From Polyangiaceae bacterium (GTDB taxonomy: Bacteria; Myxococcota_A; Polyangia; Polyangiales; Polyangiaceae): a stretch of DNA of 64,000 bases. Below the pieces are notes generated by a model that saw nothing but the letters and a program-made list of their open reading frames with translations, made no database searches and had not been told where the DNA came from. This document shows positions 1 to 64,000 of this stretch, one piece after another. Each line of letters opens with the position of its first letter. Positions within the stretch are counted from its first letter, which is position 1. The position numbers and the translations under genes are program-made. The stretch covers positions 1 to 64,000 of the forward strand of contig JADLFU010000037.1 in NCBI GenBank assembly GCA_020849655.1. The letters are read 5' to 3'.

Positions 1-2
1 TC

Positions 3-2711
3 ACGGCGACCAACGACGTGCGCGGCCTGGAGGCCGAGCTCGCCCGCGGTGAGGACAGGCTCCGCAGCACGCGCGCGCGCGCCGACCAGGCGTCGCAGGA
101 GGTCGCCGAGCTCGAGGCCCAGCTCGAGCGGTTCACGCGGGAGCGCGACGAGCTGTCGGAGAAGCTCCGCGAGCTCGAGGAGGCCGAGGCCAGCGAGGCC
201 GACGTCGCCCTCGCCGCGCAGGAGCGCCTGCTCGAGCTGCGCGACGAGGAGGCGCAGGCGTCCCGCGCGCTCGACGAGCTGAAATCCCGCACGGCCGCCG
301 CGAGCGCGAAGGTGGCCGCGGCGGACGCGAAGCTCTCGGGGTTCACGCGGCGGCTCTCGGAGATCCAGGCGCGCCGGGAGAAGCAGACCCTGGAGCTCGA
401 CGCGCAGCGCGGCGCGCGCGAGGAGCTCGACGTGCGGCGCACCACGCTCGCCGAGCAGCTCGTCGAGCTGCGCGAGGGGAAGAAGCTGTCGGCCGAGGAG
501 AAGCTGAAGCTCGAGGAGGAGCTGAAGACGGTGCGCGAGGGCCTGGTCCTCGCGGAGCGCGAGCTCGACACCGCGAAGAACGAGCTGTCGCAGCGCCGCA
601 ACCGGCTGCGCGCGCTCGAGGATCTGGCGAAGCGGCTCGAGGGCGTCGGGGCCGGCACGAAGCACCTCTTGCAGTCGGGAGATCCCGCGGTCCTCGGCAT
701 GGTCGGGACGCTCGTCGAGGCGCCGAAGGCGCTGACCGCGGCGCTCGCGGGCCTCCTCGGTGACCGCCTCCAGGACGTCGTGGTCACCGATCTCGCGCGC
801 GGCCGCGAGATCCTGGCGAGCATGGCCGAGGCGAAGCGCGGTCGCGCCGCCATCGTCCCGCTCTCCCCTCCCCGCGTCGTCGCCGCGTGGCCTCGCCTCG
901 AGGGTGAGGGGCTCGTCGGCAGGCTGGTCGATCAGCTCGGGTTCGCGGACGAGCACGCGGCGCTCGTGCGCTCGCTGGTCGGGGGGGCGCTCGTCGTCGA
1001 GCGCGCGGAGCACGCGGGCGCGTGGCTCGCGCGGGCCGAGGGCGCGCCCGTCGTCGCCCTCGACGGGACGGTCTCGTTCGCGGACGGCAGGGTCGTCGGC
1101 GGGGCGGGCGACGCGGTCGCCGCAGGGATGATCGAGCAGCACCGCGAGATCCGCGAGCTGTTCGACGTGGTCGCCGTGCTCGGCGACGAGGTCACGAAGA
1201 AGATCGAGCTGCACCAGGCGCTGCGCAACCGCGCGGCGGAGCTCGGCGCCGCGCTCGACCGCGCCCGCGCCGAGGCGCACGAGAGCGAGCTCGCGGTCGT
1301 CACGACCGAGAAGGATCTGCGCCGCGCGGAGGACCAGCTGGCGAATGTCCACACGCGCGTCGAGTCGCTGGCGCAGGAGCTCGCCGATCTCGAGGACCGG
1401 CTCGCCGAGGCCGCCGACGAGGAGGCGACCGCGCGCGCCGATCTGGACGACGGGCAGGCCGAGCTCTCCGCGGTCGAGGGCGAGGTCGGCGACGCCGAGG
1501 CCGTCCGCGACGGCTGGAGTGAGCGCGCGTCGGCGCAGCAGGGGATCGTCACCGATCAGAAGATCCGCCTCGCGCGCATGCGAGAGCAGGCCGAGGGCAC
1601 CCGCGCCGGCGCGTCCCGCCTCTCGCGCAGCATCGACGAGCTCGCGCTCCGCAGCCGGCGCCTCGACGAGGAGCTGCTGGAGCTCGCCGCTCGCTTCGGC
1701 GCGACCGCGGGCACCCTCTTCGTCGCGCGCGATGGCCTCGGAGACGCCGTCGCCGTCGCTCAGGCGGCCGATCTCGCGCTCGAGGGCGCGCGGCAGCGCT
1801 TCGATGTGGCGCGGCACGAGCTCGCCGAGCGCGAGTCCGGGCTGAAGGATCTGCGCAAGCGCTCGGGGGAGCTCGCCGAGCGCCGCTCTCACCACGACAA
1901 GGAGGTCTCCCGCCTCGCGATCGAGCTGTCGCACCTGCTCGAGGGCGTCGCGGAGCGCTTCCGCGGGCTCGATCTTCGCCGGATCGTCGGCGACTACCAC
2001 GCGCGCGCGATGGTGGACGACACGCACCGCGCGCGCATCGGCGAGCTCGGTCAGCTGCTCGATCGCATGGGCCCGGTGAACCTCGACGCCGTGAAGGAGC
2101 ACGAGGAGGCCGAGACCCGCTTCAACTTCTACACGACCCAGAAGGCCGACCTCGACGGCGCGCTCGCCGATCTCGTCCGCGCGATCGAGCAGATGGACCG
2201 CGAGACGAAGAAGCTCTTCAAGGACACGTTCGACAGCGTCAACGAGAAGTTCCAGGCGATCTTCCCCCGGATGTTCCGAGGCGGTGTGGGCAAGCTCCAG
2301 CTGACGAACCCCGACGATCTGCTGGAGACGGGCGTCGAGATCCTCGCGCAGCCGCCCGGCAAGAAGCTCGGCAACATCGAGCTGATGAGCGGCGGCGAGA
2401 AGGCGCTGACGGCGGTGTCGCTGATCTTCGCGATGTTCCAGCACAAGCCGTCGCCTTTCTGCATCCTCGACGAGGTCGACGCGCCGCTCGATGAGGCGAA
2501 CGTCACCCGGTACAACGAGGCCATCCGCTCGATGACCGACAAGTCGCAGTTCATCCTCATCACGCACATCAAGCGCACGATGCAGAGCGTGGACGTGCTC
2601 TACGGCGTCACGATGCAGGAGCCCGGCGTCTCGAAGCTCGTCAGCGTGAAGGTCAACGAGACGGCCGAGAAGCGCGTCCGCGCGACCGACCAGTCGGTGG
2701 CCGTGGCGTGA
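3..2711 (+). CDS. smc: Chromosome segregation ATPase SMC, 5'-truncated by window edge
   Basis: About 900 C-terminal residues of the condensin ATPase SMC, which folds and segregates chromosomes. The frame is open to the left edge, so the N-terminal Walker A half is outside the window. Visible in order: a long Glu/Arg/Ala heptad coiled coil, a hinge domain (about nt 685-1130, starting GMVGTLVEAP), the returning coiled coil, then the C-terminal ATPase head with the ABC signature LMSGGEKALTAVSL and Walker B FCILDEVDAPLDEAN. The ending ILITHIKRTMQSVDVLYGVTMQEPGVSK is represented here by its switch-like ITHIKRTM segment, typical of SMC. The stop overlaps the next start by 4 nt (GTGA). Identification is firm. 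Confidence 0.97.
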   Translation, partial: TATNDVRGLEAELARGEDRLRSTRARADQASQEVAELEAQLERFTRERDELSEKLRELEEAEASEADVALAAQERLLELRDEEAQASRALDELKSRTAAASAKVAAADAKLSGFTRRLSEIQARREKQTLELDAQRGAREELDVRRTTLAEQLVELREGKKLSAEEKLKLEEELKTVREGLVLAERELDTAKNELSQRRNRLRALEDLAKRLEGVGAGTKHLLQSGDPAVLGMVGTLVEAPKALTAALAGLLGDRLQDVVVTDLARGREILASMAEAKRGRAAIVPLSPPRVVAAWPRLEGEGLVGRLVDQLGFADEHAALVRSLVGGALVVERAEHAGAWLARAEGAPVVALDGTVSFADGRVVGGAGDAVAAGMIEQHREIRELFDVVAVLGDEVTKKIELHQALRNRAAELGAALDRARAEAHESELAVVTTEKDLRRAEDQLANVHTRVESLAQELADLEDRLAEAADEEATARADLDDGQAELSAVEGEVGDAEAVRDGWSERASAQQGIVTDQKIRLARMREQAEGTRAGASRLSRSIDELALRSRRLDEELLELAARFGATAGTLFVARDGLGDAVAVAQAADLALEGARQRFDVARHELAERESGLKDLRKRSGELAERRSHHDKEVSRLAIELSHLLEGVAERFRGLDLRRIVGDYHARAMVDDTHRARIGELGQLLDRMGPVNLDAVKEHEEAETRFNFYTTQKADLDGALADLVRAIEQMDRETKKLFKDTFDSVNEKFQAIFPRMFRGGVGKLQLTNPDDLLETGVEILAQPPGKKLGNIELMSGGEKALTAVSLIFAMFQHKPSPFCILDEVDAPLDEANVTRYNEAIRSMTDKSQFILITHIKRTMQSVDVLYGVTMQEPGVSKLVSVKVNETAEKRVRATDQSVAVA

Positions 2712-3964
2712 GCGGGTCCGCCCCGGCTCGAAGCGTGAGCCGGGGCACGACGCTGGCGGCGCTCACCGCGCTCTACGCGGCGCAGGGCGTCCCGTTCGGG
2801 CTCGCGGCGGAGTATCTGCCCGTGATCTTGCGGCAGGCCGGCTACACCCGGGTGCAGATCGCGGCCCTCTTCTGGCTCCAGCTCCCGTGGCAATTGAAGC
2901 CGCTGTGGGCGTGGATCGGCGACCACCCGGCGGTCATGCCGCGCGCGCGGGTGTGGCTGCTCTGCCTGCAGGTGGCGCTCGCGCTGACGCTCGCCGGGTA
3001 CGCGCTGTTCGACCCGGCGCGCGGGCTGACGCCGTGGTTCGCGCTCACCGCCGCGGCCGCGCTGCTCGCCGCGACCCAGGACGTCTTCGTCGACGCCTTC
3101 GCGGTGCGCGCGCTCGCGGAGGGCGACCGAGGTCTCGGAAATTCCGCGCAGATCGCGGGGTATCGCGTCGGGATCATCCTCGGCGGCGGCGGGATGTTGC
3201 TGCTCGCCGGCGAGCTCGGCGCGGGCCGCACGGCGCTGGCGGCCGCGGCGCTCGTGCTGCTCACCGCGGGCGCGGCGTTCGCGCTCCGAGCGCGCGCGTC
3301 GGTCGAACCCGAGCCCGTCGTCGCCGCGACGCACGCGAGCCGCGTGTCGGCGATCTGGTCGCTCGCGCGGGTCGCGCTCGGGCGGCGCGCGATCGCGGTC
3401 GCGCTGCTCGCGGCCACGTACAAGCTGGGCGTCCACGCCGCCTCGACCCTCGTGAAGCCGATGCTCGTCGACGCCGGCTGGACGGCGAAATCCATCGGGA
3501 CCGTCGTCGTCACCGTGGGCACCGCCTCCGCGATCGCGGGCTCCGTGCTCGGCGGGCTCGCGCACCGCTACCTCGGCGAGGCGCGCGCGCTCGCGGCGGG
3601 CGCGGCCCTGCAGGCGCTCACGATCGTCCCGCTCGCGCTGGCCGAGCGCGCAGGCCTCCCGTACGAGCCGACGGCCGTCGCCATCGCGGTCGAGCACGCC
3701 GCGAGCGGGCTCGGCACGACCGTGCTCTTCGCCGCGTTGATGACGGCCACGCACCCGGGGCACGCGGCGATGCACTACACCGCGCTCACCTCGCTGAACG
3801 CGCTCGCGATCGGCCTCGGCGGGCTGCTCGGCGCGAGGCTCGGGGACACCTGGGGGGTCGAGCCCGCGCTCGTGGCCGCGGCGGTCCTGTCGCTCGGCCC
3901 GCTCTTGCTCTTGCCGTCGTGGAGCGAGCACGCGGCCGCGAGCCGCCGTGGGGCGCCTGCGTGA
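2708..3964 (+). CDS. MFS permease of the AmpG/PAT type
   Basis: A 418-aa polytopic inner-membrane protein with about twelve hydrophobic segments and little else. The N-terminus (LYAAQGVPFGLAAEYLPV) and the following QLPWQLKPLWAWIGD stretch match the AmpG / acetyl-CoA-transporter-like branch of the major facilitator superfamily. AmpG proteins import anhydromuropeptides for peptidoglycan recycling, but substrate cannot be read from the sequence. The GTG start overlaps the smc stop (GTGA), so the two are probably translationally coupled although functionally unrelated. Family assignment is good; substrate is unknown. Confidence 0.8.
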   Translation: MSGSAPARSVSRGTTLAALTALYAAQGVPFGLAAEYLPVILRQAGYTRVQIAALFWLQLPWQLKPLWAWIGDHPAVMPRARVWLLCLQVALALTLAGYALFDPARGLTPWFALTAAAALLAATQDVFVDAFAVRALAEGDRGLGNSAQIAGYRVGIILGGGGMLLLAGELGAGRTALAAAALVLLTAGAAFALRARASVEPEPVVAATHASRVSAIWSLARVALGRRAIAVALLAATYKLGVHAASTLVKPMLVDAGWTAKSIGTVVVTVGTASAIAGSVLGGLAHRYLGEARALAAGAALQALTIVPLALAERAGLPYEPTAVAIAVEHAASGLGTTVLFAALMTATHPGHAAMHYTALTSLNALAIGLGGLLGARLGDTWGVEPALVAAAVLSLGPLLLLPSWSEHAAASRRGAPA

Positions 3965-4022
3965 GCGCGGCGGCTCGTTTGCCCGGCCCTGGCGCGGGTG
4001 ATAGCCTGCGCGCACTTCATCC

Positions 4023-6197
4023 ATGCTGCAGGCTGGCGAGCTCGTCGAACGGGTCAAGGCGTACCACCCCGGCGCAGACCTCGGCCTGATCAAGAAGGCC
4101 TACGATTTCTCGCACCGCGCGCACGACGGACAGACGCGCAAGAGCGGAGATCCGTACTTCATCCACCCGGTGTCGGTCGCGACGATCATCACCGATCTGC
4201 GCCTCGACACCGCGAGCATCTGCGCGGGCCTCCTGCACGACACCGTCGAGGACACGACGGCCACCCTCGACGAGATCGGCCGCGAGTTCGGCGCGGAGGT
4301 CGCCGATCTCGTCGACGGCGTCACGAAGCTCACGAAGATCGAGTACACGTCCAAGGCCGACCGGCAGGCGGAGAACTTCCGCAAGATGGTCGTGGCGATG
4401 GCGCGCGACATCCGCGTGCTGCTCGTGAAGCTCTGCGACCGGCTCGACAACATGAGGACGCTCGAGCACATGTCGGGCGAGGCGCAGGAGCGAATCGCGC
4501 GCGAGACGATGGACATCTACGCGCCGCTCGCGAACCGCCTCGGCATGTCGCGCCTGAAGGCCGACCTCGAGGATCTCGCGTTCAAGCACCTCGAGCCCGA
4601 CGCGTACCGCGAGCTGTCGGCGAAGGTCGCGAAGACCCAGCGCGAGCGAGATCGCTACATCGAGGACGTCTCGCGCACCATCCAGTCGCGGCTCGCGGAG
4701 CAGGGCTTCCAGGCCGACGTCACGGGCCGCGCGAAGCACCTCTACTCCATCCGTCGCAAGATGCAGGCGCAGGGCTCGGACTTCGAGCAGGTCTACGACA
4801 TCGTCGCGTTCCGCGTCGTCGTCGAGACGGTGGCCGACTGCTACGCGGCGCTCGGCGTGATCCACTCGCGATGGACGCCGGTGCCCGGCCGCTTCAAGGA
4901 CTACATCGCGCTCCCGAAACCCAACAAATACAAGAGCCTGCACACGACGGTGATCGGCCCTGGCAGGGAGCGCATCGAGGTGCAGACGCGCACCCACGAG
5001 ATGCACCGCGTCGCCGAGCTCGGCATCGCCGCGCACTGGAAATACAAGGAGTCGAAGGCGACGAGCACGCCCGTCGGTCGCGCGGACGGCGAGAGCTTCG
5101 CGTGGCTGCGCGAGCTGATGGAGGTGCAGAAGGACCTGAAGGATCCGGCCGAGTTCCTCGAGAGCGTGAAGGTCGATCTCTTCCAGGACGAGGTCTACGT
5201 CTTCACGCCGAAGGGCGACGTGCACGTGCTGCCGCGCGGCGCGACACCGATCGATTTCGCGTACGCCATCCACTCGAAGATCGGGGACCACTGCGTCGGC
5301 GCGCGCGTCAACGGCGCCATCACGCAGCTGCGCTCCGCGCTCCACTCGGGCGACATCGTCGAGATCCTGACGAGCCCAGGCCAGCGCCCCAACAAGGACT
5401 GGCTCGAGTTCGTCAAGACGAGCCGCGCGAAGGCGCGCATCCGCAGCCTGATGCGCGGCGAGGAGCGTGATCGCAGCCTGAAGCTCGGCCGCGAGCTGCT
5501 CGAGAAGGGCCTCCACGACCGCGGCATCTCGTACTCGCGCCTGATGAAGAGCCCGGAGGAGCTGAAGAAGCTCCAGCTCGAGTTCAAGGTCCAGACGGTC
5601 GAGGAGCTGCTGACGCAGATCGGCTACGGCAAGCTGCCCGCGGCCGACGTCGCGTCCTCGCTCGTCCCCGAGAGCACGCCCGGCGAGCGGGAGGCGCCGC
5701 CCCCGACGCTCCGCGAGGGGCGCATCGAGAGCTTGATGCGCAAGGTGACCGGCAAGGACGACCGCGTCATCCGGCTGTCCGGCATCGACGATCTGCTCGT
5801 GCGCTACGCGGGGTGCTGCAACCCCATCCTCGGCGACGAGATCGTGGGGTTCATCACGCGCGGCCGCGGCATCACGGTGCACAAGCGCGACTGCGCGAAG
5901 GCGTTCGACAGCGGTGATCCGGAGCGCCGCGTCGAGATCCAGTGGGACGCGAAGGCGCGCCTCGAGCGCCCCGTGAAGCTGAAGATCACGACCGCGAATC
6001 GCCTCGGCATGATCGGCGTCCTCGGGCAGACGTTCCAGACCAAGGGGATCAACGTCAGCGAGGCGCTGTGCCGCGCCGGCGACGACGGGCGCGCCGTCAA
6101 CTACTTCACGTTCACCATCGGCGGCGTGCCGGAGCTGCGCACGCTGATGGCCGCGCTCCGCAAGGTGCCCGGCGTCGTCTCCGTGGAGCGGACGTGA
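4023..6197 (+). CDS. rel: Bifunctional (p)ppGpp synthetase/hydrolase Rel
   Basis: A 724-aa long RSH protein that makes and degrades the alarmone (p)ppGpp in the stringent response. The hydrolase HD domain keeps the catalytic motif GLLHDTVEDT (residues about 69-78). The synthetase domain has YDIVAFRVVV and GRFKDYIALPKPNKYKSLHT; the RFKD form of its charged motif is the one found in bifunctional enzymes rather than in synthetase-only RelA. A TGS domain (VYVFTPKGDVHVLPRGATP) and a C-terminal ACT domain (from about residue 640) follow. The ATG start leaves a 58-nt gap after the MFS gene. The stop overlaps the next gene's GTG by 4 nt. Confidence 0.96.
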   Translation: MLQAGELVERVKAYHPGADLGLIKKAYDFSHRAHDGQTRKSGDPYFIHPVSVATIITDLRLDTASICAGLLHDTVEDTTATLDEIGREFGAEVADLVDGVTKLTKIEYTSKADRQAENFRKMVVAMARDIRVLLVKLCDRLDNMRTLEHMSGEAQERIARETMDIYAPLANRLGMSRLKADLEDLAFKHLEPDAYRELSAKVAKTQRERDRYIEDVSRTIQSRLAEQGFQADVTGRAKHLYSIRRKMQAQGSDFEQVYDIVAFRVVVETVADCYAALGVIHSRWTPVPGRFKDYIALPKPNKYKSLHTTVIGPGRERIEVQTRTHEMHRVAELGIAAHWKYKESKATSTPVGRADGESFAWLRELMEVQKDLKDPAEFLESVKVDLFQDEVYVFTPKGDVHVLPRGATPIDFAYAIHSKIGDHCVGARVNGAITQLRSALHSGDIVEILTSPGQRPNKDWLEFVKTSRAKARIRSLMRGEERDRSLKLGRELLEKGLHDRGISYSRLMKSPEELKKLQLEFKVQTVEELLTQIGYGKLPAADVASSLVPESTPGEREAPPPTLREGRIESLMRKVTGKDDRVIRLSGIDDLLVRYAGCCNPILGDEIVGFITRGRGITVHKRDCAKAFDSGDPERRVEIQWDAKARLERPVKLKITTANRLGMIGVLGQTFQTKGINVSEALCRAGDDGRAVNYFTFTIGGVPELRTLMAALRKVPGVVSVERT

Positions 6198-6892
6198 GGC
6201 TCGTCGCCCGTGCCCTCGCGTGCGCGGCGCTCTCGTCCTGGACGCTCGCGGCGTGCGGCGGCGATGACTCGAAGCCCCCTCCCCTCACCGCCAACCCCGA
6301 CGCCGTGCAGACGGACCCGACACAGATCGGCGGCCGCCCCGCGAAGGCGCAGAGCGCTCCGCTGCCGCGCGCCGAGTGGGGGCCCGACAAGTGCGCGTCG
6401 AAGCGCCCGGAGGGCACCGGCGCCGGCCAGCGGGTGCGCGAGATGGTGCTGCGCGACTGTGACGGCAAGGAGGTCTCGCTCGACGACTACTGCGGCGCCG
6501 CGGCGATCTGGCTGTTCATCGGGCACGGCTGGTGCCCGAACTGCAAGAAGACCGCGACGTTCGCCGACGAGATCGCGCGCGACTACGCGGACCGCGGCGT
6601 CGTCGCGGTGAACCTCCTCGGTCAGGACGCCGAGTACCACACGCCGACCGCCGAGTTCTGCCGCGCGTGGCGCGACACCTACGGCCTCTCGGACACGATC
6701 GTGCTCTTCGACTCCTACGGTGACCAGGTGAAGAGCTTCGAGAACGGCGCGACGCCCATCCAGGTGTTCATCGACGTCGACCACGACATCGCGTCCCGCA
6801 CGAACACCGCGAACCCCGCGGTCATCCGCGCCCAGATTGACGCCGCACTCGCGCGGATCCCTTTACAATCGGCGCGCGAGCGCGGAGATTGA
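6194..6892 (+). CDS. Thioredoxin-fold (TlpA/AhpC-like) lipoprotein
   Basis: A 232-aa secreted lipoprotein. The GTG start overlaps the rel stop (GTGA) and gives a signal peptide ending in the lipobox LAAC. The mature part carries a thioredoxin-like fold with the redox motif GHGWCPNCKK, then a TlpA-style core with a cis-Pro segment (GATPIQVFID). It probably acts as a periplasmic thiol-disulfide reductase or peroxiredoxin-like protein. Oddity: the only internal TTA codon sits at 6863-6865, after ALARIP, just past the end of the thioredoxin fold and ten codons before the TGA. If TTA terminates translation here, the protein is 223 aa. See the finding on TTA codons. Confidence 0.85.
   Translation: MRLVARALACAALSSWTLAACGGDDSKPPPLTANPDAVQTDPTQIGGRPAKAQSAPLPRAEWGPDKCASKRPEGTGAGQRVREMVLRDCDGKEVSLDDYCGAAAIWLFIGHGWCPNCKKTATFADEIARDYADRGVVAVNLLGQDAEYHTPTAEFCRAWRDTYGLSDTIVLFDSYGDQVKSFENGATPIQVFIDVDHDIASRTNTANPAVIRAQIDAALARIPLQSARERGD
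6863..6865 (+). other. In-frame TTA codon near the end of the thioredoxin-like gene
   Basis: One of only five in-frame TTA codons in the window. It follows the last residues of the fold (ALARIP) and precedes an eight-residue tail and TGA. Context is TTTAC. Confidence 0.9.
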
Positions 6893-7809
6893 GCGGCGAC
6901 GAAGCCATGGACCGGGACGCGCCGAGCTCGCTGAAGACGATCGTCTCGACGTCGGAGCCTCGCGCGCGCGACCGAGGCGTCCTCACGGTGACCGGCGGCG
7001 AGGAGGCCGGCCGACTCATCTCGCTCTCCGAGGCGCAGTTCACGTTCGGGCGCTCCGACGAGGCGACCGTGCGGCTCGCCGACGTGTCTCTCTCCCGCAT
7101 CCACGCGCGGCTCATCCGCGCCGGCGGCCACTGGATCATCGCCGACGCGGGCTCGACGAACGGCACCTTCGTCAACGACGCGCGGCTCACGAAGCCGGTG
7201 GCGCTCGCCGACGGCGACCGCGTGCAGCTCGGATCGTCCACGGTCCTGCGGTTCTCGCTCGTCGACCAGGCAGAGGAGCAGTCGCTCCGGCAGGTCTACG
7301 AGGCCGCGATGAAGGACGGCCTCACCGGCGTCTCGAACCGCAAGCACCTCGAGGAGCGCCTCGACGCCGAGGTCGCGTACGCGCTCCGCCACGAGACCGA
7401 GCTCAGCCTCGTGATGCTTGACGTCGACCACTTCAAGCGCGTCAACGACACCTTCGGCCACCCGGCGGGCGACGCCGTCCTGCGGTTCATGGCGGCGACG
7501 CTGCAGCAGACGCTGCGCACCGAAGACCTGCTCGCGCGCTACGGCGGCGAGGAGTTCTGCATCCTTGTGCGCGGCGTCGACGCGAGGACGACCACGACCG
7601 TCGCCGACCGCCTGCGCCTGTGGATCTCGCAGAGCCCGGTCGACTGGCAAGGGCAGCAGATCTGGATCACCTCGAGCGCGGGCGTCGCGTCGCTCGCGTG
7701 CTGCGGAGAGGCTCGCGACAAGGCGACGCTCGTGTCGACCGCCGATCAGCGCCTCTACAAGGCGAAGCACGGCGGCCGCAACCGCGTCGTGGGGCCCGAC
7801 GGGCCGTGA
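6889..7809 (+). CDS. FHA-GGDEF diguanylate cyclase (paralogue 1)
   Basis: A 306-aa cytoplasmic protein that should synthesise cyclic di-GMP. An N-terminal FHA domain (about residues 30-115; FGRSDEATVRL, SLSRIHARL, STNGTFVN) binds phosphothreonine partners. The GGDEF domain follows with the active site ARYGGEEF and an intact inhibitory RxxD site five residues upstream (RTED). The TTG start at 6889 overlaps the preceding TGA; an ATG at 6907 is an equally good start and removes six residues. The neighbour suggests co-transcription. A second copy of the same architecture lies at 51148-52038. Its stop is a normal TGA right after RNRVVGPDGP, useful for judging where the paralogue should end. Confidence 0.93.
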   Translation: MSGDEAMDRDAPSSLKTIVSTSEPRARDRGVLTVTGGEEAGRLISLSEAQFTFGRSDEATVRLADVSLSRIHARLIRAGGHWIIADAGSTNGTFVNDARLTKPVALADGDRVQLGSSTVLRFSLVDQAEEQSLRQVYEAAMKDGLTGVSNRKHLEERLDAEVAYALRHETELSLVMLDVDHFKRVNDTFGHPAGDAVLRFMAATLQQTLRTEDLLARYGGEEFCILVRGVDARTTTTVADRLRLWISQSPVDWQGQQIWITSSAGVASLACCGEARDKATLVSTADQRLYKAKHGGRNRVVGPDGP

Positions 7810-7834
7810 AGGGACGCCTCTCGAGCGCCCAGCG

Positions 7835-9604
<1,770 letters not shown>

Positions 9605-9690
9605 CGGGGGGGCGAAGCTAGGGCGGATCGCGCGCGCGCGAAAGCCCCGAAAATTGGGCCGCTGACGCTCGTCATCGCTATGGCGTCGGC

Positions 9691-10491
9691 ATGGCAGCAG
9701 CCCGGCTCCGAGGCACGTACGGGCGCTCGGCGATCGGCCTCGGCACGTCCGGCCTCGTCGTCGCCGTCGCGGTGATCGTCCCGACCTTCGCGGAGGCGAC
9801 GCCCCCGAAGGCGCTGCGGGCGCCCGAGCCCGCCGCGTCGACGGCGCAGCCGCAAGCGCCCGTGCCGATGTCCAAGATCACGGCGGCGGCGCCGCGCCCT
9901 CGCAACCCGGACGAAGGGAGCGGCTGCGGCCGGAGCTTCCACCCGCCGGTCGACGGCAAGCTCGCGCTGCGGGGCGCGTACCGCACCGGCAGGGCGAAGA
10001 GCTACAAGTTCTGTCCGACGTGGAGCGGGTTCGGCCACGTGCGCGGGCGTTTTCACGGCGGCATCGACGTCTCCGCGACGACCGGCACGCCGGTGCGCGC
10101 GGGGACCGACGGCACGCTCACCTACGGGAACAACCCCGGCGGCTTCGGCAAGTACGCGCGGCTGAGCTTCCAGCACCCGAAGCGCGGCCGCGACGGCACC
10201 TGTCACGGTTCGACGGAGCTCGAGATCATCTACGCGCACCTGCTCGACGAGTCGGTGAAGATCGGCGCGCCGCCCCGGCACGTGCGCGCCGGCGAGGTGG
10301 TCGGGCGCGTCGGCTGCACGGGCAACGCGCGCGGGATGTGCTCGCCCTCGCCCGAGTCGCACGTGCACGTCACCGTCCAGCGCCCGGACGCGCGCGGTCG
10401 CATCGATCCGCTCGCGTTCTTCGGGTGGCAGGTCCACCGCCCGGACGAGGGTGACAAGGCGAGCGAGTGGGCGAGCTGCTTCGAGCGCTGA
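9691..10491 (+). CDS. M23 (LytM-type) metallopeptidase, secreted
   Basis: A 266-aa exported protein. An N-terminal membrane/signal segment (LGTSGLVVAVAVIVPTF) is followed by a Pro/Ala linker and a LytM domain. Zinc ligands of family M23 are visible as HGGID (HxxxD, about residue 128) and SHVHV (HxH, about residue 230), so a peptidoglycan endopeptidase activity is plausible. Several Cys residues around the domain could form disulfides. Start ATG chosen because it directly precedes the signal segment. Confidence 0.8.
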   Translation: MAAARLRGTYGRSAIGLGTSGLVVAVAVIVPTFAEATPPKALRAPEPAASTAQPQAPVPMSKITAAAPRPRNPDEGSGCGRSFHPPVDGKLALRGAYRTGRAKSYKFCPTWSGFGHVRGRFHGGIDVSATTGTPVRAGTDGTLTYGNNPGGFGKYARLSFQHPKRGRDGTCHGSTELEIIYAHLLDESVKIGAPPRHVRAGEVVGRVGCTGNARGMCSPSPESHVHVTVQRPDARGRIDPLAFFGWQVHRPDEGDKASEWASCFER

Positions 10492-10538
10492 CCTGAGCGG
10501 CGCGCCGCAACCGTCGCCGACCGTGTATCTTCACGTGC

Positions 10539-13313
10539 ATGTCGACGAAGCGCTTCGCGGTGTGGTGGCTCGTGGGATCGGTCGCGTCGATCGCGTGCGG
10601 CGGGTCTGGAGAGGCGGACACGCCGGGCGGCGCGGTCGCCTCCTCCGGCGCGGGCGGCGCTGTGGGCACGGCGGGAGGCGGAGGATCGGGCGGCGCCACC
10701 GCCGGCACGCGCGCGGGCGGTTCCACCGCCGGCGGGAGCGGCGGCGCGACCGCGGGCGGCGCCGGCAGCGCGGGCAAGGGCGCGTCGCGCGGCTCCTCCG
10801 GCGCGGCAGGCGCGGCGGCGTCGAGCGGCGTCGCGGGATCCTCGGGCGCGGCGGCGTCGAGCGGCGTCGCGGGATCGTCGGGCGCGGCGGCGTCGAGCGG
10901 CGTCGCGGGATCCTCGGGCAAGGGCGCGTCGAGCGGCGTCGGGGGAGCGACGGCCGGCGGTGGGGGTGCAGGCGGCGCAGGCGGCGCGGGTGGCTGCACG
11001 AGCTCCTCGCAGTGCAGCGGCGGCGTGTGCGTCGACGGGATGTGCTGCGCGTCCCTCGCCCAGGTGTGCGGCAGCACCTGCTGCGGCGCGGGCACGGCGT
11101 GCCTCTTCGGCACGTGCGTCACGCCCGGCGACGACTGCCAGACCTCCAACGACTGCGCTGCCAGCGAGTACTGCGAGACCGCGCTGGGCGGCGGCGCGGC
11201 GGGCAGCGGCGGCGCGGCGGGAAGCGCAGGCAAGGCCGGCAGCGCGGGCAAGGCGGGCGGCGCGGGCAAGGCGGGAGCGGCGGGTGGCGGCCCGGTGTGC
11301 ACCCAGCCGGTGCCGCAGGCAGGCAAGTGCTTGCCGCTCCCGAAGACCTGCGACTCGACCGGCAACCCGCCGGGGTGTCTACCTTCTTGTGAGTACAAGC
11401 CTCCGGTCGGCAAGCTCGACGCGGTCGAGAAGTGGCACTGGGGGCCCGAGAACGCGAAGCTCCTGCCGGCCTTCACCGACGTCTGGGCGACGCCCACCGT
11501 GGGGCGCGTGTACGACGCCAACTGTGACGGCAAGGTGGACGAGCTCGACCCGCCCAACGTCGTGTTCGTCTCGGGCAACGACGAGGGCACCTGCTGCCAG
11601 TGCAACGGCAAGTCCCCCACCGCGTGCCACACCGGCGTGCTGCGCGTGCTCGACGGTCGCTCGGGCGAGGAGACCTGGTCGCTCCGGCGCGCGTCGGCCG
11701 GGTCGTCCGGCTTCGCGGGGCTCGCTGTCGCGCTCGGCGACGTGACCGGCGACGGCCAGACGGACATCGTCGCGATGACCGGCGAGGGGCTCGTCGTCGT
11801 CGTCGACGCGACCGGCGCCGTCGTGGGCACCGCCACCCAGGCCGTGGCAGGCGCGAACGCGGCGGCGTTCGGCTGGGGCGGCGGCCTCGCGCTCGGCGAT
11901 CTCGAGGGCGATGGGTTCCCGGAGATCGCGTACGGCGCCACCGTGTTCACCACGAAGGGGATGGCAGGCACGGGGCAGCTCACCCGGCTGTGGGTCGGCG
12001 CGGGCGCGTCGGGCGGCACCGCGAACAACACGGCGCTGTCCTACTTCGTCGACCTCGACGCCGACGGGAAGCAGGAGCTCGTCGCGTCGAACACCGTCTA
12101 CCGCGCCGACGGCACGATGCTGTGGAACCGCGCGGACATCCCGGACGGGTTCTCGGCGCTCGGTGACTTCGACAAGGACGGCAAGCCCGAGCTCGCGCAC
12201 GTCGCCGAGGGGAACCTCCGCGTGCTCGACGCGCTCACCGGCGCCACGATCATCGGGGCGTTCAAGCTGCCCGACACCGGCGGCGGGCCGCCCACCGTCG
12301 CCGACTTCGACGGCGACAAGACGCCCGAGGTCGGCGTCGCCCAAGCAAAATTCTACTCTGCTGTCAAGATCTCCCTGGCGACCAAGACCGCCAGCCTCCT
12401 GTGGAAGACGGCGAACCACGATCTGTCGTCGAACGTGACCGGCTCCTCGGTGTTCGACTTCGAGGGCGATGGCCGCGCCGAGGTCATCTACAACGACGAG
12501 TGCTTCCTCTGGGTGTTCGACGGGCCGACGGGCGCCGTGCGGTTCGCGGTGCCCACGACGTCGTTCACCGCCACCGAGAGCAGCGTCGTCGCCGACGTCG
12601 ACGGCGACGGGCACGCGGAGATCCTGTGGATCGGCAACGGCGTGGATCCCTCGGCCGGGGGTTGGGGGTGCGACGTCGCGCCGTGGAACAAGCCTGATCC
12701 GGCGACCGGGCGCCCCGCGTGGGTGAAGCCGAGCTACGGCCCGGCGCAGCGGGGCGTCGCGGTGTTCGGTGACAAGGCGAGCTCGTGGGTCGGCACGCGC
12801 ACGCTGTGGAACCAGCACGCCTACTACGTCACCAACGTCTGCGACAGCCGCGACAGCGCGTGCGTCGCGCCGAACGTGTACGGCTCCATCCCGAGGGATC
12901 AGTCGGAGAACTGGGCCGTCCCGTGGCTCAACAACTTCCGCCAGAACGTGCAGGACAAGGGCCTCTTCAACGCCCCCGACGCCGTCCTCTCGCTCGCCGT
13001 CGCGTGCACGTCCCCGTACGAGCTGACGGCCTCGGTGAAGAACCAAGGGCTCGCGGTGCTGCCGGCGGGCGTCGTCGTGGGGTTCTATCTGGTCGGCGCG
13101 CCCGACACGAAGCTCGGCGAGGCGACGACCACCTCACCCTTGCTGGCCGGGCAGACCGCGCAGCTCACGTTCAAGCCGGCCTCCGCCGTCGGCAACGACA
13201 GCAGCCTGTTCTACGCGAGGGTGATCCTCGATCCTGCGAACCCGAAGTTCCACGAGTGCCGCGAGGACAACAACGAGAGCCCGCGCGTCTCTCCGGCCTG
13301 CGTGAAGCCCTAG
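10539..13313 (+). CDS. Large FG-GAP/VCBS-repeat lipoprotein with CARDB-like C-terminus
   Basis: A 924-aa cell-surface lipoprotein. The signal peptide ends in a lipobox (VASIAC). Residues about 20-260 are low complexity Gly/Ala/Ser/Lys sequence interrupted by a Cys-rich module (SSQCSGGVCVDGMCC). From about residue 300 there are repeated FG-GAP/VCBS-type calcium-binding blades (GDVTGDGQTDIV, VDLDADGKQELV, GDFDKDGKPELA, ADFDGDKTPEVG, ADVDGDGHAEIL) that should form a beta-propeller. The C-terminal 100 residues look like a CARDB adhesion domain. Such proteins occur widely in myxobacteria as surface adhesins of unknown ligand. The stop codon is interleaved with that of the convergent gene (CTAG, 13310-13313). 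Confidence 0.85.
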   Translation: MSTKRFAVWWLVGSVASIACGGSGEADTPGGAVASSGAGGAVGTAGGGGSGGATAGTRAGGSTAGGSGGATAGGAGSAGKGASRGSSGAAGAAASSGVAGSSGAAASSGVAGSSGAAASSGVAGSSGKGASSGVGGATAGGGGAGGAGGAGGCTSSSQCSGGVCVDGMCCASLAQVCGSTCCGAGTACLFGTCVTPGDDCQTSNDCAASEYCETALGGGAAGSGGAAGSAGKAGSAGKAGGAGKAGAAGGGPVCTQPVPQAGKCLPLPKTCDSTGNPPGCLPSCEYKPPVGKLDAVEKWHWGPENAKLLPAFTDVWATPTVGRVYDANCDGKVDELDPPNVVFVSGNDEGTCCQCNGKSPTACHTGVLRVLDGRSGEETWSLRRASAGSSGFAGLAVALGDVTGDGQTDIVAMTGEGLVVVVDATGAVVGTATQAVAGANAAAFGWGGGLALGDLEGDGFPEIAYGATVFTTKGMAGTGQLTRLWVGAGASGGTANNTALSYFVDLDADGKQELVASNTVYRADGTMLWNRADIPDGFSALGDFDKDGKPELAHVAEGNLRVLDALTGATIIGAFKLPDTGGGPPTVADFDGDKTPEVGVAQAKFYSAVKISLATKTASLLWKTANHDLSSNVTGSSVFDFEGDGRAEVIYNDECFLWVFDGPTGAVRFAVPTTSFTATESSVVADVDGDGHAEILWIGNGVDPSAGGWGCDVAPWNKPDPATGRPAWVKPSYGPAQRGVAVFGDKASSWVGTRTLWNQHAYYVTNVCDSRDSACVAPNVYGSIPRDQSENWAVPWLNNFRQNVQDKGLFNAPDAVLSLAVACTSPYELTASVKNQGLAVLPAGVVVGFYLVGAPDTKLGEATTTSPLLAGQTAQLTFKPASAVGNDSSLFYARVILDPANPKFHECREDNNESPRVSPACVKP
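10815..10922 (+). repeat. 36-bp tandem repeat, three units
   Basis: Three consecutive 36-bp units encode the 12-residue repeat AASSGVAGSSGA in the linker of the FG-GAP lipoprotein; units differ by one or two bases, and a degenerate fourth follows. In-frame repeat, so copy number can change without a frameshift. Confidence 0.9.
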
Positions 13314-14680
13314 GGCGAAGGCTGCTTGCACGCTGCCTCGGCCTCGGCGCACGAGCGCCACGACAGCGTGCAGGGGTTGGGGGACGCGCCCGTCGGGTTC
13401 GTGCAGGCGCAGCCTTGCACCTCCGTGCAGCTCGACGCGGCGGCGTCCCAGAACGCGAAGGTGCGACGCCGCGCGGGGTCGCACGTGGCTCCCCCGCTGC
13501 CTGCGGCGCCGCCCCCTCCGGAGGAGCCGCCGCCGCCCCCCGCCCCCGCTGCGACCTTGACGCCGTCGACGGCGGCGGGCGCGAGCTGGACCCCGCAGGC
13601 GCAGTTGCGCGCGGGCTGCTCGCACGTCGCCGGCGCTCCGGCGGCGATCCAGCGCGAGAGCGCCGCCGCCTCGCCGAACCCGAGCGTGCCCTCTCGCGCC
13701 GGATCGGCGTCGAGCGGCATCGCCTCCCCCGAGACGAACGCGCGCAGGCGCTCGCGCTCCCCCTCGGCGAGCCCGTCCGCCGCGGCTGGCCCTGCGCCGT
13801 TGTCGGGCGAGAAGAGCTCGGGGCCGACCAGCACCTTGTACAGGAGGTAGCTGTTGCCCGGGTTGCCCGGATCGATCCGGGGCATCCCGACGCCGAACAG
13901 CGCTGCGCTGCGCTCGGCCGTCGCGGTCGGCCCTCGCAGCGTCTGGACGGCGGTCCGCGACAGCGCCGTCCGCTGGATCGCGTCGTACGACGAGAGATCG
14001 AGCCCCAGCACGCCGGCGGGGGCCTCCTGCGAGCCGGCGTGGCACCCGCCGTAGGCGCAGCCGCCGAGCGTGAGCATCGCCTGCTCGTCGGTGCGGCCGG
14101 GGGCGCTGGACACGGTCGTGGGCTTGCCGCCCACGTCCACCGACTGCTGCGTCGGCGAGCAGACGCCGCAGAGGCCCGAGGGCGAGGGCGGATCGTGCTT
14201 CGATGGATCGAGCGTCGTCTCGAACTGGAACGTGACCGTGCGCTCCAGCTCCGCGCCGTCCCACGCGCGAAACCCGAAGCCGTTGTCCTCCTCGGACGGC
14301 TTGCGGAGGATCACGGTGTAGAGCGTGCCCGGCTGGTAGGTGCCCTGCGGCCGGTACACCACCGTGCGCGTGAGAGGATCGTAGTCGGGCTGAAACGAGA
14401 CGGCGCCGGCGATGGGCGCGCCGCCGTCCGCCGCGAACGAGCCGCCGGTCACGAGCAGGCTCTGCCGCACCGCGGTCTCCGGCAGCAGGTACCGATCGAA
14501 GCGGAGCCGGATGGACGCGTCGAGCGGCACGTCGCGGGTGATCTCCCCTCCCCCCGACGCGGGGACGGTCGCGAAGACACGCAGCGGCGGGCCCATCGCC
14601 GACGCAGGCTCGGGCACCGCCTTGTCGCACCCGGCGGCAGGCGCGAGCGCGCCCGCTGCCAGCGCGGCGGCGAGGATCAG
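13310..14680 (-). CDS. Lipoprotein with Ig-like domain and CX4CH haem-type motif
   Basis: About 456 aa. Sequence after the start is a lipoprotein signal ending APAAGC, then a bacterial Ig-like (Big_5-like) domain (about residues 30-160), a Cys-containing section with GGCAYGGCHAG (CX4CH, a haem-c attachment variant common in this phylum), and a Gly/Ser-rich tail with a Cys-rich end. The start is unclear: no ATG, GTG or TTG lies in a sensible place. A CTG at 14680 overlaps the upstream stop (CTGA), but the signal would then lack positive charge; the codons before it (RRE) would supply it. It ends the putative porin-cytochrome cluster and may be its surface-exposed partner. Function inferred from context only. 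Confidence 0.65.
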   Translation of the reverse strand: MILAAALAAGALAPAAGCDKAVPEPASAMGPPLRVFATVPASGGGEITRDVPLDASIRLRFDRYLLPETAVRQSLLVTGGSFAADGGAPIAGAVSFQPDYDPLTRTVVYRPQGTYQPGTLYTVILRKPSEEDNGFGFRAWDGAELERTVTFQFETTLDPSKHDPPSPSGLCGVCSPTQQSVDVGGKPTTVSSAPGRTDEQAMLTLGGCAYGGCHAGSQEAPAGVLGLDLSSYDAIQRTALSRTAVQTLRGPTATAERSAALFGVGMPRIDPGNPGNSYLLYKVLVGPELFSPDNGAGPAAADGLAEGERERLRAFVSGEAMPLDADPAREGTLGFGEAAALSRWIAAGAPATCEQPARNCACGVQLAPAAVDGVKVAAGAGGGGGSSGGGGAAGSGGATCDPARRRTFAFWDAAASSCTEVQGCACTNPTGASPNPCTLSWRSCAEAEAACKQPSP

Positions 14681-14931
14681 CTCTCGGCGTACGAGGCCAG
14701 CTGCTCCTTCACGACGCCCTCGTCGATGCCGTCCTCCAGGCTGTCCTTCAGGCAGTCCGCGAGCGTGATCAGCATGTCGTCGACGCCCTTCTCCTTCACG
14801 ATCCTGGCGAGCAGCGCCTTCGCTTCCTTCGAGTTGTCGTCCTTCAAGAACCCCCGGACGGAGTCGACCGTCAGATCCCCCTGAAAGTCGATGTACATGT
14901 TCTCCAAGAGATAGCGAATCAGCTCGTTCAC
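14677..14931 (-). CDS. Small acidic protein, 84 aa, unknown function
   Basis: An 84-aa protein rich in Leu, Asp, Glu and Lys, predicted helical and soluble, with no signal peptide. The GTG start at 14931 is chosen because a strong AAGGAG lies 7 nt upstream; a longer reading is possible but adds Arg/Pro-rich residues with no ribosome site. It sits between the 13-haem cytochrome and the haem-motif lipoprotein and overlaps the latter by 4 nt, so it is probably co-expressed with them. I do not recognise the family. Confidence 0.65.
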   Translation of the reverse strand: MNELIRYLLENMYIDFQGDLTVDSVRGFLKDDNSKEAKALLARIVKEKGVDDMLITLADCLKDSLEDGIDEGVVKEQLASYAES

Positions 14932-14938
14932 GTACGAT

Positions 14939-14944
14939 CTCCTT
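14939..14944 (-). promoter_or_regulatory. Ribosome binding site AAGGAG
   Basis: Strong Shine-Dalgarno on the minus strand 7 nt before the GTG at 14931; it decides the start of the 84-aa gene. Confidence 0.7.
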
Positions 14945-15057
14945 GCAAGTCGGCAGGGCGGAGGGGGCGCCTCCGTGAGTCTTGGGCGTATAGCCTCCGG
15001 GCTGCCCGACCCGCAAGCACGATGCGCCCGCACCGTCATTTTCGCGCGGCGGGGCTG

Positions 15058-16356
15058 TCATTGGCACCTCGTCGAGAGCTCGGTCGACTCGTGGCAGACC
15101 AGGCAGGGGCGCGCGTTCTTGCGGAGCGCCGTCGCGCACCTCGACGCGAACCCGGCGGGGTGCGGGTTGTAGCCGCGCCCGCCCGCCGCGGCCGACGCGT
15201 GGCAGGTCGCGCAGTCGCGCTCGGTGTGGCAGCTGACGCAGGCGCTGATGTTCCGCTGGGCCTCGAACGCGTGGTGCTGCCTCGTGCGCGGCGGCTCGGA
15301 CCACACCGAGGCCGGCGGGTGGAACCTCCCCTGCTTCCGCAAGGCGCCGGGGCTGCCGCTCATGGTCACGCCCGAGCGCTGGTGGCACGGGAGGCAGAAC
15401 TGCTGCTCCTGGTGGCAGCTCGCGCAGCGCGGGTTGTTCATCCGCGCCTCGATCGGGTGCATGGAGAGGTAGTCGTTCGGGTGGACGTTGCGCGGTCGCA
15501 CGCGCCCGTCGTGGCAGTCGGTGCAGAACGACTCCGAGTGGCACGACGCGCACGCCTTCGCGTTGTCTCCGGACACCATCTTGTGGCGCGCGATGAAGTC
15601 TGCGCCGTGCTCGAGGCTGCCCATCCACCGCGGGGGCGTCAGCTTGCCCTCCTTGAACGTCACCTGCATGCGGCCGTCGGGCACCGACTCGTGGCACACC
15701 ACGCAGTCGGAGGTGGCCTTGCCCTTCTGCGGGCCGGCGACCGCGTGGCAGGTGAAGCAGCCCTTCATCCGCGGCAGCTGCTCGCGGGTCGCGAGCTCGA
15801 GCTCCTGGACGGCGCCGTGGCACTGCTCGCAGTTGATGTTCCGGTCGGCGTGAGCCTTGTGGTTCGAGCGCAGGTGCGCGGCGGGCAGGACCATCCGCGC
15901 GACGTCGTTGCCCCTGTCGGGCGTCCAGCCGGCGTGGCAGGTGTCGCAGCTGCCGAACCCCGCGTCCCCGCCCGCGACGGCGCGCAGATCGTCGTGCTTC
16001 GAGCCGTGGCAGCCGTCGCAGACCGCGGGCTTCGGCATCATGCGGTCGGCGGTCTTCGTGCTGGTCTTCGCCTCGGCGTGGCAGTCGGTGCACGACATGC
16101 CGAGCTCGCCCATGTGCTTCTTGTGGTTGAAGCGGATGGTGATCTGCTGCGCGGGGTACACCACGCGGCTCGGCCCCACGGCGTCGGGGTGCGGGGCGCC
16201 GGGGGGCAGGAGCGCCGACGGGGTCGGGCTCCCGTCCGGCGTCGGGCCGCGGATCCAGCGAGGCTGCGCGTCGGCGCCGTCCGACAGCGCAGAGAGCGCC
16301 CCGACGACCAGCGCCGCGGGCAAGAGGCCACGCTCGAGCAGGCGGCGCGCGCTCAT
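15058..16356 (-). CDS. Thirteen-haem c-type cytochrome, exported
   Basis: A 432-aa multihaem cytochrome. It has a Sec signal peptide (cleavage near SDGADA) and thirteen CxxCH haem-attachment motifs: CTDCH, CDGCH, CDTCH, CEQCH, CFTCH, CVVCH, CASCH, CTDCH, CASCH, CLPCH, CVSCH, CATCH, CLVCH. Several FNHKKHM/NHKAHA segments supply distal His ligands, as in NrfH/cytochrome c7-like modules. The ATG at 16356 overlaps the stop of the outer-membrane barrel gene by 4 nt (ATGA), so both are made together. Likely role: periplasmic electron wire feeding or passing through the barrel. The redox partner is not in the window. Confidence 0.9.
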   Translation of the reverse strand: MSARRLLERGLLPAALVVGALSALSDGADAQPRWIRGPTPDGSPTPSALLPPGAPHPDAVGPSRVVYPAQQITIRFNHKKHMGELGMSCTDCHAEAKTSTKTADRMMPKPAVCDGCHGSKHDDLRAVAGGDAGFGSCDTCHAGWTPDRGNDVARMVLPAAHLRSNHKAHADRNINCEQCHGAVQELELATREQLPRMKGCFTCHAVAGPQKGKATSDCVVCHESVPDGRMQVTFKEGKLTPPRWMGSLEHGADFIARHKMVSGDNAKACASCHSESFCTDCHDGRVRPRNVHPNDYLSMHPIEARMNNPRCASCHQEQQFCLPCHQRSGVTMSGSPGALRKQGRFHPPASVWSEPPRTRQHHAFEAQRNISACVSCHTERDCATCHASAAAGGRGYNPHPAGFASRCATALRKNARPCLVCHESTELSTRCQ

Positions 16357-17939
16357 CGGGCCGCCACCAGCGTGAGCCACGCGAGGACGCGGTAGCGCTG
16401 CCCGACGAGCCTGTTGGTGTTGTGCTCCCACTCGACGCGGGTGCGGGCGTACTCGGCGGGCGCGAAACCGGCGCCGAGCACGTAGCCGACGGACGTCGCG
16501 CTCTGGTCGGGCCGCAGCTCGTCGCGCCAGTCGAAGATCGACGCCCGCGCGAGCGTGAAGAAGCGCCCGCCGCGGAACGACTTGTCGCCGGAGACGTCGA
16601 CGCCCTGGCGCGCGCCGCGGTCGCCCGTCTCGAACACGCCCCGGAGCGCCACGCGGGCCGAGTCCCAGCGGTAGCGCGCGTTCGCCGCGCCGAGCCAGTC
16701 GCGGAGGGAGTGAGGATCGTTCGCCTCGGGGTTCGACGTCACGACGCCGCCGCCGCCGCCCGGCACGACGCCGGTCGCGGCGACGGGCGTGGCGGCCGGA
16801 TCGTCGTCCGTCTGGTACCAGCGCGCCCCGCCGCTCGCCGCGAGATCGAGGCGGTCGGTCACGGTGAGCGCCGCGCGCAGGGTCGCGGTCTTCATGCCCC
16901 AGTGCGTGAACCAGTTGAAGATCGAGTCACCGTCGAAGGTCGGGCGGAACATGTCGTAGTCCGCGGTCACGGTGAGGCGCCTCGTCACGAAGCCATCGAC
17001 GCTCGCGTAGTAGGACGAGACGAGGCGGTTGTAGAGATCGTAGACGATCCCCGCGCGCGCCGCGCCCCACCGCCCGGCCGTGCCGTCGACCGCGTAGCCG
17101 ACGCGCTCGCTCGAGGTGCGCGTCCCCGACGTCGTGCCGAAGGCGCCGGACGCGTCGGGGAGCGCGTTCGTCGTCGCGACGCCGCGGTTCGAGACCTTGC
17201 GGTAGTCGAGGCGCCCGTGGATCCACGTCGGGCCCGCGCTCTCGATGGCGACGCCGTACGCGGGGGCCATCGCGGCCTGCTGGAAGTGGCGAAAGGCGTC
17301 GGGCGAGCCGTCGAGCGTCGACTGGCGATCGCCGCGGGAGACGCCGCCGCGCTCGAACCGCCCGAGCGAGAGCGGCAGCCCGCCTCGCTGCTCGAAGCCG
17401 CCGTACGCCTCGACGTGGACGTACGGCGGCGTGATGCGCACGAGCGCGCCGTCGAACGACCACCACCCGAGGGAGTCGACCACGTACTGGCGCCCCGCGC
17501 GGACCCCGAGCCAGCCCCCCGCGAGGTTGCGGCCCTCGACGTAGCCGTACATGAGATCGAGCGGCGCGTCGGAGAGCCCCGGCGTGAAGCGCGTCCCCGC
17601 GGCGCCCGCGTCGTAGCGGCGCTCGGTCGCCTCGACGCCGAAGTCCGCGTCGAGCCGGACGCGGAGCTTCACGAAGAGCTGCGGGCCGCCCGGGCGCTCC
17701 TCGGGCAGGAGGCTGTAGAGGCCGACCCCGAGCGTCTGGGTCACCCTCCGCCGGAAGAGGATCGGATCGCCGAACGGGCTCCTCAGCGAGTACGCCTGCG
17801 CGGCCGTGTCGGAGGTGACCTCGGCCTCGAGCGCGCGCGCGGACGGCGCCGCGAGCGTGACGCCGCCGAACGCGAGCGCGCCGGCGACCTTGAGGAGCGG
17901 TCGAGGGCCCAAGGGGGCGGACCGTACACGAGAACACAT
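16353..17939 (-). CDS. Outer-membrane beta-barrel protein, putative porin partner of the 13-haem cytochrome
   Basis: A 528-aa exported protein: signal peptide (VAGALAFGGVTLAAPSARA) then alternating amphipathic strands rich in Tyr, Trp, Arg and Gly, with turn-like acidic loops, through to a C-terminus in Ala-Arg. The pattern fits an outer-membrane barrel of perhaps 20 or more strands, comparable in size to the porins of porin-cytochrome conduits (PioB/MtrB/OmbB class), but I see no diagnostic motif. The direct 4-nt overlap with the 13-haem cytochrome is the main functional argument. A DedA-like gene lies 23 nt upstream on the same strand. Confidence 0.75.
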   Translation of the reverse strand: MCSRVRSAPLGPRPLLKVAGALAFGGVTLAAPSARALEAEVTSDTAAQAYSLRSPFGDPILFRRRVTQTLGVGLYSLLPEERPGGPQLFVKLRVRLDADFGVEATERRYDAGAAGTRFTPGLSDAPLDLMYGYVEGRNLAGGWLGVRAGRQYVVDSLGWWSFDGALVRITPPYVHVEAYGGFEQRGGLPLSLGRFERGGVSRGDRQSTLDGSPDAFRHFQQAAMAPAYGVAIESAGPTWIHGRLDYRKVSNRGVATTNALPDASGAFGTTSGTRTSSERVGYAVDGTAGRWGAARAGIVYDLYNRLVSSYYASVDGFVTRRLTVTADYDMFRPTFDGDSIFNWFTHWGMKTATLRAALTVTDRLDLAASGGARWYQTDDDPAATPVAATGVVPGGGGGVVTSNPEANDPHSLRDWLGAANARYRWDSARVALRGVFETGDRGARQGVDVSGDKSFRGGRFFTLARASIFDWRDELRPDQSATSVGYVLGAGFAPAEYARTRVEWEHNTNRLVGQRYRVLAWLTLVAAR

Positions 17940-17962
17940 GGGGCAGGCGAAACGATTGCGCG

Positions 17963-18619
17963 TCAGGCGCGCCGCGCGCGCGACCGCAGCCTCCACGCGA
18001 AGCCGAGCGCGACCGCGACCGCGAGCGCCGCGGCGACCCAGCCCCAGGCGTCGCGAGGCGCCGCGCGCAGCCGCTCGAACAGCCGCGGGCCGAAGTAGCT
18101 GACGGCGAGCAACGGCGGCGTGTACCCGATGACCGAGCCCCAGAAATGCGTCCAGAACCGCACGCGGGAGACCCCGAAGAACGCGTGGAGCAGCGGCGGC
18201 ATCCAGAGCACGAAGCGCAGGACCACGACCGTCGCGAACGCGCGTCGCTCGAGCGCCTCGTCGTAGCGGCGGAGCCGCGCGGGGATGCGCGAGGCGAACC
18301 AGTCGCGCGCCACGAACCGCGCGAAAGAGAACCCCACGACGCTCGCCGACATCGTCCCGGTCATCGACAGCGCGAACGCGACGGGCCACGGCCACACGAG
18401 CGGCGCCGCGACGATGAACACCGTGCCCGGCACGCCGAAGGGCTGCAGCGTGGTGTAGGCGCCGATGAACGCGAGGTAGCCCCAGGGCCCGAGCGCGAGC
18501 AGCGCGTCCCTCGCGCGCTCCGGCGCCGCGAAGCGCTCGAACAGGCCGAGGTGGTACGCGAGCGCGAGCAGCGCGAGCACCGTTGCGACCGCCGCGACGC
18601 GCGCCTTGACCATCGTCAT
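17963..18619 (-). CDS. VTT-domain (TVP38/TMEM64, DedA-like) membrane protein
   Basis: A 218-aa inner-membrane protein. The core GPWGYLAFIGAYTTLQPFGV and the VPGTVFIVAAPLVWPWPVAF stretch, then GFSFARFVARDWF, are the SNARE-associated/VTT domain pattern; such proteins are thought to scramble or transport lipids. About five hydrophobic segments are visible. It is the first gene of the minus-strand run that continues with the barrel and the 13-haem cytochrome, and is divergent from gcdH with 74 nt between. The alternative start two codons downstream (MVKAR) is equally likely. Confidence 0.85.
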   Translation of the reverse strand: MTMVKARVAAVATVLALLALAYHLGLFERFAAPERARDALLALGPWGYLAFIGAYTTLQPFGVPGTVFIVAAPLVWPWPVAFALSMTGTMSASVVGFSFARFVARDWFASRIPARLRRYDEALERRAFATVVVLRFVLWMPPLLHAFFGVSRVRFWTHFWGSVIGYTPPLLAVSYFGPRLFERLRAAPRDAWGWVAAALAVAVALGFAWRLRSRARRA

Positions 18620-18693
18620 CGCCCGATACCACGCCGTCCCTCGGGCGCACGAGGGCGTGGCGGCGCGGCGGCGCTTGACCTACGAGGCCGGCC

Positions 18694-19875
18694 ATGTCGA
18701 AGGCGCCGCTCACGCTCGAACAGCTGTCGGGGATCGATCAGTCGCTGAGCGACGAGGAGCGCCTGGTGCAGCAGTCGGTGCGGCGGTTCGTGCGCGAGCG
18801 GTTCCTGCCGGGCGCGGGCGCGCGGTTCGAGGAGGAGCGGTTCCCGGTGGAGCTGATCCCCGAGATCGCGTCGCTCGGCCTGCTCGGCGCGTCGCTCACC
18901 GGGTACGGCTGCGCGGGGATGAGCGCGGTCAGCTACGGGCTCGCGCTCTCGGAGCTCGAGTACGGCGACAGCGGCCTGCGCTCGTTCGCGAGCGTCCAGG
19001 GCTCGCTCGCGATGTACCCCATCTGGCGCTACGGCACGGACGCCCAGAAGGAGCGCTGGCTGCCCGGGATGGCGCGCGGGGAGCTCATCGGGTGCTTCGG
19101 CCTGACCGAGCCCGACGCCGGCAGCGATCCCGGCGCGATGAAGACCCGCGCGCGCCGCGACGGCGACGACTACGTGCTCACCGGCACGAAGATGTGGATC
19201 ACGAACGCCCCCATCGCGCACCTCGCCGTCGTGTGGGCGAAGGTCGACGAAGGCGGCGCCGAGAGCATCAAGGGCTTCGTCGTCGAGCGCGGCGCGCGGG
19301 GCTTCGACACGCCCGTCGTGAAGGGCAAGATGTCGCTCCGCGCGAGCTCGACCGGAGAGATCGTCCTCGACGGCTGCCGCGTGCCGCGGGAGAACATGCT
19401 CGACGGCGCGACGGGGCTCGGGGGCCCGCTGTCGTGCCTCACGCAGGCGCGCTTCGGGATCGCGTTCGCGGTGCTCGGCGCCGCGAAGGCGTCGTGGGAG
19501 GCGGCCGCCGCGTACGCTCAGAACCGCGTCGCGTTCGGCAAGCCCATCGCGGCGAAGCAGCTCATCCAGGAGCGGCTCGTCGACATGGCGCAGGAGATCG
19601 CGAAGGGCGAGATCATGGCGATGCACTTCGCGAGGCTGAAGGATCAGGGGAGGCTCTCGCCCGCGCAGGTGTCGCTCTGCAAGCGCAACAACTGCAAGAT
19701 CGCGATCGAGGTGTGCCGCGAGGCGCGCGCCATCCTCGGCGGCAACGGCATCCTGCTCGACTACCCGGCCATCCGGCACGCGTTGAACCTCGAGAGCGTG
19801 TTCACGTACGAGGGCACGCACGAGGTCCACACGCTGATCCTCGGCAAGGCGCTCACGGGGCACGACGCGTTCTGA
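18694..19875 (+). CDS. gcdH: Glutaryl-CoA dehydrogenase
   Basis: A 393-aa acyl-CoA dehydrogenase oxidising and decarboxylating glutaryl-CoA to crotonyl-CoA (lysine/tryptophan degradation). Characteristic sequences: GYGCAGMSAVSYGLALSELE, CFGLTEPDAGSDPGAMKT, MSLRASSTGEI, CKRNNCKIAIEVCREARAIL and the active-site FTYEGTHEVHTLILG, whose Glu is the catalytic base. Full length for the family. The stop overlaps the next ATG by 1 nt (TGATG), so the second dehydrogenase is coupled. Confidence 0.92.
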   Translation: MSKAPLTLEQLSGIDQSLSDEERLVQQSVRRFVRERFLPGAGARFEEERFPVELIPEIASLGLLGASLTGYGCAGMSAVSYGLALSELEYGDSGLRSFASVQGSLAMYPIWRYGTDAQKERWLPGMARGELIGCFGLTEPDAGSDPGAMKTRARRDGDDYVLTGTKMWITNAPIAHLAVVWAKVDEGGAESIKGFVVERGARGFDTPVVKGKMSLRASSTGEIVLDGCRVPRENMLDGATGLGGPLSCLTQARFGIAFAVLGAAKASWEAAAAYAQNRVAFGKPIAAKQLIQERLVDMAQEIAKGEIMAMHFARLKDQGRLSPAQVSLCKRNNCKIAIEVCREARAILGGNGILLDYPAIRHALNLESVFTYEGTHEVHTLILGKALTGHDAF

Positions 19876-21011
19876 TGGACTTCTCCCCGACCGAGACCGA
19901 TCTCGAGGTGCAGCGGGCCGCGCGGGCGTACGCGCAGCGGGTGATTGCGCCGCGCGCGCACGAGCTGTCCGAGGGCGAGATCTTCCCGGAGGCCGAGGTG
20001 CGCGGCCTCGCCGAGCTCGGCCTGATGGGCGTGAACGTCCCATCCGACCTCGGCGGCGCGGAGGCCGGCGTCGTCGCGTACTCGCTCGCCATGCAAGAGG
20101 TCGCGGCGGCGTGCGCGTCGACGGCCGTGACGATGTCCGTCACGAACATGGTCGCCGAGATCATCACGAGGTTCGGCACGCGCGACCAGGCTGAGCGCCA
20201 CGTCCCCCGCCTGTGCAGCGGCGAGTACGTCGCCGGGTCGTTCGCGCTGTCGGAGCCCGAGGCGGGCAGCGATCCGGGCGGCATGCGCACGACCGCGAAG
20301 AAGACGGCGACCGGCTGGGTGCTCGACGGACAGAAGCAGTGGATCACCTCGGGCACGCACGCGGGCGTCTTCGTCGTGTGGGCGCGCACGGGCGAGCCCG
20401 GCACGCGCGGCATCTCGTGCTTCCTCGTCGAGCAGGGCGCGAAGGGCCTGAGGATCGGCAAGCGAGAGGACAAGCTCGGCCTGCGCGCGTCGTCGACGGT
20501 GCCGCTCGCCTTCGAGGGCTGCGAGGTGCCCGACGCGGCGCTGTTCGGCCCGCAGGGCGGCGGGTTCAAGATCGCGATGACGGCGCTCGACGGCGGGCGC
20601 ATCGGCATCGCCAGCCAGGCGTGCGGCATCGCGGCGGCGGCGCTCGCGGCCGCGACCGACTACGCGAGGCAGCGGCGCGCGTTCGACCGGCCGATCGGGG
20701 ATTTTCAGGCCATCCAGTGGATGCTCGCCGACTCGCGCACCGAGCTCGACGCGGCCCGCGCGCTGACGCTCCGCGCCGCCTGGCTGAAGGGACGAGGGCA
20801 GCCCTTCTCACGCGAGGCCTCGATGGCGAAGCTCTTCGCGTCGGAGGCGTGCAACCGCGCCTGCCAGAAGGCCGTGCAGGTGCTCGGCGGCTACGGCTAC
20901 ACGCGGGAGTTCCCGGTCGAGCGGTACCTGCGCGACGCGCGCGTCACCACGATCTACGAGGGCACCAGCGAGATCCAGCGGACGGTCATCGCGAGGATGC
21001 TGCTCGCCTGA
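19875..21011 (+). CDS. Acyl-CoA dehydrogenase (short/branched-chain type)
   Basis: A 378-aa flavoprotein dehydrogenase. It shows the complete family signature: FALSEPEAGSDPGGMRT, GQKQWITSGTHAG, KLGLRASSTVPLAF, LDGGRIGIASQACGIA, then the active-site IYEGTSEIQRTVIARMLL. Similarity in form is to butyryl-/isovaleryl-type enzymes; with gcdH directly upstream it may continue oxidation of short acyl-CoAs. The 3' end overlaps the convergent membrane-protein gene by 26 nt. Confidence 0.92.
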   Translation: MDFSPTETDLEVQRAARAYAQRVIAPRAHELSEGEIFPEAEVRGLAELGLMGVNVPSDLGGAEAGVVAYSLAMQEVAAACASTAVTMSVTNMVAEIITRFGTRDQAERHVPRLCSGEYVAGSFALSEPEAGSDPGGMRTTAKKTATGWVLDGQKQWITSGTHAGVFVVWARTGEPGTRGISCFLVEQGAKGLRIGKREDKLGLRASSTVPLAFEGCEVPDAALFGPQGGGFKIAMTALDGGRIGIASQACGIAAAALAAATDYARQRRAFDRPIGDFQAIQWMLADSRTELDAARALTLRAAWLKGRGQPFSREASMAKLFASEACNRACQKAVQVLGGYGYTREFPVERYLRDARVTTIYEGTSEIQRTVIARMLLA

Positions 21012-21684
21012 CCGCGACGGGCCACGCCGCCCACGCGAGCGCGACCGCGGGCGACAGCAGGAGCCACGGCGCCCCGCCCGGCCGCGCCGCTGCGTGGAAC
21101 CCGACGAGCGCCGCAGCGGTGACCGACGCGCCGCACGCGCCGCCGAGCGCCGCCGTCCACGGTCGGAGCGCGAGCCACCCGAGCGCCGGCGCGAGCGCGA
21201 GGAGCGACGCCGCGAGCGCGACGGGGGACGCGTGACCGTCGACCGCGCTCGCGGCGTCTCGCCACGTCGGCCCCGCGGCGCCGACGATCACCGACGCGTG
21301 TGAGAACCCATCGACCGTGGGCGTCAGCCCCGCGCCGGGTGCCCTGGGGAACAGCGCCGCGACGGGCACTCGACCGGACGCGACCGCGAGGCTCGCGAGG
21401 ACGGACACCGGCAGCGCGCCGAGCCACGCGCCGAGGAGGGCCCGCGCGCGCCCCACCCCGGCGAGCGAGAGCGCCGCGAGCTCTCCCCGCCTCGCAGCCC
21501 GCGCAGCCACCAGCCACGCCGACAGCGCGCCGAGCAGCGGTGTGAGCGCGGCCACCCTCGCCGCGCGATCACCCAGCGTCATCCACGGCTCGTCGACGAG
21601 CGACATCACGGCCCACGCGAGCGCGGCGAGCGCCGTCGACCCCAGCGCGGTGTCGACGAGCAGCCTCCGATCGAGCGGCGTCAC
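20986..21684 (-). CDS. Polytopic membrane protein, unknown
   Basis: A 232-aa protein with about six hydrophobic segments, rich in Ala, Leu, Trp and Val. The GTG start overlaps the dacB stop (GTGA), so it is coupled to dacB. The order of membrane segments and the ALSLAGVGRARALLGAWLGALP stretch vaguely recall FtsX/LptF-like permease halves, but nothing diagnostic is present. It converges with, and overlaps by 26 nt, the acyl-CoA dehydrogenase gene. Confidence 0.7.
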   Translation of the reverse strand: MTPLDRRLLVDTALGSTALAALAWAVMSLVDEPWMTLGDRAARVAALTPLLGALSAWLVAARAARRGELAALSLAGVGRARALLGAWLGALPVSVLASLAVASGRVPVAALFPRAPGAGLTPTVDGFSHASVIVGAAGPTWRDAASAVDGHASPVALAASLLALAPALGWLALRPWTAALGGACGASVTAAALVGFHAAARPGGAPWLLLSPAVALAWAAWPVAVRRAASSR

Positions 21685-23198
21685 TTCGCGGCGCGCTCGG
21701 CCCAGAGGTGCGTGATCAGCGCGCCGACGGCCTTGTCCATCACCGCGCGCGCGGTCGACACCTTGCCGGGGACGCCGTTGATGATGATCGAGAACGCCAC
21801 CGGAGATCTCCCCGCGGGCGCCATCACGTACCCGGAGAGCGACGCCGCGCCCTCGAGCGTGCCCGTCTTGGCGCGCACGATGCCCCGCGACGGCGTGTCG
21901 CGGAAGCGGTGGCGCAGCGTGCCGTCCTGCCCCCCGACCGCCAGCTGCGCGACGAACTCGCTCGAGATCGCGCCGTCGCGCATCGCCGCGCGCAGCACCT
22001 TCGTCATCACGCTCGCGCTCACGCGGTTCGCGTCGAACAGGCCCGAGCCGTTCTTCACGACCGTGCCCTCCTCCGCGGCGCCGATCTCGGCCAGGTACTG
22101 CGTGACGACCTCCGCCGCGCCGCCGGCCTTCGCGGGGCGACCCTTCTCCTCGAGCGCGAGGGTCTTCCACACCATCTCGGCGTAGAAATTGTCGCTCTGC
22201 TTGCCGAGCTCGTACAGCAGCGTCGACAGCGGCTTCGAGCGGTGCACAGCGATGGCGGGCGCGCGGCTGCGCTCGCCGCCGAGCTTGACCTCCCCCGCGA
22301 ACGCGATCTGCGCCTCGGCGAGGAGCGCCTTGACGACGTAGCCGCCGAGGAGGCGAGGGTCCTCGACCCGGCGGGTGAACGACAGCGCGCGGGAGGACTC
22401 GGGGATCGATCCCGCGAGCTGCGCGGTGAGGCGGCTGCCCTTGCCCGAGAGCGTGAGGATGACGTTCTGCGCGGCCGCGCCGTCGACGGTCTTGACCTGC
22501 CCGTCGACGTCGACGAACCCCGGCGGATCGAAGGTCGCCTGCGCCGCAGACCCGGCCGCGCCCGGGCGGACCGTGAGCGTGATGGTGTTGCCGTTGACCG
22601 CGAGGGCAGAGATCGGCGCGCGGAAGGACGCCCACTCGTTCGGCTGCTGCTCGAACGCGGGCGGCGTGAACTGCTCGTCGAAGAACCGCTGATCGACGAG
22701 CAGGTTGCCCTCGACGCGCTTGACGCCTGCGGCCTTGAGGTCGCGCACGAGCTCCCAGAGATCGGCGGTGGTGAGCGACGGATCGCCCGAGCCGCGCAGC
22801 ACGACGTTCGCCGCCGCGCCGCCCTTCACCTTGCCGTAGAGCGCCGTCACGTACCGGTGGGACCCGTGGAGCTTCGCGAGCGCGGTCGCGGCCGTCAGCA
22901 CCTTAGCGTTGGAGGCGGGGTTGAGCGCGCGCTTCGCGTGCTTCGACGCGAGCACGTCGCCGGTCTCGACGTCGACGAACGACGCCGTCACGGTGCCGCC
23001 GAGCTCGTCGACCTTCGCGCCGAGCGCGTCGAGCGCGTGCTTCAGCGCGGGCACCCGGGAACTCCCGCGTGCCTGGCCGGCCTCCGCTGCGCTAGAAGCG
23101 GGGGCAGATGAAGGCGCGCCCTGCGACTCGACCCGCGGCGAGATCGAGAGCGGCGCCGCGACGAGGGACACGATGAGCGCGCGCCGTACCCAGGCCAC
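21681..23198 (-). CDS. dacB: D-alanyl-D-alanine carboxypeptidase/endopeptidase (PBP4, family S13)
   Basis: A class C low-molecular-weight penicillin-binding protein that trims or cuts peptidoglycan cross-links in the periplasm. The three active-site motifs are visible: SNAK (SxxK) in NPASNAKVLTAATAL, SDN (SxN) in YELGKQSDNFYAEMVWKTL, and KTG in RAKTGTLEG. The N-terminus has a hydrophobic export segment (RRALIVSLVAAPLSIS). The GTG at 23198 gives 505 aa and a charged signal start but overlaps the divergent gene's start; a GTG at 23171 avoids overlap and gives 496 aa. Coupled to a membrane protein downstream. Confidence 0.9.
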   Translation of the reverse strand: MAWVRRALIVSLVAAPLSISPRVESQGAPSSAPASSAAEAGQARGSSRVPALKHALDALGAKVDELGGTVTASFVDVETGDVLASKHAKRALNPASNAKVLTAATALAKLHGSHRYVTALYGKVKGGAAANVVLRGSGDPSLTTADLWELVRDLKAAGVKRVEGNLLVDQRFFDEQFTPPAFEQQPNEWASFRAPISALAVNGNTITLTVRPGAAGSAAQATFDPPGFVDVDGQVKTVDGAAAQNVILTLSGKGSRLTAQLAGSIPESSRALSFTRRVEDPRLLGGYVVKALLAEAQIAFAGEVKLGGERSRAPAIAVHRSKPLSTLLYELGKQSDNFYAEMVWKTLALEEKGRPAKAGGAAEVVTQYLAEIGAAEEGTVVKNGSGLFDANRVSASVMTKVLRAAMRDGAISSEFVAQLAVGGQDGTLRHRFRDTPSRGIVRAKTGTLEGAASLSGYVMAPAGRSPVAFSIIINGVPGKVSTARAVMDKAVGALITHLWAERAAK

Positions 23199-24696
23199 GC
23201 CGATACCGACCACGACGCGGCGCCGCTGGCAAGCGCTCGCGCTCGTCGCGTCCCTCGCGGGTTGCCGCGGGGGCGACGCACGGCGGCCCGCGCTCGAGGT
23301 CGTCATCGGCGAGCCGCCCGCGACGCTCGATCCTCGCTACTGCACCGACGCCGCGGGGATGCGCGTCTCACGCCTCGCGCACGCGGGGCTGGTGCGCCTC
23401 GATCCCGACACGATGGAGCCGCGCCCGTACGTCGCCGAGTCCCTCGAGTGGGCGGGGGATCGAGAGGTGCGCGTGACGCTGCGGCCGGGCGTGAGGTTCG
23501 CTGAGGCAGACCGCGAGGTGACCCCCGCCGACGTATGCGCGACGCTGGGCGCGCTCGCCGACCCCCGCGTCGCGAGCCCGCATCGCGCCGTCGCGAGCTC
23601 GTTCGGCGCGTGCACGCAGACCGGCCCGCGCGCGCTGTCGCTGCGCCTCGACCTGCCGCGCGCGACGGTGGAGACCGATCTCGAGGTGCCGATCCTGCGC
23701 GCGGACGAGGCGCGGTCGCCGCCACGACCCGACGGCTCCCTCGACGGGCTCGGGCCGTTCCGCGTGCGGGGCTCGCAGGCCGGTCAGATCGAGCTCGAGG
23801 CCCGCGAAGGCGGCGCGCTGCCCAGGCCCGCGCACGACGTGGTGGTTCGGGTGGTGCGCGACGAGAACGCCCGCGCGCTCCGGCTGCTCGCGGGCAAGGC
23901 CGACGTCGTCCCGAACGGCCTCTCGCCGCCGCTGCTCTCCGCGGTATCGAGCGAGGGGTACGCCGTCGTCCGCCGACCGGGCGCGGGGTTCACCTACCTC
24001 GTGCCGCGGGCCGATCAGGCGCCGTTTCGAGACGCGGACGTCCGACGCGCGGTCGCGCTCGCCCTCGATCGTCCGCTGCTCGCGCGGACGCTGCTCGGCG
24101 GCGCGACGGTGGCGGACGGCCCGCTGTCACCGGCGAGCTGGGCGTACGTCCCGCCGACGGAGACGATCACGAGGGACGTCGGGCGCGCGCGCTCCACCTT
24201 CGCTGCGCACGGCGTCTCGAGGCTCACGCTGCTCGTGAGCTCGGATCGAGCCCGGGGCGTGCTCGCCCGCGCCATCGCGCAGATGCTCGGCGAGGCCGGG
24301 GTCGAGGTGGAGGTGCAGCCGCTCGAGCTCGGGGTCTTGCTCTCGCGGCTCTCGGTCGGCGAGTTCGAGCTCGCGCTCCTGCAGATCCCGGAGGTCGGCG
24401 AGCCGAACGTGCTCCGCTGGTTCTTCCACTCCGCCTCGACGCCGGAGGGGGGCCACGGCGCGAACCGCGCGCGCTTCCGCGACGCCGAGATCGACGCCGC
24501 GCTCGACGAGGCCAGCGTCGTGCCAGACCGCGCCCGGCGCCGCGCGGCCTACGCGCGCGCGCTCGCGAGGATGTACGCGCAGACGCCCGTCATCCCGCTC
24601 TTCCACGAGGACCACGTCGCCGCAGTGTCGGCGCGCGCCGCGACGTTCGCGCCGAGCGTCGACGGACGCTGGCTGGGCCTCGCCACCGTTCGCTGA
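23173..24696 (+). CDS. Family 5 extracellular solute-binding lipoprotein (oligopeptide type)
   Basis: A 507-aa ABC-transporter binding protein of the DppA/OppA (SBP_bac_5) class. The signal peptide ends in a lipobox (LVASLAGC). The mature part begins LEVVIGEPPATLDPRYC, the typical start of the family, and includes REVRVTLRPGVRFAEADREV and a C-terminal FFHSASTPEGGHGANRARF segment matching the second lobe. No permease or ATPase genes are adjacent, so it is an orphan. Its ATG lies inside or directly against the start of divergent dacB. Confidence 0.85.
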   Translation: MSARRTQATPIPTTTRRRWQALALVASLAGCRGGDARRPALEVVIGEPPATLDPRYCTDAAGMRVSRLAHAGLVRLDPDTMEPRPYVAESLEWAGDREVRVTLRPGVRFAEADREVTPADVCATLGALADPRVASPHRAVASSFGACTQTGPRALSLRLDLPRATVETDLEVPILRADEARSPPRPDGSLDGLGPFRVRGSQAGQIELEAREGGALPRPAHDVVVRVVRDENARALRLLAGKADVVPNGLSPPLLSAVSSEGYAVVRRPGAGFTYLVPRADQAPFRDADVRRAVALALDRPLLARTLLGGATVADGPLSPASWAYVPPTETITRDVGRARSTFAAHGVSRLTLLVSSDRARGVLARAIAQMLGEAGVEVEVQPLELGVLLSRLSVGEFELALLQIPEVGEPNVLRWFFHSASTPEGGHGANRARFRDAEIDAALDEASVVPDRARRRAAYARALARMYAQTPVIPLFHEDHVAAVSARAATFAPSVDGRWLGLATVR

Positions 24697-24718
24697 ACAA
24701 ACGACGAGCGCTTTCAGC

Positions 24719-24749
24719 TTGAACTCTCCTGGCGGCCGGGCAACATAAC
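24719..24749 (+). promoter_or_regulatory. Possible sigma-70-like promoter of the exopolysaccharide locus
   Basis: TTGAAC (24719-24724) and CATAAC (24744-24749), 19 nt apart, in the relatively AT-rich 111-bp gap before the tyrosine kinase gene. Weak match, judged by eye. Confidence 0.3.
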
Positions 24750-24807
24750 GCGCGAGCCCGGTCCTGGCCGACGAGCCAGCCCGGGACTTCGACCTTTTGT
24801 AGCGATC

Positions 24808-26985
24808 ATGGACCCTCTGAGCACCGACGCGCCCGCAGCGAGCGGGGGCTCGTTCCGCTTCGTCGACGTGGCCAGGCTCGTGCTCAAGCACGTGTTCTGG
24901 GTGGTGCTCTGCGCCGTGCTGTTCCCGGGGGCGGCCTTCCTCTGGACCAAGCGCCAGACGAAAATTTACGAGTCCGTGATGTCGGTGGTGTTCGACTTCC
25001 CGAGCGTCGCGGCGTTCGGGCGGAAGGTCGACGGCTACGATCCCTACTCCGACTACCTGTCGCGCGCGTCGCAGGTCGAGGTCGAGCTGCAGCTCCTGCA
25101 GTCGCAGCGGGTGGTCCGCCAGGCGGTGCTCGAGACGGGCCTGCACCTCGACCAGCAGTACGTCCGCGCGAACTTCGGCCCGAAGGCGGGCAAGCTCTCC
25201 GCCGAGGACGTCGCCGCGTCGATCCGCGGGCGCATCCGGGTGGAGATCGCGCGCAACGGCTTCTCGGCGCGCATCTTCCTCGAGGACGCCGACCCTCCGG
25301 GGGCGAAGCGCGCGCTCAACGGCCTGCTCGACACCTACACCCGCATCTCCGCGGAGGACGCGCTCGGCAGCAGCGGCGCGGTGCTCGAGTTCCTGGGGCA
25401 GCAGCTGACGAGGCTGCAGCGCGACGTGGAGTCGTCAGAGCTCGCGCTCCACGATTTCAAGCTGAAGCGCAACCTGCTGAGCGTCGCCCTGAACGACCAG
25501 TCGAACCTGCTCCGCGAGGAGATCGACTCGCTGACGAAGGCCGTGACGCAGGCGTCCATCCGCCGCGCGCACCTTGCCGCCCGCTCCCAGGCGCTCGCGA
25601 GCGTGACGCACAACACGCCCGACAACATCCCCGCGCAGGAGCTGCTGGCCGACCCGCTCCTGTCGCAGATGCGCGCGCAGTACCTCACCGCGAAGCTCGA
25701 CCTCGCGAATCAGGAGATCTCGAACCGCGGCAAGGAGCACCCCGACGTGCGCGCCGCGCGCGCGAAGATGGAGCACGCGCTCGACGCGTACATCGTCCAG
25801 GTGCGCAACCTCCAGGGCGCCGCTGCACGGGAGGCGCAGGTGTTCGCGAGCGAGGCCGGCGCGCTCCGCGGGATGCTCGAGAAGGCGAAGGCCCGCGCGC
25901 TCGATCTCAGCCTGCAGGAGATCGAGTACAAGCGCCTCGCGCGGAGCGCCGTCACGAACCAGAAGGTCTACGACAACATCCTCGACCGGATGAAGGACGT
26001 CGATCTCTCGAGGACGACGCAGCTGCGGGCGATGCGCGTCGTCGACGCGCCGTCTCTGCCCTCGTCGCCGATCCGACCGAAGGTGAGCGCCAACGTCGCC
26101 GCGGGGCTCGGCCTCGGCGTCCTGATGGGCCTGCTCATCGCCGTCGCCCGCGAGCTCTCCGATCGCACGATCAAGACCCCGCAGGACATGGAGCAGAAGC
26201 TCGGAATCCCGGCCCTCGGCGTCATCCCGATCGCCGCGGATTCAGCCAAGAAGAAGCCCGCGCGGCGTCGCGGCGAGACGACCGACGCGCCCGAGCTCAT
26301 CGTCCACTTCAAGCCGACGTCGATGATCGCCGAGGCCGCGCGCAGCATCCGGTCGAACGTGCTCTTCATGAACCCGGACCACCCGCCGAAGGTCATCCTG
26401 ATCACGAGCGCGCTCGCGGGAGAGGGCAAGACCACGACGGCGACGACGCTGGCGGCGACGTTCGCGCAGACGGGCAAGCGCGTCGTGATCGTGGACATCG
26501 ATCTGCGGCGCCCGAGGTTGCACCGCGTGTTCGGCGTCTCCTCGCAGATCGGCGTCACCACATGCTTGCTCGGCGAGTCGCTCGACGAGGCGCTCTCGGA
26601 GACCGTGGTGCCGAACCTCTGGGTCTTGCCGTGCGGGCCTACCCCGCCGAACCCGGCCGAGCTCGTGATGAGCGACCGGATGAGCCAGCTCTTGAAGGAG
26701 CTGTCGTCGCGGTTCGACCGCGTGATCGTCGACTCGCCGCCGGTCAACCCCGTCGCGGACGCGTCGATCCTGGCGACGCGGGTCGACGGCACCATCCTGG
26801 TCTCGCGCGCCTTCGAGACCGGCATCGATCACGTCCGGGCGGCGAAGCGGTCGCTCGTCGACGTGAAGGCGAGCATCCTCGGCGGCATCTTGAACGCCGT
26901 CGACCTCAAGCGCTCGGAGTACAAGTACTCCTATTATTACCGGAGTGACGGGTACGCGAGCGCCGAGGCCGACGCGGCGGAGTGA
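24808..26985 (+). CDS. Polysaccharide co-polymerase / BY-type tyrosine autokinase
   Basis: A 725-aa inner-membrane protein controlling exopolysaccharide chain length. It starts with a Wzz domain and first membrane segment (VFWVVLCAVLFPGAAFLW), continues with a long periplasmic coiled coil, a GNVR-like region, and a second segment (VAAGLGLGVLMGLLIAVA). The cytoplasmic kinase has Walker A SALAGEGKTTTATTL, Walker A' VVIVDIDLRRP and Walker B RVIVDSPPVNPVADA. The C-terminus has a tyrosine cluster (YKYSYYY) for autophosphorylation. It opens the polysaccharide locus; wecE converges 9 nt away. Confidence 0.94.
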   Translation: MDPLSTDAPAASGGSFRFVDVARLVLKHVFWVVLCAVLFPGAAFLWTKRQTKIYESVMSVVFDFPSVAAFGRKVDGYDPYSDYLSRASQVEVELQLLQSQRVVRQAVLETGLHLDQQYVRANFGPKAGKLSAEDVAASIRGRIRVEIARNGFSARIFLEDADPPGAKRALNGLLDTYTRISAEDALGSSGAVLEFLGQQLTRLQRDVESSELALHDFKLKRNLLSVALNDQSNLLREEIDSLTKAVTQASIRRAHLAARSQALASVTHNTPDNIPAQELLADPLLSQMRAQYLTAKLDLANQEISNRGKEHPDVRAARAKMEHALDAYIVQVRNLQGAAAREAQVFASEAGALRGMLEKAKARALDLSLQEIEYKRLARSAVTNQKVYDNILDRMKDVDLSRTTQLRAMRVVDAPSLPSSPIRPKVSANVAAGLGLGVLMGLLIAVARELSDRTIKTPQDMEQKLGIPALGVIPIAADSAKKKPARRRGETTDAPELIVHFKPTSMIAEAARSIRSNVLFMNPDHPPKVILITSALAGEGKTTTATTLAATFAQTGKRVVIVDIDLRRPRLHRVFGVSSQIGVTTCLLGESLDEALSETVVPNLWVLPCGPTPPNPAELVMSDRMSQLLKELSSRFDRVIVDSPPVNPVADASILATRVDGTILVSRAFETGIDHVRAAKRSLVDVKASILGGILNAVDLKRSEYKYSYYYRSDGYASAEADAAE

Positions 26986-26994
26986 CGCGTCTCT

Positions 26995-28125
26995 TCAGAG
27001 CGCGGCGTGGACGGCCTGGACCACCTCGTCGACCTGGGCCGGCTCGAGCGACGCGGACAGCGGCAGCCGGACGAGGCACGACGCGGCGAGATCGGTGACG
27101 GGGAGCTCCCCGACGGCGCGGCCGAGCCGCCGGCCAGCCGGCGAGGAGTGCAGCGGCACGTAGTGGAACACCGCGTGGACGCCCGCGGCCTTCAGGCGCT
27201 CGATGAGCCGCGTACGGACGTCGAGCGACGGCAGGACGAGGTAGTACATGTGCCCGTTGTGCACGCGGCCCTCGGGGATGATGGGGCGACGCGCGTCGCC
27301 TCGGCGCTCGAGGTCCGCGAAGGCCTCGTGGTACTGCGCCCAGAGCGAGAGGCGCGCGGCGGTGATGCGCTCGGCCTCCTCGAGCTGCGCCCAGAGGAAC
27401 GCCGCCACCATGTCGCCCGGCAGGTACGACGAGCCGATGTCGACCCAGGTGTACTTGTCGACCTCTCCCCGGAAGAACGCGCTGCGGTTGGTGCCCTTCT
27501 CGCGCAGGATCTCGGCGCGGGGCGTGAAGCTCGGCTCGTTGACCAGCAGCGCCCCGCCCTCGCCCGAGATGAGGTTCTTCGTCTCGTGGAACGAGAGCGC
27601 GCCGAGCACGCCGAACGTGCCGAGCGCCCGGCCGCGGTACGACGCCATCGCGCCCTGCGCGGCGTCCTCGACGAGCGCGACGCCGCGCGCCGCGCAGATG
27701 CGCGAGATCTCCTCCATCTCGCAGCCCACCCCCGCGTAGTGGACGGCGCACACGGCGCGGGTGCGCGGGCCGATCGCGGCGTCGAGCAGCCGCTCATCGA
27801 GGTTGAAGCAGTCGGGGCGGACGTCGACGAACACGGGGACGGCGCCGCGCAGCACGAACGCGTTCGCGGTCGACACGAAGGTGAACGACGGCATCACGAC
27901 CTCGTCGCCCGGCTGGATCTCGAGCAGGAGGGCCATCATCTCGAGCGCGGCGGTGCACGAGTGCGTGAGCAGCGCGCGCTTGGCGCCCGTCGTGGCCTCG
28001 AGCCACGCGTGGCACTTCTTCGTGAACGCGCCGTCGCCGGCGAGCTGCAGCGAGTCGATCGCCTGGCGCGCGTACTCGAGCTCGCGCGCGCGGACGTGCG
28101 GGATATTGAAGGGGATCTTCATCAT
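26995..28125 (-). CDS. wecE: dTDP-4-amino-4,6-dideoxygalactose transaminase
   Basis: A 376-aa PLP-dependent sugar aminotransferase of the DegT/DnrJ/EryC1 family. It would convert dTDP-4-keto-6-deoxyglucose to the 4-amino sugar used in enterobacterial-common-antigen-like or O-antigen chains. The N-terminus IPFNIPHVRARELEYA, the PSFTFVSTANAFVLRGAVPV stretch and the PLP-lysine segment SFHETKNLISGEGGAL are characteristic of WecE/RffA. Length matches. It lies downstream of a glycosyltransferase, WbqC and GNAT gene on the same strand; WecE is usually followed in its pathway by an N-acetyltransferase, and the GNAT at 30311 could fill that role. Confidence 0.92.
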   Translation of the reverse strand: MMKIPFNIPHVRARELEYARQAIDSLQLAGDGAFTKKCHAWLEATTGAKRALLTHSCTAALEMMALLLEIQPGDEVVMPSFTFVSTANAFVLRGAVPVFVDVRPDCFNLDERLLDAAIGPRTRAVCAVHYAGVGCEMEEISRICAARGVALVEDAAQGAMASYRGRALGTFGVLGALSFHETKNLISGEGGALLVNEPSFTPRAEILREKGTNRSAFFRGEVDKYTWVDIGSSYLPGDMVAAFLWAQLEEAERITAARLSLWAQYHEAFADLERRGDARRPIIPEGRVHNGHMYYLVLPSLDVRTRLIERLKAAGVHAVFHYVPLHSSPAGRRLGRAVGELPVTDLAASCLVRLPLSASLEPAQVDEVVQAVHAAL

Positions 28126-28221
28126 GGGTCGCGCGAGGTGGCGCTGCGGCGCGAGGGGTCAGGTGCCCCCCGGGGCCTCCGCGTTCGACCCCGCTCGCCC
28201 GAGCGTCGGCGCGAGGGTGCG

Positions 28222-29592
28222 CTACGCGCTCCGGGCCGTCAACCTCGCGCGGACGCGCCCCGTCAGCCAGACCGATCCCGCGGCGCACGCGACCGTCAGC
28301 AGCCCGTAGAGCGGCATCGTCAGGCGGGTCTCGCGCGTCGCCAGCCAGACCAGCAGGGCGGTGAGCGCGAGCGGCGCCGCGGCGAGGAACGCGGCGTCGA
28401 GCCGGGACCGACGCGCGACCACCGCGACGCCGATCAGCGCGAGCAGCGTCGTCGACGCGTTGATGAGCAGGAGCGCCCCGAGCAGCGCGCGCGAGCCCTG
28501 CGCGAGGCCGCTTCCGCCGTCGAGGCTCACGCGGAACGTCGAGGCGCGCGGGCTGAACCAGGTCTTCAGCGCCATGCTCACCGGCCTCCAGACGTAGAGG
28601 CGAAGCGGGGCCGCGCGGTAGCGCTCCCTGGTCAGGCGGGCGAACGCCTGGTTCATCTCGGGTGTCATCACGCCGTTGCCGGCCTCGATCTTCACCCACA
28701 GCGCGGCGACCTCGGCGCGCTCCTCGGGCGACAGGTAGCCGCCGCTCGGGGGCTTGAACGTGTCGGTCCAGACGAAGGGCTCGGCGAAGCTCGCCATGTA
28801 GCCGTCGAATTCCTTCGTGTGCATGTTCGTGTAGGGCGGCCGCGACGCGTACGCCTGCACGAGCACGAAGGGCGCGCCGTACGCCCGGCTCGCCCACGCG
28901 TTGCGCGCGACCCACGGGGCGAACGGCGCGGCGCACGCGGCGCCGAAGAGGGCGATCGCCACGCCGGTCCGCGCCCACGACAGCGACCGCGCGCGCCGCT
29001 GCTCGAGCGCGATCTGGGCGCCGAAGACCGCTCCCACCGGGATGAGATACGGCCGCGTCAGCGCCGAGACGCCCATCGCCACGCCTGCCAGCACGAGCCA
29101 GCGCCCCGCTCGCTCGGCGTCCCTCGCGCGCGTCGCCGCCCACGCGGCGAGCACGAACGCGAAGCCGGAGAGCCCCTCCGACATGAACTGGATCGCCGTC
29201 CCCGCCGGGAACGGCAGGAGCGCGTACAGCCACGCGGCGAGCGTCGCCTCCCGCGCGCCGAGGCGCCGCAGCGCGGTGTCGTGGAGGAGCGCCACGACGG
29301 CGGCGTCGAGCGCGCACTGCACGACGCCGAGCGCGACCCAGCTCTTGCCCGTCACGAGCCACACGAGCGCGATCAGCAGCGGGTACGTCGGCGGCCGCTC
29401 GAACGTCGAGACGTGCGCCGGCGAGGTGTCCGTCGAGAAGCCGTAACCAGAGAGCACCCCGTGGGCGAGCGCCGCGTAGTCCGGCGTGTCGCCCGACTGG
29501 TTGTTCGCGATCGGCACGATCGCGAGCAGCGCGAGGCGGAGCGCGAGCGCCGCCACGACGGGCGCCGTCCACGCGGGGAGCCGCCGCGTCAC
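28222..29592 (-). CDS. GT39-like membrane glycosyltransferase
   Basis: A 456-aa protein with about ten hydrophobic segments. The early loop NNQSGDTPDYAALAHGVLSG carries the acidic residue expected near the active site of ArnT/PMT-like (GT-C) enzymes that use lipid-linked sugars, and ERPPTYPLLIALVW follows as in that group. The GTG start overlaps the WbqC stop (GTGA). Its place in the polysaccharide locus supports a role in sugar transfer in the periplasm; donor and acceptor cannot be told. Between its stop and wecE there are 96 bp with no feature I recognise. Confidence 0.78.
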   Translation of the reverse strand: MTRRLPAWTAPVVAALALRLALLAIVPIANNQSGDTPDYAALAHGVLSGYGFSTDTSPAHVSTFERPPTYPLLIALVWLVTGKSWVALGVVQCALDAAVVALLHDTALRRLGAREATLAAWLYALLPFPAGTAIQFMSEGLSGFAFVLAAWAATRARDAERAGRWLVLAGVAMGVSALTRPYLIPVGAVFGAQIALEQRRARSLSWARTGVAIALFGAACAAPFAPWVARNAWASRAYGAPFVLVQAYASRPPYTNMHTKEFDGYMASFAEPFVWTDTFKPPSGGYLSPEERAEVAALWVKIEAGNGVMTPEMNQAFARLTRERYRAAPLRLYVWRPVSMALKTWFSPRASTFRVSLDGGSGLAQGSRALLGALLLINASTTLLALIGVAVVARRSRLDAAFLAAAPLALTALLVWLATRETRLTMPLYGLLTVACAAGSVWLTGRVRARLTARSA

Positions 29593-30314
29593 CGGCGCGC
29601 CCTGTGCGCGCGGGCGCGCTCGCCCCAGATGTAGTCGGGGGCCTCGGCGCCGAGCATGAAGAGCGTGTCCCAGATGGTCACCGCGCCGTCGTACGGCGGG
29701 TGCAGCTGCGGATACTCGGGGTAGTCGTACTCCGCGTACGCGAGCTCGAGGCCCGCGGCCACGAAGCGCTCGGGCTCGAGGTACGCCGCCGCCGACGGAC
29801 CGCTCAGGTAGCGCGTGGCCCCGACGGCTCGCACGATCTCGACGAGGCGCGGGCTGCGCTCGCCGCCGACGCCGAGCTCCGACGCGCGCACGAAGCGCGT
29901 GTGCTCGACGCCGAGCGCGCGCGCGAGCCGGACGGTGGACGCGATCGTGAACTCGCACAGGCTCTCGGTCGACTCGGCGTAGATCTCGTCGACGAGCGGC
30001 GCGAATTCCGTGAAGTGCGGCGCGCGCGCGTACGACTGGCGGAGCGTCTGCGCGTGCTTCTTCGCCCAGCGCGCGGCCGGATTCGTCTTCACGTCGAGGA
30101 TGCGCAGCCCCTCGTCGACGTTGCCGGCGGCGCGGACGGGGATGGTCATCCACTGCGTGCCCTGCGAGGTCTTGACGCGGTTGCGGTTGCGCCAGCCGTG
30201 CTTGTCGTACTGCACGTCGTCGTAGAACACGAACACGTCGGCCTGGTGGACGAGGTCGAAGTAGCCTCGCCAGGGGACGTACGATGGCTGGAGGATGACG
30301 CAGGTGGACGTCAT
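29589..30314 (-). CDS. WbqC-family protein
   Basis: A 241-aa WbqC-like protein. The family is recognisable from ILQPSYVPWRGYFDLVHQ, FVFYDDVQYDKHGWRNRN and the TQWMTIPV segment, all near the N-terminus as usual. WbqC-like proteins occur in O-antigen and capsule loci, where they are thought to modify sugar nucleotides or transfer acyl/amino groups; the exact reaction is not established. Starts overlap the GNAT stop (ATGA) and its stop overlaps the GT39-like start (GTGA), showing a tight operon. Confidence 0.9.
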   Translation of the reverse strand: MTSTCVILQPSYVPWRGYFDLVHQADVFVFYDDVQYDKHGWRNRNRVKTSQGTQWMTIPVRAAGNVDEGLRILDVKTNPAARWAKKHAQTLRQSYARAPHFTEFAPLVDEIYAESTESLCEFTIASTVRLARALGVEHTRFVRASELGVGGERSPRLVEIVRAVGATRYLSGPSAAAYLEPERFVAAGLELAYAEYDYPEYPQLHPPYDGAVTIWDTLFMLGAEAPDYIWGERARAHRARR

Positions 30315-30817
30315 CCGGGCTGCTCCCCGCGCAAGACCCCCATGTAGAGCGCGTCGACCAGCTCACCGCGCAGCAGGAACTCGCGCCGGAGCACGCCCTC
30401 CACGCGGAACCCCTCGCGCGCGTAGGCCGTGATCGCGCGGGTGTTCCGGGTGTGCACCGTGAGCCAGACCTTCTGCAGCTGGAGCGCCTCGAACGCGTGC
30501 GCGAGCGCAAGGCGGGTCGCCGCGCGGCCCACCCCCCTGCCCCGGTGCTCGGGCGCGCCGAGGTAGATGGAGAACCGCGCGGTGCCGACGCGGCGATCGA
30601 CGCGGTCGAGCACGACGTTGCCGACGTGGGCGCCGTCGTCGACGATCGCGAACGCAGCGACGGTGTCGTCGGTGAGCGCGCGGTCGATGAACGCGAGGGT
30701 GCGCTCCATCGTGGGCTCGCTCGCGACGCCGACGTCGTCGCGCACGTCGTCGCGCTGCATCCACGCGAGCATCGCCGCAGCGTGCGCGGGCCCGAGGGGC
30801 TCCAGCTTCACGGTCAT
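30311..30817 (-). CDS. GNAT-family N-acetyltransferase
   Basis: A 168-aa acetyltransferase of the RimJ/PseH-like branch. Acetyl-CoA binding is shown by RGRGVGRAATRLALAHAF, and the C-terminal QLQKVWLTVHTRNTRAITAYAREGF is the usual second half. The ATG at 30817 is chosen because AGAAGG lies 8 nt upstream; a longer reading adds only Arg-rich residues. It overlaps WbqC by 4 nt. In this locus it may acetylate the amino sugar made by WecE (inference). Confidence 0.85.
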   Translation of the reverse strand: MTVKLEPLGPAHAAAMLAWMQRDDVRDDVGVASEPTMERTLAFIDRALTDDTVAAFAIVDDGAHVGNVVLDRVDRRVGTARFSIYLGAPEHRGRGVGRAATRLALAHAFEALQLQKVWLTVHTRNTRAITAYAREGFRVEGVLRREFLLRGELVDALYMGVLRGEQPG

Positions 30818-30867
30818 GTCGGCGCGCCTTCTCTCACGTCCCCTCGCCGTTCGCCACAGGGCTCCGG

Positions 30868-33381
30868 TCACGGGCCGATCGGGCGCGGCGGGCGCCTGGA
30901 CGGCACGAGCGTCGAGGACACGGGGCGCGCCGCCTCGAGCTCCGAGATCCGCGCCTGCGACGCCGTGTCCGACGGATCGAGCGCGACGGCGTGTCGGAGG
31001 GCGACGAGCGCGCGATCACGCATCCCCGCGAGGACCGCGGCGTCGGCGGCCGCGCGGTACCCCTCGGCGGTCGGGTTCGCGTCGACCGATTTCTGAAGCA
31101 CGAGGTAGGCGCCCACGAGATCGCCGGCGGCCCGGTGCAGCTGCGCGGCCCACGCCCACGCCGCGCCGCAGTCGCTCGCCGTCAGACAGCGGGCGGACGT
31201 CACGATGCGCGTCGCGCGCTGCATCCGCTTGAAATCCTTCGCGGTGGCGGCGCGCTCGGCGAGGGCCGCGAAGCAGTCGGTCGTCGCGCCGCGGCTCCTG
31301 CAGGACTCCTCGAACGCGTCGAGCGCGCGCGCTTGCTCGCCCGACTCCCACAGCACCTCTGCGTCGAGGCGGGCGCCCGGCGCGGAGGAGTCGGGGCACG
31401 CGCGCAGCTTCTCGCGCGCGGCGACCACGCGCGCGAGGCACGCCGGCCTCGCGTCGCCGTCGCAGCCGGCGCCCGGCGTCCTCAGCGTCCGGAGCGCGGC
31501 CTCCGCGTGCGCCACGAGGACGGCGACCTCGCAGGGCGAACCCTCCAGCAGCCTGCGCTCGATCGCGGGCCGCAGCGGAGACTCGGCCGGCGTGAGCTCC
31601 CAGAGCACGCGCAGCGCGTCCCGCTCGCTCCGGCCTCCCGGCGTCACCACCCCGGAGAGCTCATCAGCGTCGCGCGCGAGCGCGATGGCGAGCGCGAGCG
31701 CGTCGCGTGACGAGGTGGAGCCCGCGTCGACGACGAGGCGCGCCTCGAGCAGCGCCTGTCGCCTCGCGCCGAGCCTGGCGAGCGCGCGCGCGAGCTCGAG
31801 GTGCACGAGCCCCCACCTCGGCGCGAGCTCGAGCGCGCGATTGTACCAGCCGATCGCCCGCGCAGGCTCCTTCGCGCCGGCGACCATGCCGCCGAGCAGC
31901 GGGAAGTATGGGTCCGCGGGGAACCGCGCCAGGTACGGCGCGACCGCCGAGACGTCGCCGCCGCGGGACGCCGCGAACGCCTTGTTGCGCGCGTCGAGCG
32001 GCGGCGTCGCGCTCGACGAGAGCGCCGCGCCGACGAGCGCGAGCCCGACCAGCGCCGCCTGCACCGGGCGCGACGTGCGATCGGCCGCGCGCGCCTCACC
32101 GCCGCCCGACGACGCCGCGACGCCCCACAGGTACGCCGCGAGCGCGCCGACCCCGAGCGCCTCCAGGCCAAAGTCGAAGAGGTTCTGCGCGACCACGGTG
32201 GCCACGCCCGCGAGCAGCACGAGCCGCGCGGCCGACCGCGAGGGGCGCGACGTCGCGCCGACCCACGCGAACGAGGCGATCGCGACCAGGGTCGCGGGCA
32301 CGCCCCACTCGACGGAGAACGCGACGGCGACGTTCTCCGGGTGCGTCCAGAACTCGTCGTCGGGCACCGTGCGGTACAGGTGGTAGATGCCCGAGAAGGC
32401 GCCGCGGCCCACGCCGAACAGCGGGTAGTCGCGCACCATCGACGTCGCGTCGACGACGACCTTGAGCTTCGTGAAGTTCTTCTCGCCGAGCCCCTGCGCG
32501 ATCTCGCCCCCGAACCCGAGCACCGCGAGCCCCGCGCCGGTCGCGACCACCGCCGCCGTCGCGACGATGGCGCCCATCGGGGGGATGCGGCGCGAGTCCC
32601 CGCGCGTCCGCAGGACATACAGCGCGGTCGCGAGCACGCTGCCGGCGAGCAGCGCGGCCACGGCGCTGCGCGACGCGAGCACCACGACGAAGATTACGAG
32701 CCCGGAGGTGCACACGAGGACGAGCGCCGTCGCCGCCGACTGCCGAAGCCTCGACGAGTACACGAGCGCCAGCCCCGCGAACGCGCCGAGCAGGAGGTAC
32801 CCGGACAGCGTGTTGACGTTCAGCAGCGGGCCGACGTGGAACCCCGAGAACGTGTTCGTCGGCCTGTACAATCCCCACACCCGCGTCGCGCCCGCGAGGC
32901 CGTGCCCGACGTGCGAGAGCGCGACCACGACCGCCGCGACCAGGCCGACCGAGAGGCTGCGAGAGAGGCCGCTCTTGCGGTGCGCGGCGGCCCCGAGCAG
33001 CGCGGCGCCCCCGAGCCCCGCCCACTTCGCGACCTCGAGCCACGTCGCCTCCGGGCAGAGCGACAGCGGCGCAGACGTCACCGCCCCACCGACCGGCGCG
33101 AGCGCGTCCCGCCACACGTCGGCCGCGCGCGGTGACAGCGCGCGGAGCACGCGCATCGGGAGCGGGATGACCTGCACCAGCGTCCAGGCCGACAGGATCG
33201 CGTACGGCACGGCGACGCGCGACGGCGAGCCCGCGGACAGGGCGACGCCCGCCGCGACGAGCGCGAGCGCCGCGAGCCGCGCCGCCAGCGGCGGGAACCC
33301 TCCGATCGGGAGGACCGCCGCGAGCAGACACACGAGGGCGAGCAGCGCCACGCCCCACTGCCGGAGCTGACTCTTCTTCAA
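30868..33381 (-). CDS. Wzy/O-antigen-ligase-like protein with TPR C-terminus
   Basis: An 837-aa protein. Residues 1-450 hold about twelve hydrophobic segments with a large periplasmic loop containing FGVGRGAFSGIYHLYRTVPD and THPENVAVAFSVEWGVPAT, the layout of the O-antigen ligase/polymerase (WzyC) family. Residues about 480-837 are soluble, Ala/Leu/Arg-rich helical repeats that resemble TPRs (GWYNRALELAPRWGLVHLEL; LVALRHAVALDPSDTASQAR). Ligase-TPR fusions are known in delta-proteobacterial lineages. It probably polymerises or ligates the polysaccharide of this locus. Confidence 0.82.
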   Translation of the reverse strand: MKKSQLRQWGVALLALVCLLAAVLPIGGFPPLAARLAALALVAAGVALSAGSPSRVAVPYAILSAWTLVQVIPLPMRVLRALSPRAADVWRDALAPVGGAVTSAPLSLCPEATWLEVAKWAGLGGAALLGAAAHRKSGLSRSLSVGLVAAVVVALSHVGHGLAGATRVWGLYRPTNTFSGFHVGPLLNVNTLSGYLLLGAFAGLALVYSSRLRQSAATALVLVCTSGLVIFVVVLASRSAVAALLAGSVLATALYVLRTRGDSRRIPPMGAIVATAAVVATGAGLAVLGFGGEIAQGLGEKNFTKLKVVVDATSMVRDYPLFGVGRGAFSGIYHLYRTVPDDEFWTHPENVAVAFSVEWGVPATLVAIASFAWVGATSRPSRSAARLVLLAGVATVVAQNLFDFGLEALGVGALAAYLWGVAASSGGGEARAADRTSRPVQAALVGLALVGAALSSSATPPLDARNKAFAASRGGDVSAVAPYLARFPADPYFPLLGGMVAGAKEPARAIGWYNRALELAPRWGLVHLELARALARLGARRQALLEARLVVDAGSTSSRDALALAIALARDADELSGVVTPGGRSERDALRVLWELTPAESPLRPAIERRLLEGSPCEVAVLVAHAEAALRTLRTPGAGCDGDARPACLARVVAAREKLRACPDSSAPGARLDAEVLWESGEQARALDAFEESCRSRGATTDCFAALAERAATAKDFKRMQRATRIVTSARCLTASDCGAAWAWAAQLHRAAGDLVGAYLVLQKSVDANPTAEGYRAAADAAVLAGMRDRALVALRHAVALDPSDTASQARISELEAARPVSSTLVPSRRPPRPIGP

Positions 33382-33523
33382 GGTCGGGGCGCGATGCTGT
33401 CACGATCGGGGCGCCTCCGACACCGCGGATTCGACTTGAACGCCGCGGGATCTCGCGCAACAGAGCCCTCGCGCGAGCGGCGTCCGCCGCGCGACCGACG
33501 ATGCCGCCCCACCCCGCCAGCGC

Positions 33524-34816
33524 ATGACCTTCAGCGCGGCCCTCCTCGCGCTGACGGGCGGAGCGCTGCCGTTCATCGTGTCGGTCGCGTACCGGGGCGC
33601 GGCCGAGGCGCGCTGGGCGATGCTCCTCATCGTCGGCGGGTTCTGGCTGCGGATGTTCGCGTGCGCGCTCGTCTCCCAGCTCAGCTTCTTCAGCCACGCC
33701 GGCGGCGGCGACTGCGGCGCGTACCTCATCTTCGGCGACTACGTCGTGAAATCGTGGCGCTCGGAGGGGCTCTACTTCGCCACCGTCGACACCCACCCGG
33801 AGCTCGCGGAGGTGCTCGGCTCGGCGACCCTGTTCGTCAACTTCATCGCGTTCATCGGGTACATCGACGGCGAGATGAACCGCTTCGGCGCGGTCTCGAT
33901 CATCGCGTTCGCGACGGCGCTGACCGCGATCAACATGCACAAGACGGCCATCGCGTTCGGCGCCCCGCCGCGGCGCGCGCTGCTCGCCGTCGGCCTCTTC
34001 TACCTCAGCCCGGGCCTGCTCTTTCACACGAGCGACACGTACAAGGACGGCTTCGTGCTGTTCTTCACGACGAACGCGCTGCTCGGGGTGTTCCGCGTGT
34101 CGCGCAGGTTCAGCCTCGCGTGGCTGCTCGCGGTCGCCGCGAGCCTGACGGGCCTCTGGTACACGCGCTTCTACTTCGTCTACATGACGATCGCGCCCCT
34201 GTCGGTCAGCCTGCTCGGGCTGCGCAGCAAGTCGATGCTGCGCATCCTCTCGGGCGTCGTCGTGCTCTCGGTGGCGGCGATCCTCGGCCTCGCGTACCTC
34301 GGAAAGAACCTCGCGTCGTTCCAGGAGCGGGCCGCGCAGACGTACGAGTCGGCGACGTCGGTCGAGGTGCGCGACTGGAACGAGAAGGGCGGCTCGGGCG
34401 TCGACTTCGACGACGGCGGCGATCCGTTCGCGAAGCTCCCGCAGAAGATCGCGTACACGCTGCTCAGCCCGTTCCCGTGGACGGGGGGATCGTTCGGCCT
34501 GCAGGTCGGGAAGTTCGACGCGCTCCTGATCTACTACCTCCTCTACCGGAGCTTCTTCTCGGCGAAGCGGCTGCTGCGCGACGATCCGCCGCTCCTGTTC
34601 ATGTTCCTCGTGTTCATCGTCCCGTCGGTGGTCGCGTACGCGATGACGATGGCGAACATCGGGCTCATCCTCCGGCAGCGGCTACCCATCATCGCCATCT
34701 TGACGGTGCTCGCGTGCGTCGGGTGGGAGACGGATCTCGCCGGCGCCCGCGAGAAGAAGCGCAAGCTGCCGCCGCAGCACGCCATCCTCGAGCGCCTGCG
34801 CACGCCCGCGGAGTAG
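33524..34816 (+). CDS. Polytopic membrane protein of the polysaccharide locus
   Basis: A 430-aa protein with about ten hydrophobic segments and one large loop (residues about 255-320, rich in Asp, Glu and Gly) on one side, an arrangement seen in Wzy-type polymerases and GT-C enzymes. GGGDCGAYLIFGDYVVKSW and LFYLSPGLLFHTSDTYKDGF are notable: the second resembles a conserved FxSE/DTYKD-type region of uncharacterised EpsG/Wzy relatives. It is divergent from the ligase gene (142 bp between, nothing else recognised) and ends 1 nt before convergent pth. Confidence 0.65.
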   Translation: MTFSAALLALTGGALPFIVSVAYRGAAEARWAMLLIVGGFWLRMFACALVSQLSFFSHAGGGDCGAYLIFGDYVVKSWRSEGLYFATVDTHPELAEVLGSATLFVNFIAFIGYIDGEMNRFGAVSIIAFATALTAINMHKTAIAFGAPPRRALLAVGLFYLSPGLLFHTSDTYKDGFVLFFTTNALLGVFRVSRRFSLAWLLAVAASLTGLWYTRFYFVYMTIAPLSVSLLGLRSKSMLRILSGVVVLSVAAILGLAYLGKNLASFQERAAQTYESATSVEVRDWNEKGGSGVDFDDGGDPFAKLPQKIAYTLLSPFPWTGGSFGLQVGKFDALLIYYLLYRSFFSAKRLLRDDPPLLFMFLVFIVPSVVAYAMTMANIGLILRQRLPIIAILTVLACVGWETDLAGAREKKRKLPPQHAILERLRTPAE

Positions 34817-34817
34817 G

Positions 34818-35402
34818 TCAGCCGGGCGGGGCGGGCCGCCGCGTGTTGTGGAGGTTCATCGCGCGCGTCGCGCCGAGGCGCAGCGCGTCCTCGACGGCGC
34901 CGGCGGCGCGGCCGACGACCTCGCCGAGCGCGCGCGACTCCTCCGCCGAGAACGCCGAGAGCACCCACGCGGCCGTGTCGCCGCGAAAGCCCGCGGGGGG
35001 CTTGCCGACGCCCACGCGGACGCGGACAAAGTCCGCCCCGAGCCGTGCGATCAGGTCCCGGAGCCCGTTGTGGCCCGCGTGCCCGCCGCCCTGCTTGATC
35101 CGCACGTCGCCGAACGGCAGATCGAGCTCGTCGTGCACGACGAGGACGTCGGGCGTCGCGACCTTGAAGAACGCCGCGGCCGGCTGCGCGGCCTGACCCG
35201 AGAGGTTCATGTACGTGAGCGGCTTCAGCAGCGCGACGTCCTGGTCGGCGACGCGCGCGCGGGCGAGCTCCGCGGAGAACTTCCGCGACCACGCGGCCGC
35301 GCCGGCCCGCCGCGCGAGCTCGTCGACGACGAGGAACCCCGCGTTGTGCCGCGTGGACTCGTACTCGCGCCCCGGGTTGCCAAGTCCGACGAGGAGGTGC
35401 AT
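34818..35402 (-). CDS. pth: Peptidyl-tRNA hydrolase
   Basis: A 194-aa enzyme that frees tRNA from peptidyl-tRNA dropped by the ribosome. Family signature: LVGLGNPGREYESTRHNAGF with the catalytic His, VVHDELDLPFGDVRIKQGGG with the Asp, and HNGLRDLIARLG with the Asn. Length is normal from the ATG at 35402, so that is the likely start. However the reading frame is open upstream through rplY: no stop codon separates the two genes, only a TTA at 35472-35474, and a terminator-like hairpin lies between them. Confidence 0.93.
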   Translation of the reverse strand: MHLLVGLGNPGREYESTRHNAGFLVVDELARRAGAAAWSRKFSAELARARVADQDVALLKPLTYMNLSGQAAQPAAAFFKVATPDVLVVHDELDLPFGDVRIKQGGGHAGHNGLRDLIARLGADFVRVRVGVGKPPAGFRGDTAAWVLSAFSAEESRALGEVVGRAAGAVEDALRLGATRAMNLHNTRRPAPPG

Positions 35403-35419
35403 CGCTCTCTCTACAAAAC

Positions 35420-35454
35420 GCGCGAGGCCCGACGACGCTCGCCGGGCCTCGCGC
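35420..35454 (-). terminator. Intrinsic terminator-like hairpin between rplY and pth
   Basis: Perfect 12-bp inverted repeat (35420-35431 with 35443-35454, arm GCGCGAGGCCCG) around an 11-nt loop; on the minus strand it is followed by GTTTTG. It marks the region after rplY as noncoding although the reading frame stays open through it. Confidence 0.7.
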
Positions 35455-35471
35455 CACGCGCCAGCGGCGCG

Positions 35472-35474
35472 TAA
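35472..35474 (-). other. In-frame TTA codon at the expected end of rplY
   Basis: Directly after the Lys-rich tail (KKDEKKK) of ribosomal protein L25, before the terminator hairpin. No TAA/TAG/TGA is present before pth. Context GTTAC. Confidence 0.9.
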
Positions 35475-36128
35475 CTTCTTCTTCTCGTCCTTCTTCGCCG
35501 GGGCGGCCTTCTCGTCCTTCTTGGCGGCGGCGCCGGCGGCGGGCGCGGCGGCGGCCTCCTCCTCGCGCTCCTTCTCGGGCGCGACGATGTTGATGACCGT
35601 CTGGTCGTCGGCGAGGCGCACCTTGACGCCGGCGGGGAGCTTCAGCGCGGAGGCCTTGACGGCCTCGTTCAGCCCGAGCGCGGTGATGTCGTGATCGATG
35701 CTGACCGGGATCGCCTCGGGGGCGCAGCGGATCGGCAGCGATCGGTACACCATGCGCAGCGTGCCGCCGGCCGTGACGCCCGCGGCCTTGCCGCTCGCCG
35801 TCAGCGGGACGACGACGTCGACGGGCTCGCCGAGCTTCACGTGCACGAAGTCCGCGTGGAACAGCTCGCGCGTCAGCGGGTGATAGGTGTGCTCGCGGAG
35901 CATCACCGTCATCTGCTTCTTGCCGTCGACGTCGAGCTCGATGACGGCGTTCTTGCCGTGCGTGCTCTTCAGCGCGAGCGCGATGGCCTTCGGCGCGACC
36001 GCGAGCGACTCGGCGGCCTCTCCCTTGCTGTAGGCGACGGCAGGGATGAGCCCCTCGCGGCGCAGGCGCTTCGCCGGGCTCTTGCCGTGGTCGTTGCGGG
36101 TGTGTGCTTGGATCTTGATGATTTCCAT
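35472..36128 (-). CDS. rplY: Ribosomal protein L25 (CTC form), end marked by TTA
   Basis: A 218-aa large-subunit protein of the long CTC/TL5 type that binds 5S rRNA. An N-terminal L25 domain (MEIIKIQAHTRNDHGKSPAK; GLIPAVAYSKG) precedes the beta-rich C-terminal domain (HADFVHVKLGEPVDVVVPLT; GGTLRMVYRSLPIRCAPEAI). It ends in the usual flexible Ala/Lys/Glu tail (about residues 185-218). No canonical stop follows: the codon after the tail is TTA, then 24 open codons spanning a terminator-like hairpin lead in frame into pth. Either TTA ends the protein, or an L25-Pth fusion is made. rplY-pth order is the common one in bacteria. Confidence 0.92.
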
Positions 36129-36290
36129 GTACGTCTCCGGGGCGCGCTCGTTGCGGCGGGGTGCGCGGCAGCCTCACCGGTCTCCGTCGCGCCACCGGCT
36201 CCTCTGGGTGGGGGCGCGCGGATAGCACGAGGTGAGGTCGCCTCGCAAGCAGGCCTGCTGGGGCGCCCTCGCCTATGCTGCGCCGCCCAG

Positions 36291-37520
36291 ATGACGCCCG
36301 TCCTCGGCAACCTGCTCCTCGCTGCCGCGCGCGAGCCGCTCTCGACGTCGAGCGAGCGATTCTACTCGAATTTCCTGGGTGACGGCGTGCGCGCGGTCTC
36401 GGCCGCCCGGCTGCGAGAGGCCCTCGACCGAGGCGTCGGGGAGGTCGCGCGGGCGTCGGGCGTGGGCGCGGAGCTGGTCACGGGCGCGCTGCCGCGCGAC
36501 GAGATCGCCCTGCGCCTCGCTTCGCTGCACGAGCACCACCAGCGCACGCTCGCGGCGCTGCGACCCGGCGAGCTCACGGTCACCGCGTTTCATCAGCCGG
36601 CGGGCAAGGTGAGCCCCGCGACGCACATGATGGACATCTCCGCGCACTTCTCGAGAGACAAGGCGATCGCCGAGCCGCTCCGCGCGCTAGCGTCCGAGGT
36701 CGCCGCCTGGGAGGAGCTGCTCGGGATGTGCGCGACGGCGGTGCGCGAGCACCCCGGCATCGCCGCGCGGTACGAGCGCACCCAGCGCCTCCGGCTGCTC
36801 GCGCGGCGCGGGCTCGCGGTCGGGATCGCGGGCGCAGGGCTCGCGGTGCTCGGCGCCGGGTGGGCGGCTCACCTGCGAGCGGAGGCCACGGCGAGGGCGC
36901 GCGCGGCGCGGGCGGAGGCTGCGTACGCGCGCACGCTGCGCGTCGACGCCGCCCTCTCCGGTCCTGATCCATGCGTCCAGCTCGACGCCGCTGACCTCGG
37001 CGCGCTCACGGCGGACCAGCGCGCCCGCCTGACGTCGCGCGGCGTCGAGTGTGAGCGCGCCCGGGCTCGCGCGGCGGAGACCGAGCGCTGCGCGGCGCTC
37101 GTGGCGGCCGTCACCGCCGGATCGTCCGCGATCCCGGCCGAGTTTTCCCGCGACGCGGCGCTGCTCGGGCGCATCGCGGCGCGGGCGCTCTCGCCCGAGG
37201 ATCTGCGGATCGACGCCCTGCCCTGCGACGGCCTCGCGCCGGCGTTCGTGGAGGCCGCGCTCCAGTCCCCCGACGCGTTCGGCAAGAGCATGGGGCCCTC
37301 CGCGAAGGTCGCGGCGCTGCTCGAGCACGCGACCTTGCCCCCGCGGCTCGCGGCGACGATCGCGTTCCGCGCCGAGCTCGCGGCGAACGCGGCCATCCGT
37401 AGCGGCGTGACCGCCGATCTCGAGGGCGCGACGCGCCTGTGCGCGATGAAGCAGCGCGCGGGCCTCGCTGTCGGAATGGGTTGCCGCGTGCTCTCCGCGA
37501 GGCAAGACCCCGCGCCGTGA
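36291..37520 (+). CDS. Single-pass membrane protein, unknown
   Basis: A 409-aa protein starting with the ATG at 36291. The N-terminal 160 residues are soluble and helical, followed by one membrane segment (RRGLAVGIAGAGLAVLGAGW) and an Ala/Arg-rich periplasmic or C-terminal part containing several Cys residues. No domain recognised. The stop overlaps the start of the hydrolase lipoprotein (GTGA), and that gene overlaps the acyltransferase the same way, so the three form an operon. Confidence 0.7.
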   Translation: MTPVLGNLLLAAAREPLSTSSERFYSNFLGDGVRAVSAARLREALDRGVGEVARASGVGAELVTGALPRDEIALRLASLHEHHQRTLAALRPGELTVTAFHQPAGKVSPATHMMDISAHFSRDKAIAEPLRALASEVAAWEELLGMCATAVREHPGIAARYERTQRLRLLARRGLAVGIAGAGLAVLGAGWAAHLRAEATARARAARAEAAYARTLRVDAALSGPDPCVQLDAADLGALTADQRARLTSRGVECERARARAAETERCAALVAAVTAGSSAIPAEFSRDAALLGRIAARALSPEDLRIDALPCDGLAPAFVEAALQSPDAFGKSMGPSAKVAALLEHATLPPRLAATIAFRAELAANAAIRSGVTADLEGATRLCAMKQRAGLAVGMGCRVLSARQDPAP

Positions 37521-38608
37521 GACCCCTCGCCGCGCTCGCGGTCGCGTCGCTGGCCGTCGGCTGCTGTCGCGAGAGCGGCTCCGGCGCGCCGAGCCCCACG
37601 AGCGCGGCGCCGTTGCCCCCTGCCGCGCTGCCCGCCTTCTCCGATCCGCCCTCCGAGCGACCCTGGGCCTGCCGCACCGTGCTCCACGAGGACGCGCGCG
37701 TGGTGCGCGAGCGCGTGTGCTTCCGCTCGGGATCGCTGCAGATCGTCGGGCAGGTGTGCAGGCCGCGGCGCGACGGGCGGTTCCCCGTCGTGGTGTACGC
37801 CCACGCGAGCCTGTTCGGCCTCGGCCCCGAGTGGCAAGGAGGCGCCTGCCAGGCGATCGCGGCGGACGGCTACGTCGTCGTGATGCCGTCCTTTCGAGGC
37901 CAGGACGGCAGCGACGGCAAGGTCGAGGGGTGCCTCGGCGAGGTCGACGACGCCGTCGCGATGCACGACATGGCCCTCGCGCAGCCCTACGCAGATGGGC
38001 GACGCACGGCGTGGGTCGGGGCGTCCCACGGCGGCTGCGTCGCGCTGCGCGCGCTCGCGCGGGGCACCGAGGCGCGCGCGGCCGCGGCGCTCTTCCCCGC
38101 GACCGACTGGACGGCGCTCTACACCAGCTGGTCGGAGCGCGCCGCGCAGCCCGGCCCAGCAAATCTAACGAAATTGTACAAAGACGGGGCCGCGGAGCTC
38201 GTGAGATCCTTCGGTGGCACGCCCGCGACGCACCCTGCCGAGTACCAGCGGCGGAGCGTCTCCGCGGCCGACCTCGCGAAGAACCCCACGCCGCTGCTCC
38301 TCGCGCACGGCGCGGCCGATCCGCTCGTGCCGGTCGCGGGCACCTGCAAGCTCGCCGCGTCGCTGGAGGGAGTGTCGCCCTTCCACCTGACGGCGCGGGG
38401 CGAGACGTCTCGCGAGATCGTCGCAGGGTGCGACAAGCTCACGCCGAGCGAGGCGGGCGCAGACCTCCTGCGCACCAAGGCGCGCGTGCTCGGCCTCTAC
38501 GATGGCGGCGTGCACGATCTCACCACGCCGGTCGGCCAGCGCATGGCCCGCGACGCCTGGGCCTTCCTCAAGCCTCGGCTCGACGCGGCGGTGCCCGGCG
38601 CGCCGTGA
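37517..38608 (+). CDS. Alpha/beta-hydrolase lipoprotein
   Basis: A 363-aa exported lipoprotein (signal ending ASLAVGCC). The hydrolase core resembles prolyl-oligopeptidase/dienelactone-hydrolase-like enzymes: VVVYAHASLFG near the oxyanion hole, nucleophile elbow VGASHGGCVAL, acid region LLLAHGAADPLVPV, and a C-terminal His in YDGGVHDLTTP. Substrate unknown. Oddity: a short run of AT-rich codons (about 38158-38188, encoding NLTKLYK) stands out from the GC-rich gene. Coupled by GTGA overlaps to both neighbours. Confidence 0.8.
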   Translation: MRPLAALAVASLAVGCCRESGSGAPSPTSAAPLPPAALPAFSDPPSERPWACRTVLHEDARVVRERVCFRSGSLQIVGQVCRPRRDGRFPVVVYAHASLFGLGPEWQGGACQAIAADGYVVVMPSFRGQDGSDGKVEGCLGEVDDAVAMHDMALAQPYADGRRTAWVGASHGGCVALRALARGTEARAAAALFPATDWTALYTSWSERAAQPGPANLTKLYKDGAAELVRSFGGTPATHPAEYQRRSVSAADLAKNPTPLLLAHGAADPLVPVAGTCKLAASLEGVSPFHLTARGETSREIVAGCDKLTPSEAGADLLRTKARVLGLYDGGVHDLTTPVGQRMARDAWAFLKPRLDAAVPGAP

Positions 38609-39759
38609 AGCCCGGCGCGCGGCGGATCGCGGAGCTCGACGGGCTGCGCGCGATCACGGCGCTCTCGTGGCTCGCGTTCGTCGCGCTCTTCTTCGCCCGT
38701 GTCTCGGCGCCGACCGACGCGGCCGCGTTCGCCAGGTCGGTCCTCGGGCGCGCGGCGTGGGGCGGCGCGCGCGCCGTCGATCTCTGGCTCGTGGCGGCGG
38801 GCTTCCTCGCGCACCACGCCTGGTCGGAGCGGCCGCTCACCGGACGCGCGTGGGCTCGATGGATGGCCCGGCTCGTCGCGCGGAGGTGGCCGAGCCTGCT
38901 CGTCGTGCTCGCGCTGACGGCGGCCCTCCCGCGCGTGCCCGCGGTCGCGACCGGGGGCGCTGCGCTGTGGAACCTCGCGGGCCTGAACGATCTCGTGCCG
39001 GTCGCGCGCCAGACGCTGGCGTGGACGTGGCCGCTCGCGCTGCTCGCGAAGCTGCACGCGCTCGCGCCGGTGCTCGTCCGCGGCCTCGGGAGCGCGACGG
39101 GGCGGCTGGTCGCGGCGTCGCTCGGCCTCGCCGCGGCGTCTGCCGTCGCGACCGCGCTGACCGCGGCGCACCTCGGCCTCTCCGTCGCCGGCGCGAGCCT
39201 CTCTCCCGACGGAGACGTCGCGCGGTGGACGCGCGCGTTCGACGCGCTCCACGACGCCCCGCACCTCCGCGCGGGCGCGTACCTCGTCGGGGTGGCCGCC
39301 GGCGCGATCGCCCGCAGCGCATGGACCGCGCGCCTCGACGAGCGCCCGGTGGCGACGGCGCTCCTCGGGCTCGTCGCGGCAGCGGCGTGCGCCTGCGGCG
39401 TCTCGCTCGACGAGGCGGCGTGGCTCCCGGCGTGGGCGCACCCGCTCGCGCTCGGCGCCGCGGGCCCGCTCGTCTCGCTCGGAGGAGCTGTCTGGATTGT
39501 GATCCTGCGCTCGCCGCACCCGCTGGGCGTCTCGCTCGGGGGAGCGCTCCGCGGCAGCGCGCTCGCGCACGTCGCGCGGCTCGCGTACCCGGGCCTCCTG
39601 GTCGCGCCGCTCGTGGCGCTCGCTGCCCTGACGCTGGGCGTGGGCGCCTACCTCGGGTGGTTCGCGCTGGCGACGCTCGCGGGGACGTGGCTCGCGTCGT
39701 GGGCGCTCGCTTCGACGACGGAGCGGCTCGCGCGCGCGCTCGTGGCGCGTCTGTCGTGA
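38605..39759 (+). CDS. Acyltransferase 3 family membrane protein
   Basis: A 384-aa protein with about ten hydrophobic segments and the N-terminal RIAELDGLRAITALSWL that marks acyltransferase family 3 (OatA/OafA-like), enzymes that O-acylate surface sugars or peptidoglycan. The family His after the first segment is not obvious: the usual R/H pair is replaced by LFFARVSAPTD, so activity is uncertain. GTG start overlaps the hydrolase stop (GTGA); a joint role in adding or removing acyl groups at the envelope is possible (inference). Confidence 0.7.
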   Translation: MKPGARRIAELDGLRAITALSWLAFVALFFARVSAPTDAAAFARSVLGRAAWGGARAVDLWLVAAGFLAHHAWSERPLTGRAWARWMARLVARRWPSLLVVLALTAALPRVPAVATGGAALWNLAGLNDLVPVARQTLAWTWPLALLAKLHALAPVLVRGLGSATGRLVAASLGLAAASAVATALTAAHLGLSVAGASLSPDGDVARWTRAFDALHDAPHLRAGAYLVGVAAGAIARSAWTARLDERPVATALLGLVAAAACACGVSLDEAAWLPAWAHPLALGAAGPLVSLGGAVWIVILRSPHPLGVSLGGALRGSALAHVARLAYPGLLVAPLVALAALTLGVGAYLGWFALATLAGTWLASWALASTTERLARALVARLS

Positions 39760-39798
39760 GCCGCGCGCGCGACGCCGCGGCCGTGCTAGACGCGGCGC

Positions 39799-40053
39799 AT
39801 GCATGGACGCGCCGACGTGCAACGCTGGACCCGCGACGGCCACGAGGCCCGCTACCTCGCCGACCTCGACGGGTGGACGCTCACCGTGACGTGGACCCCG
39901 GAGCCCCCGAAGGGCGGCCCGTGGGGCTTCTCGTGGAGCGCGGAGGGCCCCGACGGCCAGAGGGCGGCGTCCGCCGAGCTCGTCGAGGAGATCGAGCTCG
40001 CGATGATGGCCGCGGAGGCCGCCGCGAAGGGCGCGCCCGCGAAGCCCGCCTGA
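39799..40053 (+). CDS. Small protein, 84 aa, unknown
   Basis: An 84-aa protein with a Trp-rich middle ([20 protein letters not shown]) and an acidic helical C-terminus. It is not recognisable as a known domain. It has a normal ATG start and TGA stop, GC3-rich codon use like its neighbours, and stands alone between the acyltransferase and typA, which supports a real but uncharacterised gene. Confidence 0.55.
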
Positions 40054-40101
40054 CGTTCGCCTCCCGCTGCCGCGCGCGCCGTGCTAGGCGGCGCGCCCTT
40101 C

Positions 40102-41955
<1,854 letters not shown>

Positions 41956-41958
<3 letters not shown>

Positions 41959-42696
41959 CCTCCGGGCGCGGGCGAGCAGCGCGGCGACCTCGACCGCGCC
42001 GCGCAGCTGACCTCCGAGGCCGAGCTTGGAGCCGCCCGCGTCTCGCCACGCGTCGAGCGGCACCTCGAGCATCCGAGACGCCGGCACCGCGGGCCCCTCG
42101 CCGAGTCGTCCGAGCAGCCGCCCGAGCAGCTCGACGTCGAACGCCCAGCGCGAGTCGAACGGCCGCGCGAGCGCCGCGTCGAGCGCGGGCGTGCGCCGCA
42201 GCCACTTCGCGCCGCACTGCGTGTCGTACACCGGCACCCCGAGGGTCCACGACGCGAGCGTGGCGAACACCCGCCCGCCCAGGTGGCGCGCCGGCCTGCG
42301 CTCGATGTCTGCCCCGAGGCGCGCGACGCGCGAGCCGAGCACGGCGTCGACGTCCGCGCGCGCCAGGAGCACGTCGAGGAGGCGCAGGAGCTCCTCTGCC
42401 GAGGTCGCGAAGTCCGCGTCCGCGTACCCGACGACCCTCGCGCCATCGCGGAGCGCGGCCGCGAGCCCCGCGCGGACGGCCTCCGCCTTGCCGTGGTTGC
42501 GAGCGAGCGCGAGCGCGCGAGCTCCTTCGACGTCGCGCGCGAGCCGCGCGAGGAGCGCGCCGGTGCCGTCGGTCGAGCCGTCATCGACGAGGACGACGTC
42601 GACGCGCTCCGCGAGGTCGGAGATCTCTCCCAGCGGCAGACGCGCCGCCTCGTCGAAGCAGGGGATGACGATCGCGGGCCGACGCGCGCGGCTCAC
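41956..42696 (-). CDS. GT2-family glycosyltransferase (dolichyl-phosphate-glucosyltransferase-like)
   Basis: A 246-aa cytoplasmic-face glycosyltransferase. Motifs: IVIPCFDEAARLP, VDVVLVDDGSTDGTGAL, VGYADADFATSAEELLRLL (DxD), and DAVLGSRVARLGADIERRPA then GVPVYDTQCGAKWLRR, the pattern of ALG5/DPM1-like enzymes that load a sugar on a polyprenyl phosphate. No membrane segment at the C-terminus. GTG start overlaps the M74-like peptidase stop (GTGA). Stop is TAA, one of only two in the window, and exactly complementary to the TTA ending typA. Confidence 0.88.
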
Positions 42697-43733
42697 GGAT
42701 CTTCCACGTCGTGAGCCAGCGCCGTGACGGGCGCCCGGCCCTTCGGGCCGAGGAACCGCAGGTGCACGTGGTCCGTGTGCCATGGCAGGTGCATCATCAC
42801 GCCGCCCTCGGGCTGGAGCTGCGCGGCGGCGTGCCTCGGGATGACGTGGTGGCGCGCGAGGCGATCGGCCGCCTTCGCGAGCGGCTCGAGGAACTCCTCG
42901 TCGAGGAAGACCCTGTCGAGCACCCGGCGCGCGGCGAGCCGCCCGACCAGGTACGCGAGCCGGGTCGCGTCGAACGCCCGCGCCGTGCCCCGCCGGCACA
43001 CCGCGGTGAAGTGGCCTTCGCCGCGGCGCGGATCGGGTGAGACGATCTTCTCGCAGTGATCGCGCTGCAGCGACGGCTCCACGGTCGACGGGATCGCGAT
43101 GTCGACGTCCCGGCCGCCGTCGTGGCTCACGTGGCGCGGGTTGCCGACGTCGAGCGCGGGGCGGCGGCCGTCCCACTGCGTGATGTCGACGACGCCGATC
43201 GGATCGCGACGGAAGCGCGCGCGCGTGTCGCGGAACCCCTCGCGCCGGAACGCGACGACGTCGGGGCGCGCGAACTGGTACCGGTTGGGGCGCTCGAGCA
43301 GGTAGCCGTCGTCGCGCACGAGCGGCGACGGCATCCCGACGAGCTCGACGACGTCGCGAGGGAGCACCGGCTCGGGCGACGCCCGCCTCACGACGAGGCG
43401 CACGTCCGACGACACCTCGAGGCTCAGCCCGAGCGTGCGCACGCCGTCCGGGACGATCAGCGACGCCGCGCGCGGCAGGCGGCCGTCCTCCTCGAGCGCG
43501 TCGAACACGCGCGCGTCCTGGACGGCGAAATGGCTGAGGCCGTCCGGCTCGCCGACCAGCAGCACCGTCGTCAGCGCGCCCGGCTCGACCTCCACGTCGA
43601 CGCGCCACTGTCCGGCGGGGATGGCGAGGTCCGCCGCGTCGCGCGAGACCCGGAGCGCCGCCCGCGCCCCCGACGACCACGCGAGCGCCGCCGAGGCCGC
43701 GAGCACTCCGAGCAGGGCGCGAGAGCTTCTCAT
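42693..43733 (-). CDS. M74 (MepA-like) LAS-type murein endopeptidase
   Basis: A 346-aa exported protein (signal SAALAWSSGARA). The C-terminal half has the LAS zinc motifs: NPRHVSHDGGRDVDIAIP (HxxxxxxD) and WHTDHVHLRFLG (HxxHxH), as in penicillin-insensitive murein endopeptidase MepA. It should cut D-Ala-mDAP cross-links. The N-terminal half is beta-rich and not part of MepA. Divergent from pcnB with 104 bp between, which contains a T-rich stretch (43802-43808) but no clear promoter. Confidence 0.8.
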   Translation of the reverse strand: MRSSRALLGVLAASAALAWSSGARAALRVSRDAADLAIPAGQWRVDVEVEPGALTTVLLVGEPDGLSHFAVQDARVFDALEEDGRLPRAASLIVPDGVRTLGLSLEVSSDVRLVVRRASPEPVLPRDVVELVGMPSPLVRDDGYLLERPNRYQFARPDVVAFRREGFRDTRARFRRDPIGVVDITQWDGRRPALDVGNPRHVSHDGGRDVDIAIPSTVEPSLQRDHCEKIVSPDPRRGEGHFTAVCRRGTARAFDATRLAYLVGRLAARRVLDRVFLDEEFLEPLAKAADRLARHHVIPRHAAAQLQPEGGVMMHLPWHTDHVHLRFLGPKGRAPVTALAHDVEDP

Positions 43734-43837
43734 GGTGACCGAGCGCTGCTAGCGTAGCCGCGCGTCGGGCCGGCGGACCTCGGTTCTCGCCCCACGCGGC
43801 ATTTTTTCCACCTCGAGAACGAGCAGTCCAAGACCTC

Positions 43838-45208
43838 ATGGCCCAACGCGCGCGGCGCGACGGCGCGAGCGGAGACGGCGGCGACGAAGTCCAGCCCCCC
43901 GATGCCCCCGCCGACAACGATCCACCTGCCCCGCGGACCTCGCGCCGGGGGAGGTCACGCGCCGGGCGTGCCCGCGCTGCGGATGACGGAGAGCTCCCCT
44001 CGTACACGGTCGGCGACGCTCCCGCGTCCGCGCCGGCGGCCGCTCCCCGCGCCGTGTCGCAGGCGGCGAGGCACCGCGCGACCTTCGACGAGGCCCGCCT
44101 CGATCCGGACGTCACGCGGCTGGTCACGCGGCTCGCGCGCGCCGGGCACGAGGCCTACCTCGTCGGCGGGTGCGTGCGCGATCTGCTGCTCGGCAAGGCC
44201 CCGAAGGACTTCGACGTCGCGACGAGCGCGCGCCCCGAGGACGTCCGCGCGATCTTCCGCAACTCGCGCATCATCGGCCGGAGGTTCCGCCTCGTGCACG
44301 TGATGTTCTCGAACCGCAAGGTGATCGAGGTCGCGACGTTCCGGCGCAGCCCGCAGGGAGAGGCCGAGCAGGCCCGCGACGAGGACCTGCTGATCCGCAG
44401 CGACAACGCGTTCGGCACCGTCGAGGAGGACGCGCGGCGGCGCGATTTCACGATCAACGCGCTCTTCTACGACGTCGAGGACGGCACCATCCTCGATTTC
44501 TGCGGCGGCATGCCGGACATCGAGCGCCGCGCGGTGCGCACGATCGGCGAGCCCGTCACGAGGTTCCTCGAGGATCCGGTGCGCCTGCTGCGCGCGGTCA
44601 AGTTCGCCGCGAAGCTCGATCTCGGCATCGATCCCGACGTCGTCGACGCGATGCTGGCCACGCGCGACCAGCTGCGGCTCGCCGCGAAGCCCCGGCTCTT
44701 CGAGGAGATCCTGCGCCTGATGCGCGGCGGGGCGTCGCGGCGCGCGATGTTCCTCGCGTGGGAGACGGGCCTCTTGCACGTGCTGTTGCCCGAGCTCGCC
44801 GTGCTGCTCGACGACGTCGGCGACGACGCCGCGCCTGCGACGCGGGTGTTCCGTCTGCTCGGCGAGCTCGATCACCGCACCCACCAGCTGGCCGCGCCGC
44901 TCGACGACGTCATCCTGTTCACGGTGCTGCTGTTCGAGCCGCTGCTCGAGGCCTGCGAGGGCGAGGGCGACCGGGTCGCGGCGGCGATGGAATTCTGCCA
45001 GCCGATCCTCGAGCGGCTCGCCGTCCCCCGGCGCGTCGCGGACGGCGTGCGCCGCATCGTCGCGTTGACGCCGAAGCTGCTGTCGGGCCGCAGCGCGAAG
45101 GCCCGCGAGAGCGAGCACTACCAGGCGGCGCTCACGGTGCTCGAGCTGCACCTCGCGGCGCGGCGCGACAAGAAGGCGCTCGCGCGGCTGCAGGGTCGCG
45201 AGCCCTTA
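43838..45208 (+). CDS. pcnB: Poly(A) polymerase I, end marked by TTA
   Basis: A 456-aa class II nucleotidyltransferase that polyadenylates RNA. After a Pro/Arg-rich tail of about 80 residues come the signatures AYLVGGCVRDLLLGKAPKDF, DVATSARPEDVRAIFRNSRI and GRRFRLVHVMFSNRKVIEVA, the last specific for PcnB over CCA enzymes; acidic metal ligands are in KDFDVAT. The RNA-binding helical region follows and ends near ALARLQGREP. The next codon is TTA (45206-45208); no canonical stop follows for another 90 codons, by which time the frame lies inside the next gene. Noncoding-looking sequence begins right after the TTA. Confidence 0.92.
45206..45208 (+). other. In-frame TTA codon at the expected end of pcnB
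   Basis: Follows ALARLQGREP. The 62-bp spacer to the next ATG begins here. Context CTTACCTCCGG, nearly identical to the end of typA. Confidence 0.9.
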
Positions 45209-45270
45209 CCTCCGGCGCGCCAAACACTTTCGTCGGGCGTCCGCGGCGTGCGACCATCCGCGCCGCTCGC

Positions 45271-46449
45271 ATGGACATGTCCTTCTCTCCCGAGGATCTC
45301 GCGTTTCGCGCCGAGGTCCGTGATTTCCTGGGCGCCGCGATGCCGGCGCACCTCGCCGCGAAGGCCGCCGTCGACGGCCACTTCGAGATGCACGAGATCA
45401 TGGAGTGGCACCGCGTGCTGTTCGCGAAGGGCTGGGTCGCGCCCGGCTGGCCCGTCGAGCACGGCGGCCCCCGCCTGACGACCACGCAGCGGTTCATCCT
45501 CGGCGAGGAGCTCGCGCTCGCCGGGGCGCCGGGGCTGTCGCCGTTCGGGCTGTCGATGGTCGGCCCGCTCATCATGCAGTTCGGCACCGAGGCGCAGAAG
45601 CGCAGGTTCCTGCCCAGGATCCTGAGCGGCGACGAGGTCTGGTGCCAGGGCTACAGCGAGCCGAACGCCGGCAGCGATCTCGCGTCGCTCCGGTCGTCCG
45701 CGGTGGACGACGGGCGCGGGAGCTTCGTCGTGAACGGCCAGAAGACCTGGACGACCTACGGCCAGTACGCCGACTGGATCTTCTGCCTCGTGCGCACGGA
45801 CGCGAGCGGCAAGAAGCAGCAGGGGATCAGCTTCCTGCTCGTCGACATGAAGACGCCCGGCGTCACCGTGAAGCCGATGCTGACGATCGGCGGCACGCCC
45901 GCCTTCTGCGAGACCTTCTTCGAGGACGTCGTCGTTCCGAAGGAGAACCTCGTCGGCCCGCTGCACGGCGGCTGGACGGTCGCGAAGGCGCTGCTCGGGC
46001 ACGAGCGCACGATGATCGGCGGGGTCGGCGCGTCGCTGCGCGCGCTCCGGCGGCTGAAGCGCATCGCCAGGGAGACGACGCGCGCCGGGGCGCCGCTGCT
46101 CGACGATCCGATGGTCGCCGCGAAGATCGCGCGGCTCGAGGTGCGGCTCCGCAGCCTGGAGATGGCCAACTACCGCACGCTCGCGGCGGCCGCCCTCGGA
46201 CACGCGCCCGGCCCCGAGTCGTCGATCCTGAAGATCCGCGGCTCCGAGATCCAGCAAGACTGCTTCGAGCTCGCGATGGAGATCATGGGGCACGACGCGC
46301 TCTCGTGGCACGACACCGCCGGCGCGGTGCCGGCGCTGGAGACCTGGGTGCCCTCGACCTACTGCTACAACCGCGCGACCACCATCTACGGCGGGTCGAA
46401 CGAGATCCAGAAGAACATCATCGCGAAGCTCATCCTGGGGCTCTCCTGA
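45271..46449 (+). CDS. Acyl-CoA dehydrogenase, subunit A of a probable heteromer
   Basis: A 392-aa flavoprotein dehydrogenase. QGYSEPNAGSDLASLRSSAV, NGQKTWTTYGQYADWIFCLV and the C-terminal YNRATTIYGGSNEIQKNIIA are typical of the FadE/ChsE-type subgroup that works on bulky acyl-CoAs (steroid side chains, bile acids, aromatics). The next gene, 1 nt away, is a second, divergent dehydrogenase; such pairs form alpha2beta2 enzymes in actinobacteria (established for ChsE; inferred here). ATG at 45271 or 45277. Confidence 0.9.
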   Translation: MDMSFSPEDLAFRAEVRDFLGAAMPAHLAAKAAVDGHFEMHEIMEWHRVLFAKGWVAPGWPVEHGGPRLTTTQRFILGEELALAGAPGLSPFGLSMVGPLIMQFGTEAQKRRFLPRILSGDEVWCQGYSEPNAGSDLASLRSSAVDDGRGSFVVNGQKTWTTYGQYADWIFCLVRTDASGKKQQGISFLLVDMKTPGVTVKPMLTIGGTPAFCETFFEDVVVPKENLVGPLHGGWTVAKALLGHERTMIGGVGASLRALRRLKRIARETTRAGAPLLDDPMVAAKIARLEVRLRSLEMANYRTLAAAALGHAPGPESSILKIRGSEIQQDCFELAMEIMGHDALSWHDTAGAVPALETWVPSTYCYNRATTIYGGSNEIQKNIIAKLILGLS

Positions 46450-46450
46450 C

Positions 46451-47602
46451 ATGCATTTCTCGCTCTCCGCCGACCAGCAGCTGCTGAAGGACTCCGTCGC
46501 CTCGTTCGTCAAGCGCCAGTCACCCATCACGCGCGCGCGCGAGCTGCGCCGCGACCCGCTCGGCTACTCGCGTGACACGTGGGCGACGCTCGGCGAGCTC
46601 GGCTGGCTCGGCCTGCCGTTCTCGGAGGCGCAGGGCGGCCTCGGGGGATCGTTCGTCGATCTCTCGATCGTGCTCGAGGAGCTCGGCGCGGCGCTCGTGC
46701 CCGAGCCGCTGATCTCGTCGATCGTGCTCGCGGGCCACGTCGTCGCGGAGCTCGGCACGGAGGCGCAGCGGGCCGAGCACCTCGCGCCGGTCGTCGCGGG
46801 CGCGCGCACGCTCGCGCTCGCGCACACCGAGCGTGACGGCCGCTACGATCCGCTGTGGGTCTCGACCACCGCCGCCCGACGGGGCGACTCCTACGCGCTC
46901 GATGGCGAGAAGATCTTCGTGCTCGGAGGCCACGACGCGGACGATCTGGTCGTCGTCGCCCGCACCTCGGGCGCGCCTGGGGAGCTCGAGGGCCTGACGG
47001 CGTTCCTGGCGCCGCGCGGCGCGCCCGGCGTCCCGGTGTCGCCGCTCGGGCCGATCGACGGCCGGCGCGCGGCGCACGTCACGCTCCGCGGCGCCTCGTT
47101 GCCCGCGTCCGCGCGCCTGGGCGACGAGGGGGCGGCCGGGCCCGTGCTCTCTCAGGCGCTCGATCGCGCCGCGGCGGCAGCGTGCGCCGAGGGGGTCGGC
47201 CTGACGCGCGCGGTGCTCGAGATGACGACGGCGTACCTCTGCACGCGCGAGCAGTTCGGCGTGAAGATCGGGAGCTTCCAGGCGCTGCAGCACCGCGCGG
47301 TCGACATGTTCATCGAGACCGAGCTCGTGAAGAGCGCGTCGATCCGCGCCGCGATCGCGCTCGACGCGGGCGACCCCGTCGAGGCCGCGTGGGCGGTGTC
47401 GCTCGCGAAGGCCCAGCTCGGGGTCGGCGGCAAGTACGTGGTGCAGCAGGCCATCCAGCTGCACGGCGGGGTCGGGATCACCGACGAGCACGACGTCGGG
47501 CTGTACTTCAAGCGGATGCACGCGCTGATGTCGTCGTTCGGCGACGAGGCGCACCACGTCGCGCGCGTGGCTTCGTCCCCGAGGTTCACCGCGGGGCTCT
47601 GA
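46451..47602 (+). CDS. Acyl-CoA dehydrogenase, subunit B of a probable heteromer
   Basis: A 383-aa dehydrogenase fold with a shortened, less conserved middle (LAHTERDGRYDPLWVSTTA replaces the usual xTEPxAGSD motif) but a conserved C-terminal FAD/helical domain (CTREQFGVKIGSFQALQHRA; QLHGGVGITDEHDVGLYFKR). The partner gene directly upstream has the standard mid-region motif, so the two probably complement each other in one heteromer. Convergent with pabB, 10 nt apart. Confidence 0.9.
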   Translation: MHFSLSADQQLLKDSVASFVKRQSPITRARELRRDPLGYSRDTWATLGELGWLGLPFSEAQGGLGGSFVDLSIVLEELGAALVPEPLISSIVLAGHVVAELGTEAQRAEHLAPVVAGARTLALAHTERDGRYDPLWVSTTAARRGDSYALDGEKIFVLGGHDADDLVVVARTSGAPGELEGLTAFLAPRGAPGVPVSPLGPIDGRRAAHVTLRGASLPASARLGDEGAAGPVLSQALDRAAAAACAEGVGLTRAVLEMTTAYLCTREQFGVKIGSFQALQHRAVDMFIETELVKSASIRAAIALDAGDPVEAAWAVSLAKAQLGVGGKYVVQQAIQLHGGVGITDEHDVGLYFKRMHALMSSFGDEAHHVARVASSPRFTAGL

Positions 47603-47612
47603 AGCCCGTCCA

Positions 47613-48857
47613 TCAGCCCGCCGCGAGCGCCGCGAGGTGCGCCGCCTTCAGGCGCGTCTCCTGCTCCTCGCGCGCGGGATCGCTCGCCTCCACGATCCCT
47701 CCCCCCGCGTGGTAGTGCGCCGCGCCGTCGGCCACCGTCAGCGTCCGGATCGCCATCGCGAGGGTCACCGAGCCGTCGCTCATCACCGCGCCGAGCGCGC
47801 CCGTGTAGAGGCCCCTCCGCGCGGCCTCCAGCTCCGCGATGAGCTCCATCGCGCGCACCTTCGGGGCGCCGGTCACGCTCCCGCTCGGCCACGCCGCCCG
47901 CACGACCTCCTCGAGCGACACCCCGGCGCGCAGCGTCGCCGACACCTCGGCCACCCGGTGATGCAGGGTCGCGTGGGTCTCGATCTGCGGCGGGCGGCTC
48001 ACCCGCACGGTGCCGGTCCGCGCGACGCGCCCGAGATCGCTGCGCTCGAGGTCGACGATCATCGCCAGCTCCGCGCGCTCCTTCGGGTCGGCGTCGAGCA
48101 GGCGGCGCGCCGACTCGTCGTCGAGCGCGTCGCGCCCACGCGCGCGCGTCCCCTTGATCGGTCGCGTGATGATTGTTTGATCTTCGATCCGCAGAAATAG
48201 CTCAGGTGATGTCGATAGAACTGTGTGTTCTCCATCGAAATCACAATAAAATGCGTATCTTGTCGGGAAGGCGCGCCCCAGCCGCCCGAGCACGGCGAGC
48301 GGCGCTCCCCTCACCCTTCCCTCGAAGCGGCGGGCGACGCACAGCTGGTATGCCTGACCCTCTCGGATGTACGCGAGGGCTCGCTCCACACGGGCGCGAT
48401 GTGCCTCGGGTGCGTCGGTCGTGAACCCGTCGACGAGCGCCGAGCCGACGGGTGCGTCTCGGGAGGCGAGCCTGGCGAGCTCCGCGACCTGGGCGGCTTC
48501 GCAGCCCACCGCCACCACGCGGCCCTCGACGGGGTCGACCCGGAGGACGGCGTCATACCGTCGCCACACCGGCTCGACGTGGTGGGGAGCGGCGCGGCGC
48601 TCCTCTGCCGTCCACGAGCGCCGCTCGAGCCCGCGCGCGGCCTCGTACGGCAAGAGCCCGATCCAGCGCGGGACGACGGGCCCGGCCTCCGCGACGCCGG
48701 CGGGCGCGAGGGCGCGAGACCTCGCCGAGGCCCCCGCCGCGACGTACGAGAGGCCGTCGCCCGTGGCCGTCCAGAGCACCGCGACGTCGCCGAGCGGGGC
48801 CACCCGCGCGGCGAGCGCGACGGGATCGGGCGGCGCGTCGATCGCGACTTCCTGCAC
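47613..48857 (-). CDS. pabB: Aminodeoxychorismate synthase component I
   Basis: A 414-aa chorismate-binding enzyme for p-aminobenzoate (folate) synthesis. The PIKGTRARG motif with Lys is the PabB form (TrpE has Ala), and the catalytic core SASPELFLR-like segment (STSPELFLRI), DLERSDLGRVARTGTVRV and PSGSVTGAPKVRAMELI follow. Oddity: 100 bp in the core (48168-48267) have 42 G/C by count, far below the rest of the gene, with codons such as AGA, CTA, ACA and TCA while the protein stays conserved. This points to a recombined or transferred patch. Confidence 0.9.
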   Translation of the reverse strand: MQEVAIDAPPDPVALAARVAPLGDVAVLWTATGDGLSYVAAGASARSRALAPAGVAEAGPVVPRWIGLLPYEAARGLERRSWTAEERRAAPHHVEPVWRRYDAVLRVDPVEGRVVAVGCEAAQVAELARLASRDAPVGSALVDGFTTDAPEAHRARVERALAYIREGQAYQLCVARRFEGRVRGAPLAVLGRLGRAFPTRYAFYCDFDGEHTVLSTSPELFLRIEDQTIITRPIKGTRARGRDALDDESARRLLDADPKERAELAMIVDLERSDLGRVARTGTVRVSRPPQIETHATLHHRVAEVSATLRAGVSLEEVVRAAWPSGSVTGAPKVRAMELIAELEAARRGLYTGALGAVMSDGSVTLAMAIRTLTVADGAAHYHAGGGIVEASDPAREEQETRLKAAHLAALAAG

Positions 48858-48903
48858 CCACGGCGCACTAGCTGGGTTTCACGGAGACCAGGAGCGTCTT
48901 TTT

Positions 48904-49911
48904 GTGGCGCAGACGGCCATGATAGTTGTATGCGCGGTCGCGATGTCCTTCCTCTATGCCGCGACCGAGCTCGGGTCCGACCTCCAGGGGCTTGGTTTTC
49001 TTGGCCACGCGCCGGGCAGCGCGAACCTCGCGGCGCTGCAGAAGGCCCTGTGCTTCGAGGTGCCGCGGAGCGCGCGCTGGCTGGCTCGCACGGCCGCCGA
49101 GCGCAACCTGTCGAAGGCCGAGCTCTGCGGGTGGATCCTGGCGGGAGACGTCCTCGCGCCCCCCGGCGGCCTCGCGACGTTCATCCGTCCGAAGGAGCGC
49201 TTCGGCCCGGACGGCCTCCCGAGCGCGAGGTTCGGCGGCCTGCTGCGCCTCGGCCAGGCGCAGAACGGCGAGCTGTGGGGCGCCGACATGCACCGCAAAG
49301 CTGCGCCGGTCTACCTGCTCGATCCGTCCCCGGAGGGCATGCGCGGCGGCTGGCGGAGGCGCTTCGATCGCCTCGACGACTTCGTGTTCTACGGGGTGAA
49401 ATCGACGCTCTGCCAGCGCGACCGCATCACGGTCGAGGAGCTGCTCGAGCTGGCGCGCGAGCGCGGCGTGCGCCCCGAGGAGCTCCTCCCCGACGCCCTC
49501 GAGGAGGAGCGCCAGGTCGTGAACCGACTCAACCTGCGCCGCGCGAAGAAGGTCGCCCCGATCGCGAACCGGTTCCTGTGGCTCGACATCCTCGTGGTCG
49601 AGGCGTACCTGCAGGGCGCCACGCCGGGCGACATCGCGCGCATCTGGGTCGATTTTCACAAGCTTCACCGCCTCACGGAGGACGGCGACCGCTTCACCGA
49701 CCCGTCGGTCGTGTGCTTCTGGATGTTCAAGCACGCGCTCTTCGGCGACGCCGCCGCCTACAAGCGCGTCAAGGCGCGCGGCGGCAAGCACCCGCTGGTC
49801 GCCATGGCCGACGTCGAGGCGCGCACCTGGGGCGACAAGCGCAAGGCGCCCTTCGATCGCAAGGCCATCGTGAAGGCCATCGAAATGCGTGCTTCCATGC
49901 GCGGCGCGTGA
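48904..49911 (+). CDS. Protein of unknown function, 335 aa
   Basis: The GTG at 48904 is chosen because AGGAG lies 9 nt upstream; in-frame ATGs at 48919 and 48943 are alternatives. The N-terminus has a short hydrophobic stretch (MIVVCAVAMSFLYA), perhaps an anchor if the long form is made; the rest is soluble with many charged helices (ITVEELLELARERGVRPEEL; VNRLNLRRAKKVAPIANRFL). No domain recognised. Divergent from pabB (46 bp between starts). Confidence 0.65.
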   Translation: MAQTAMIVVCAVAMSFLYAATELGSDLQGLGFLGHAPGSANLAALQKALCFEVPRSARWLARTAAERNLSKAELCGWILAGDVLAPPGGLATFIRPKERFGPDGLPSARFGGLLRLGQAQNGELWGADMHRKAAPVYLLDPSPEGMRGGWRRRFDRLDDFVFYGVKSTLCQRDRITVEELLELARERGVRPEELLPDALEEERQVVNRLNLRRAKKVAPIANRFLWLDILVVEAYLQGATPGDIARIWVDFHKLHRLTEDGDRFTDPSVVCFWMFKHALFGDAAAYKRVKARGGKHPLVAMADVEARTWGDKRKAPFDRKAIVKAIEMRASMRGA

Positions 49912-49956
49912 ATCACCACGGGGCCCCGCCGTCAGACCCGGGGCAAGGAGCAGGGC

Positions 49957-51150
49957 ATGTCATTTCGCAAGCTGAGCATCGTGGGGGTGTTGGGATTGGT
50001 GGCGGGGGCGAGCGGCGCTGGCTGCAGCGCCGCCGAGGATCTCAAGAAGACGCAGGAGGATCTCTGCTGCACCGACTTCGAGGTCGGCGCCGATCTGACG
50101 AACGTCGACTGGGAGGTGAAGGGCTCGAGCAGCGCGAAGTACAGCGCCTTCATGGTCGCCGCGGCTGATTTCGCGGCCTCGGCGCAGGCCGTCGTGGTCG
50201 ACGTCGCCGGCGCGTGCCAGTCGCTCGCCATCGATCTCGGCGCGAAGGAGAACGAGGTCCAGGAGACGGCCCCCGACCTGCGCGCCACCGCCTGGTGCAA
50301 CCTCGCGGTCGCGAAGATCGAGTCCGAGGTGAAGGCGAAGGGCAGCGTGACGGTCAAGGCGCAGCCGCCGTCGTGCTCGTTCAGCGCGAGCGCCCAGGCG
50401 TCGTGCGAGGCCAAGTGCTCGGGCAACGCGAGCTGCGAGGTGTCGGGCGGCGACGTGACGGCGCGCTGCGATCCGGGGTTCCTCGCGGTCAAGTGCAGCG
50501 GCCAGTGCTCGGCGAAGTGCGAGGGCTCCGCGAACGTCGCGGTCGCCTGCACGGGCAAGTGCGACGGCGCCTGCGAGGGCACGTGCGACGGCCAGGCCAT
50601 GGGCGCGTCGGCGTCGGGCCAGTGCGCGGGCACCTGCGAGGGGAAATGCCGCGGCACCTGCGACGTCTCGGGCAAGGCCGCGGTCAAGTGCGACGGCGAG
50701 TGCACCGGCGGCTGCACCTGCCCCGACGGCACCGACAGCTGCAAGAAGGCGCCGCGCTGCAAGGCCGAGCTCACGCCGCCGAGCGCCGAGTGCCGCGGGG
50801 ACGTCGACTGCTCGTCGTCCTGCAAGGCGAGCGCGAGCGCGAAGGCCGACTGCAAGGAGGGCAGCGTCACCGTCTCCGCGACCGGCTCGGTCGACGCCGA
50901 CGCGCTCGCGAGCCTTCAGGCGAACCTCCCCAAGATCGTCGCGGTGGTGAAGGCGCGCGGGGCCTACCTCCAGGCGAACGGGCAGGCGCTGGTCGAGGCG
51001 TCCGTCGGCCTGAAGGCGGCCGCGCCGAACCTCTCGGTCAAGGCCGCCGCCTGCATCGTCCCCGCGTTCGAGGCGGTGGCGACGGCCGTGCGCAACGCGT
51101 CCGCCGGCGGGACCGCGAGCGTCAAGGTCACCGCGTCGGTCGGGCTGTAA
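49957..51150 (+). CDS. Cys-rich repetitive lipoprotein
   Basis: A 397-aa secreted lipoprotein (lipobox GASGAGC; AAGGAG 6 nt before the ATG). Residues about 125-300 carry more than 30 Cys in CxGxC/CxGTC/CEGxC spacing (QCSAKCEGSANVAVACTGKC; TCEGKCRGTCDVSGKAAVKC), alternating with Ser/Ala/Lys segments; the flanks are helical. Homologues of this style occur in myxobacteria without known function; Cys count suggests metal binding or disulfide scaffolding (inference). The stop TAA (51148-51150) is the exact complement of the TTA that ends the convergent cyclase gene. Confidence 0.8.
   Translation: MSFRKLSIVGVLGLVAGASGAGCSAAEDLKKTQEDLCCTDFEVGADLTNVDWEVKGSSSAKYSAFMVAAADFAASAQAVVVDVAGACQSLAIDLGAKENEVQETAPDLRATAWCNLAVAKIESEVKAKGSVTVKAQPPSCSFSASAQASCEAKCSGNASCEVSGGDVTARCDPGFLAVKCSGQCSAKCEGSANVAVACTGKCDGACEGTCDGQAMGASASGQCAGTCEGKCRGTCDVSGKAAVKCDGECTGGCTCPDGTDSCKKAPRCKAELTPPSAECRGDVDCSSSCKASASAKADCKEGSVTVSATGSVDADALASLQANLPKIVAVVKARGAYLQANGQALVEASVGLKAAAPNLSVKAAACIVPAFEAVATAVRNASAGGTASVKVTASVGL
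51148..51150 (-). other. Shared triplet: TTA end of the second GGDEF gene and TAA stop of the Cys-rich lipoprotein gene
   Basis: On the minus strand the triplet follows RDRVVAGP, the natural end of a GGDEF domain; on the plus strand it is the lipoprotein's TAA. No TAA/TAG/TGA follows on the minus strand for 396 codons. Context GTTAC. Confidence 0.9.
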
Positions 51151-52038
51151 CGGGCCCGCGACCACGCGGTCGCGCCCGGCCCGCTTCGCCTCGTACAGCC
51201 TGCGGTCCGCGAGCTCGAAGACGTCCTTCGCGCTCGCGCCGGCCTCGCCGAGCGCGGCCACTCCTGCGCTGACGGTCACCCGCAGCGCCCCTCCGGGCAG
51301 GTCGATCGGCTCGGCCGCGAGCTCCGCGCGCAGCCGCTCGGCGAGCTGGGCCGCGGCGTCGAGATCGGCCTCGGCGACGATCACGAACTCCTCGCCGCCG
51401 TACCTCCCGATCACGTCGTCGCGCCGCAGCCGCGCGGCGAGCGCCGCCGCCACGCGACGGAGCACCTCGTCTCCCGCGGAGTGCCCGCGCTCATCGTTGA
51501 CCTTCTTGAAGTGATCGATGTCGAGCACGATGAGCGAGAGCGGCGTGCCCTCCGCGACGGCGTCGTCCACCGCCTGCTCCACGCGCAGATCGAGCTGCTT
51601 GCGGTTGTAGACGCCCGTGAGCCCGTCGCGCGTGGCCGCCTCGTAGAGCCGGTCGAGCGCCGCCGCCTCGTCGGACGAGAGCCACGTGAACCGCAGCATC
51701 GCCGAGGGGCCGAGCGAGATCTTGTCGCCGCTGCGGAGCGGCCGCTTGCCCTCGACGCGCACGCCCTCGACGCGCGTGCCATTGCGCGACCCCCTGTCGA
51801 CCAGCGAGGGCACGTCGCCGTACAGCTCGATCGCCGCGTGCACGCGGGAGAGGCCGCGCTCCGACAGGCACACGTCGCACTCTCGCGCGCGACCGATCGT
51901 CGTCGTCCTGTCGCGGGTCAGCCGGTAGAGCCTTCCCGCGTCGAGGCCGCTCGTGAGGATGACGGCGGGCACCGTGCTCGGCGCGCCGTCGCGGGTCGAG
52001 AAGATCTGCGTCGACGGATCGTCGGTCGGCTCGCCCAT
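51148..52038 (-). CDS. FHA-GGDEF diguanylate cyclase (paralogue 2), end marked by TTA
   Basis: A 296-aa c-di-GMP synthase with the same architecture as the gene at 6889: FHA domain (IGRARECDVCL, SRVHAAI, RNGTRVEG), linker DGLTGVYNRKQLDLR, then GGDEF with active GRYGGEEF and inhibitory RRDD five residues upstream. The domain ends FELADRRLYEAKRAGRDRVV, where the paralogue stops after five more residues. Here the frame has no canonical stop; the codon at the matching place is TTA, and the frame then runs 397 codons antisense to the lipoprotein gene. Confidence 0.93.
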
Positions 52039-52072
52039 ATTCGCGCGAGCGTACCCGCTCCGTCTCGCTCCG

Positions 52073-52528
52073 TCAGCCGCCGTCCGCCGCGCCGTCCGCG
52101 CCGCCATCCGGCGGAGGTGGCGGGGGCGTCGGGGCCTTCTTCGGGGGCTCGCCGTACTCGCTGCGGAGCTTCTTCTGCAGACCGTCCGCGATGACCTGCT
52201 CGTGGTACCGGGGCATCTGCGCGAGCTGGACGACGACCTTCACGACCCCGCCCGTCGGGACGACCTCGACCGAGCCCGCGGAGACGCGGTCGCCCGACTC
52301 CTGGCTCTTGTAGTCGAACATCACGTACGCCGCCTGCGGGTCGCGCTCGGTGATCTTGAACCCGAGGTCCACGCGCACGTACCGCAGCGCGGCGTTGTAG
52401 GTCTGCTCGTGGGTGTAGGCCGAGTCGAACGACACCTTCGCGGCGGCCTCGCGGTCGGCGAGGCAGACCAGCCCCACGAGCGCGAGACCAGGCACGAACG
52501 CACCGAGCACCAGCCGACCGCGACCCAT
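52073..52528 (-). CDS. Exported protein of unknown function, 151 aa
   Basis: Signal peptide (LVLGAFVPGLALVGLVCLADREAAA) then a compact alpha/beta domain (NAALRYVRVDLGFKITERDP; YVMFDYKSQESGDRVSAGSV) and a Pro-rich C-terminal tail (KKAPTPPPPPPDGG). The fold pattern resembles periplasmic domains seen in other myxobacterial exported proteins, but I cannot name it. ATG at 52528 chosen to place the signal peptide at the start. It is upstream of the GGDEF gene on the same strand (34 nt gap). Confidence 0.7.
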   Translation of the reverse strand: MGRGRLVLGAFVPGLALVGLVCLADREAAAKVSFDSAYTHEQTYNAALRYVRVDLGFKITERDPQAAYVMFDYKSQESGDRVSAGSVEVVPTGGVVKVVVQLAQMPRYHEQVIADGLQKKLRSEYGEPPKKAPTPPPPPPDGGADGAADGG

Positions 52529-52640
52529 GCGGACCTCATCGCAGCGGCGGCGGGAGCGGGCCAACTTCGGCGAGAGGGCGCGCGGCGCCGACGTGGGAGT
52601 TCCGAGCGCGCGAAGGCTGTACTAGTCTCGCTGGTCCCTG

Positions 52641-54164
52641 ATGCCCATCGCGACGCCCTTGCCCGTCGGCGCAGCCATCGCCCCGAATTCCCTGAGAGCC
52701 GCCATGGAAGCCCGCCGCGGGAGGGGCGAGCGGTACTCCCTCTCCGAGGCGCTCGGCGTCATCGTCCCGCTCGCGGTGGCCGCCGCGCAGCGGCACGAGG
52801 GGGGCGGGCTCGTGTTCCTGCACCCGTCGTCGGTGCTGCTCGAGGACGGCCAGCCGTCGATCTCCGAGGACGCGAACCGCGGGATCCCGAACCTCCCGCG
52901 CGACCGCGCCTGCCTCGCGCCCGAGGAGAAGCAGGGCAAGCCCGGCAACGCGCGGGCCAGCGTGTACGCCATCGGCGCGATCCTCTACGAGCTCGTCACC
53001 GGTGAGACGGTGGGGCCGGGCATGCGCCGCCCGACCGAGATCGTCCCCAACCTGCCCGCGCAGCTGGAGGCCGTGCTGTCGAAGGCGCTCGTGTCCGACC
53101 CCGCGCACCGCCCCGACGATCTGCTCGCGCTCGCGCAGGCGATGCACCACCTCGCGCCGAGCTCGTCGATCGCGCCCCCCGCCGCCGACGAGTCCCACCT
53201 CGACGGCGACGAGGATTTCGAGGTCGACGTCCGCCTGTCGATGATGCCGCCCGCCGAGGCCCTGCCGCGGATCTCCGGGCCGATCGGCGTGCCGCGCGAC
53301 GCCTCGTCCCCGCGCGCGAACGATCCCACCACCCGCCTCGCCGAGCTGAAGACCCGGCTCGAGAGCGATCCCCGCCCGCGCTACGTGGTCATTGCCGGCG
53401 GGATGGACCACGGGCCCTTCAGCGCGGTGGAGCTGCTGCAGCAGGTGGGCACCGGTCAGTTCGTCGGCGACGACGGCCTGCGCGACGCCTTCTCGAACGA
53501 AGAGCGCCCCATCAAGGACTGGGACGAGTTCGCGCCGTTCGCCGAGCAGGCCAAGCTCAACAAGGAGATCAAGCAGGAGAAGGTCGAGCTCGACCGCGTC
53601 GTCGCCGAGGAGAAGAAGGGCACCGCGCAGAAGGCCGTCATCGGGGGCGCGGTGCTGGCGGCGGTGACGGCGGTCGCGCTGCTCGTGTTCCTGAAGTCTC
53701 GCGGCACCCGCGACGACACGGTGACGGTGCAGGGCGACCGCGCGGTCAGCGTCGACATCGACGGCGGCGTGAAGGCGTCGAAGACGGCCGCGGTCGGCGT
53801 CGGCGGCCCAGGCGGTCGGCTCCCCACGCAGGGCGCGTTCCCGATGCTGCCGGGCGGCATGTCGTGCGAAGGCGCGCAGGCGAAGTACGTCGAGGAGATG
53901 AAGCTCGGCGAGAAGGGCGCGCCCGACCTCACGCAGGGACAGTTCGGCGCCGTCCTCAACAACGGCTCCTACCTGAACTCCTGCGGCGTGCCGGAGTCCA
54001 CCAAGGTCCACGTCTGCGCCGCGGTGCAGAACGGCCGCGCCGTCGGGGTCACCGTCACGATGGATCCTCCCAATCCGGGCGCCTCGTCGTGCGTCGCGGG
54101 CCGCGTGCGGGGGCTCTCGTTCCCCTCGCACCCGAAGCTCGACATCGCCCGCACGACGTTTTGA
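52641..54164 (+). CDS. Pseudokinase-GYF_2-TM-AgmX-like membrane protein
   Basis: A 507-aa protein with four parts. (1) A kinase C-lobe remnant (about 35-180): FLHPSSVLLEDG in place of the HRDLKPxN catalytic loop (no HRD Asp), SEDANRG in place of DFG, CLAPEE as the APE motif, and SVYAIGAILYELVTG as subdomain IX; the ATP-binding N-lobe is absent, so it cannot phosphorylate. (2) A GYF_2-like domain (YVVIAGGMDHGPFSAVELLQ). (3) A membrane segment (AVIGGAVLAAVTAVALLVFL). (4) A periplasmic AgmX/PglI-type C-terminal domain (GQFGAVLNNGSYLNSCGVPE). Likely an envelope scaffold in gliding or signalling. Coupled to the YscJ-like gene by a TTGA overlap. Confidence 0.75.
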   Translation: MPIATPLPVGAAIAPNSLRAAMEARRGRGERYSLSEALGVIVPLAVAAAQRHEGGGLVFLHPSSVLLEDGQPSISEDANRGIPNLPRDRACLAPEEKQGKPGNARASVYAIGAILYELVTGETVGPGMRRPTEIVPNLPAQLEAVLSKALVSDPAHRPDDLLALAQAMHHLAPSSSIAPPAADESHLDGDEDFEVDVRLSMMPPAEALPRISGPIGVPRDASSPRANDPTTRLAELKTRLESDPRPRYVVIAGGMDHGPFSAVELLQQVGTGQFVGDDGLRDAFSNEERPIKDWDEFAPFAEQAKLNKEIKQEKVELDRVVAEEKKGTAQKAVIGGAVLAAVTAVALLVFLKSRGTRDDTVTVQGDRAVSVDIDGGVKASKTAAVGVGGPGGRLPTQGAFPMLPGGMSCEGAQAKYVEEMKLGEKGAPDLTQGQFGAVLNNGSYLNSCGVPESTKVHVCAAVQNGRAVGVTVTMDPPNPGASSCVAGRVRGLSFPSHPKLDIARTTF

Positions 54165-54844
54165 CCAGCGTGCCGCCGCGCCCGACGACGCTGCTCGCGG
54201 CGCTGCCGCTCATCTCCGGCTGCGCCGTCTCGATCGCGGACGATCTCCCTGACGACGACGCGCGCCGGCTGGTCACGCTGCTCGAGCGGGACGGCGTCAC
54301 CGTCGCGCGCGAGGCGGCGGCGGCGGGGCGGTCGCGTGTGCTCGTCGCGCGGGCGGACACTGCGCGCGCCTTCGAGGTCGCGGCGCGCGAGCGTCCGCCC
54401 CCGCAGGGGGCGCTCATCCCGACCGAGCGCGAGGTGCACGCCGGGATGGAGCGGGAGAGGGCGCGCGCGGTGGAGCGGGCGCTCCTGGCGCTGCCGGGTG
54501 TGCGACGTGCGACGGTGACGCTCGCGCTGCCGCTCCGAGATCCGCTGTCGTCGGCGCCGCCCGAGCCCGCGCGCGCCGTCGCGATCGTCGAAGGCCAACC
54601 AACGCAACAGTCCGTGCGCGACGTGGTCGTCGCCGCGGTGCACGGCCTCGCGCCCGCGCTCGTCGAGGTGCGCCTGTCCCCTGCCCCGCCGTCGCGGCCG
54701 GCGCCCCCGCTCGCGCTGGTCGGGCCGTTCCTCGTGAGCGCCCCCTCGGCGGGCCCCCTGCGCGCTACGCTCGCGCTGTTTCTGGGCTCGATGGCGGTCG
54801 CCTCCTCCCTCCTCGCGTGGTCTCGCCTCCGGAGGCGGGCGTGA
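54161..54844 (+). CDS. YscJ/SctJ-like (type III secretion inner-ring) lipoprotein, orphan
   Basis: A 227-aa lipoprotein (lipobox LISGC). The mature part follows the SctJ pattern: CAVSIADDLPDDDARRLVTL like the CxxxLyxgLsexeAn start, VLVARADTARAFEVA, an ERARAVERALLALPGVRRAT segment like the E-rich helix before the GVxxArVhl strand, TLALPLRDPLS, VAAVHGLAPALVEVRLSPAP, and a C-terminal membrane segment (LALFLGSMAVASSLLAW). No other type III or flagellar gene is in the window. TTG start at 54161 overlaps the previous stop; GTG at 54170 is an alternative. Its stop overlaps the MlaF-like start (GTGA). Confidence 0.75.
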   Translation: MTSVPPRPTTLLAALPLISGCAVSIADDLPDDDARRLVTLLERDGVTVAREAAAAGRSRVLVARADTARAFEVAARERPPPQGALIPTEREVHAGMERERARAVERALLALPGVRRATVTLALPLRDPLSSAPPEPARAVAIVEGQPTQQSVRDVVVAAVHGLAPALVEVRLSPAPPSRPAPPLALVGPFLVSAPSAGPLRATLALFLGSMAVASSLLAWSRLRRRA

Positions 54845-55575
54845 TCGAGATCCAGGGCGTCTCGAAGGCGTTCGCGTCGCAGGTGCTCGACCGCGTGTCG
54901 CTGACGGTGCCGTCGGGCACGCTGTATGGACTCATCGGCCCGGGCGCGAGCGGCAAGAGCGTGCTCTTGAAGACCGTGACGGGCCTGATCCGTCCGGACG
55001 CCGGCACGGTCGCGGTGGACGGGCAGGATCTGTTCGCGATGCCGGAGATCGAGCTGCAGCGGTTCCGCTTGCAGTTCGGGATGCTCTTCCAGAACAACGC
55101 GCTGTTCGATCACCTCACGGTGTTCGACAACATCGCCTTCCCCATCCGCCGGATGATGAGCGTCACCGAGGACCAGGTGCGCGAGATGGTGGCGGACCGC
55201 CTGCGGATGGTGTCGATGCCGGGCTTCGAGGATCGCATGCCCGCCGGGCTCTCGGGCGGCCAGAAGAAGCGCATCGGCGTCGCGCGCGCGACGGTCATGA
55301 AGGCGCCGATCGTGCTCTACGACGAGCCCGCCGCGGGGCTCGATCCGGTCACGTCGCAGAAGATCTTCGATCTCTTGCGCGCCGAGCAGCGCCAGGCGAA
55401 CGCGACGGTGATCATGGTGTCGAGCGATCTCGACCGGCTGCTGACGGTGACCGACCGCGTCGGGATGCTCTACCGGGGGAGGCTGATCTTCGACGGCACG
55501 ACCGACGAGGCGAAGACGTCGGACGATCCGTATGTCCGCCAGTTCGTCCACGGGCTCGTCGAGGGCCCGCTGTAG
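54841..55575 (+). CDS. MlaF/Ttg2A-type ABC transporter ATPase
   Basis: A 244-aa ATP-binding subunit: Walker A GPGASGKSVLLKTVTGL, Q-loop FQNNALFDHLTVFDNIAFPI, signature LSGGQKKRIGVARATV, Walker B IVLYDEPAAGLDP. The FQNNALFDHLTVFDNIAFP region is diagnostic of the MlaF/MKL lipid-trafficking class. Permease (MlaE) and MCE (MlaD) genes are not adjacent. GTG start overlaps the YscJ-like stop (GTGA), so the two are translationally coupled, an unusual partnership. Confidence 0.88.
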   Translation: MIEIQGVSKAFASQVLDRVSLTVPSGTLYGLIGPGASGKSVLLKTVTGLIRPDAGTVAVDGQDLFAMPEIELQRFRLQFGMLFQNNALFDHLTVFDNIAFPIRRMMSVTEDQVREMVADRLRMVSMPGFEDRMPAGLSGGQKKRIGVARATVMKAPIVLYDEPAAGLDPVTSQKIFDLLRAEQRQANATVIMVSSDLDRLLTVTDRVGMLYRGRLIFDGTTDEAKTSDDPYVRQFVHGLVEGPL

Positions 55576-55588
55576 CGCCGGCGCCGCG

Positions 55589-57964
55589 CTACTTGCAGGC
55601 GCCGTGCTGGCACGTCGAGGGCGGCGGGCACGGGGCGGCGCAGGGCGCAGGGCTGCAGGCTCCGCCGATGCACGCGTGCGTCGGGGGGCAGTCCGTGTCG
55701 GTCGCGCAGCCGGGCGCGCAGCGCAGCTTGCCGTCGGCGGCGGGCGTGGAGCCGCAGGTGCCGCCCGGCGGGCAGGTGCCCTCGCCGTTGCAGGGCGTGC
55801 AGCGCACCTTCGCCTCCGGGCACTTCGCGGGATCGAACAGGCAGAGCGTCGCCGCGAGCGCCCGCGCGCACTCGTCGTCGCCCGCCCGGCAGGACTTCCA
55901 GTCGCAGCGGGCGCCGCCGCACAGCTGGTCGCACGCCTCGGTCGCCGGGTCGCAGACGCGCACGAGCTCCATCATCCCGTGGTCCTCGTGGTTCAGCTTG
56001 TGACAGTGAAACACGAACGATCCGGTGAACTCGCGGTACTCGGCGAGAGCGTCCAGGGTGCGGTCGAGGTTGACGAGGTAGGTATCGCGAAAGTGCGCGA
56101 AGGGAGGCTCGAACAGGCGCGATTTCACGTTCGGATCGCTGGATCCCGCCGGCGGCAGCGGGCACACGAGGAACGGATTGATGTGGATGTGAAACGGGTG
56201 CCCGTCGAAGCCGGACGTGATGCGCCAGTGATCGACGGCGCCCTTCGTGAGCACGCGATCGTACGGGTACCTGTCACGGTCGGTGTGCTCGAAGTTCTTC
56301 GCGTTCAGGTTGTGATCGGGGAACGCACACTGGTCGAGCCCCTCGGTGTTGTAGAAGAGCATCCACATCGCGACGAGCTGATCGATCTGCTCTGGCTTCC
56401 TCGGCCCCTGCACGTCCTTGCAGCGCGCGAGCGCGTCGACCTCGCCGTCGCCCAACGTGAGCCCGGGCGCGAGCGCCGCGATCGCCTCGAGATCGGGCAT
56501 CTGCGTCTCGGAGGGGGCGCCGGCGGCGGTGGTGACGTTGACGATCGCGAGCAGATCGCCGTTCGACGCGGTCTTCAAGATGTCATCGGGCGTGGGGGCG
56601 GTCGTCCGGCTGATGAGGCCGCCCGTCGCGCCGGTCGTGTCCTCCTGGAGGAAGCGCCCGGACATCACGCACAGCGTCTCCCCGTGCGACAGCTTGCTGC
56701 CGTCGAGCAGCGCCTCGACGCGGTAGCCGGGCGCCATGAACACGTACGGCGGCGCGAAGGGCCAGTCGACGCCGTCGGGCGGCCTCGGCATCGTGATGCC
56801 GTCGCGCGCGATCTGGGTGAGCGGCACCGGCCCCGCGGCGAGATCGAGGTTCGCGCAGTCGGAGTCCTTGCCCTTGAAGACCACCAGCTGGATCTCGTCG
56901 AGGAAGGACGCGTGCAGGAAGCGCCAGCGCTCGATCTGCCCGGGCGGCATCACGAGCCGCGGCCTGCGCACGCCGTTGACGAGGTTGGTCTGCTTCCTCG
57001 ACGTGTCGCCGAGCACGTAGAAGTCGTCGAAGGTGAGGTGGTCCTCGTCGCACGCCTGGCCCTCGGGGAGCGGCGCCACGTCGGCGGGGGGCGTCGTCAC
57101 GAGCCAGACGCGCTCCTTCGCGCGCTTCACGCCGGGCAGCTCGTCGACGGGCCCGCGCACGATCCACGCGCCGGCCGCGCCGCCCGCGATCTGGATCGCG
57201 GTGCTGCCGTGGATGTGCGGGTGGTACCAGTGCAGCCCCTCGTGGTGAGGGCCGTCCTCGTCGATGTCCCAGCGGTGCCGCGCGCCGCTTCCAGGCGCGA
57301 CGCGCGAGAGCACGTCGTCCGCGTGAAAGCAGGCCCGCGCCCCCACCGAGCGATCGCCGTCGCAGGATCGGCAGAGGAGGCCGTCGCGCTCCACGCAGCC
57401 GCCGCCTCGCGCGTAGTCGGGGCGCACGTGCGAGCCGTGCGCGTGGAGGTTCGTCGTGTTGAAGTCGAAGACGTGGCAGGTGGCGCCCGTGGCGTCGGTG
57501 CACTTGCACGCCGAGTCGTGCCCGTGACCGCCGGTGCAGCTCGCGCCGGTCGTCGCGTCGGTGCAGGTGCACGCGGTCTCGCTGAGGCCGCGCAGCGCGC
57601 TCTTCGTGAACCTGTTGCGGAGGTCGACGCGGACCTGGCGGCCCGACCCCGCCGCCGTCTCGATCGTCGGCCCCGGGTACACGCCGTTGTAGCCGCGCCC
57701 GCAGTGCCGCTGTCCCTCGAACGTGAACTCCGTCGGCTGAAGCGAGAGCTGGTACACGCCGTCCGCGTCGGGCTCGAGCGTCGCGGGGTCGTGGAAGGTC
57801 TCGGCGACGCAGCGGCCGTCCGCCAGCGACACGCAGCCGGGAGGAGCCGGCGTCGCCGCGCCCCCCGAGTCGCCGCCGCCGCAGGCCGCCGCGCCGACGA
57901 CGACGAGCGTACCCGCCAGCCGCCGCCCCCACCCCACCACGATGCCCCGTCGACAATGATCCAT
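55589..57964 (-). CDS. Multicopper oxidase lipoprotein with Cys/His-rich insert and Cys-rich tail
   Basis: A 791-aa secreted oxidase (lipobox VVGAAAC). Copper ligands of the family are visible: LHAHGSHV and HWYHPHIHGS (trinuclear site), HPFHIHINPF, and FHCHKLNHEDHGMMELV (type 1 and type 3 site). Unlike typical laccases it has a 30-residue Cys/His-rich insert near residue 125 (CTCTDATTGASC...CKCTDATGATC) and a C-terminal Cys-rich module of about 120 residues (CAAPCPPPSTCQHGAC at the end). Possible substrates are metals or phenols. Start could also be a GTG ten residues later. The gap to the LysR gene is 73 nt. Confidence 0.9.
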   Translation of the reverse strand: MDHCRRGIVVGWGRRLAGTLVVVGAAACGGGDSGGAATPAPPGCVSLADGRCVAETFHDPATLEPDADGVYQLSLQPTEFTFEGQRHCGRGYNGVYPGPTIETAAGSGRQVRVDLRNRFTKSALRGLSETACTCTDATTGASCTGGHGHDSACKCTDATGATCHVFDFNTTNLHAHGSHVRPDYARGGGCVERDGLLCRSCDGDRSVGARACFHADDVLSRVAPGSGARHRWDIDEDGPHHEGLHWYHPHIHGSTAIQIAGGAAGAWIVRGPVDELPGVKRAKERVWLVTTPPADVAPLPEGQACDEDHLTFDDFYVLGDTSRKQTNLVNGVRRPRLVMPPGQIERWRFLHASFLDEIQLVVFKGKDSDCANLDLAAGPVPLTQIARDGITMPRPPDGVDWPFAPPYVFMAPGYRVEALLDGSKLSHGETLCVMSGRFLQEDTTGATGGLISRTTAPTPDDILKTASNGDLLAIVNVTTAAGAPSETQMPDLEAIAALAPGLTLGDGEVDALARCKDVQGPRKPEQIDQLVAMWMLFYNTEGLDQCAFPDHNLNAKNFEHTDRDRYPYDRVLTKGAVDHWRITSGFDGHPFHIHINPFLVCPLPPAGSSDPNVKSRLFEPPFAHFRDTYLVNLDRTLDALAEYREFTGSFVFHCHKLNHEDHGMMELVRVCDPATEACDQLCGGARCDWKSCRAGDDECARALAATLCLFDPAKCPEAKVRCTPCNGEGTCPPGGTCGSTPAADGKLRCAPGCATDTDCPPTHACIGGACSPAPCAAPCPPPSTCQHGACK

Positions 57965-58037
57965 GTCAAGACTCGTACGCCGCCGGCGCCGATCGAGGTG
58001 TCCGGAGATGGGCCACGCGCTGGCGGAGATCGGAGCA

Positions 58038-58937
58038 TCAGCGCCGGGCGCCGCCGGCGAACACCAGCGCCCGCAGGTGCTCGAAATTCTCCAGGAAGAC
58101 GCGGATCCGGGGGAGCTGCGAGATCGCGCGCGGGACGCCCATCCACAGCGTGACGTCGCGGCCGATCTCGTCCTTCAGCACCTGGACGAGCGCGACCTGC
58201 GCTGGCCCCGGCGGGAGCTCACCGTCCGGTGCCCACGCGATCCCGAGGCCGAGGTGCGCGATCTCGTGGACGACGTGCGCGTTCATCGTCGCGATCGTCG
58301 CGGAGACAGGCACGACCGCGCCGCCCGCCGTCGTCACCCGCGGCTCCCGCTCGCCCGGCGCGAGCCACGCGAGCACGTCGTGCGACGCGAGATCTTCGAC
58401 CACGCGGGGCGCGCCGCGCGTGGCGAGGTAGCTCGGGTGCGCGAGGAGCCGCTGGCGCAGATCGAGCACCCGATGCTGCACCCACCGATCCCCCGGCGTC
58501 GGGGCGCCGAACCACAGCGCGACGTCGACGTCCGTGAGCCTTGAGGGATCGGGCGCGTCGCTGAACGTCGCGTGCACCCGCACGCCAGGCCACCCCGCCC
58601 GCAGCGCCCCGTAGAGCGCCGCGACCGCGCCGGGGTGCAGGGCGGTCGGCAGGTGCACCCGCACGTCACCCGCTGGCTGCCCGCCCTCGTCTCGCACGGA
58701 CGAGAGGAGCGCGCCGAAGTCGCGCTGCATCGCGCGCCCTCCGCGCGCGAGCCTCGCGCCCGCCTCCGTGAGCGCGACGCCGCGTGGGCCGCGCTCGATG
58801 AGCGGCGCGCCCGCCGCCACCTCGAGCGCGTCCACCTGCCGTCGCAGCGTGCTCCTCGACACGCCGAGGCGGGTCGCCGCCGAGAGGAACGAGCCCTCGT
58901 CGACCACGAGCAGGAACGCGCGCAGCTCAGCGAGCAC
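58038..58937 (-). CDS. LysR-family transcriptional regulator
   Basis: A 299-aa regulator. The N-terminal winged helix begins LRAFLLVVDEGSFLSAATRL with the recognition part GVSRSTLRRQVDALEVAAGA and LIERGPRGVALTEAGARL, then the effector-binding domain. The GTG at 58937 is chosen because it starts directly at the HTH; upstream in-frame sequence is Arg/Ala-rich and unlike the family. It precedes the multicopper oxidase gene on the same strand and may regulate it, though LysR genes more often control divergent neighbours. Confidence 0.88.
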   Translation of the reverse strand: MLAELRAFLLVVDEGSFLSAATRLGVSRSTLRRQVDALEVAAGAPLIERGPRGVALTEAGARLARGGRAMQRDFGALLSSVRDEGGQPAGDVRVHLPTALHPGAVAALYGALRAGWPGVRVHATFSDAPDPSRLTDVDVALWFGAPTPGDRWVQHRVLDLRQRLLAHPSYLATRGAPRVVEDLASHDVLAWLAPGEREPRVTTAGGAVVPVSATIATMNAHVVHEIAHLGLGIAWAPDGELPPGPAQVALVQVLKDEIGRDVTLWMGVPRAISQLPRIRVFLENFEHLRALVFAGGARR

Positions 58938-59062
58938 GGCCGCCCGCTGAGCTCGGCCCCGCGTGAGATCCGCGCGCGCCCATGCGCGCGAGGGTAGGTG
59001 CCCGAGCGCCCTCCGCGCAACGGCCGCGTCGAGCGCGCCGCGCCCGCTCGGAGGGTGGAGCG

Positions 59063-59671
59063 CTACCGCTGACCGCGGCTCGGCGCGGGGACGGGCAGCC
59101 TGCGCGCGTCCATCCACAGCCCGCCGACGTCGTACAGCGCGCGGCTCTCGGCCTGGAACACATGCACCACCACGTCGCCGTAGTCGACCAGGACCCAGCT
59201 CGCGTGGGGCATCCCCTCGACCGCGAGGGGCCGCAGCTTGTGCTGCTCCTTGAGCTCGGCCTCGATCCCCTGCACCAGGCTCGCGACGTGCCGGTCGGAC
59301 GTGCCGGTCATCAGCACGATGAAATCCGCGTAGTCGACGCGCCCCGAGACGTCGATGATCTCGAGGTCGACCGCCTTCTTGTCGAGCGCGGCCGCGGCGA
59401 CCCAGAGCGACGTGTCGCGGCCGCTCGGCTGCGCGGGCCCAGCGCCGCGGCGGGCGGTTCGTGTGCCGTCGGCCTTCGGCGCAGCGGGCCGCCTCGTCGC
59501 GGGGCTCTTCTTGGCGGGGGCGGCGCTCGCGGCGGGCGCGGGCCGCTTCGCAGCGGGCTTCTTCTCCGCGGGCTTCTTCGCGGCGGGCTTCTTCGTGGCG
59601 GAGGGCTTCGAGGGGGGCGCGGGCTTCTTCGTCAAGGCGGTCTCGCTAGCGTCGAGTCTGCCCTGCACCAT
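59063..59671 (-). CDS. rsfS: Ribosome silencing factor RsfS with histone-like N-terminal tail
   Basis: A 202-aa protein. The C-terminal 115 residues are the RsfS/Iojap domain that binds L14 and blocks subunit joining in starvation (LDKKAVDLEIIDVSGRVDYADF; IVLMTGTSDRHVASLVQGIE; WVLVDYGDVVVHVFQ). The N-terminal 80 residues are Lys/Ala/Pro repeats (SATKKPAAKKPAEKKPAAKR) resembling histone H1 tails, an extension not found in most RsfS. Its start overlaps proA by 26 nt. Downstream of proA and upstream of the LysR gene on the same strand. Confidence 0.9.
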   Translation of the reverse strand: MVQGRLDASETALTKKPAPPSKPSATKKPAAKKPAEKKPAAKRPAPAASAAPAKKSPATRRPAAPKADGTRTARRGAGPAQPSGRDTSLWVAAAALDKKAVDLEIIDVSGRVDYADFIVLMTGTSDRHVASLVQGIEAELKEQHKLRPLAVEGMPHASWVLVDYGDVVVHVFQAESRALYDVGGLWMDARRLPVPAPSRGQR

Positions 59672-60899
59672 ACACGACCCATTTCGTGGTCGTGAGGTGC
59701 GTCGCGCCCATCGGGCCGTACGCGTGCAGCTTCGACGTCGAGATGCCGATCTCGGCGCCGAGGCCGAGCTCGCCCCCGTCGTTGAACCTCGTCGACGCGT
59801 TGACGAGGACGCAGCTCGCGTCGACCTCGCGCAGCCAGCGCTCGGCGCGTGCGTAGTCCCGCGTGCAGATGGCCTCGGTGTGCCCGGAGCCGAAGCGCGC
59901 GACGTGCGCGAGCGCCTCGTCGAGCGATCCGACGACGCGCACCGCGAGGATCTTCTCGCCGAATTCGCGGCCGAAATCGGCCGGAGACGCGGGCACCACC
60001 GACGGCGCGATCGCCGCCGTGCGCTCGCATCCGCGCACCTCGACGCCCGCCGCGACGAGCGCCTCGACGGCGCGCGGCAAGAGCGTCGCGGCCTCCGCCT
60101 CGTGCACCAGCAGGCACTCGGTCGCGTTGCAGGTGGCGGGGCGCTGCGCCTTGCCGTTCACGATGAGCTCGCCGAGCATCGCGTGATCGCAGCCCTCGTC
60201 CGCGTAGAGGTGGCAGACGCCCTGGAAATGCTGGATGACGGGCACCCGCGCGTGCTCCGTGACGAACCGGATGAGCCCCTCGCCCCCGCGCGGGATCACG
60301 AGATCGACGACGCCCGAGAGCGACAGGAGCTCGATCGTCTGCGCTCGGTCGAGCGGCGGGAGGGCGACCACGAGATCGCGCGGCAGCCCCGCTCGATCGA
60401 GGGCGTCGCGGACGAGCTCGCCGAGCAGCGCGTTCGACTCGCGCGCGTCCGATCCGCCGCGCAGCAGCGCCGCGTTGCCGGACTTCAGGCAGAGCGCGGC
60501 CGCGTCGACGGTGACGTTAGGACGGGCCTCGTAGATCATCGCGACGACGCCGAGCGCGACGCGCACCCGACCCACCCTCAGGCCGTTCGGGCGCACCGTC
60601 ATCCCCAGCACCTCGCCGAGCGGATCCGGCTGCCGCGCGATCTCTCTCACCGCCTCGACCAGCGTCGCGAGCCGCCGCTCGTCGAGCGCGAGCCGATCGA
60701 TCACCGCGGCGGACAGGCCGGCGTCGCGTGCGCGGGCGACGTCACGCGCGCTCGCGGTGAGCACGTCCGTCGCGCGCCGCTCGAGCTCGTCGGCGATCGC
60801 GAGGACGCCGCGATCGCGCCGACCGTGATCGAGGGACGCGAGCGACCTCCACGCGTCGCGCGCGCGCGTCGCTATCGCCCGAAGATCGAGGCCGCTCAC
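59646..60899 (-). CDS. proA: Gamma-glutamyl phosphate reductase
   Basis: A 417-aa NADPH-dependent reductase for proline synthesis. VIYEARPNVTVDAAALCLKS-type signature appears as MIYEARPNVTVDAAALCLKS, with RGGSDARESNALL and the active-site Cys in AQRPATCNATECLLVHEAE. The C-terminal ISTSKLHAYGPMGATHLTTT is conserved. proB is not adjacent. GTG start overlaps the MYXO-CTERM gene stop (GTGA); the 3' end overlaps rsfS. Confidence 0.95.
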   Translation of the reverse strand: MSGLDLRAIATRARDAWRSLASLDHGRRDRGVLAIADELERRATDVLTASARDVARARDAGLSAAVIDRLALDERRLATLVEAVREIARQPDPLGEVLGMTVRPNGLRVGRVRVALGVVAMIYEARPNVTVDAAALCLKSGNAALLRGGSDARESNALLGELVRDALDRAGLPRDLVVALPPLDRAQTIELLSLSGVVDLVIPRGGEGLIRFVTEHARVPVIQHFQGVCHLYADEGCDHAMLGELIVNGKAQRPATCNATECLLVHEAEAATLLPRAVEALVAAGVEVRGCERTAAIAPSVVPASPADFGREFGEKILAVRVVGSLDEALAHVARFGSGHTEAICTRDYARAERWLREVDASCVLVNASTRFNDGGELGLGAEIGISTSKLHAYGPMGATHLTTTKWVVYGAGQTRR

Positions 60900-62521
60900 G
60901 CGGCGCCCCGCCGGCGACGCCGCGCCGCGAGCACGCCGAGCGCGGCGAGCCCGAGCCCGAGCGCGCCGTCCGCCCGGCCGACCACCTGGCACCCGCAGCC
61001 GGACGAGCCGCTCGTCGGGCTCTCCTCGGCGGGCGCGTCGACCGTCACGCCGCCGGCCTTCCCAGCGGCGCCGCCCGAAGCCCCGCCCGCGCCTGCCTTG
61101 CCGCCCGCGCCGCCTGCCTTGCCGCCTGCGCCGCCTGCCTTGCCGCCCGCGCCTGCCTTGCCTCCGAACGACGTGGACCCGGCGCCGCCCCCCTTGCCTC
61201 CCGCGCCGCCGGTGCCGGGTGTCGCGGCGCACTTGCCGGACTTGCAGCTCTGCCCCTCGGGGCACGTGACCCCCGCGCACCCGTCGACGCACGCGCCCGC
61301 CTTGCACACCTCGCCGGCGCCGCAGGTCTTCGTGTCGCAGCCCGCGTCCACGCACTTGCCGCTCGCCGCGCACGCCTTGCCCGAGGGGCAGTTGCCGCAC
61401 GCGCACTTGTCCTTGCAGACGCCGCCCTCGCAGACGCTGCTCGCGTCGCAGGTCACGCCCACGCAGGGATCGACGCAGACGTCGTTCTTGCACACGTCGC
61501 CCGTGGGGCACACGACGCCCATGCACGCGGTCTTGCACTCGCCGGCGCGGCACACCGAGCCCGCCGGGCACGACTTGTTCTGGCAGGCCGGATCGACGCA
61601 GAGGCCGCTCGGCGCGTCGCACGTGAGCCCCGCCGGGCACTGGAACTCGCCCGCTCCACACTTGCCGACGCAGCTGCCCTTGAAGCACACCTGGTTCGGA
61701 GGGCAGATGTCGCCCTCGTCGACCTTGCCGTTGCAGTCGTCGTCGATGCCGTTGCACGTCTCCTTGCCGGGCGCCGTCACCGGCAGGCACTGGAGCGCGC
61801 CGCCCTTGCACTGGCGGACGCCGGCCGCGCACAGGCCCATGCTGCCGGTGTCGCACGCGTCGCCGCCGCCGGCGCACGAGATGCCCTCGACGCGCGTCAG
61901 CAGGTCCTCGAAGTCGTTGTCGCCGCCGCCGTACAGGTCCTCCCAGCCGAAGTAGAAGGCCTTCGGGTACTTCACGCTGTCGAACAGGATCAGGTGGATG
62001 AAGCTGTTCGCCCCCATGTTGTCGTCGTTGTACTTGGCCTCCGAGTAGTAGAGGGACCCGAAGGTCGACTTGTCAGGCCCCGCGGGCCCGAACTTCACGC
62101 AGTTCGTGTCGGTCTTGCCCTCCGTCGACGCCATGAAGAACCCGATCTTGCCGCCCTTGTAGGCAGGGTCGCTCTTGATCGCGAGGGTCTTCGTGACGCC
62201 GACGCCGTCGTTGCACCCGAGGAACTCGTGGAGATCGCTCGGCGCGGGCTTCTGACCGGTCACGTTGTACCAGCCGAAGCTGTTCAGCTGCCCGCCGCCG
62301 CGCGCGATGACCTTGAAGGTGAGGTTGCACGTCGGGTCGAACGTCTCGGGCGTGACGGCCGCGGCGGTCGCCGGATCGATGGTGCCGTCGCCCTCGCTCG
62401 TCAGATAGCCCTTGAGGTTGCCGTTGGACGGGATGGCGCCGCCGCCGGGCTGCTGCAGCGCGAGCGCGGGCGCGGAGAGGAGGATGAGCGCGAGGGGGAC
62501 GGTGAAGATGCGGCGCTGCAC
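60896..62521 (-). CDS. Surface protein with DUF4114-like, MopE-type and MYXO-CTERM domains
   Basis: A 541-aa exported protein. Order: signal peptide (LALILLSAPALA); a DUF4114-like beta domain ending YGGGDNDFEDLLTRVEG; the MopE metal-binding motif CNGIDDDCNGKVDEG; about nine Cys-rich repeats of CxGxxCxxxxVC spacing; a Gly/Ala/Lys linker (GAGGKAGGAGGKAGG); and a MYXO-CTERM sorting tail (SSGCGCQVVGR, then hydrophobic ALGLGLAALGVLAA, then RRRRR). The tail is the myxobacterial signal for surface attachment. Ligand unknown. Confidence 0.9.
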   Translation of the reverse strand: MQRRIFTVPLALILLSAPALALQQPGGGAIPSNGNLKGYLTSEGDGTIDPATAAAVTPETFDPTCNLTFKVIARGGGQLNSFGWYNVTGQKPAPSDLHEFLGCNDGVGVTKTLAIKSDPAYKGGKIGFFMASTEGKTDTNCVKFGPAGPDKSTFGSLYYSEAKYNDDNMGANSFIHLILFDSVKYPKAFYFGWEDLYGGGDNDFEDLLTRVEGISCAGGGDACDTGSMGLCAAGVRQCKGGALQCLPVTAPGKETCNGIDDDCNGKVDEGDICPPNQVCFKGSCVGKCGAGEFQCPAGLTCDAPSGLCVDPACQNKSCPAGSVCRAGECKTACMGVVCPTGDVCKNDVCVDPCVGVTCDASSVCEGGVCKDKCACGNCPSGKACAASGKCVDAGCDTKTCGAGEVCKAGACVDGCAGVTCPEGQSCKSGKCAATPGTGGAGGKGGGAGSTSFGGKAGAGGKAGGAGGKAGGAGGKAGAGGASGGAAGKAGGVTVDAPAEESPTSGSSGCGCQVVGRADGALGLGLAALGVLAARRRRRGAA

Positions 62522-62548
62522 GGCCGAGATCTACCACGCGCGGCGCGC

Positions 62549-64000
62549 CTACCGCCCGTCGTCGACCACGCGCTCGACGAGGTCGCCCTCGCCAGGGGTC
62601 CACGGCTCGGGCGGAGGCGGCGGCAGCTCGTCGCCGCGCGGCACGATCGCGAACGCCAGCACCTCGACGTCCGACGGGCGCTCGAGCACGAGGTACGCCG
62701 GCGCGCCGGGGCGCACCGCGAACGAGGCGGGCAGGTCGGCGAAGACCTCGACGGGCGCGCCGGGGGGCAGCTCGAGCGAGACGTGGGCGCGCGCGTCGAT
62801 CTCGGGCGGCGGCCCGTCGTCGCGCGCCGACGGGCTCGAAGGCGACGCGCGCACGCGAGTCGCTGCGCGGGCTAGCGCGTGGCCGAGCACCAGTAGCCGC
62901 GCGCCCTTGCCGTACCCAGGCCCCGGGACGAGCACCATCGCGCGCCGGACCGCCTCCCCGCGGCCCAGCAGGCGCGGCTGATCCTTGCGATCCGGGCCGC
63001 CCACCGCGCCGAGGATCCCGGCGCGGCGCGCGAGCCCGAGCCCTCCGGGCAGCGGATCGGGCGTGCCCAGCCACCTCGCGAGCGGAGCCGCGAGCTCTTG
63101 CCCCGCGCCGAGCTCGACGAGCGCCGTCGCCTGCGCGACCCGCGCGGGCACGTAGCGCTCGACCTTCAGCCGCTCGAGCAGCGCCGGCCGCGCCACCGGC
63201 TCGCCGATCTCGCCGAGCGCGCGCGCCACGAACGGGCCGAGGCGCACGTCGGAGAGCAGCCTCGTCAGCGGCAGGGCCGCGCGCCGCGAGCGGAGGTGGG
63301 CGAGCGCCGCGACGAGCTCCTTCATGCGCGAGAAGCTGGGGTCTCGCTCCTCGACCCACGCGATGAGGGTCCCCTCCCCGCGCGCGTCGCCGTTCTCGGC
63401 GAGCGCGAGCGCCGCGAGCCGACGGAGGCGCGGATCGGGATCGTCGACGAGCTCGAGCGTCCTCGCGGCGCCCCCCCCGAGCCGGGTCAGCGCGAGGGCC
63501 GCGAGCTTCTTCACCTCGTCGTCCTCGTCGCGGGAGAGGCAGAGCCGCAGCTCCCGCTCCGTGCTCTTCACCCTGAGCTCGAACAGCACCTCGGCGGCCT
63601 TTCGCCGGAACCCCACGTCCGCGTCGTCGAGCAGCGCCGCGACGTCGGGCGCGGCGTCCGCGTCGCCGGCCATGCCTCGTCGGAGCGCCTCGGGCCACGC
63701 CTTGCCCTCGCGCCGCAGGCCGAGCGCCTCGTACTTGCCGTGCGACGCCGCGAGCGCGCGCTGCCGCTGCTTCATCGCGGCGAAGCGATCCGCGAACATC
63801 GGCGCGACGTCGCGGGTCTCGCCCGGATCCGTCGCGACGTCGAAGAGCTGGCACGCGGCCGCGCGGCGGGCGCAGACGAGGCGCAGGCTCCCCTCCGCGA
63901 GCAGCGTCGCGTCGTCCGTCTCGGCGAACGCGAGGCCGAGATCGCCCTCGGGCGCGCGCCCGGCGAGCAGCGGCCCGAGATCGCGCCCCCGCACGCGCGC
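62549..64000 (-). CDS. Sulfatase-like protein with HEAT-repeat C-terminus, truncated by window edge
   Basis: At least 483 aa; the frame is open at the right edge. The visible start reads like the last part of a sulfatase/alkaline-phosphatase-type enzyme (RGRDLGPLLAGRAPEGD; CQLFDVATDPGETRDVAPMF). It is followed by HEAT/PBS-lyase-type helical repeats (VAALLDDADVGFRRKAAEVL; LALTRLGGGAARTLELVDDP; LRRLAALALAENGDARGEGT) and a beta-rich C-terminal region. Sulfatase-HEAT fusions are known in myxobacteria and planctomycetes. Full start and catalytic Cys/Ser are outside the window. Confidence 0.75.
   Translation of the reverse strand, partial: ARVRGRDLGPLLAGRAPEGDLGLAFAETDDATLLAEGSLRLVCARRAAACQLFDVATDPGETRDVAPMFADRFAAMKQRQRALAASHGKYEALGLRREGKAWPEALRRGMAGDADAAPDVAALLDDADVGFRRKAAEVLFELRVKSTERELRLCLSRDEDDEVKKLAALALTRLGGGAARTLELVDDPDPRLRRLAALALAENGDARGEGTLIAWVEERDPSFSRMKELVAALAHLRSRRAALPLTRLLSDVRLGPFVARALGEIGEPVARPALLERLKVERYVPARVAQATALVELGAGQELAAPLARWLGTPDPLPGGLGLARRAGILGAVGGPDRKDQPRLLGRGEAVRRAMVLVPGPGYGKGARLLVLGHALARAATRVRASPSSPSARDDGPPPEIDARAHVSLELPPGAPVEVFADLPASFAVRPGAPAYLVLERPSDVEVLAFAIVPRGDELPPPPPEPWTPGEGDLVERVVDDGR

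Follow-up and report, generated by a model that had tools for sequence, protein, structure and literature searches.

Two described genes carry a terminator-like hairpin within their open reading frame (ORF), arfA of E. coli and brfA of B. subtilis. In both, the mRNA loses its stop codon through termination inside the gene (or through RNase III cleavage), and trans-translation controls the resulting nonstop message (PMC6881298; PMC8012679). The rplY-pth locus that we describe here, from a 64,000-nucleotide stretch of a Polyangiaceae genome (the window), resembles them in that a putative terminator lies before the stop codon inside an ORF. The likeness is one of layout only: arfA and brfA are short genes for rescue factors, with proven termination and trans-translation control, whereas here the hairpin sits between two housekeeping domains. 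The locus can also be compared with the ordinary rplY-pth pair, which in other genera of the family and of the order consists of the same genes in the same order and on the same strand, with an L25 tail that ends in KK or KKK. Several of these relatives also have a hairpin followed by a T-run in the spacer. The relatives stop L25 before the hairpin, whereas the window species has a TTA codon there and a frame that stays open into pth.

Reading of the minus strand revealed one uninterrupted ORF of 436 aa (36128–34818), from ATG to TGA, that spans both the bL25 and the Pth domains (Table 1). The open frame from rplY through a hairpin into pth that the initial annotation had described is therefore borne out, as is its count of 24 open codons between the two parts, provided that TTA is included (23 sense codons follow it). 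Pfam analysis of the ORF placed Ribosomal_L25p at residues 6-94 (PF01386, E = 3.5e-21) and Ribosomal_TL5_C at residues 103-184 (PF14693, E = 2.8e-19), as in bL25 of the TL5/CTC type, and Pept_tRNA_hydro at residues 245-427 (PF01195, 214 bits against a cut-off of 27, covering profile positions 1-182 of 183). The NCBIfam models were likewise well above their cut-offs, with 138.9 bits versus 73.1 for TIGR00731 on the L25 part and 196.9 bits versus 100 for TIGR00447 on the Pth part. The L25 motifs are intact, and on alignment to solved Pth structures the motifs of the putative catalytic site (GLGNPG, TRHN, MN.SG, HDELD, and GHNGL) are all there. An AlphaFold model of the fusion (mean pLDDT 89.7, pTM 0.52) predicts both domains with confidence and the linker, at about residues 190-241, with low confidence. 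With the Pth motifs intact and two confident domains in the model, neither domain appears to be obviously disturbed in the fusion. The component parts of the ORF are an ordinary bL25 and an ordinary Pth.

Table 1. Features of the rplY-pth locus (positions in the window)
Feature	Position	Strand	Basis
rplY part: bL25 (Ribosomal_L25p and TL5 C-terminal domain), Ala/Lys-rich tail ending KKK, 218 codons	35475..36128	-	Pfam, NCBIfam, motifs
TTA codon at the position of the relatives' L25 stop codon	35472..35474	-	Junction comparison; rare codon
Linker, 24 codons (TTA included), LRAAGAWREARRASSGLARFVERA, former rplY-pth spacer	35403..35474	-	ORF reading, junction comparison
Hairpin, 16 pairs, loop 3, intrinsic-terminator-like	35420..35454	-	Folding, conservation, rarity count
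T-run GTTTTGTA 3' of the hairpin; +1-frame TAG at the place of the sister species' TGA stop	35412..35419	-	Sister comparison
pth part: peptidyl-tRNA hydrolase, in-frame ATG 35402-35400, TGA 34820-34818	34818..35402	-	Pfam, NCBIfam, motifs

A search of the genome, a draft of 307 contigs, for a second copy of pth found none. The cell's Pth of the PF01195 family must therefore come from the 436-aa ORF, either as the fusion itself or as a product begun at the internal ATG. Initiation of pth further upstream was ruled out, since the linker holds no ATG, GTG, or TTG in frame. We also ruled out a pseudogene, on the grounds that both domains are full length and that this pth is the only copy found. 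As a coding possibility, the L25-Pth fusion that had been put forward as an alternative thus holds, with one intact frame, both domains intact, and no other pth found. No report of such a fusion was found in the part of the literature that was covered. On its far side, pth (-) meets a convergent membrane-protein ORF (33524-34816, +), and the two stops are separated by one base (34814-34820). This neighbor is kept in the sister species (below), where its protein is 85% identical.

What is remarkable at this locus is the missing stop after KKK, and the open spacer itself is not. We used the fused protein as a query against the genomes of the family, the order, and the class. Of 318 class genomes, 308 had a match, and all other full-length matches, among the matches listed, have the stop. 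The retrieved relatives always end L25 before the pth start or overlapping it. Among 114 distinct junctions that were read, KK stands directly before the L25 stop in 96, and most of these have AAG AAG AAG and then TAA, TAG, or TGA. Within the family (97 junctions, one per genome), only the window genome is open into pth. The TTA that follows KKK in the window, immediately after position 35475, differs from TAA and from TGA by a single base. It is also a very rare codon: the window has 3 occurrences among 19,686 codons, and the frequency over all control regions taken together is 0.13 per 1000. Such rarity is as expected if the codon is a former stop and not a regular leucine codon, and its simple source is a TAA or TGA that mutated. 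The proposal that UUA stops L25 was not upheld and we ruled it out: TTA codes for Leu in table 11, there is no hint of another code, and the ancestral stop is what changed. The only other called genes of the window with a TTA codon are those at 6194-6892 and 40102-42714.

The only other member of the genus compared, the sister species G001 (CAUJFL010000299.1, MAG KLAP97), has 79% DNA identity to the window across 6.8 kb that surround the locus. Its junction (locus L056, 3204-3280) reads AAG AAG AAG TTA, after which the L25 frame continues LSRSSRASEGPARRASRVL. The identical codon makes a miscalled base at TTA very unlikely, and we rejected that reading. Because this genus-mate was separately assembled, the two sequences indicate that the stop loss is real and genus-wide, the genus being sampled by two genomes. 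In the sister species the L25 extension is 19 codons long and ends at a TGA that leaves 5 nt to the pth ATG, a possible restart arrangement. Several indels separate the spacers of the two species, and the amino acids of the linker differ from those of the sister's extension, with no conservation. The fusion is thus not conserved: no relative has the fused protein, and the only other genus member examined is unfused despite the common stop loss. The check that the initial annotation had proposed, for relatives with the fused protein and a conserved linker, had a mixed outcome: the genus-mate has KKK-TTA in common with the window but not the linker. It counts against the fusion reading that the full fusion is found in one genome and that there the two frames are brought together by net indels within a GC-rich hairpin.

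How surprising is such a join once the stop has been lost? In the spacers of relatives, stops occur at 0.6 per 100 codons, which gives 24 open codons a probability of about 0.86, and a spacer that is both open and in frame a probability of about 0.86 × 1/3. Given the stop loss, the in-frame join is therefore unsurprising and needs no special cause. The in-frame spacers of relatives have a flat GC content by codon position (0.73/0.71/0.73, versus 0.71/0.46/0.84 for pth), and the three frames of these spacers hold 8, 5, and 5 stops, with no depletion. These data suggest that relatives probably leave the spacer untranslated. General stop-codon readthrough from rplY to pth across the family was ruled out because the in-frame spacers carry no coding signature. 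The initial annotation had held that the spacer is not meant to be translated; this stands for the ancestral state, in that relatives stop earlier, the spacers of in-frame relatives look noncoding, and the hairpin has been kept at the RNA level.

As a side observation, rplY and pth of the family lie in one frame at 54 of 79 nonoverlapping junctions (L002-L133; gaps of 0 to 156 nt), whereas in control DNA 34 of 90 closely spaced gene pairs do so. In sister contrasts, 19 of 34 length differences were divisible by three (P of about 0.006 against 1/3 and 0.024 against the control rate). At rplU-rpmA, a second single-junction control, roughly 40 of about 100 genomes were in frame by hand count. The excess is modest, the spacers have no coding signature, and shared ancestry is the first suspect.

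The hairpin itself has 12 uninterrupted Watson-Crick pairs counted from its base, so the perfect 12-bp hairpin with a T-run noted in the initial annotation is confirmed as part of a longer, 16-pair stem. At a threshold of 10 pairs, it is the sole such hairpin in the 64-kb window and 1 of 12 in 464 kb (the window together with control sequence from its family and order), and this scarcity argues that it is more than chance. Its layout is that of a predicted intrinsic (rho-independent) terminator, a GC-rich stem-loop followed by a T-run, here a short one. Ten inner pairs of the stem persist between the window and the sister species; in one of them both bases have changed (C-G to A-U), and another is retained as a wobble. 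A spacer hairpin with a T-run also follows the L25 stop in several relatives (G009, G056, G031, G004, and G129). On the basis of its conservation in the sister species and its presence in the spacers of other genera, the hairpin probably began as an intercistronic element, either a terminator or an attenuator, and only later came to lie within an ORF. Given its conservation, termination there may still act.

Duplex energies indicate that the Shine-Dalgarno sequence of L25 is good in both species (-6.6 kcal/mol) and that of pth is weak (-3.5 kcal/mol in the window species and -2.7 in the sister). Across the family, shuffled sequence scores as well as the pth starts do, with a median of -2.5 for both. 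The contrast between the two genes suggests that translation of pth probably relies on ribosomes arriving from rplY. We infer that in the relatives these ribosomes probably restart at pth, and that in the window species they probably elongate directly into it.

The reading that we prefer, to which we assign a probability of about two in three, is an ancestral stop loss followed by read-through transcripts that would encode an L25-Pth fusion, perhaps with some separate Pth. A single substitution, from TAA or TGA to TTA, would have removed the rplY stop in the ancestor of the genus, and the L25 frame would then have extended through the old spacer with its terminator-like hairpin. In the window species, the length of the spacer came to be in register with pth, so that each transcript that reads through the hairpin would encode a 436-aa L25-linker-Pth protein. 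A ribosome close behind RNA polymerase would cover the 5' arm of the hairpin and favor read-through (transcription-translation coupling). Translating ribosomes would thus tend to block formation of the hairpin here. Transcripts ending at the T-run would lack a stop codon and would be nonstop L25 messages in need of ribosome rescue. The genome has a tmRNA gene, and tmRNA would rescue the ribosomes on these messages. Some free Pth may arise from the internal ATG. To judge from the sequence, the fusion would be produced and would carry the Pth activity of the cell.

Alternatively, two proteins may be made in practice, with termination or a cut of the mRNA at the hairpin, L25 released via ribosome rescue, and Pth started independently at its ATG, on read-through transcripts or on transcripts from a promoter of its own. 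The strength of the hairpin with its T-run, the compensatory C-G to A-U pair with which the sister keeps it, the tmRNA gene, and the in-frame ATG at the pth start position all fit this arrangement. We nevertheless consider it unlikely, given that a sigma-70-like promoter for pth was looked for at the locus and none was found, that the Shine-Dalgarno sequence at pth is weak, and that trans-translation would tag and degrade the nonstop L25.

Could the join be an assembly or sequencing error? In this case, the stop loss would be real, but the true L25 would end at the TAG just past the T-run, as in the sister species. In the +1 frame, CGC GTT TTG TAG of the window lines up exactly with CGC GTT TTG TGA of the sister, so that one wrong base could create a false fusion. 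GC-rich hairpins are hard to sequence, and the draft genome (307 contigs) has an estimated contamination of 4%. However, about 6.2 kb of coding sequence in five ORFs, at the locus and next to it, aligns to the sister with no frameshift outside the spacer, which by the rule of three limits the chance of an indel error in a 60-nt spacer to about 3% at most. In addition, the hairpin arms are perfectly paired, and with several spacer indels between the species, a genuine change of frame would come easily. An indel error is in our judgment improbable.

Pth is essential in model bacteria, which speaks against a selected arfA/brfA-like device, in which the in-ORF terminator would yield nonstop rplY messages and the L25/Pth output would sense ribosome-rescue capacity. 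Such an in-ORF switch, by which terminated nonstop L25 would be destroyed by trans-translation and read-through would give a ribosome-tethered Pth, with an output that tracks the rescue state, is very improbable: by analogy it draws on the in-ORF hairpins under trans-translation control in arfA and brfA (PMC6881298; PMC8012679), and in both genus members the first stop of the lengthened L25 frame comes after the T-run or adjoins it, but the genomes are two only, this Pth is the only copy found, and the linker and the stop position are without sign of selection.

Returning to the L25-Pth fusion, the protein, if made, would put a peptidyl-tRNA hydrolase on the ribosome via L25. It would then be a natural test of whether Pth acts near the ribosome that drops peptidyl-tRNA. 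A terminator-like hairpin within an ORF for two housekeeping proteins makes transcription-translation coupling testable at this locus. The species pair represents a gene fusion caught midway, with the stop lost in both species and the frame joined in one.
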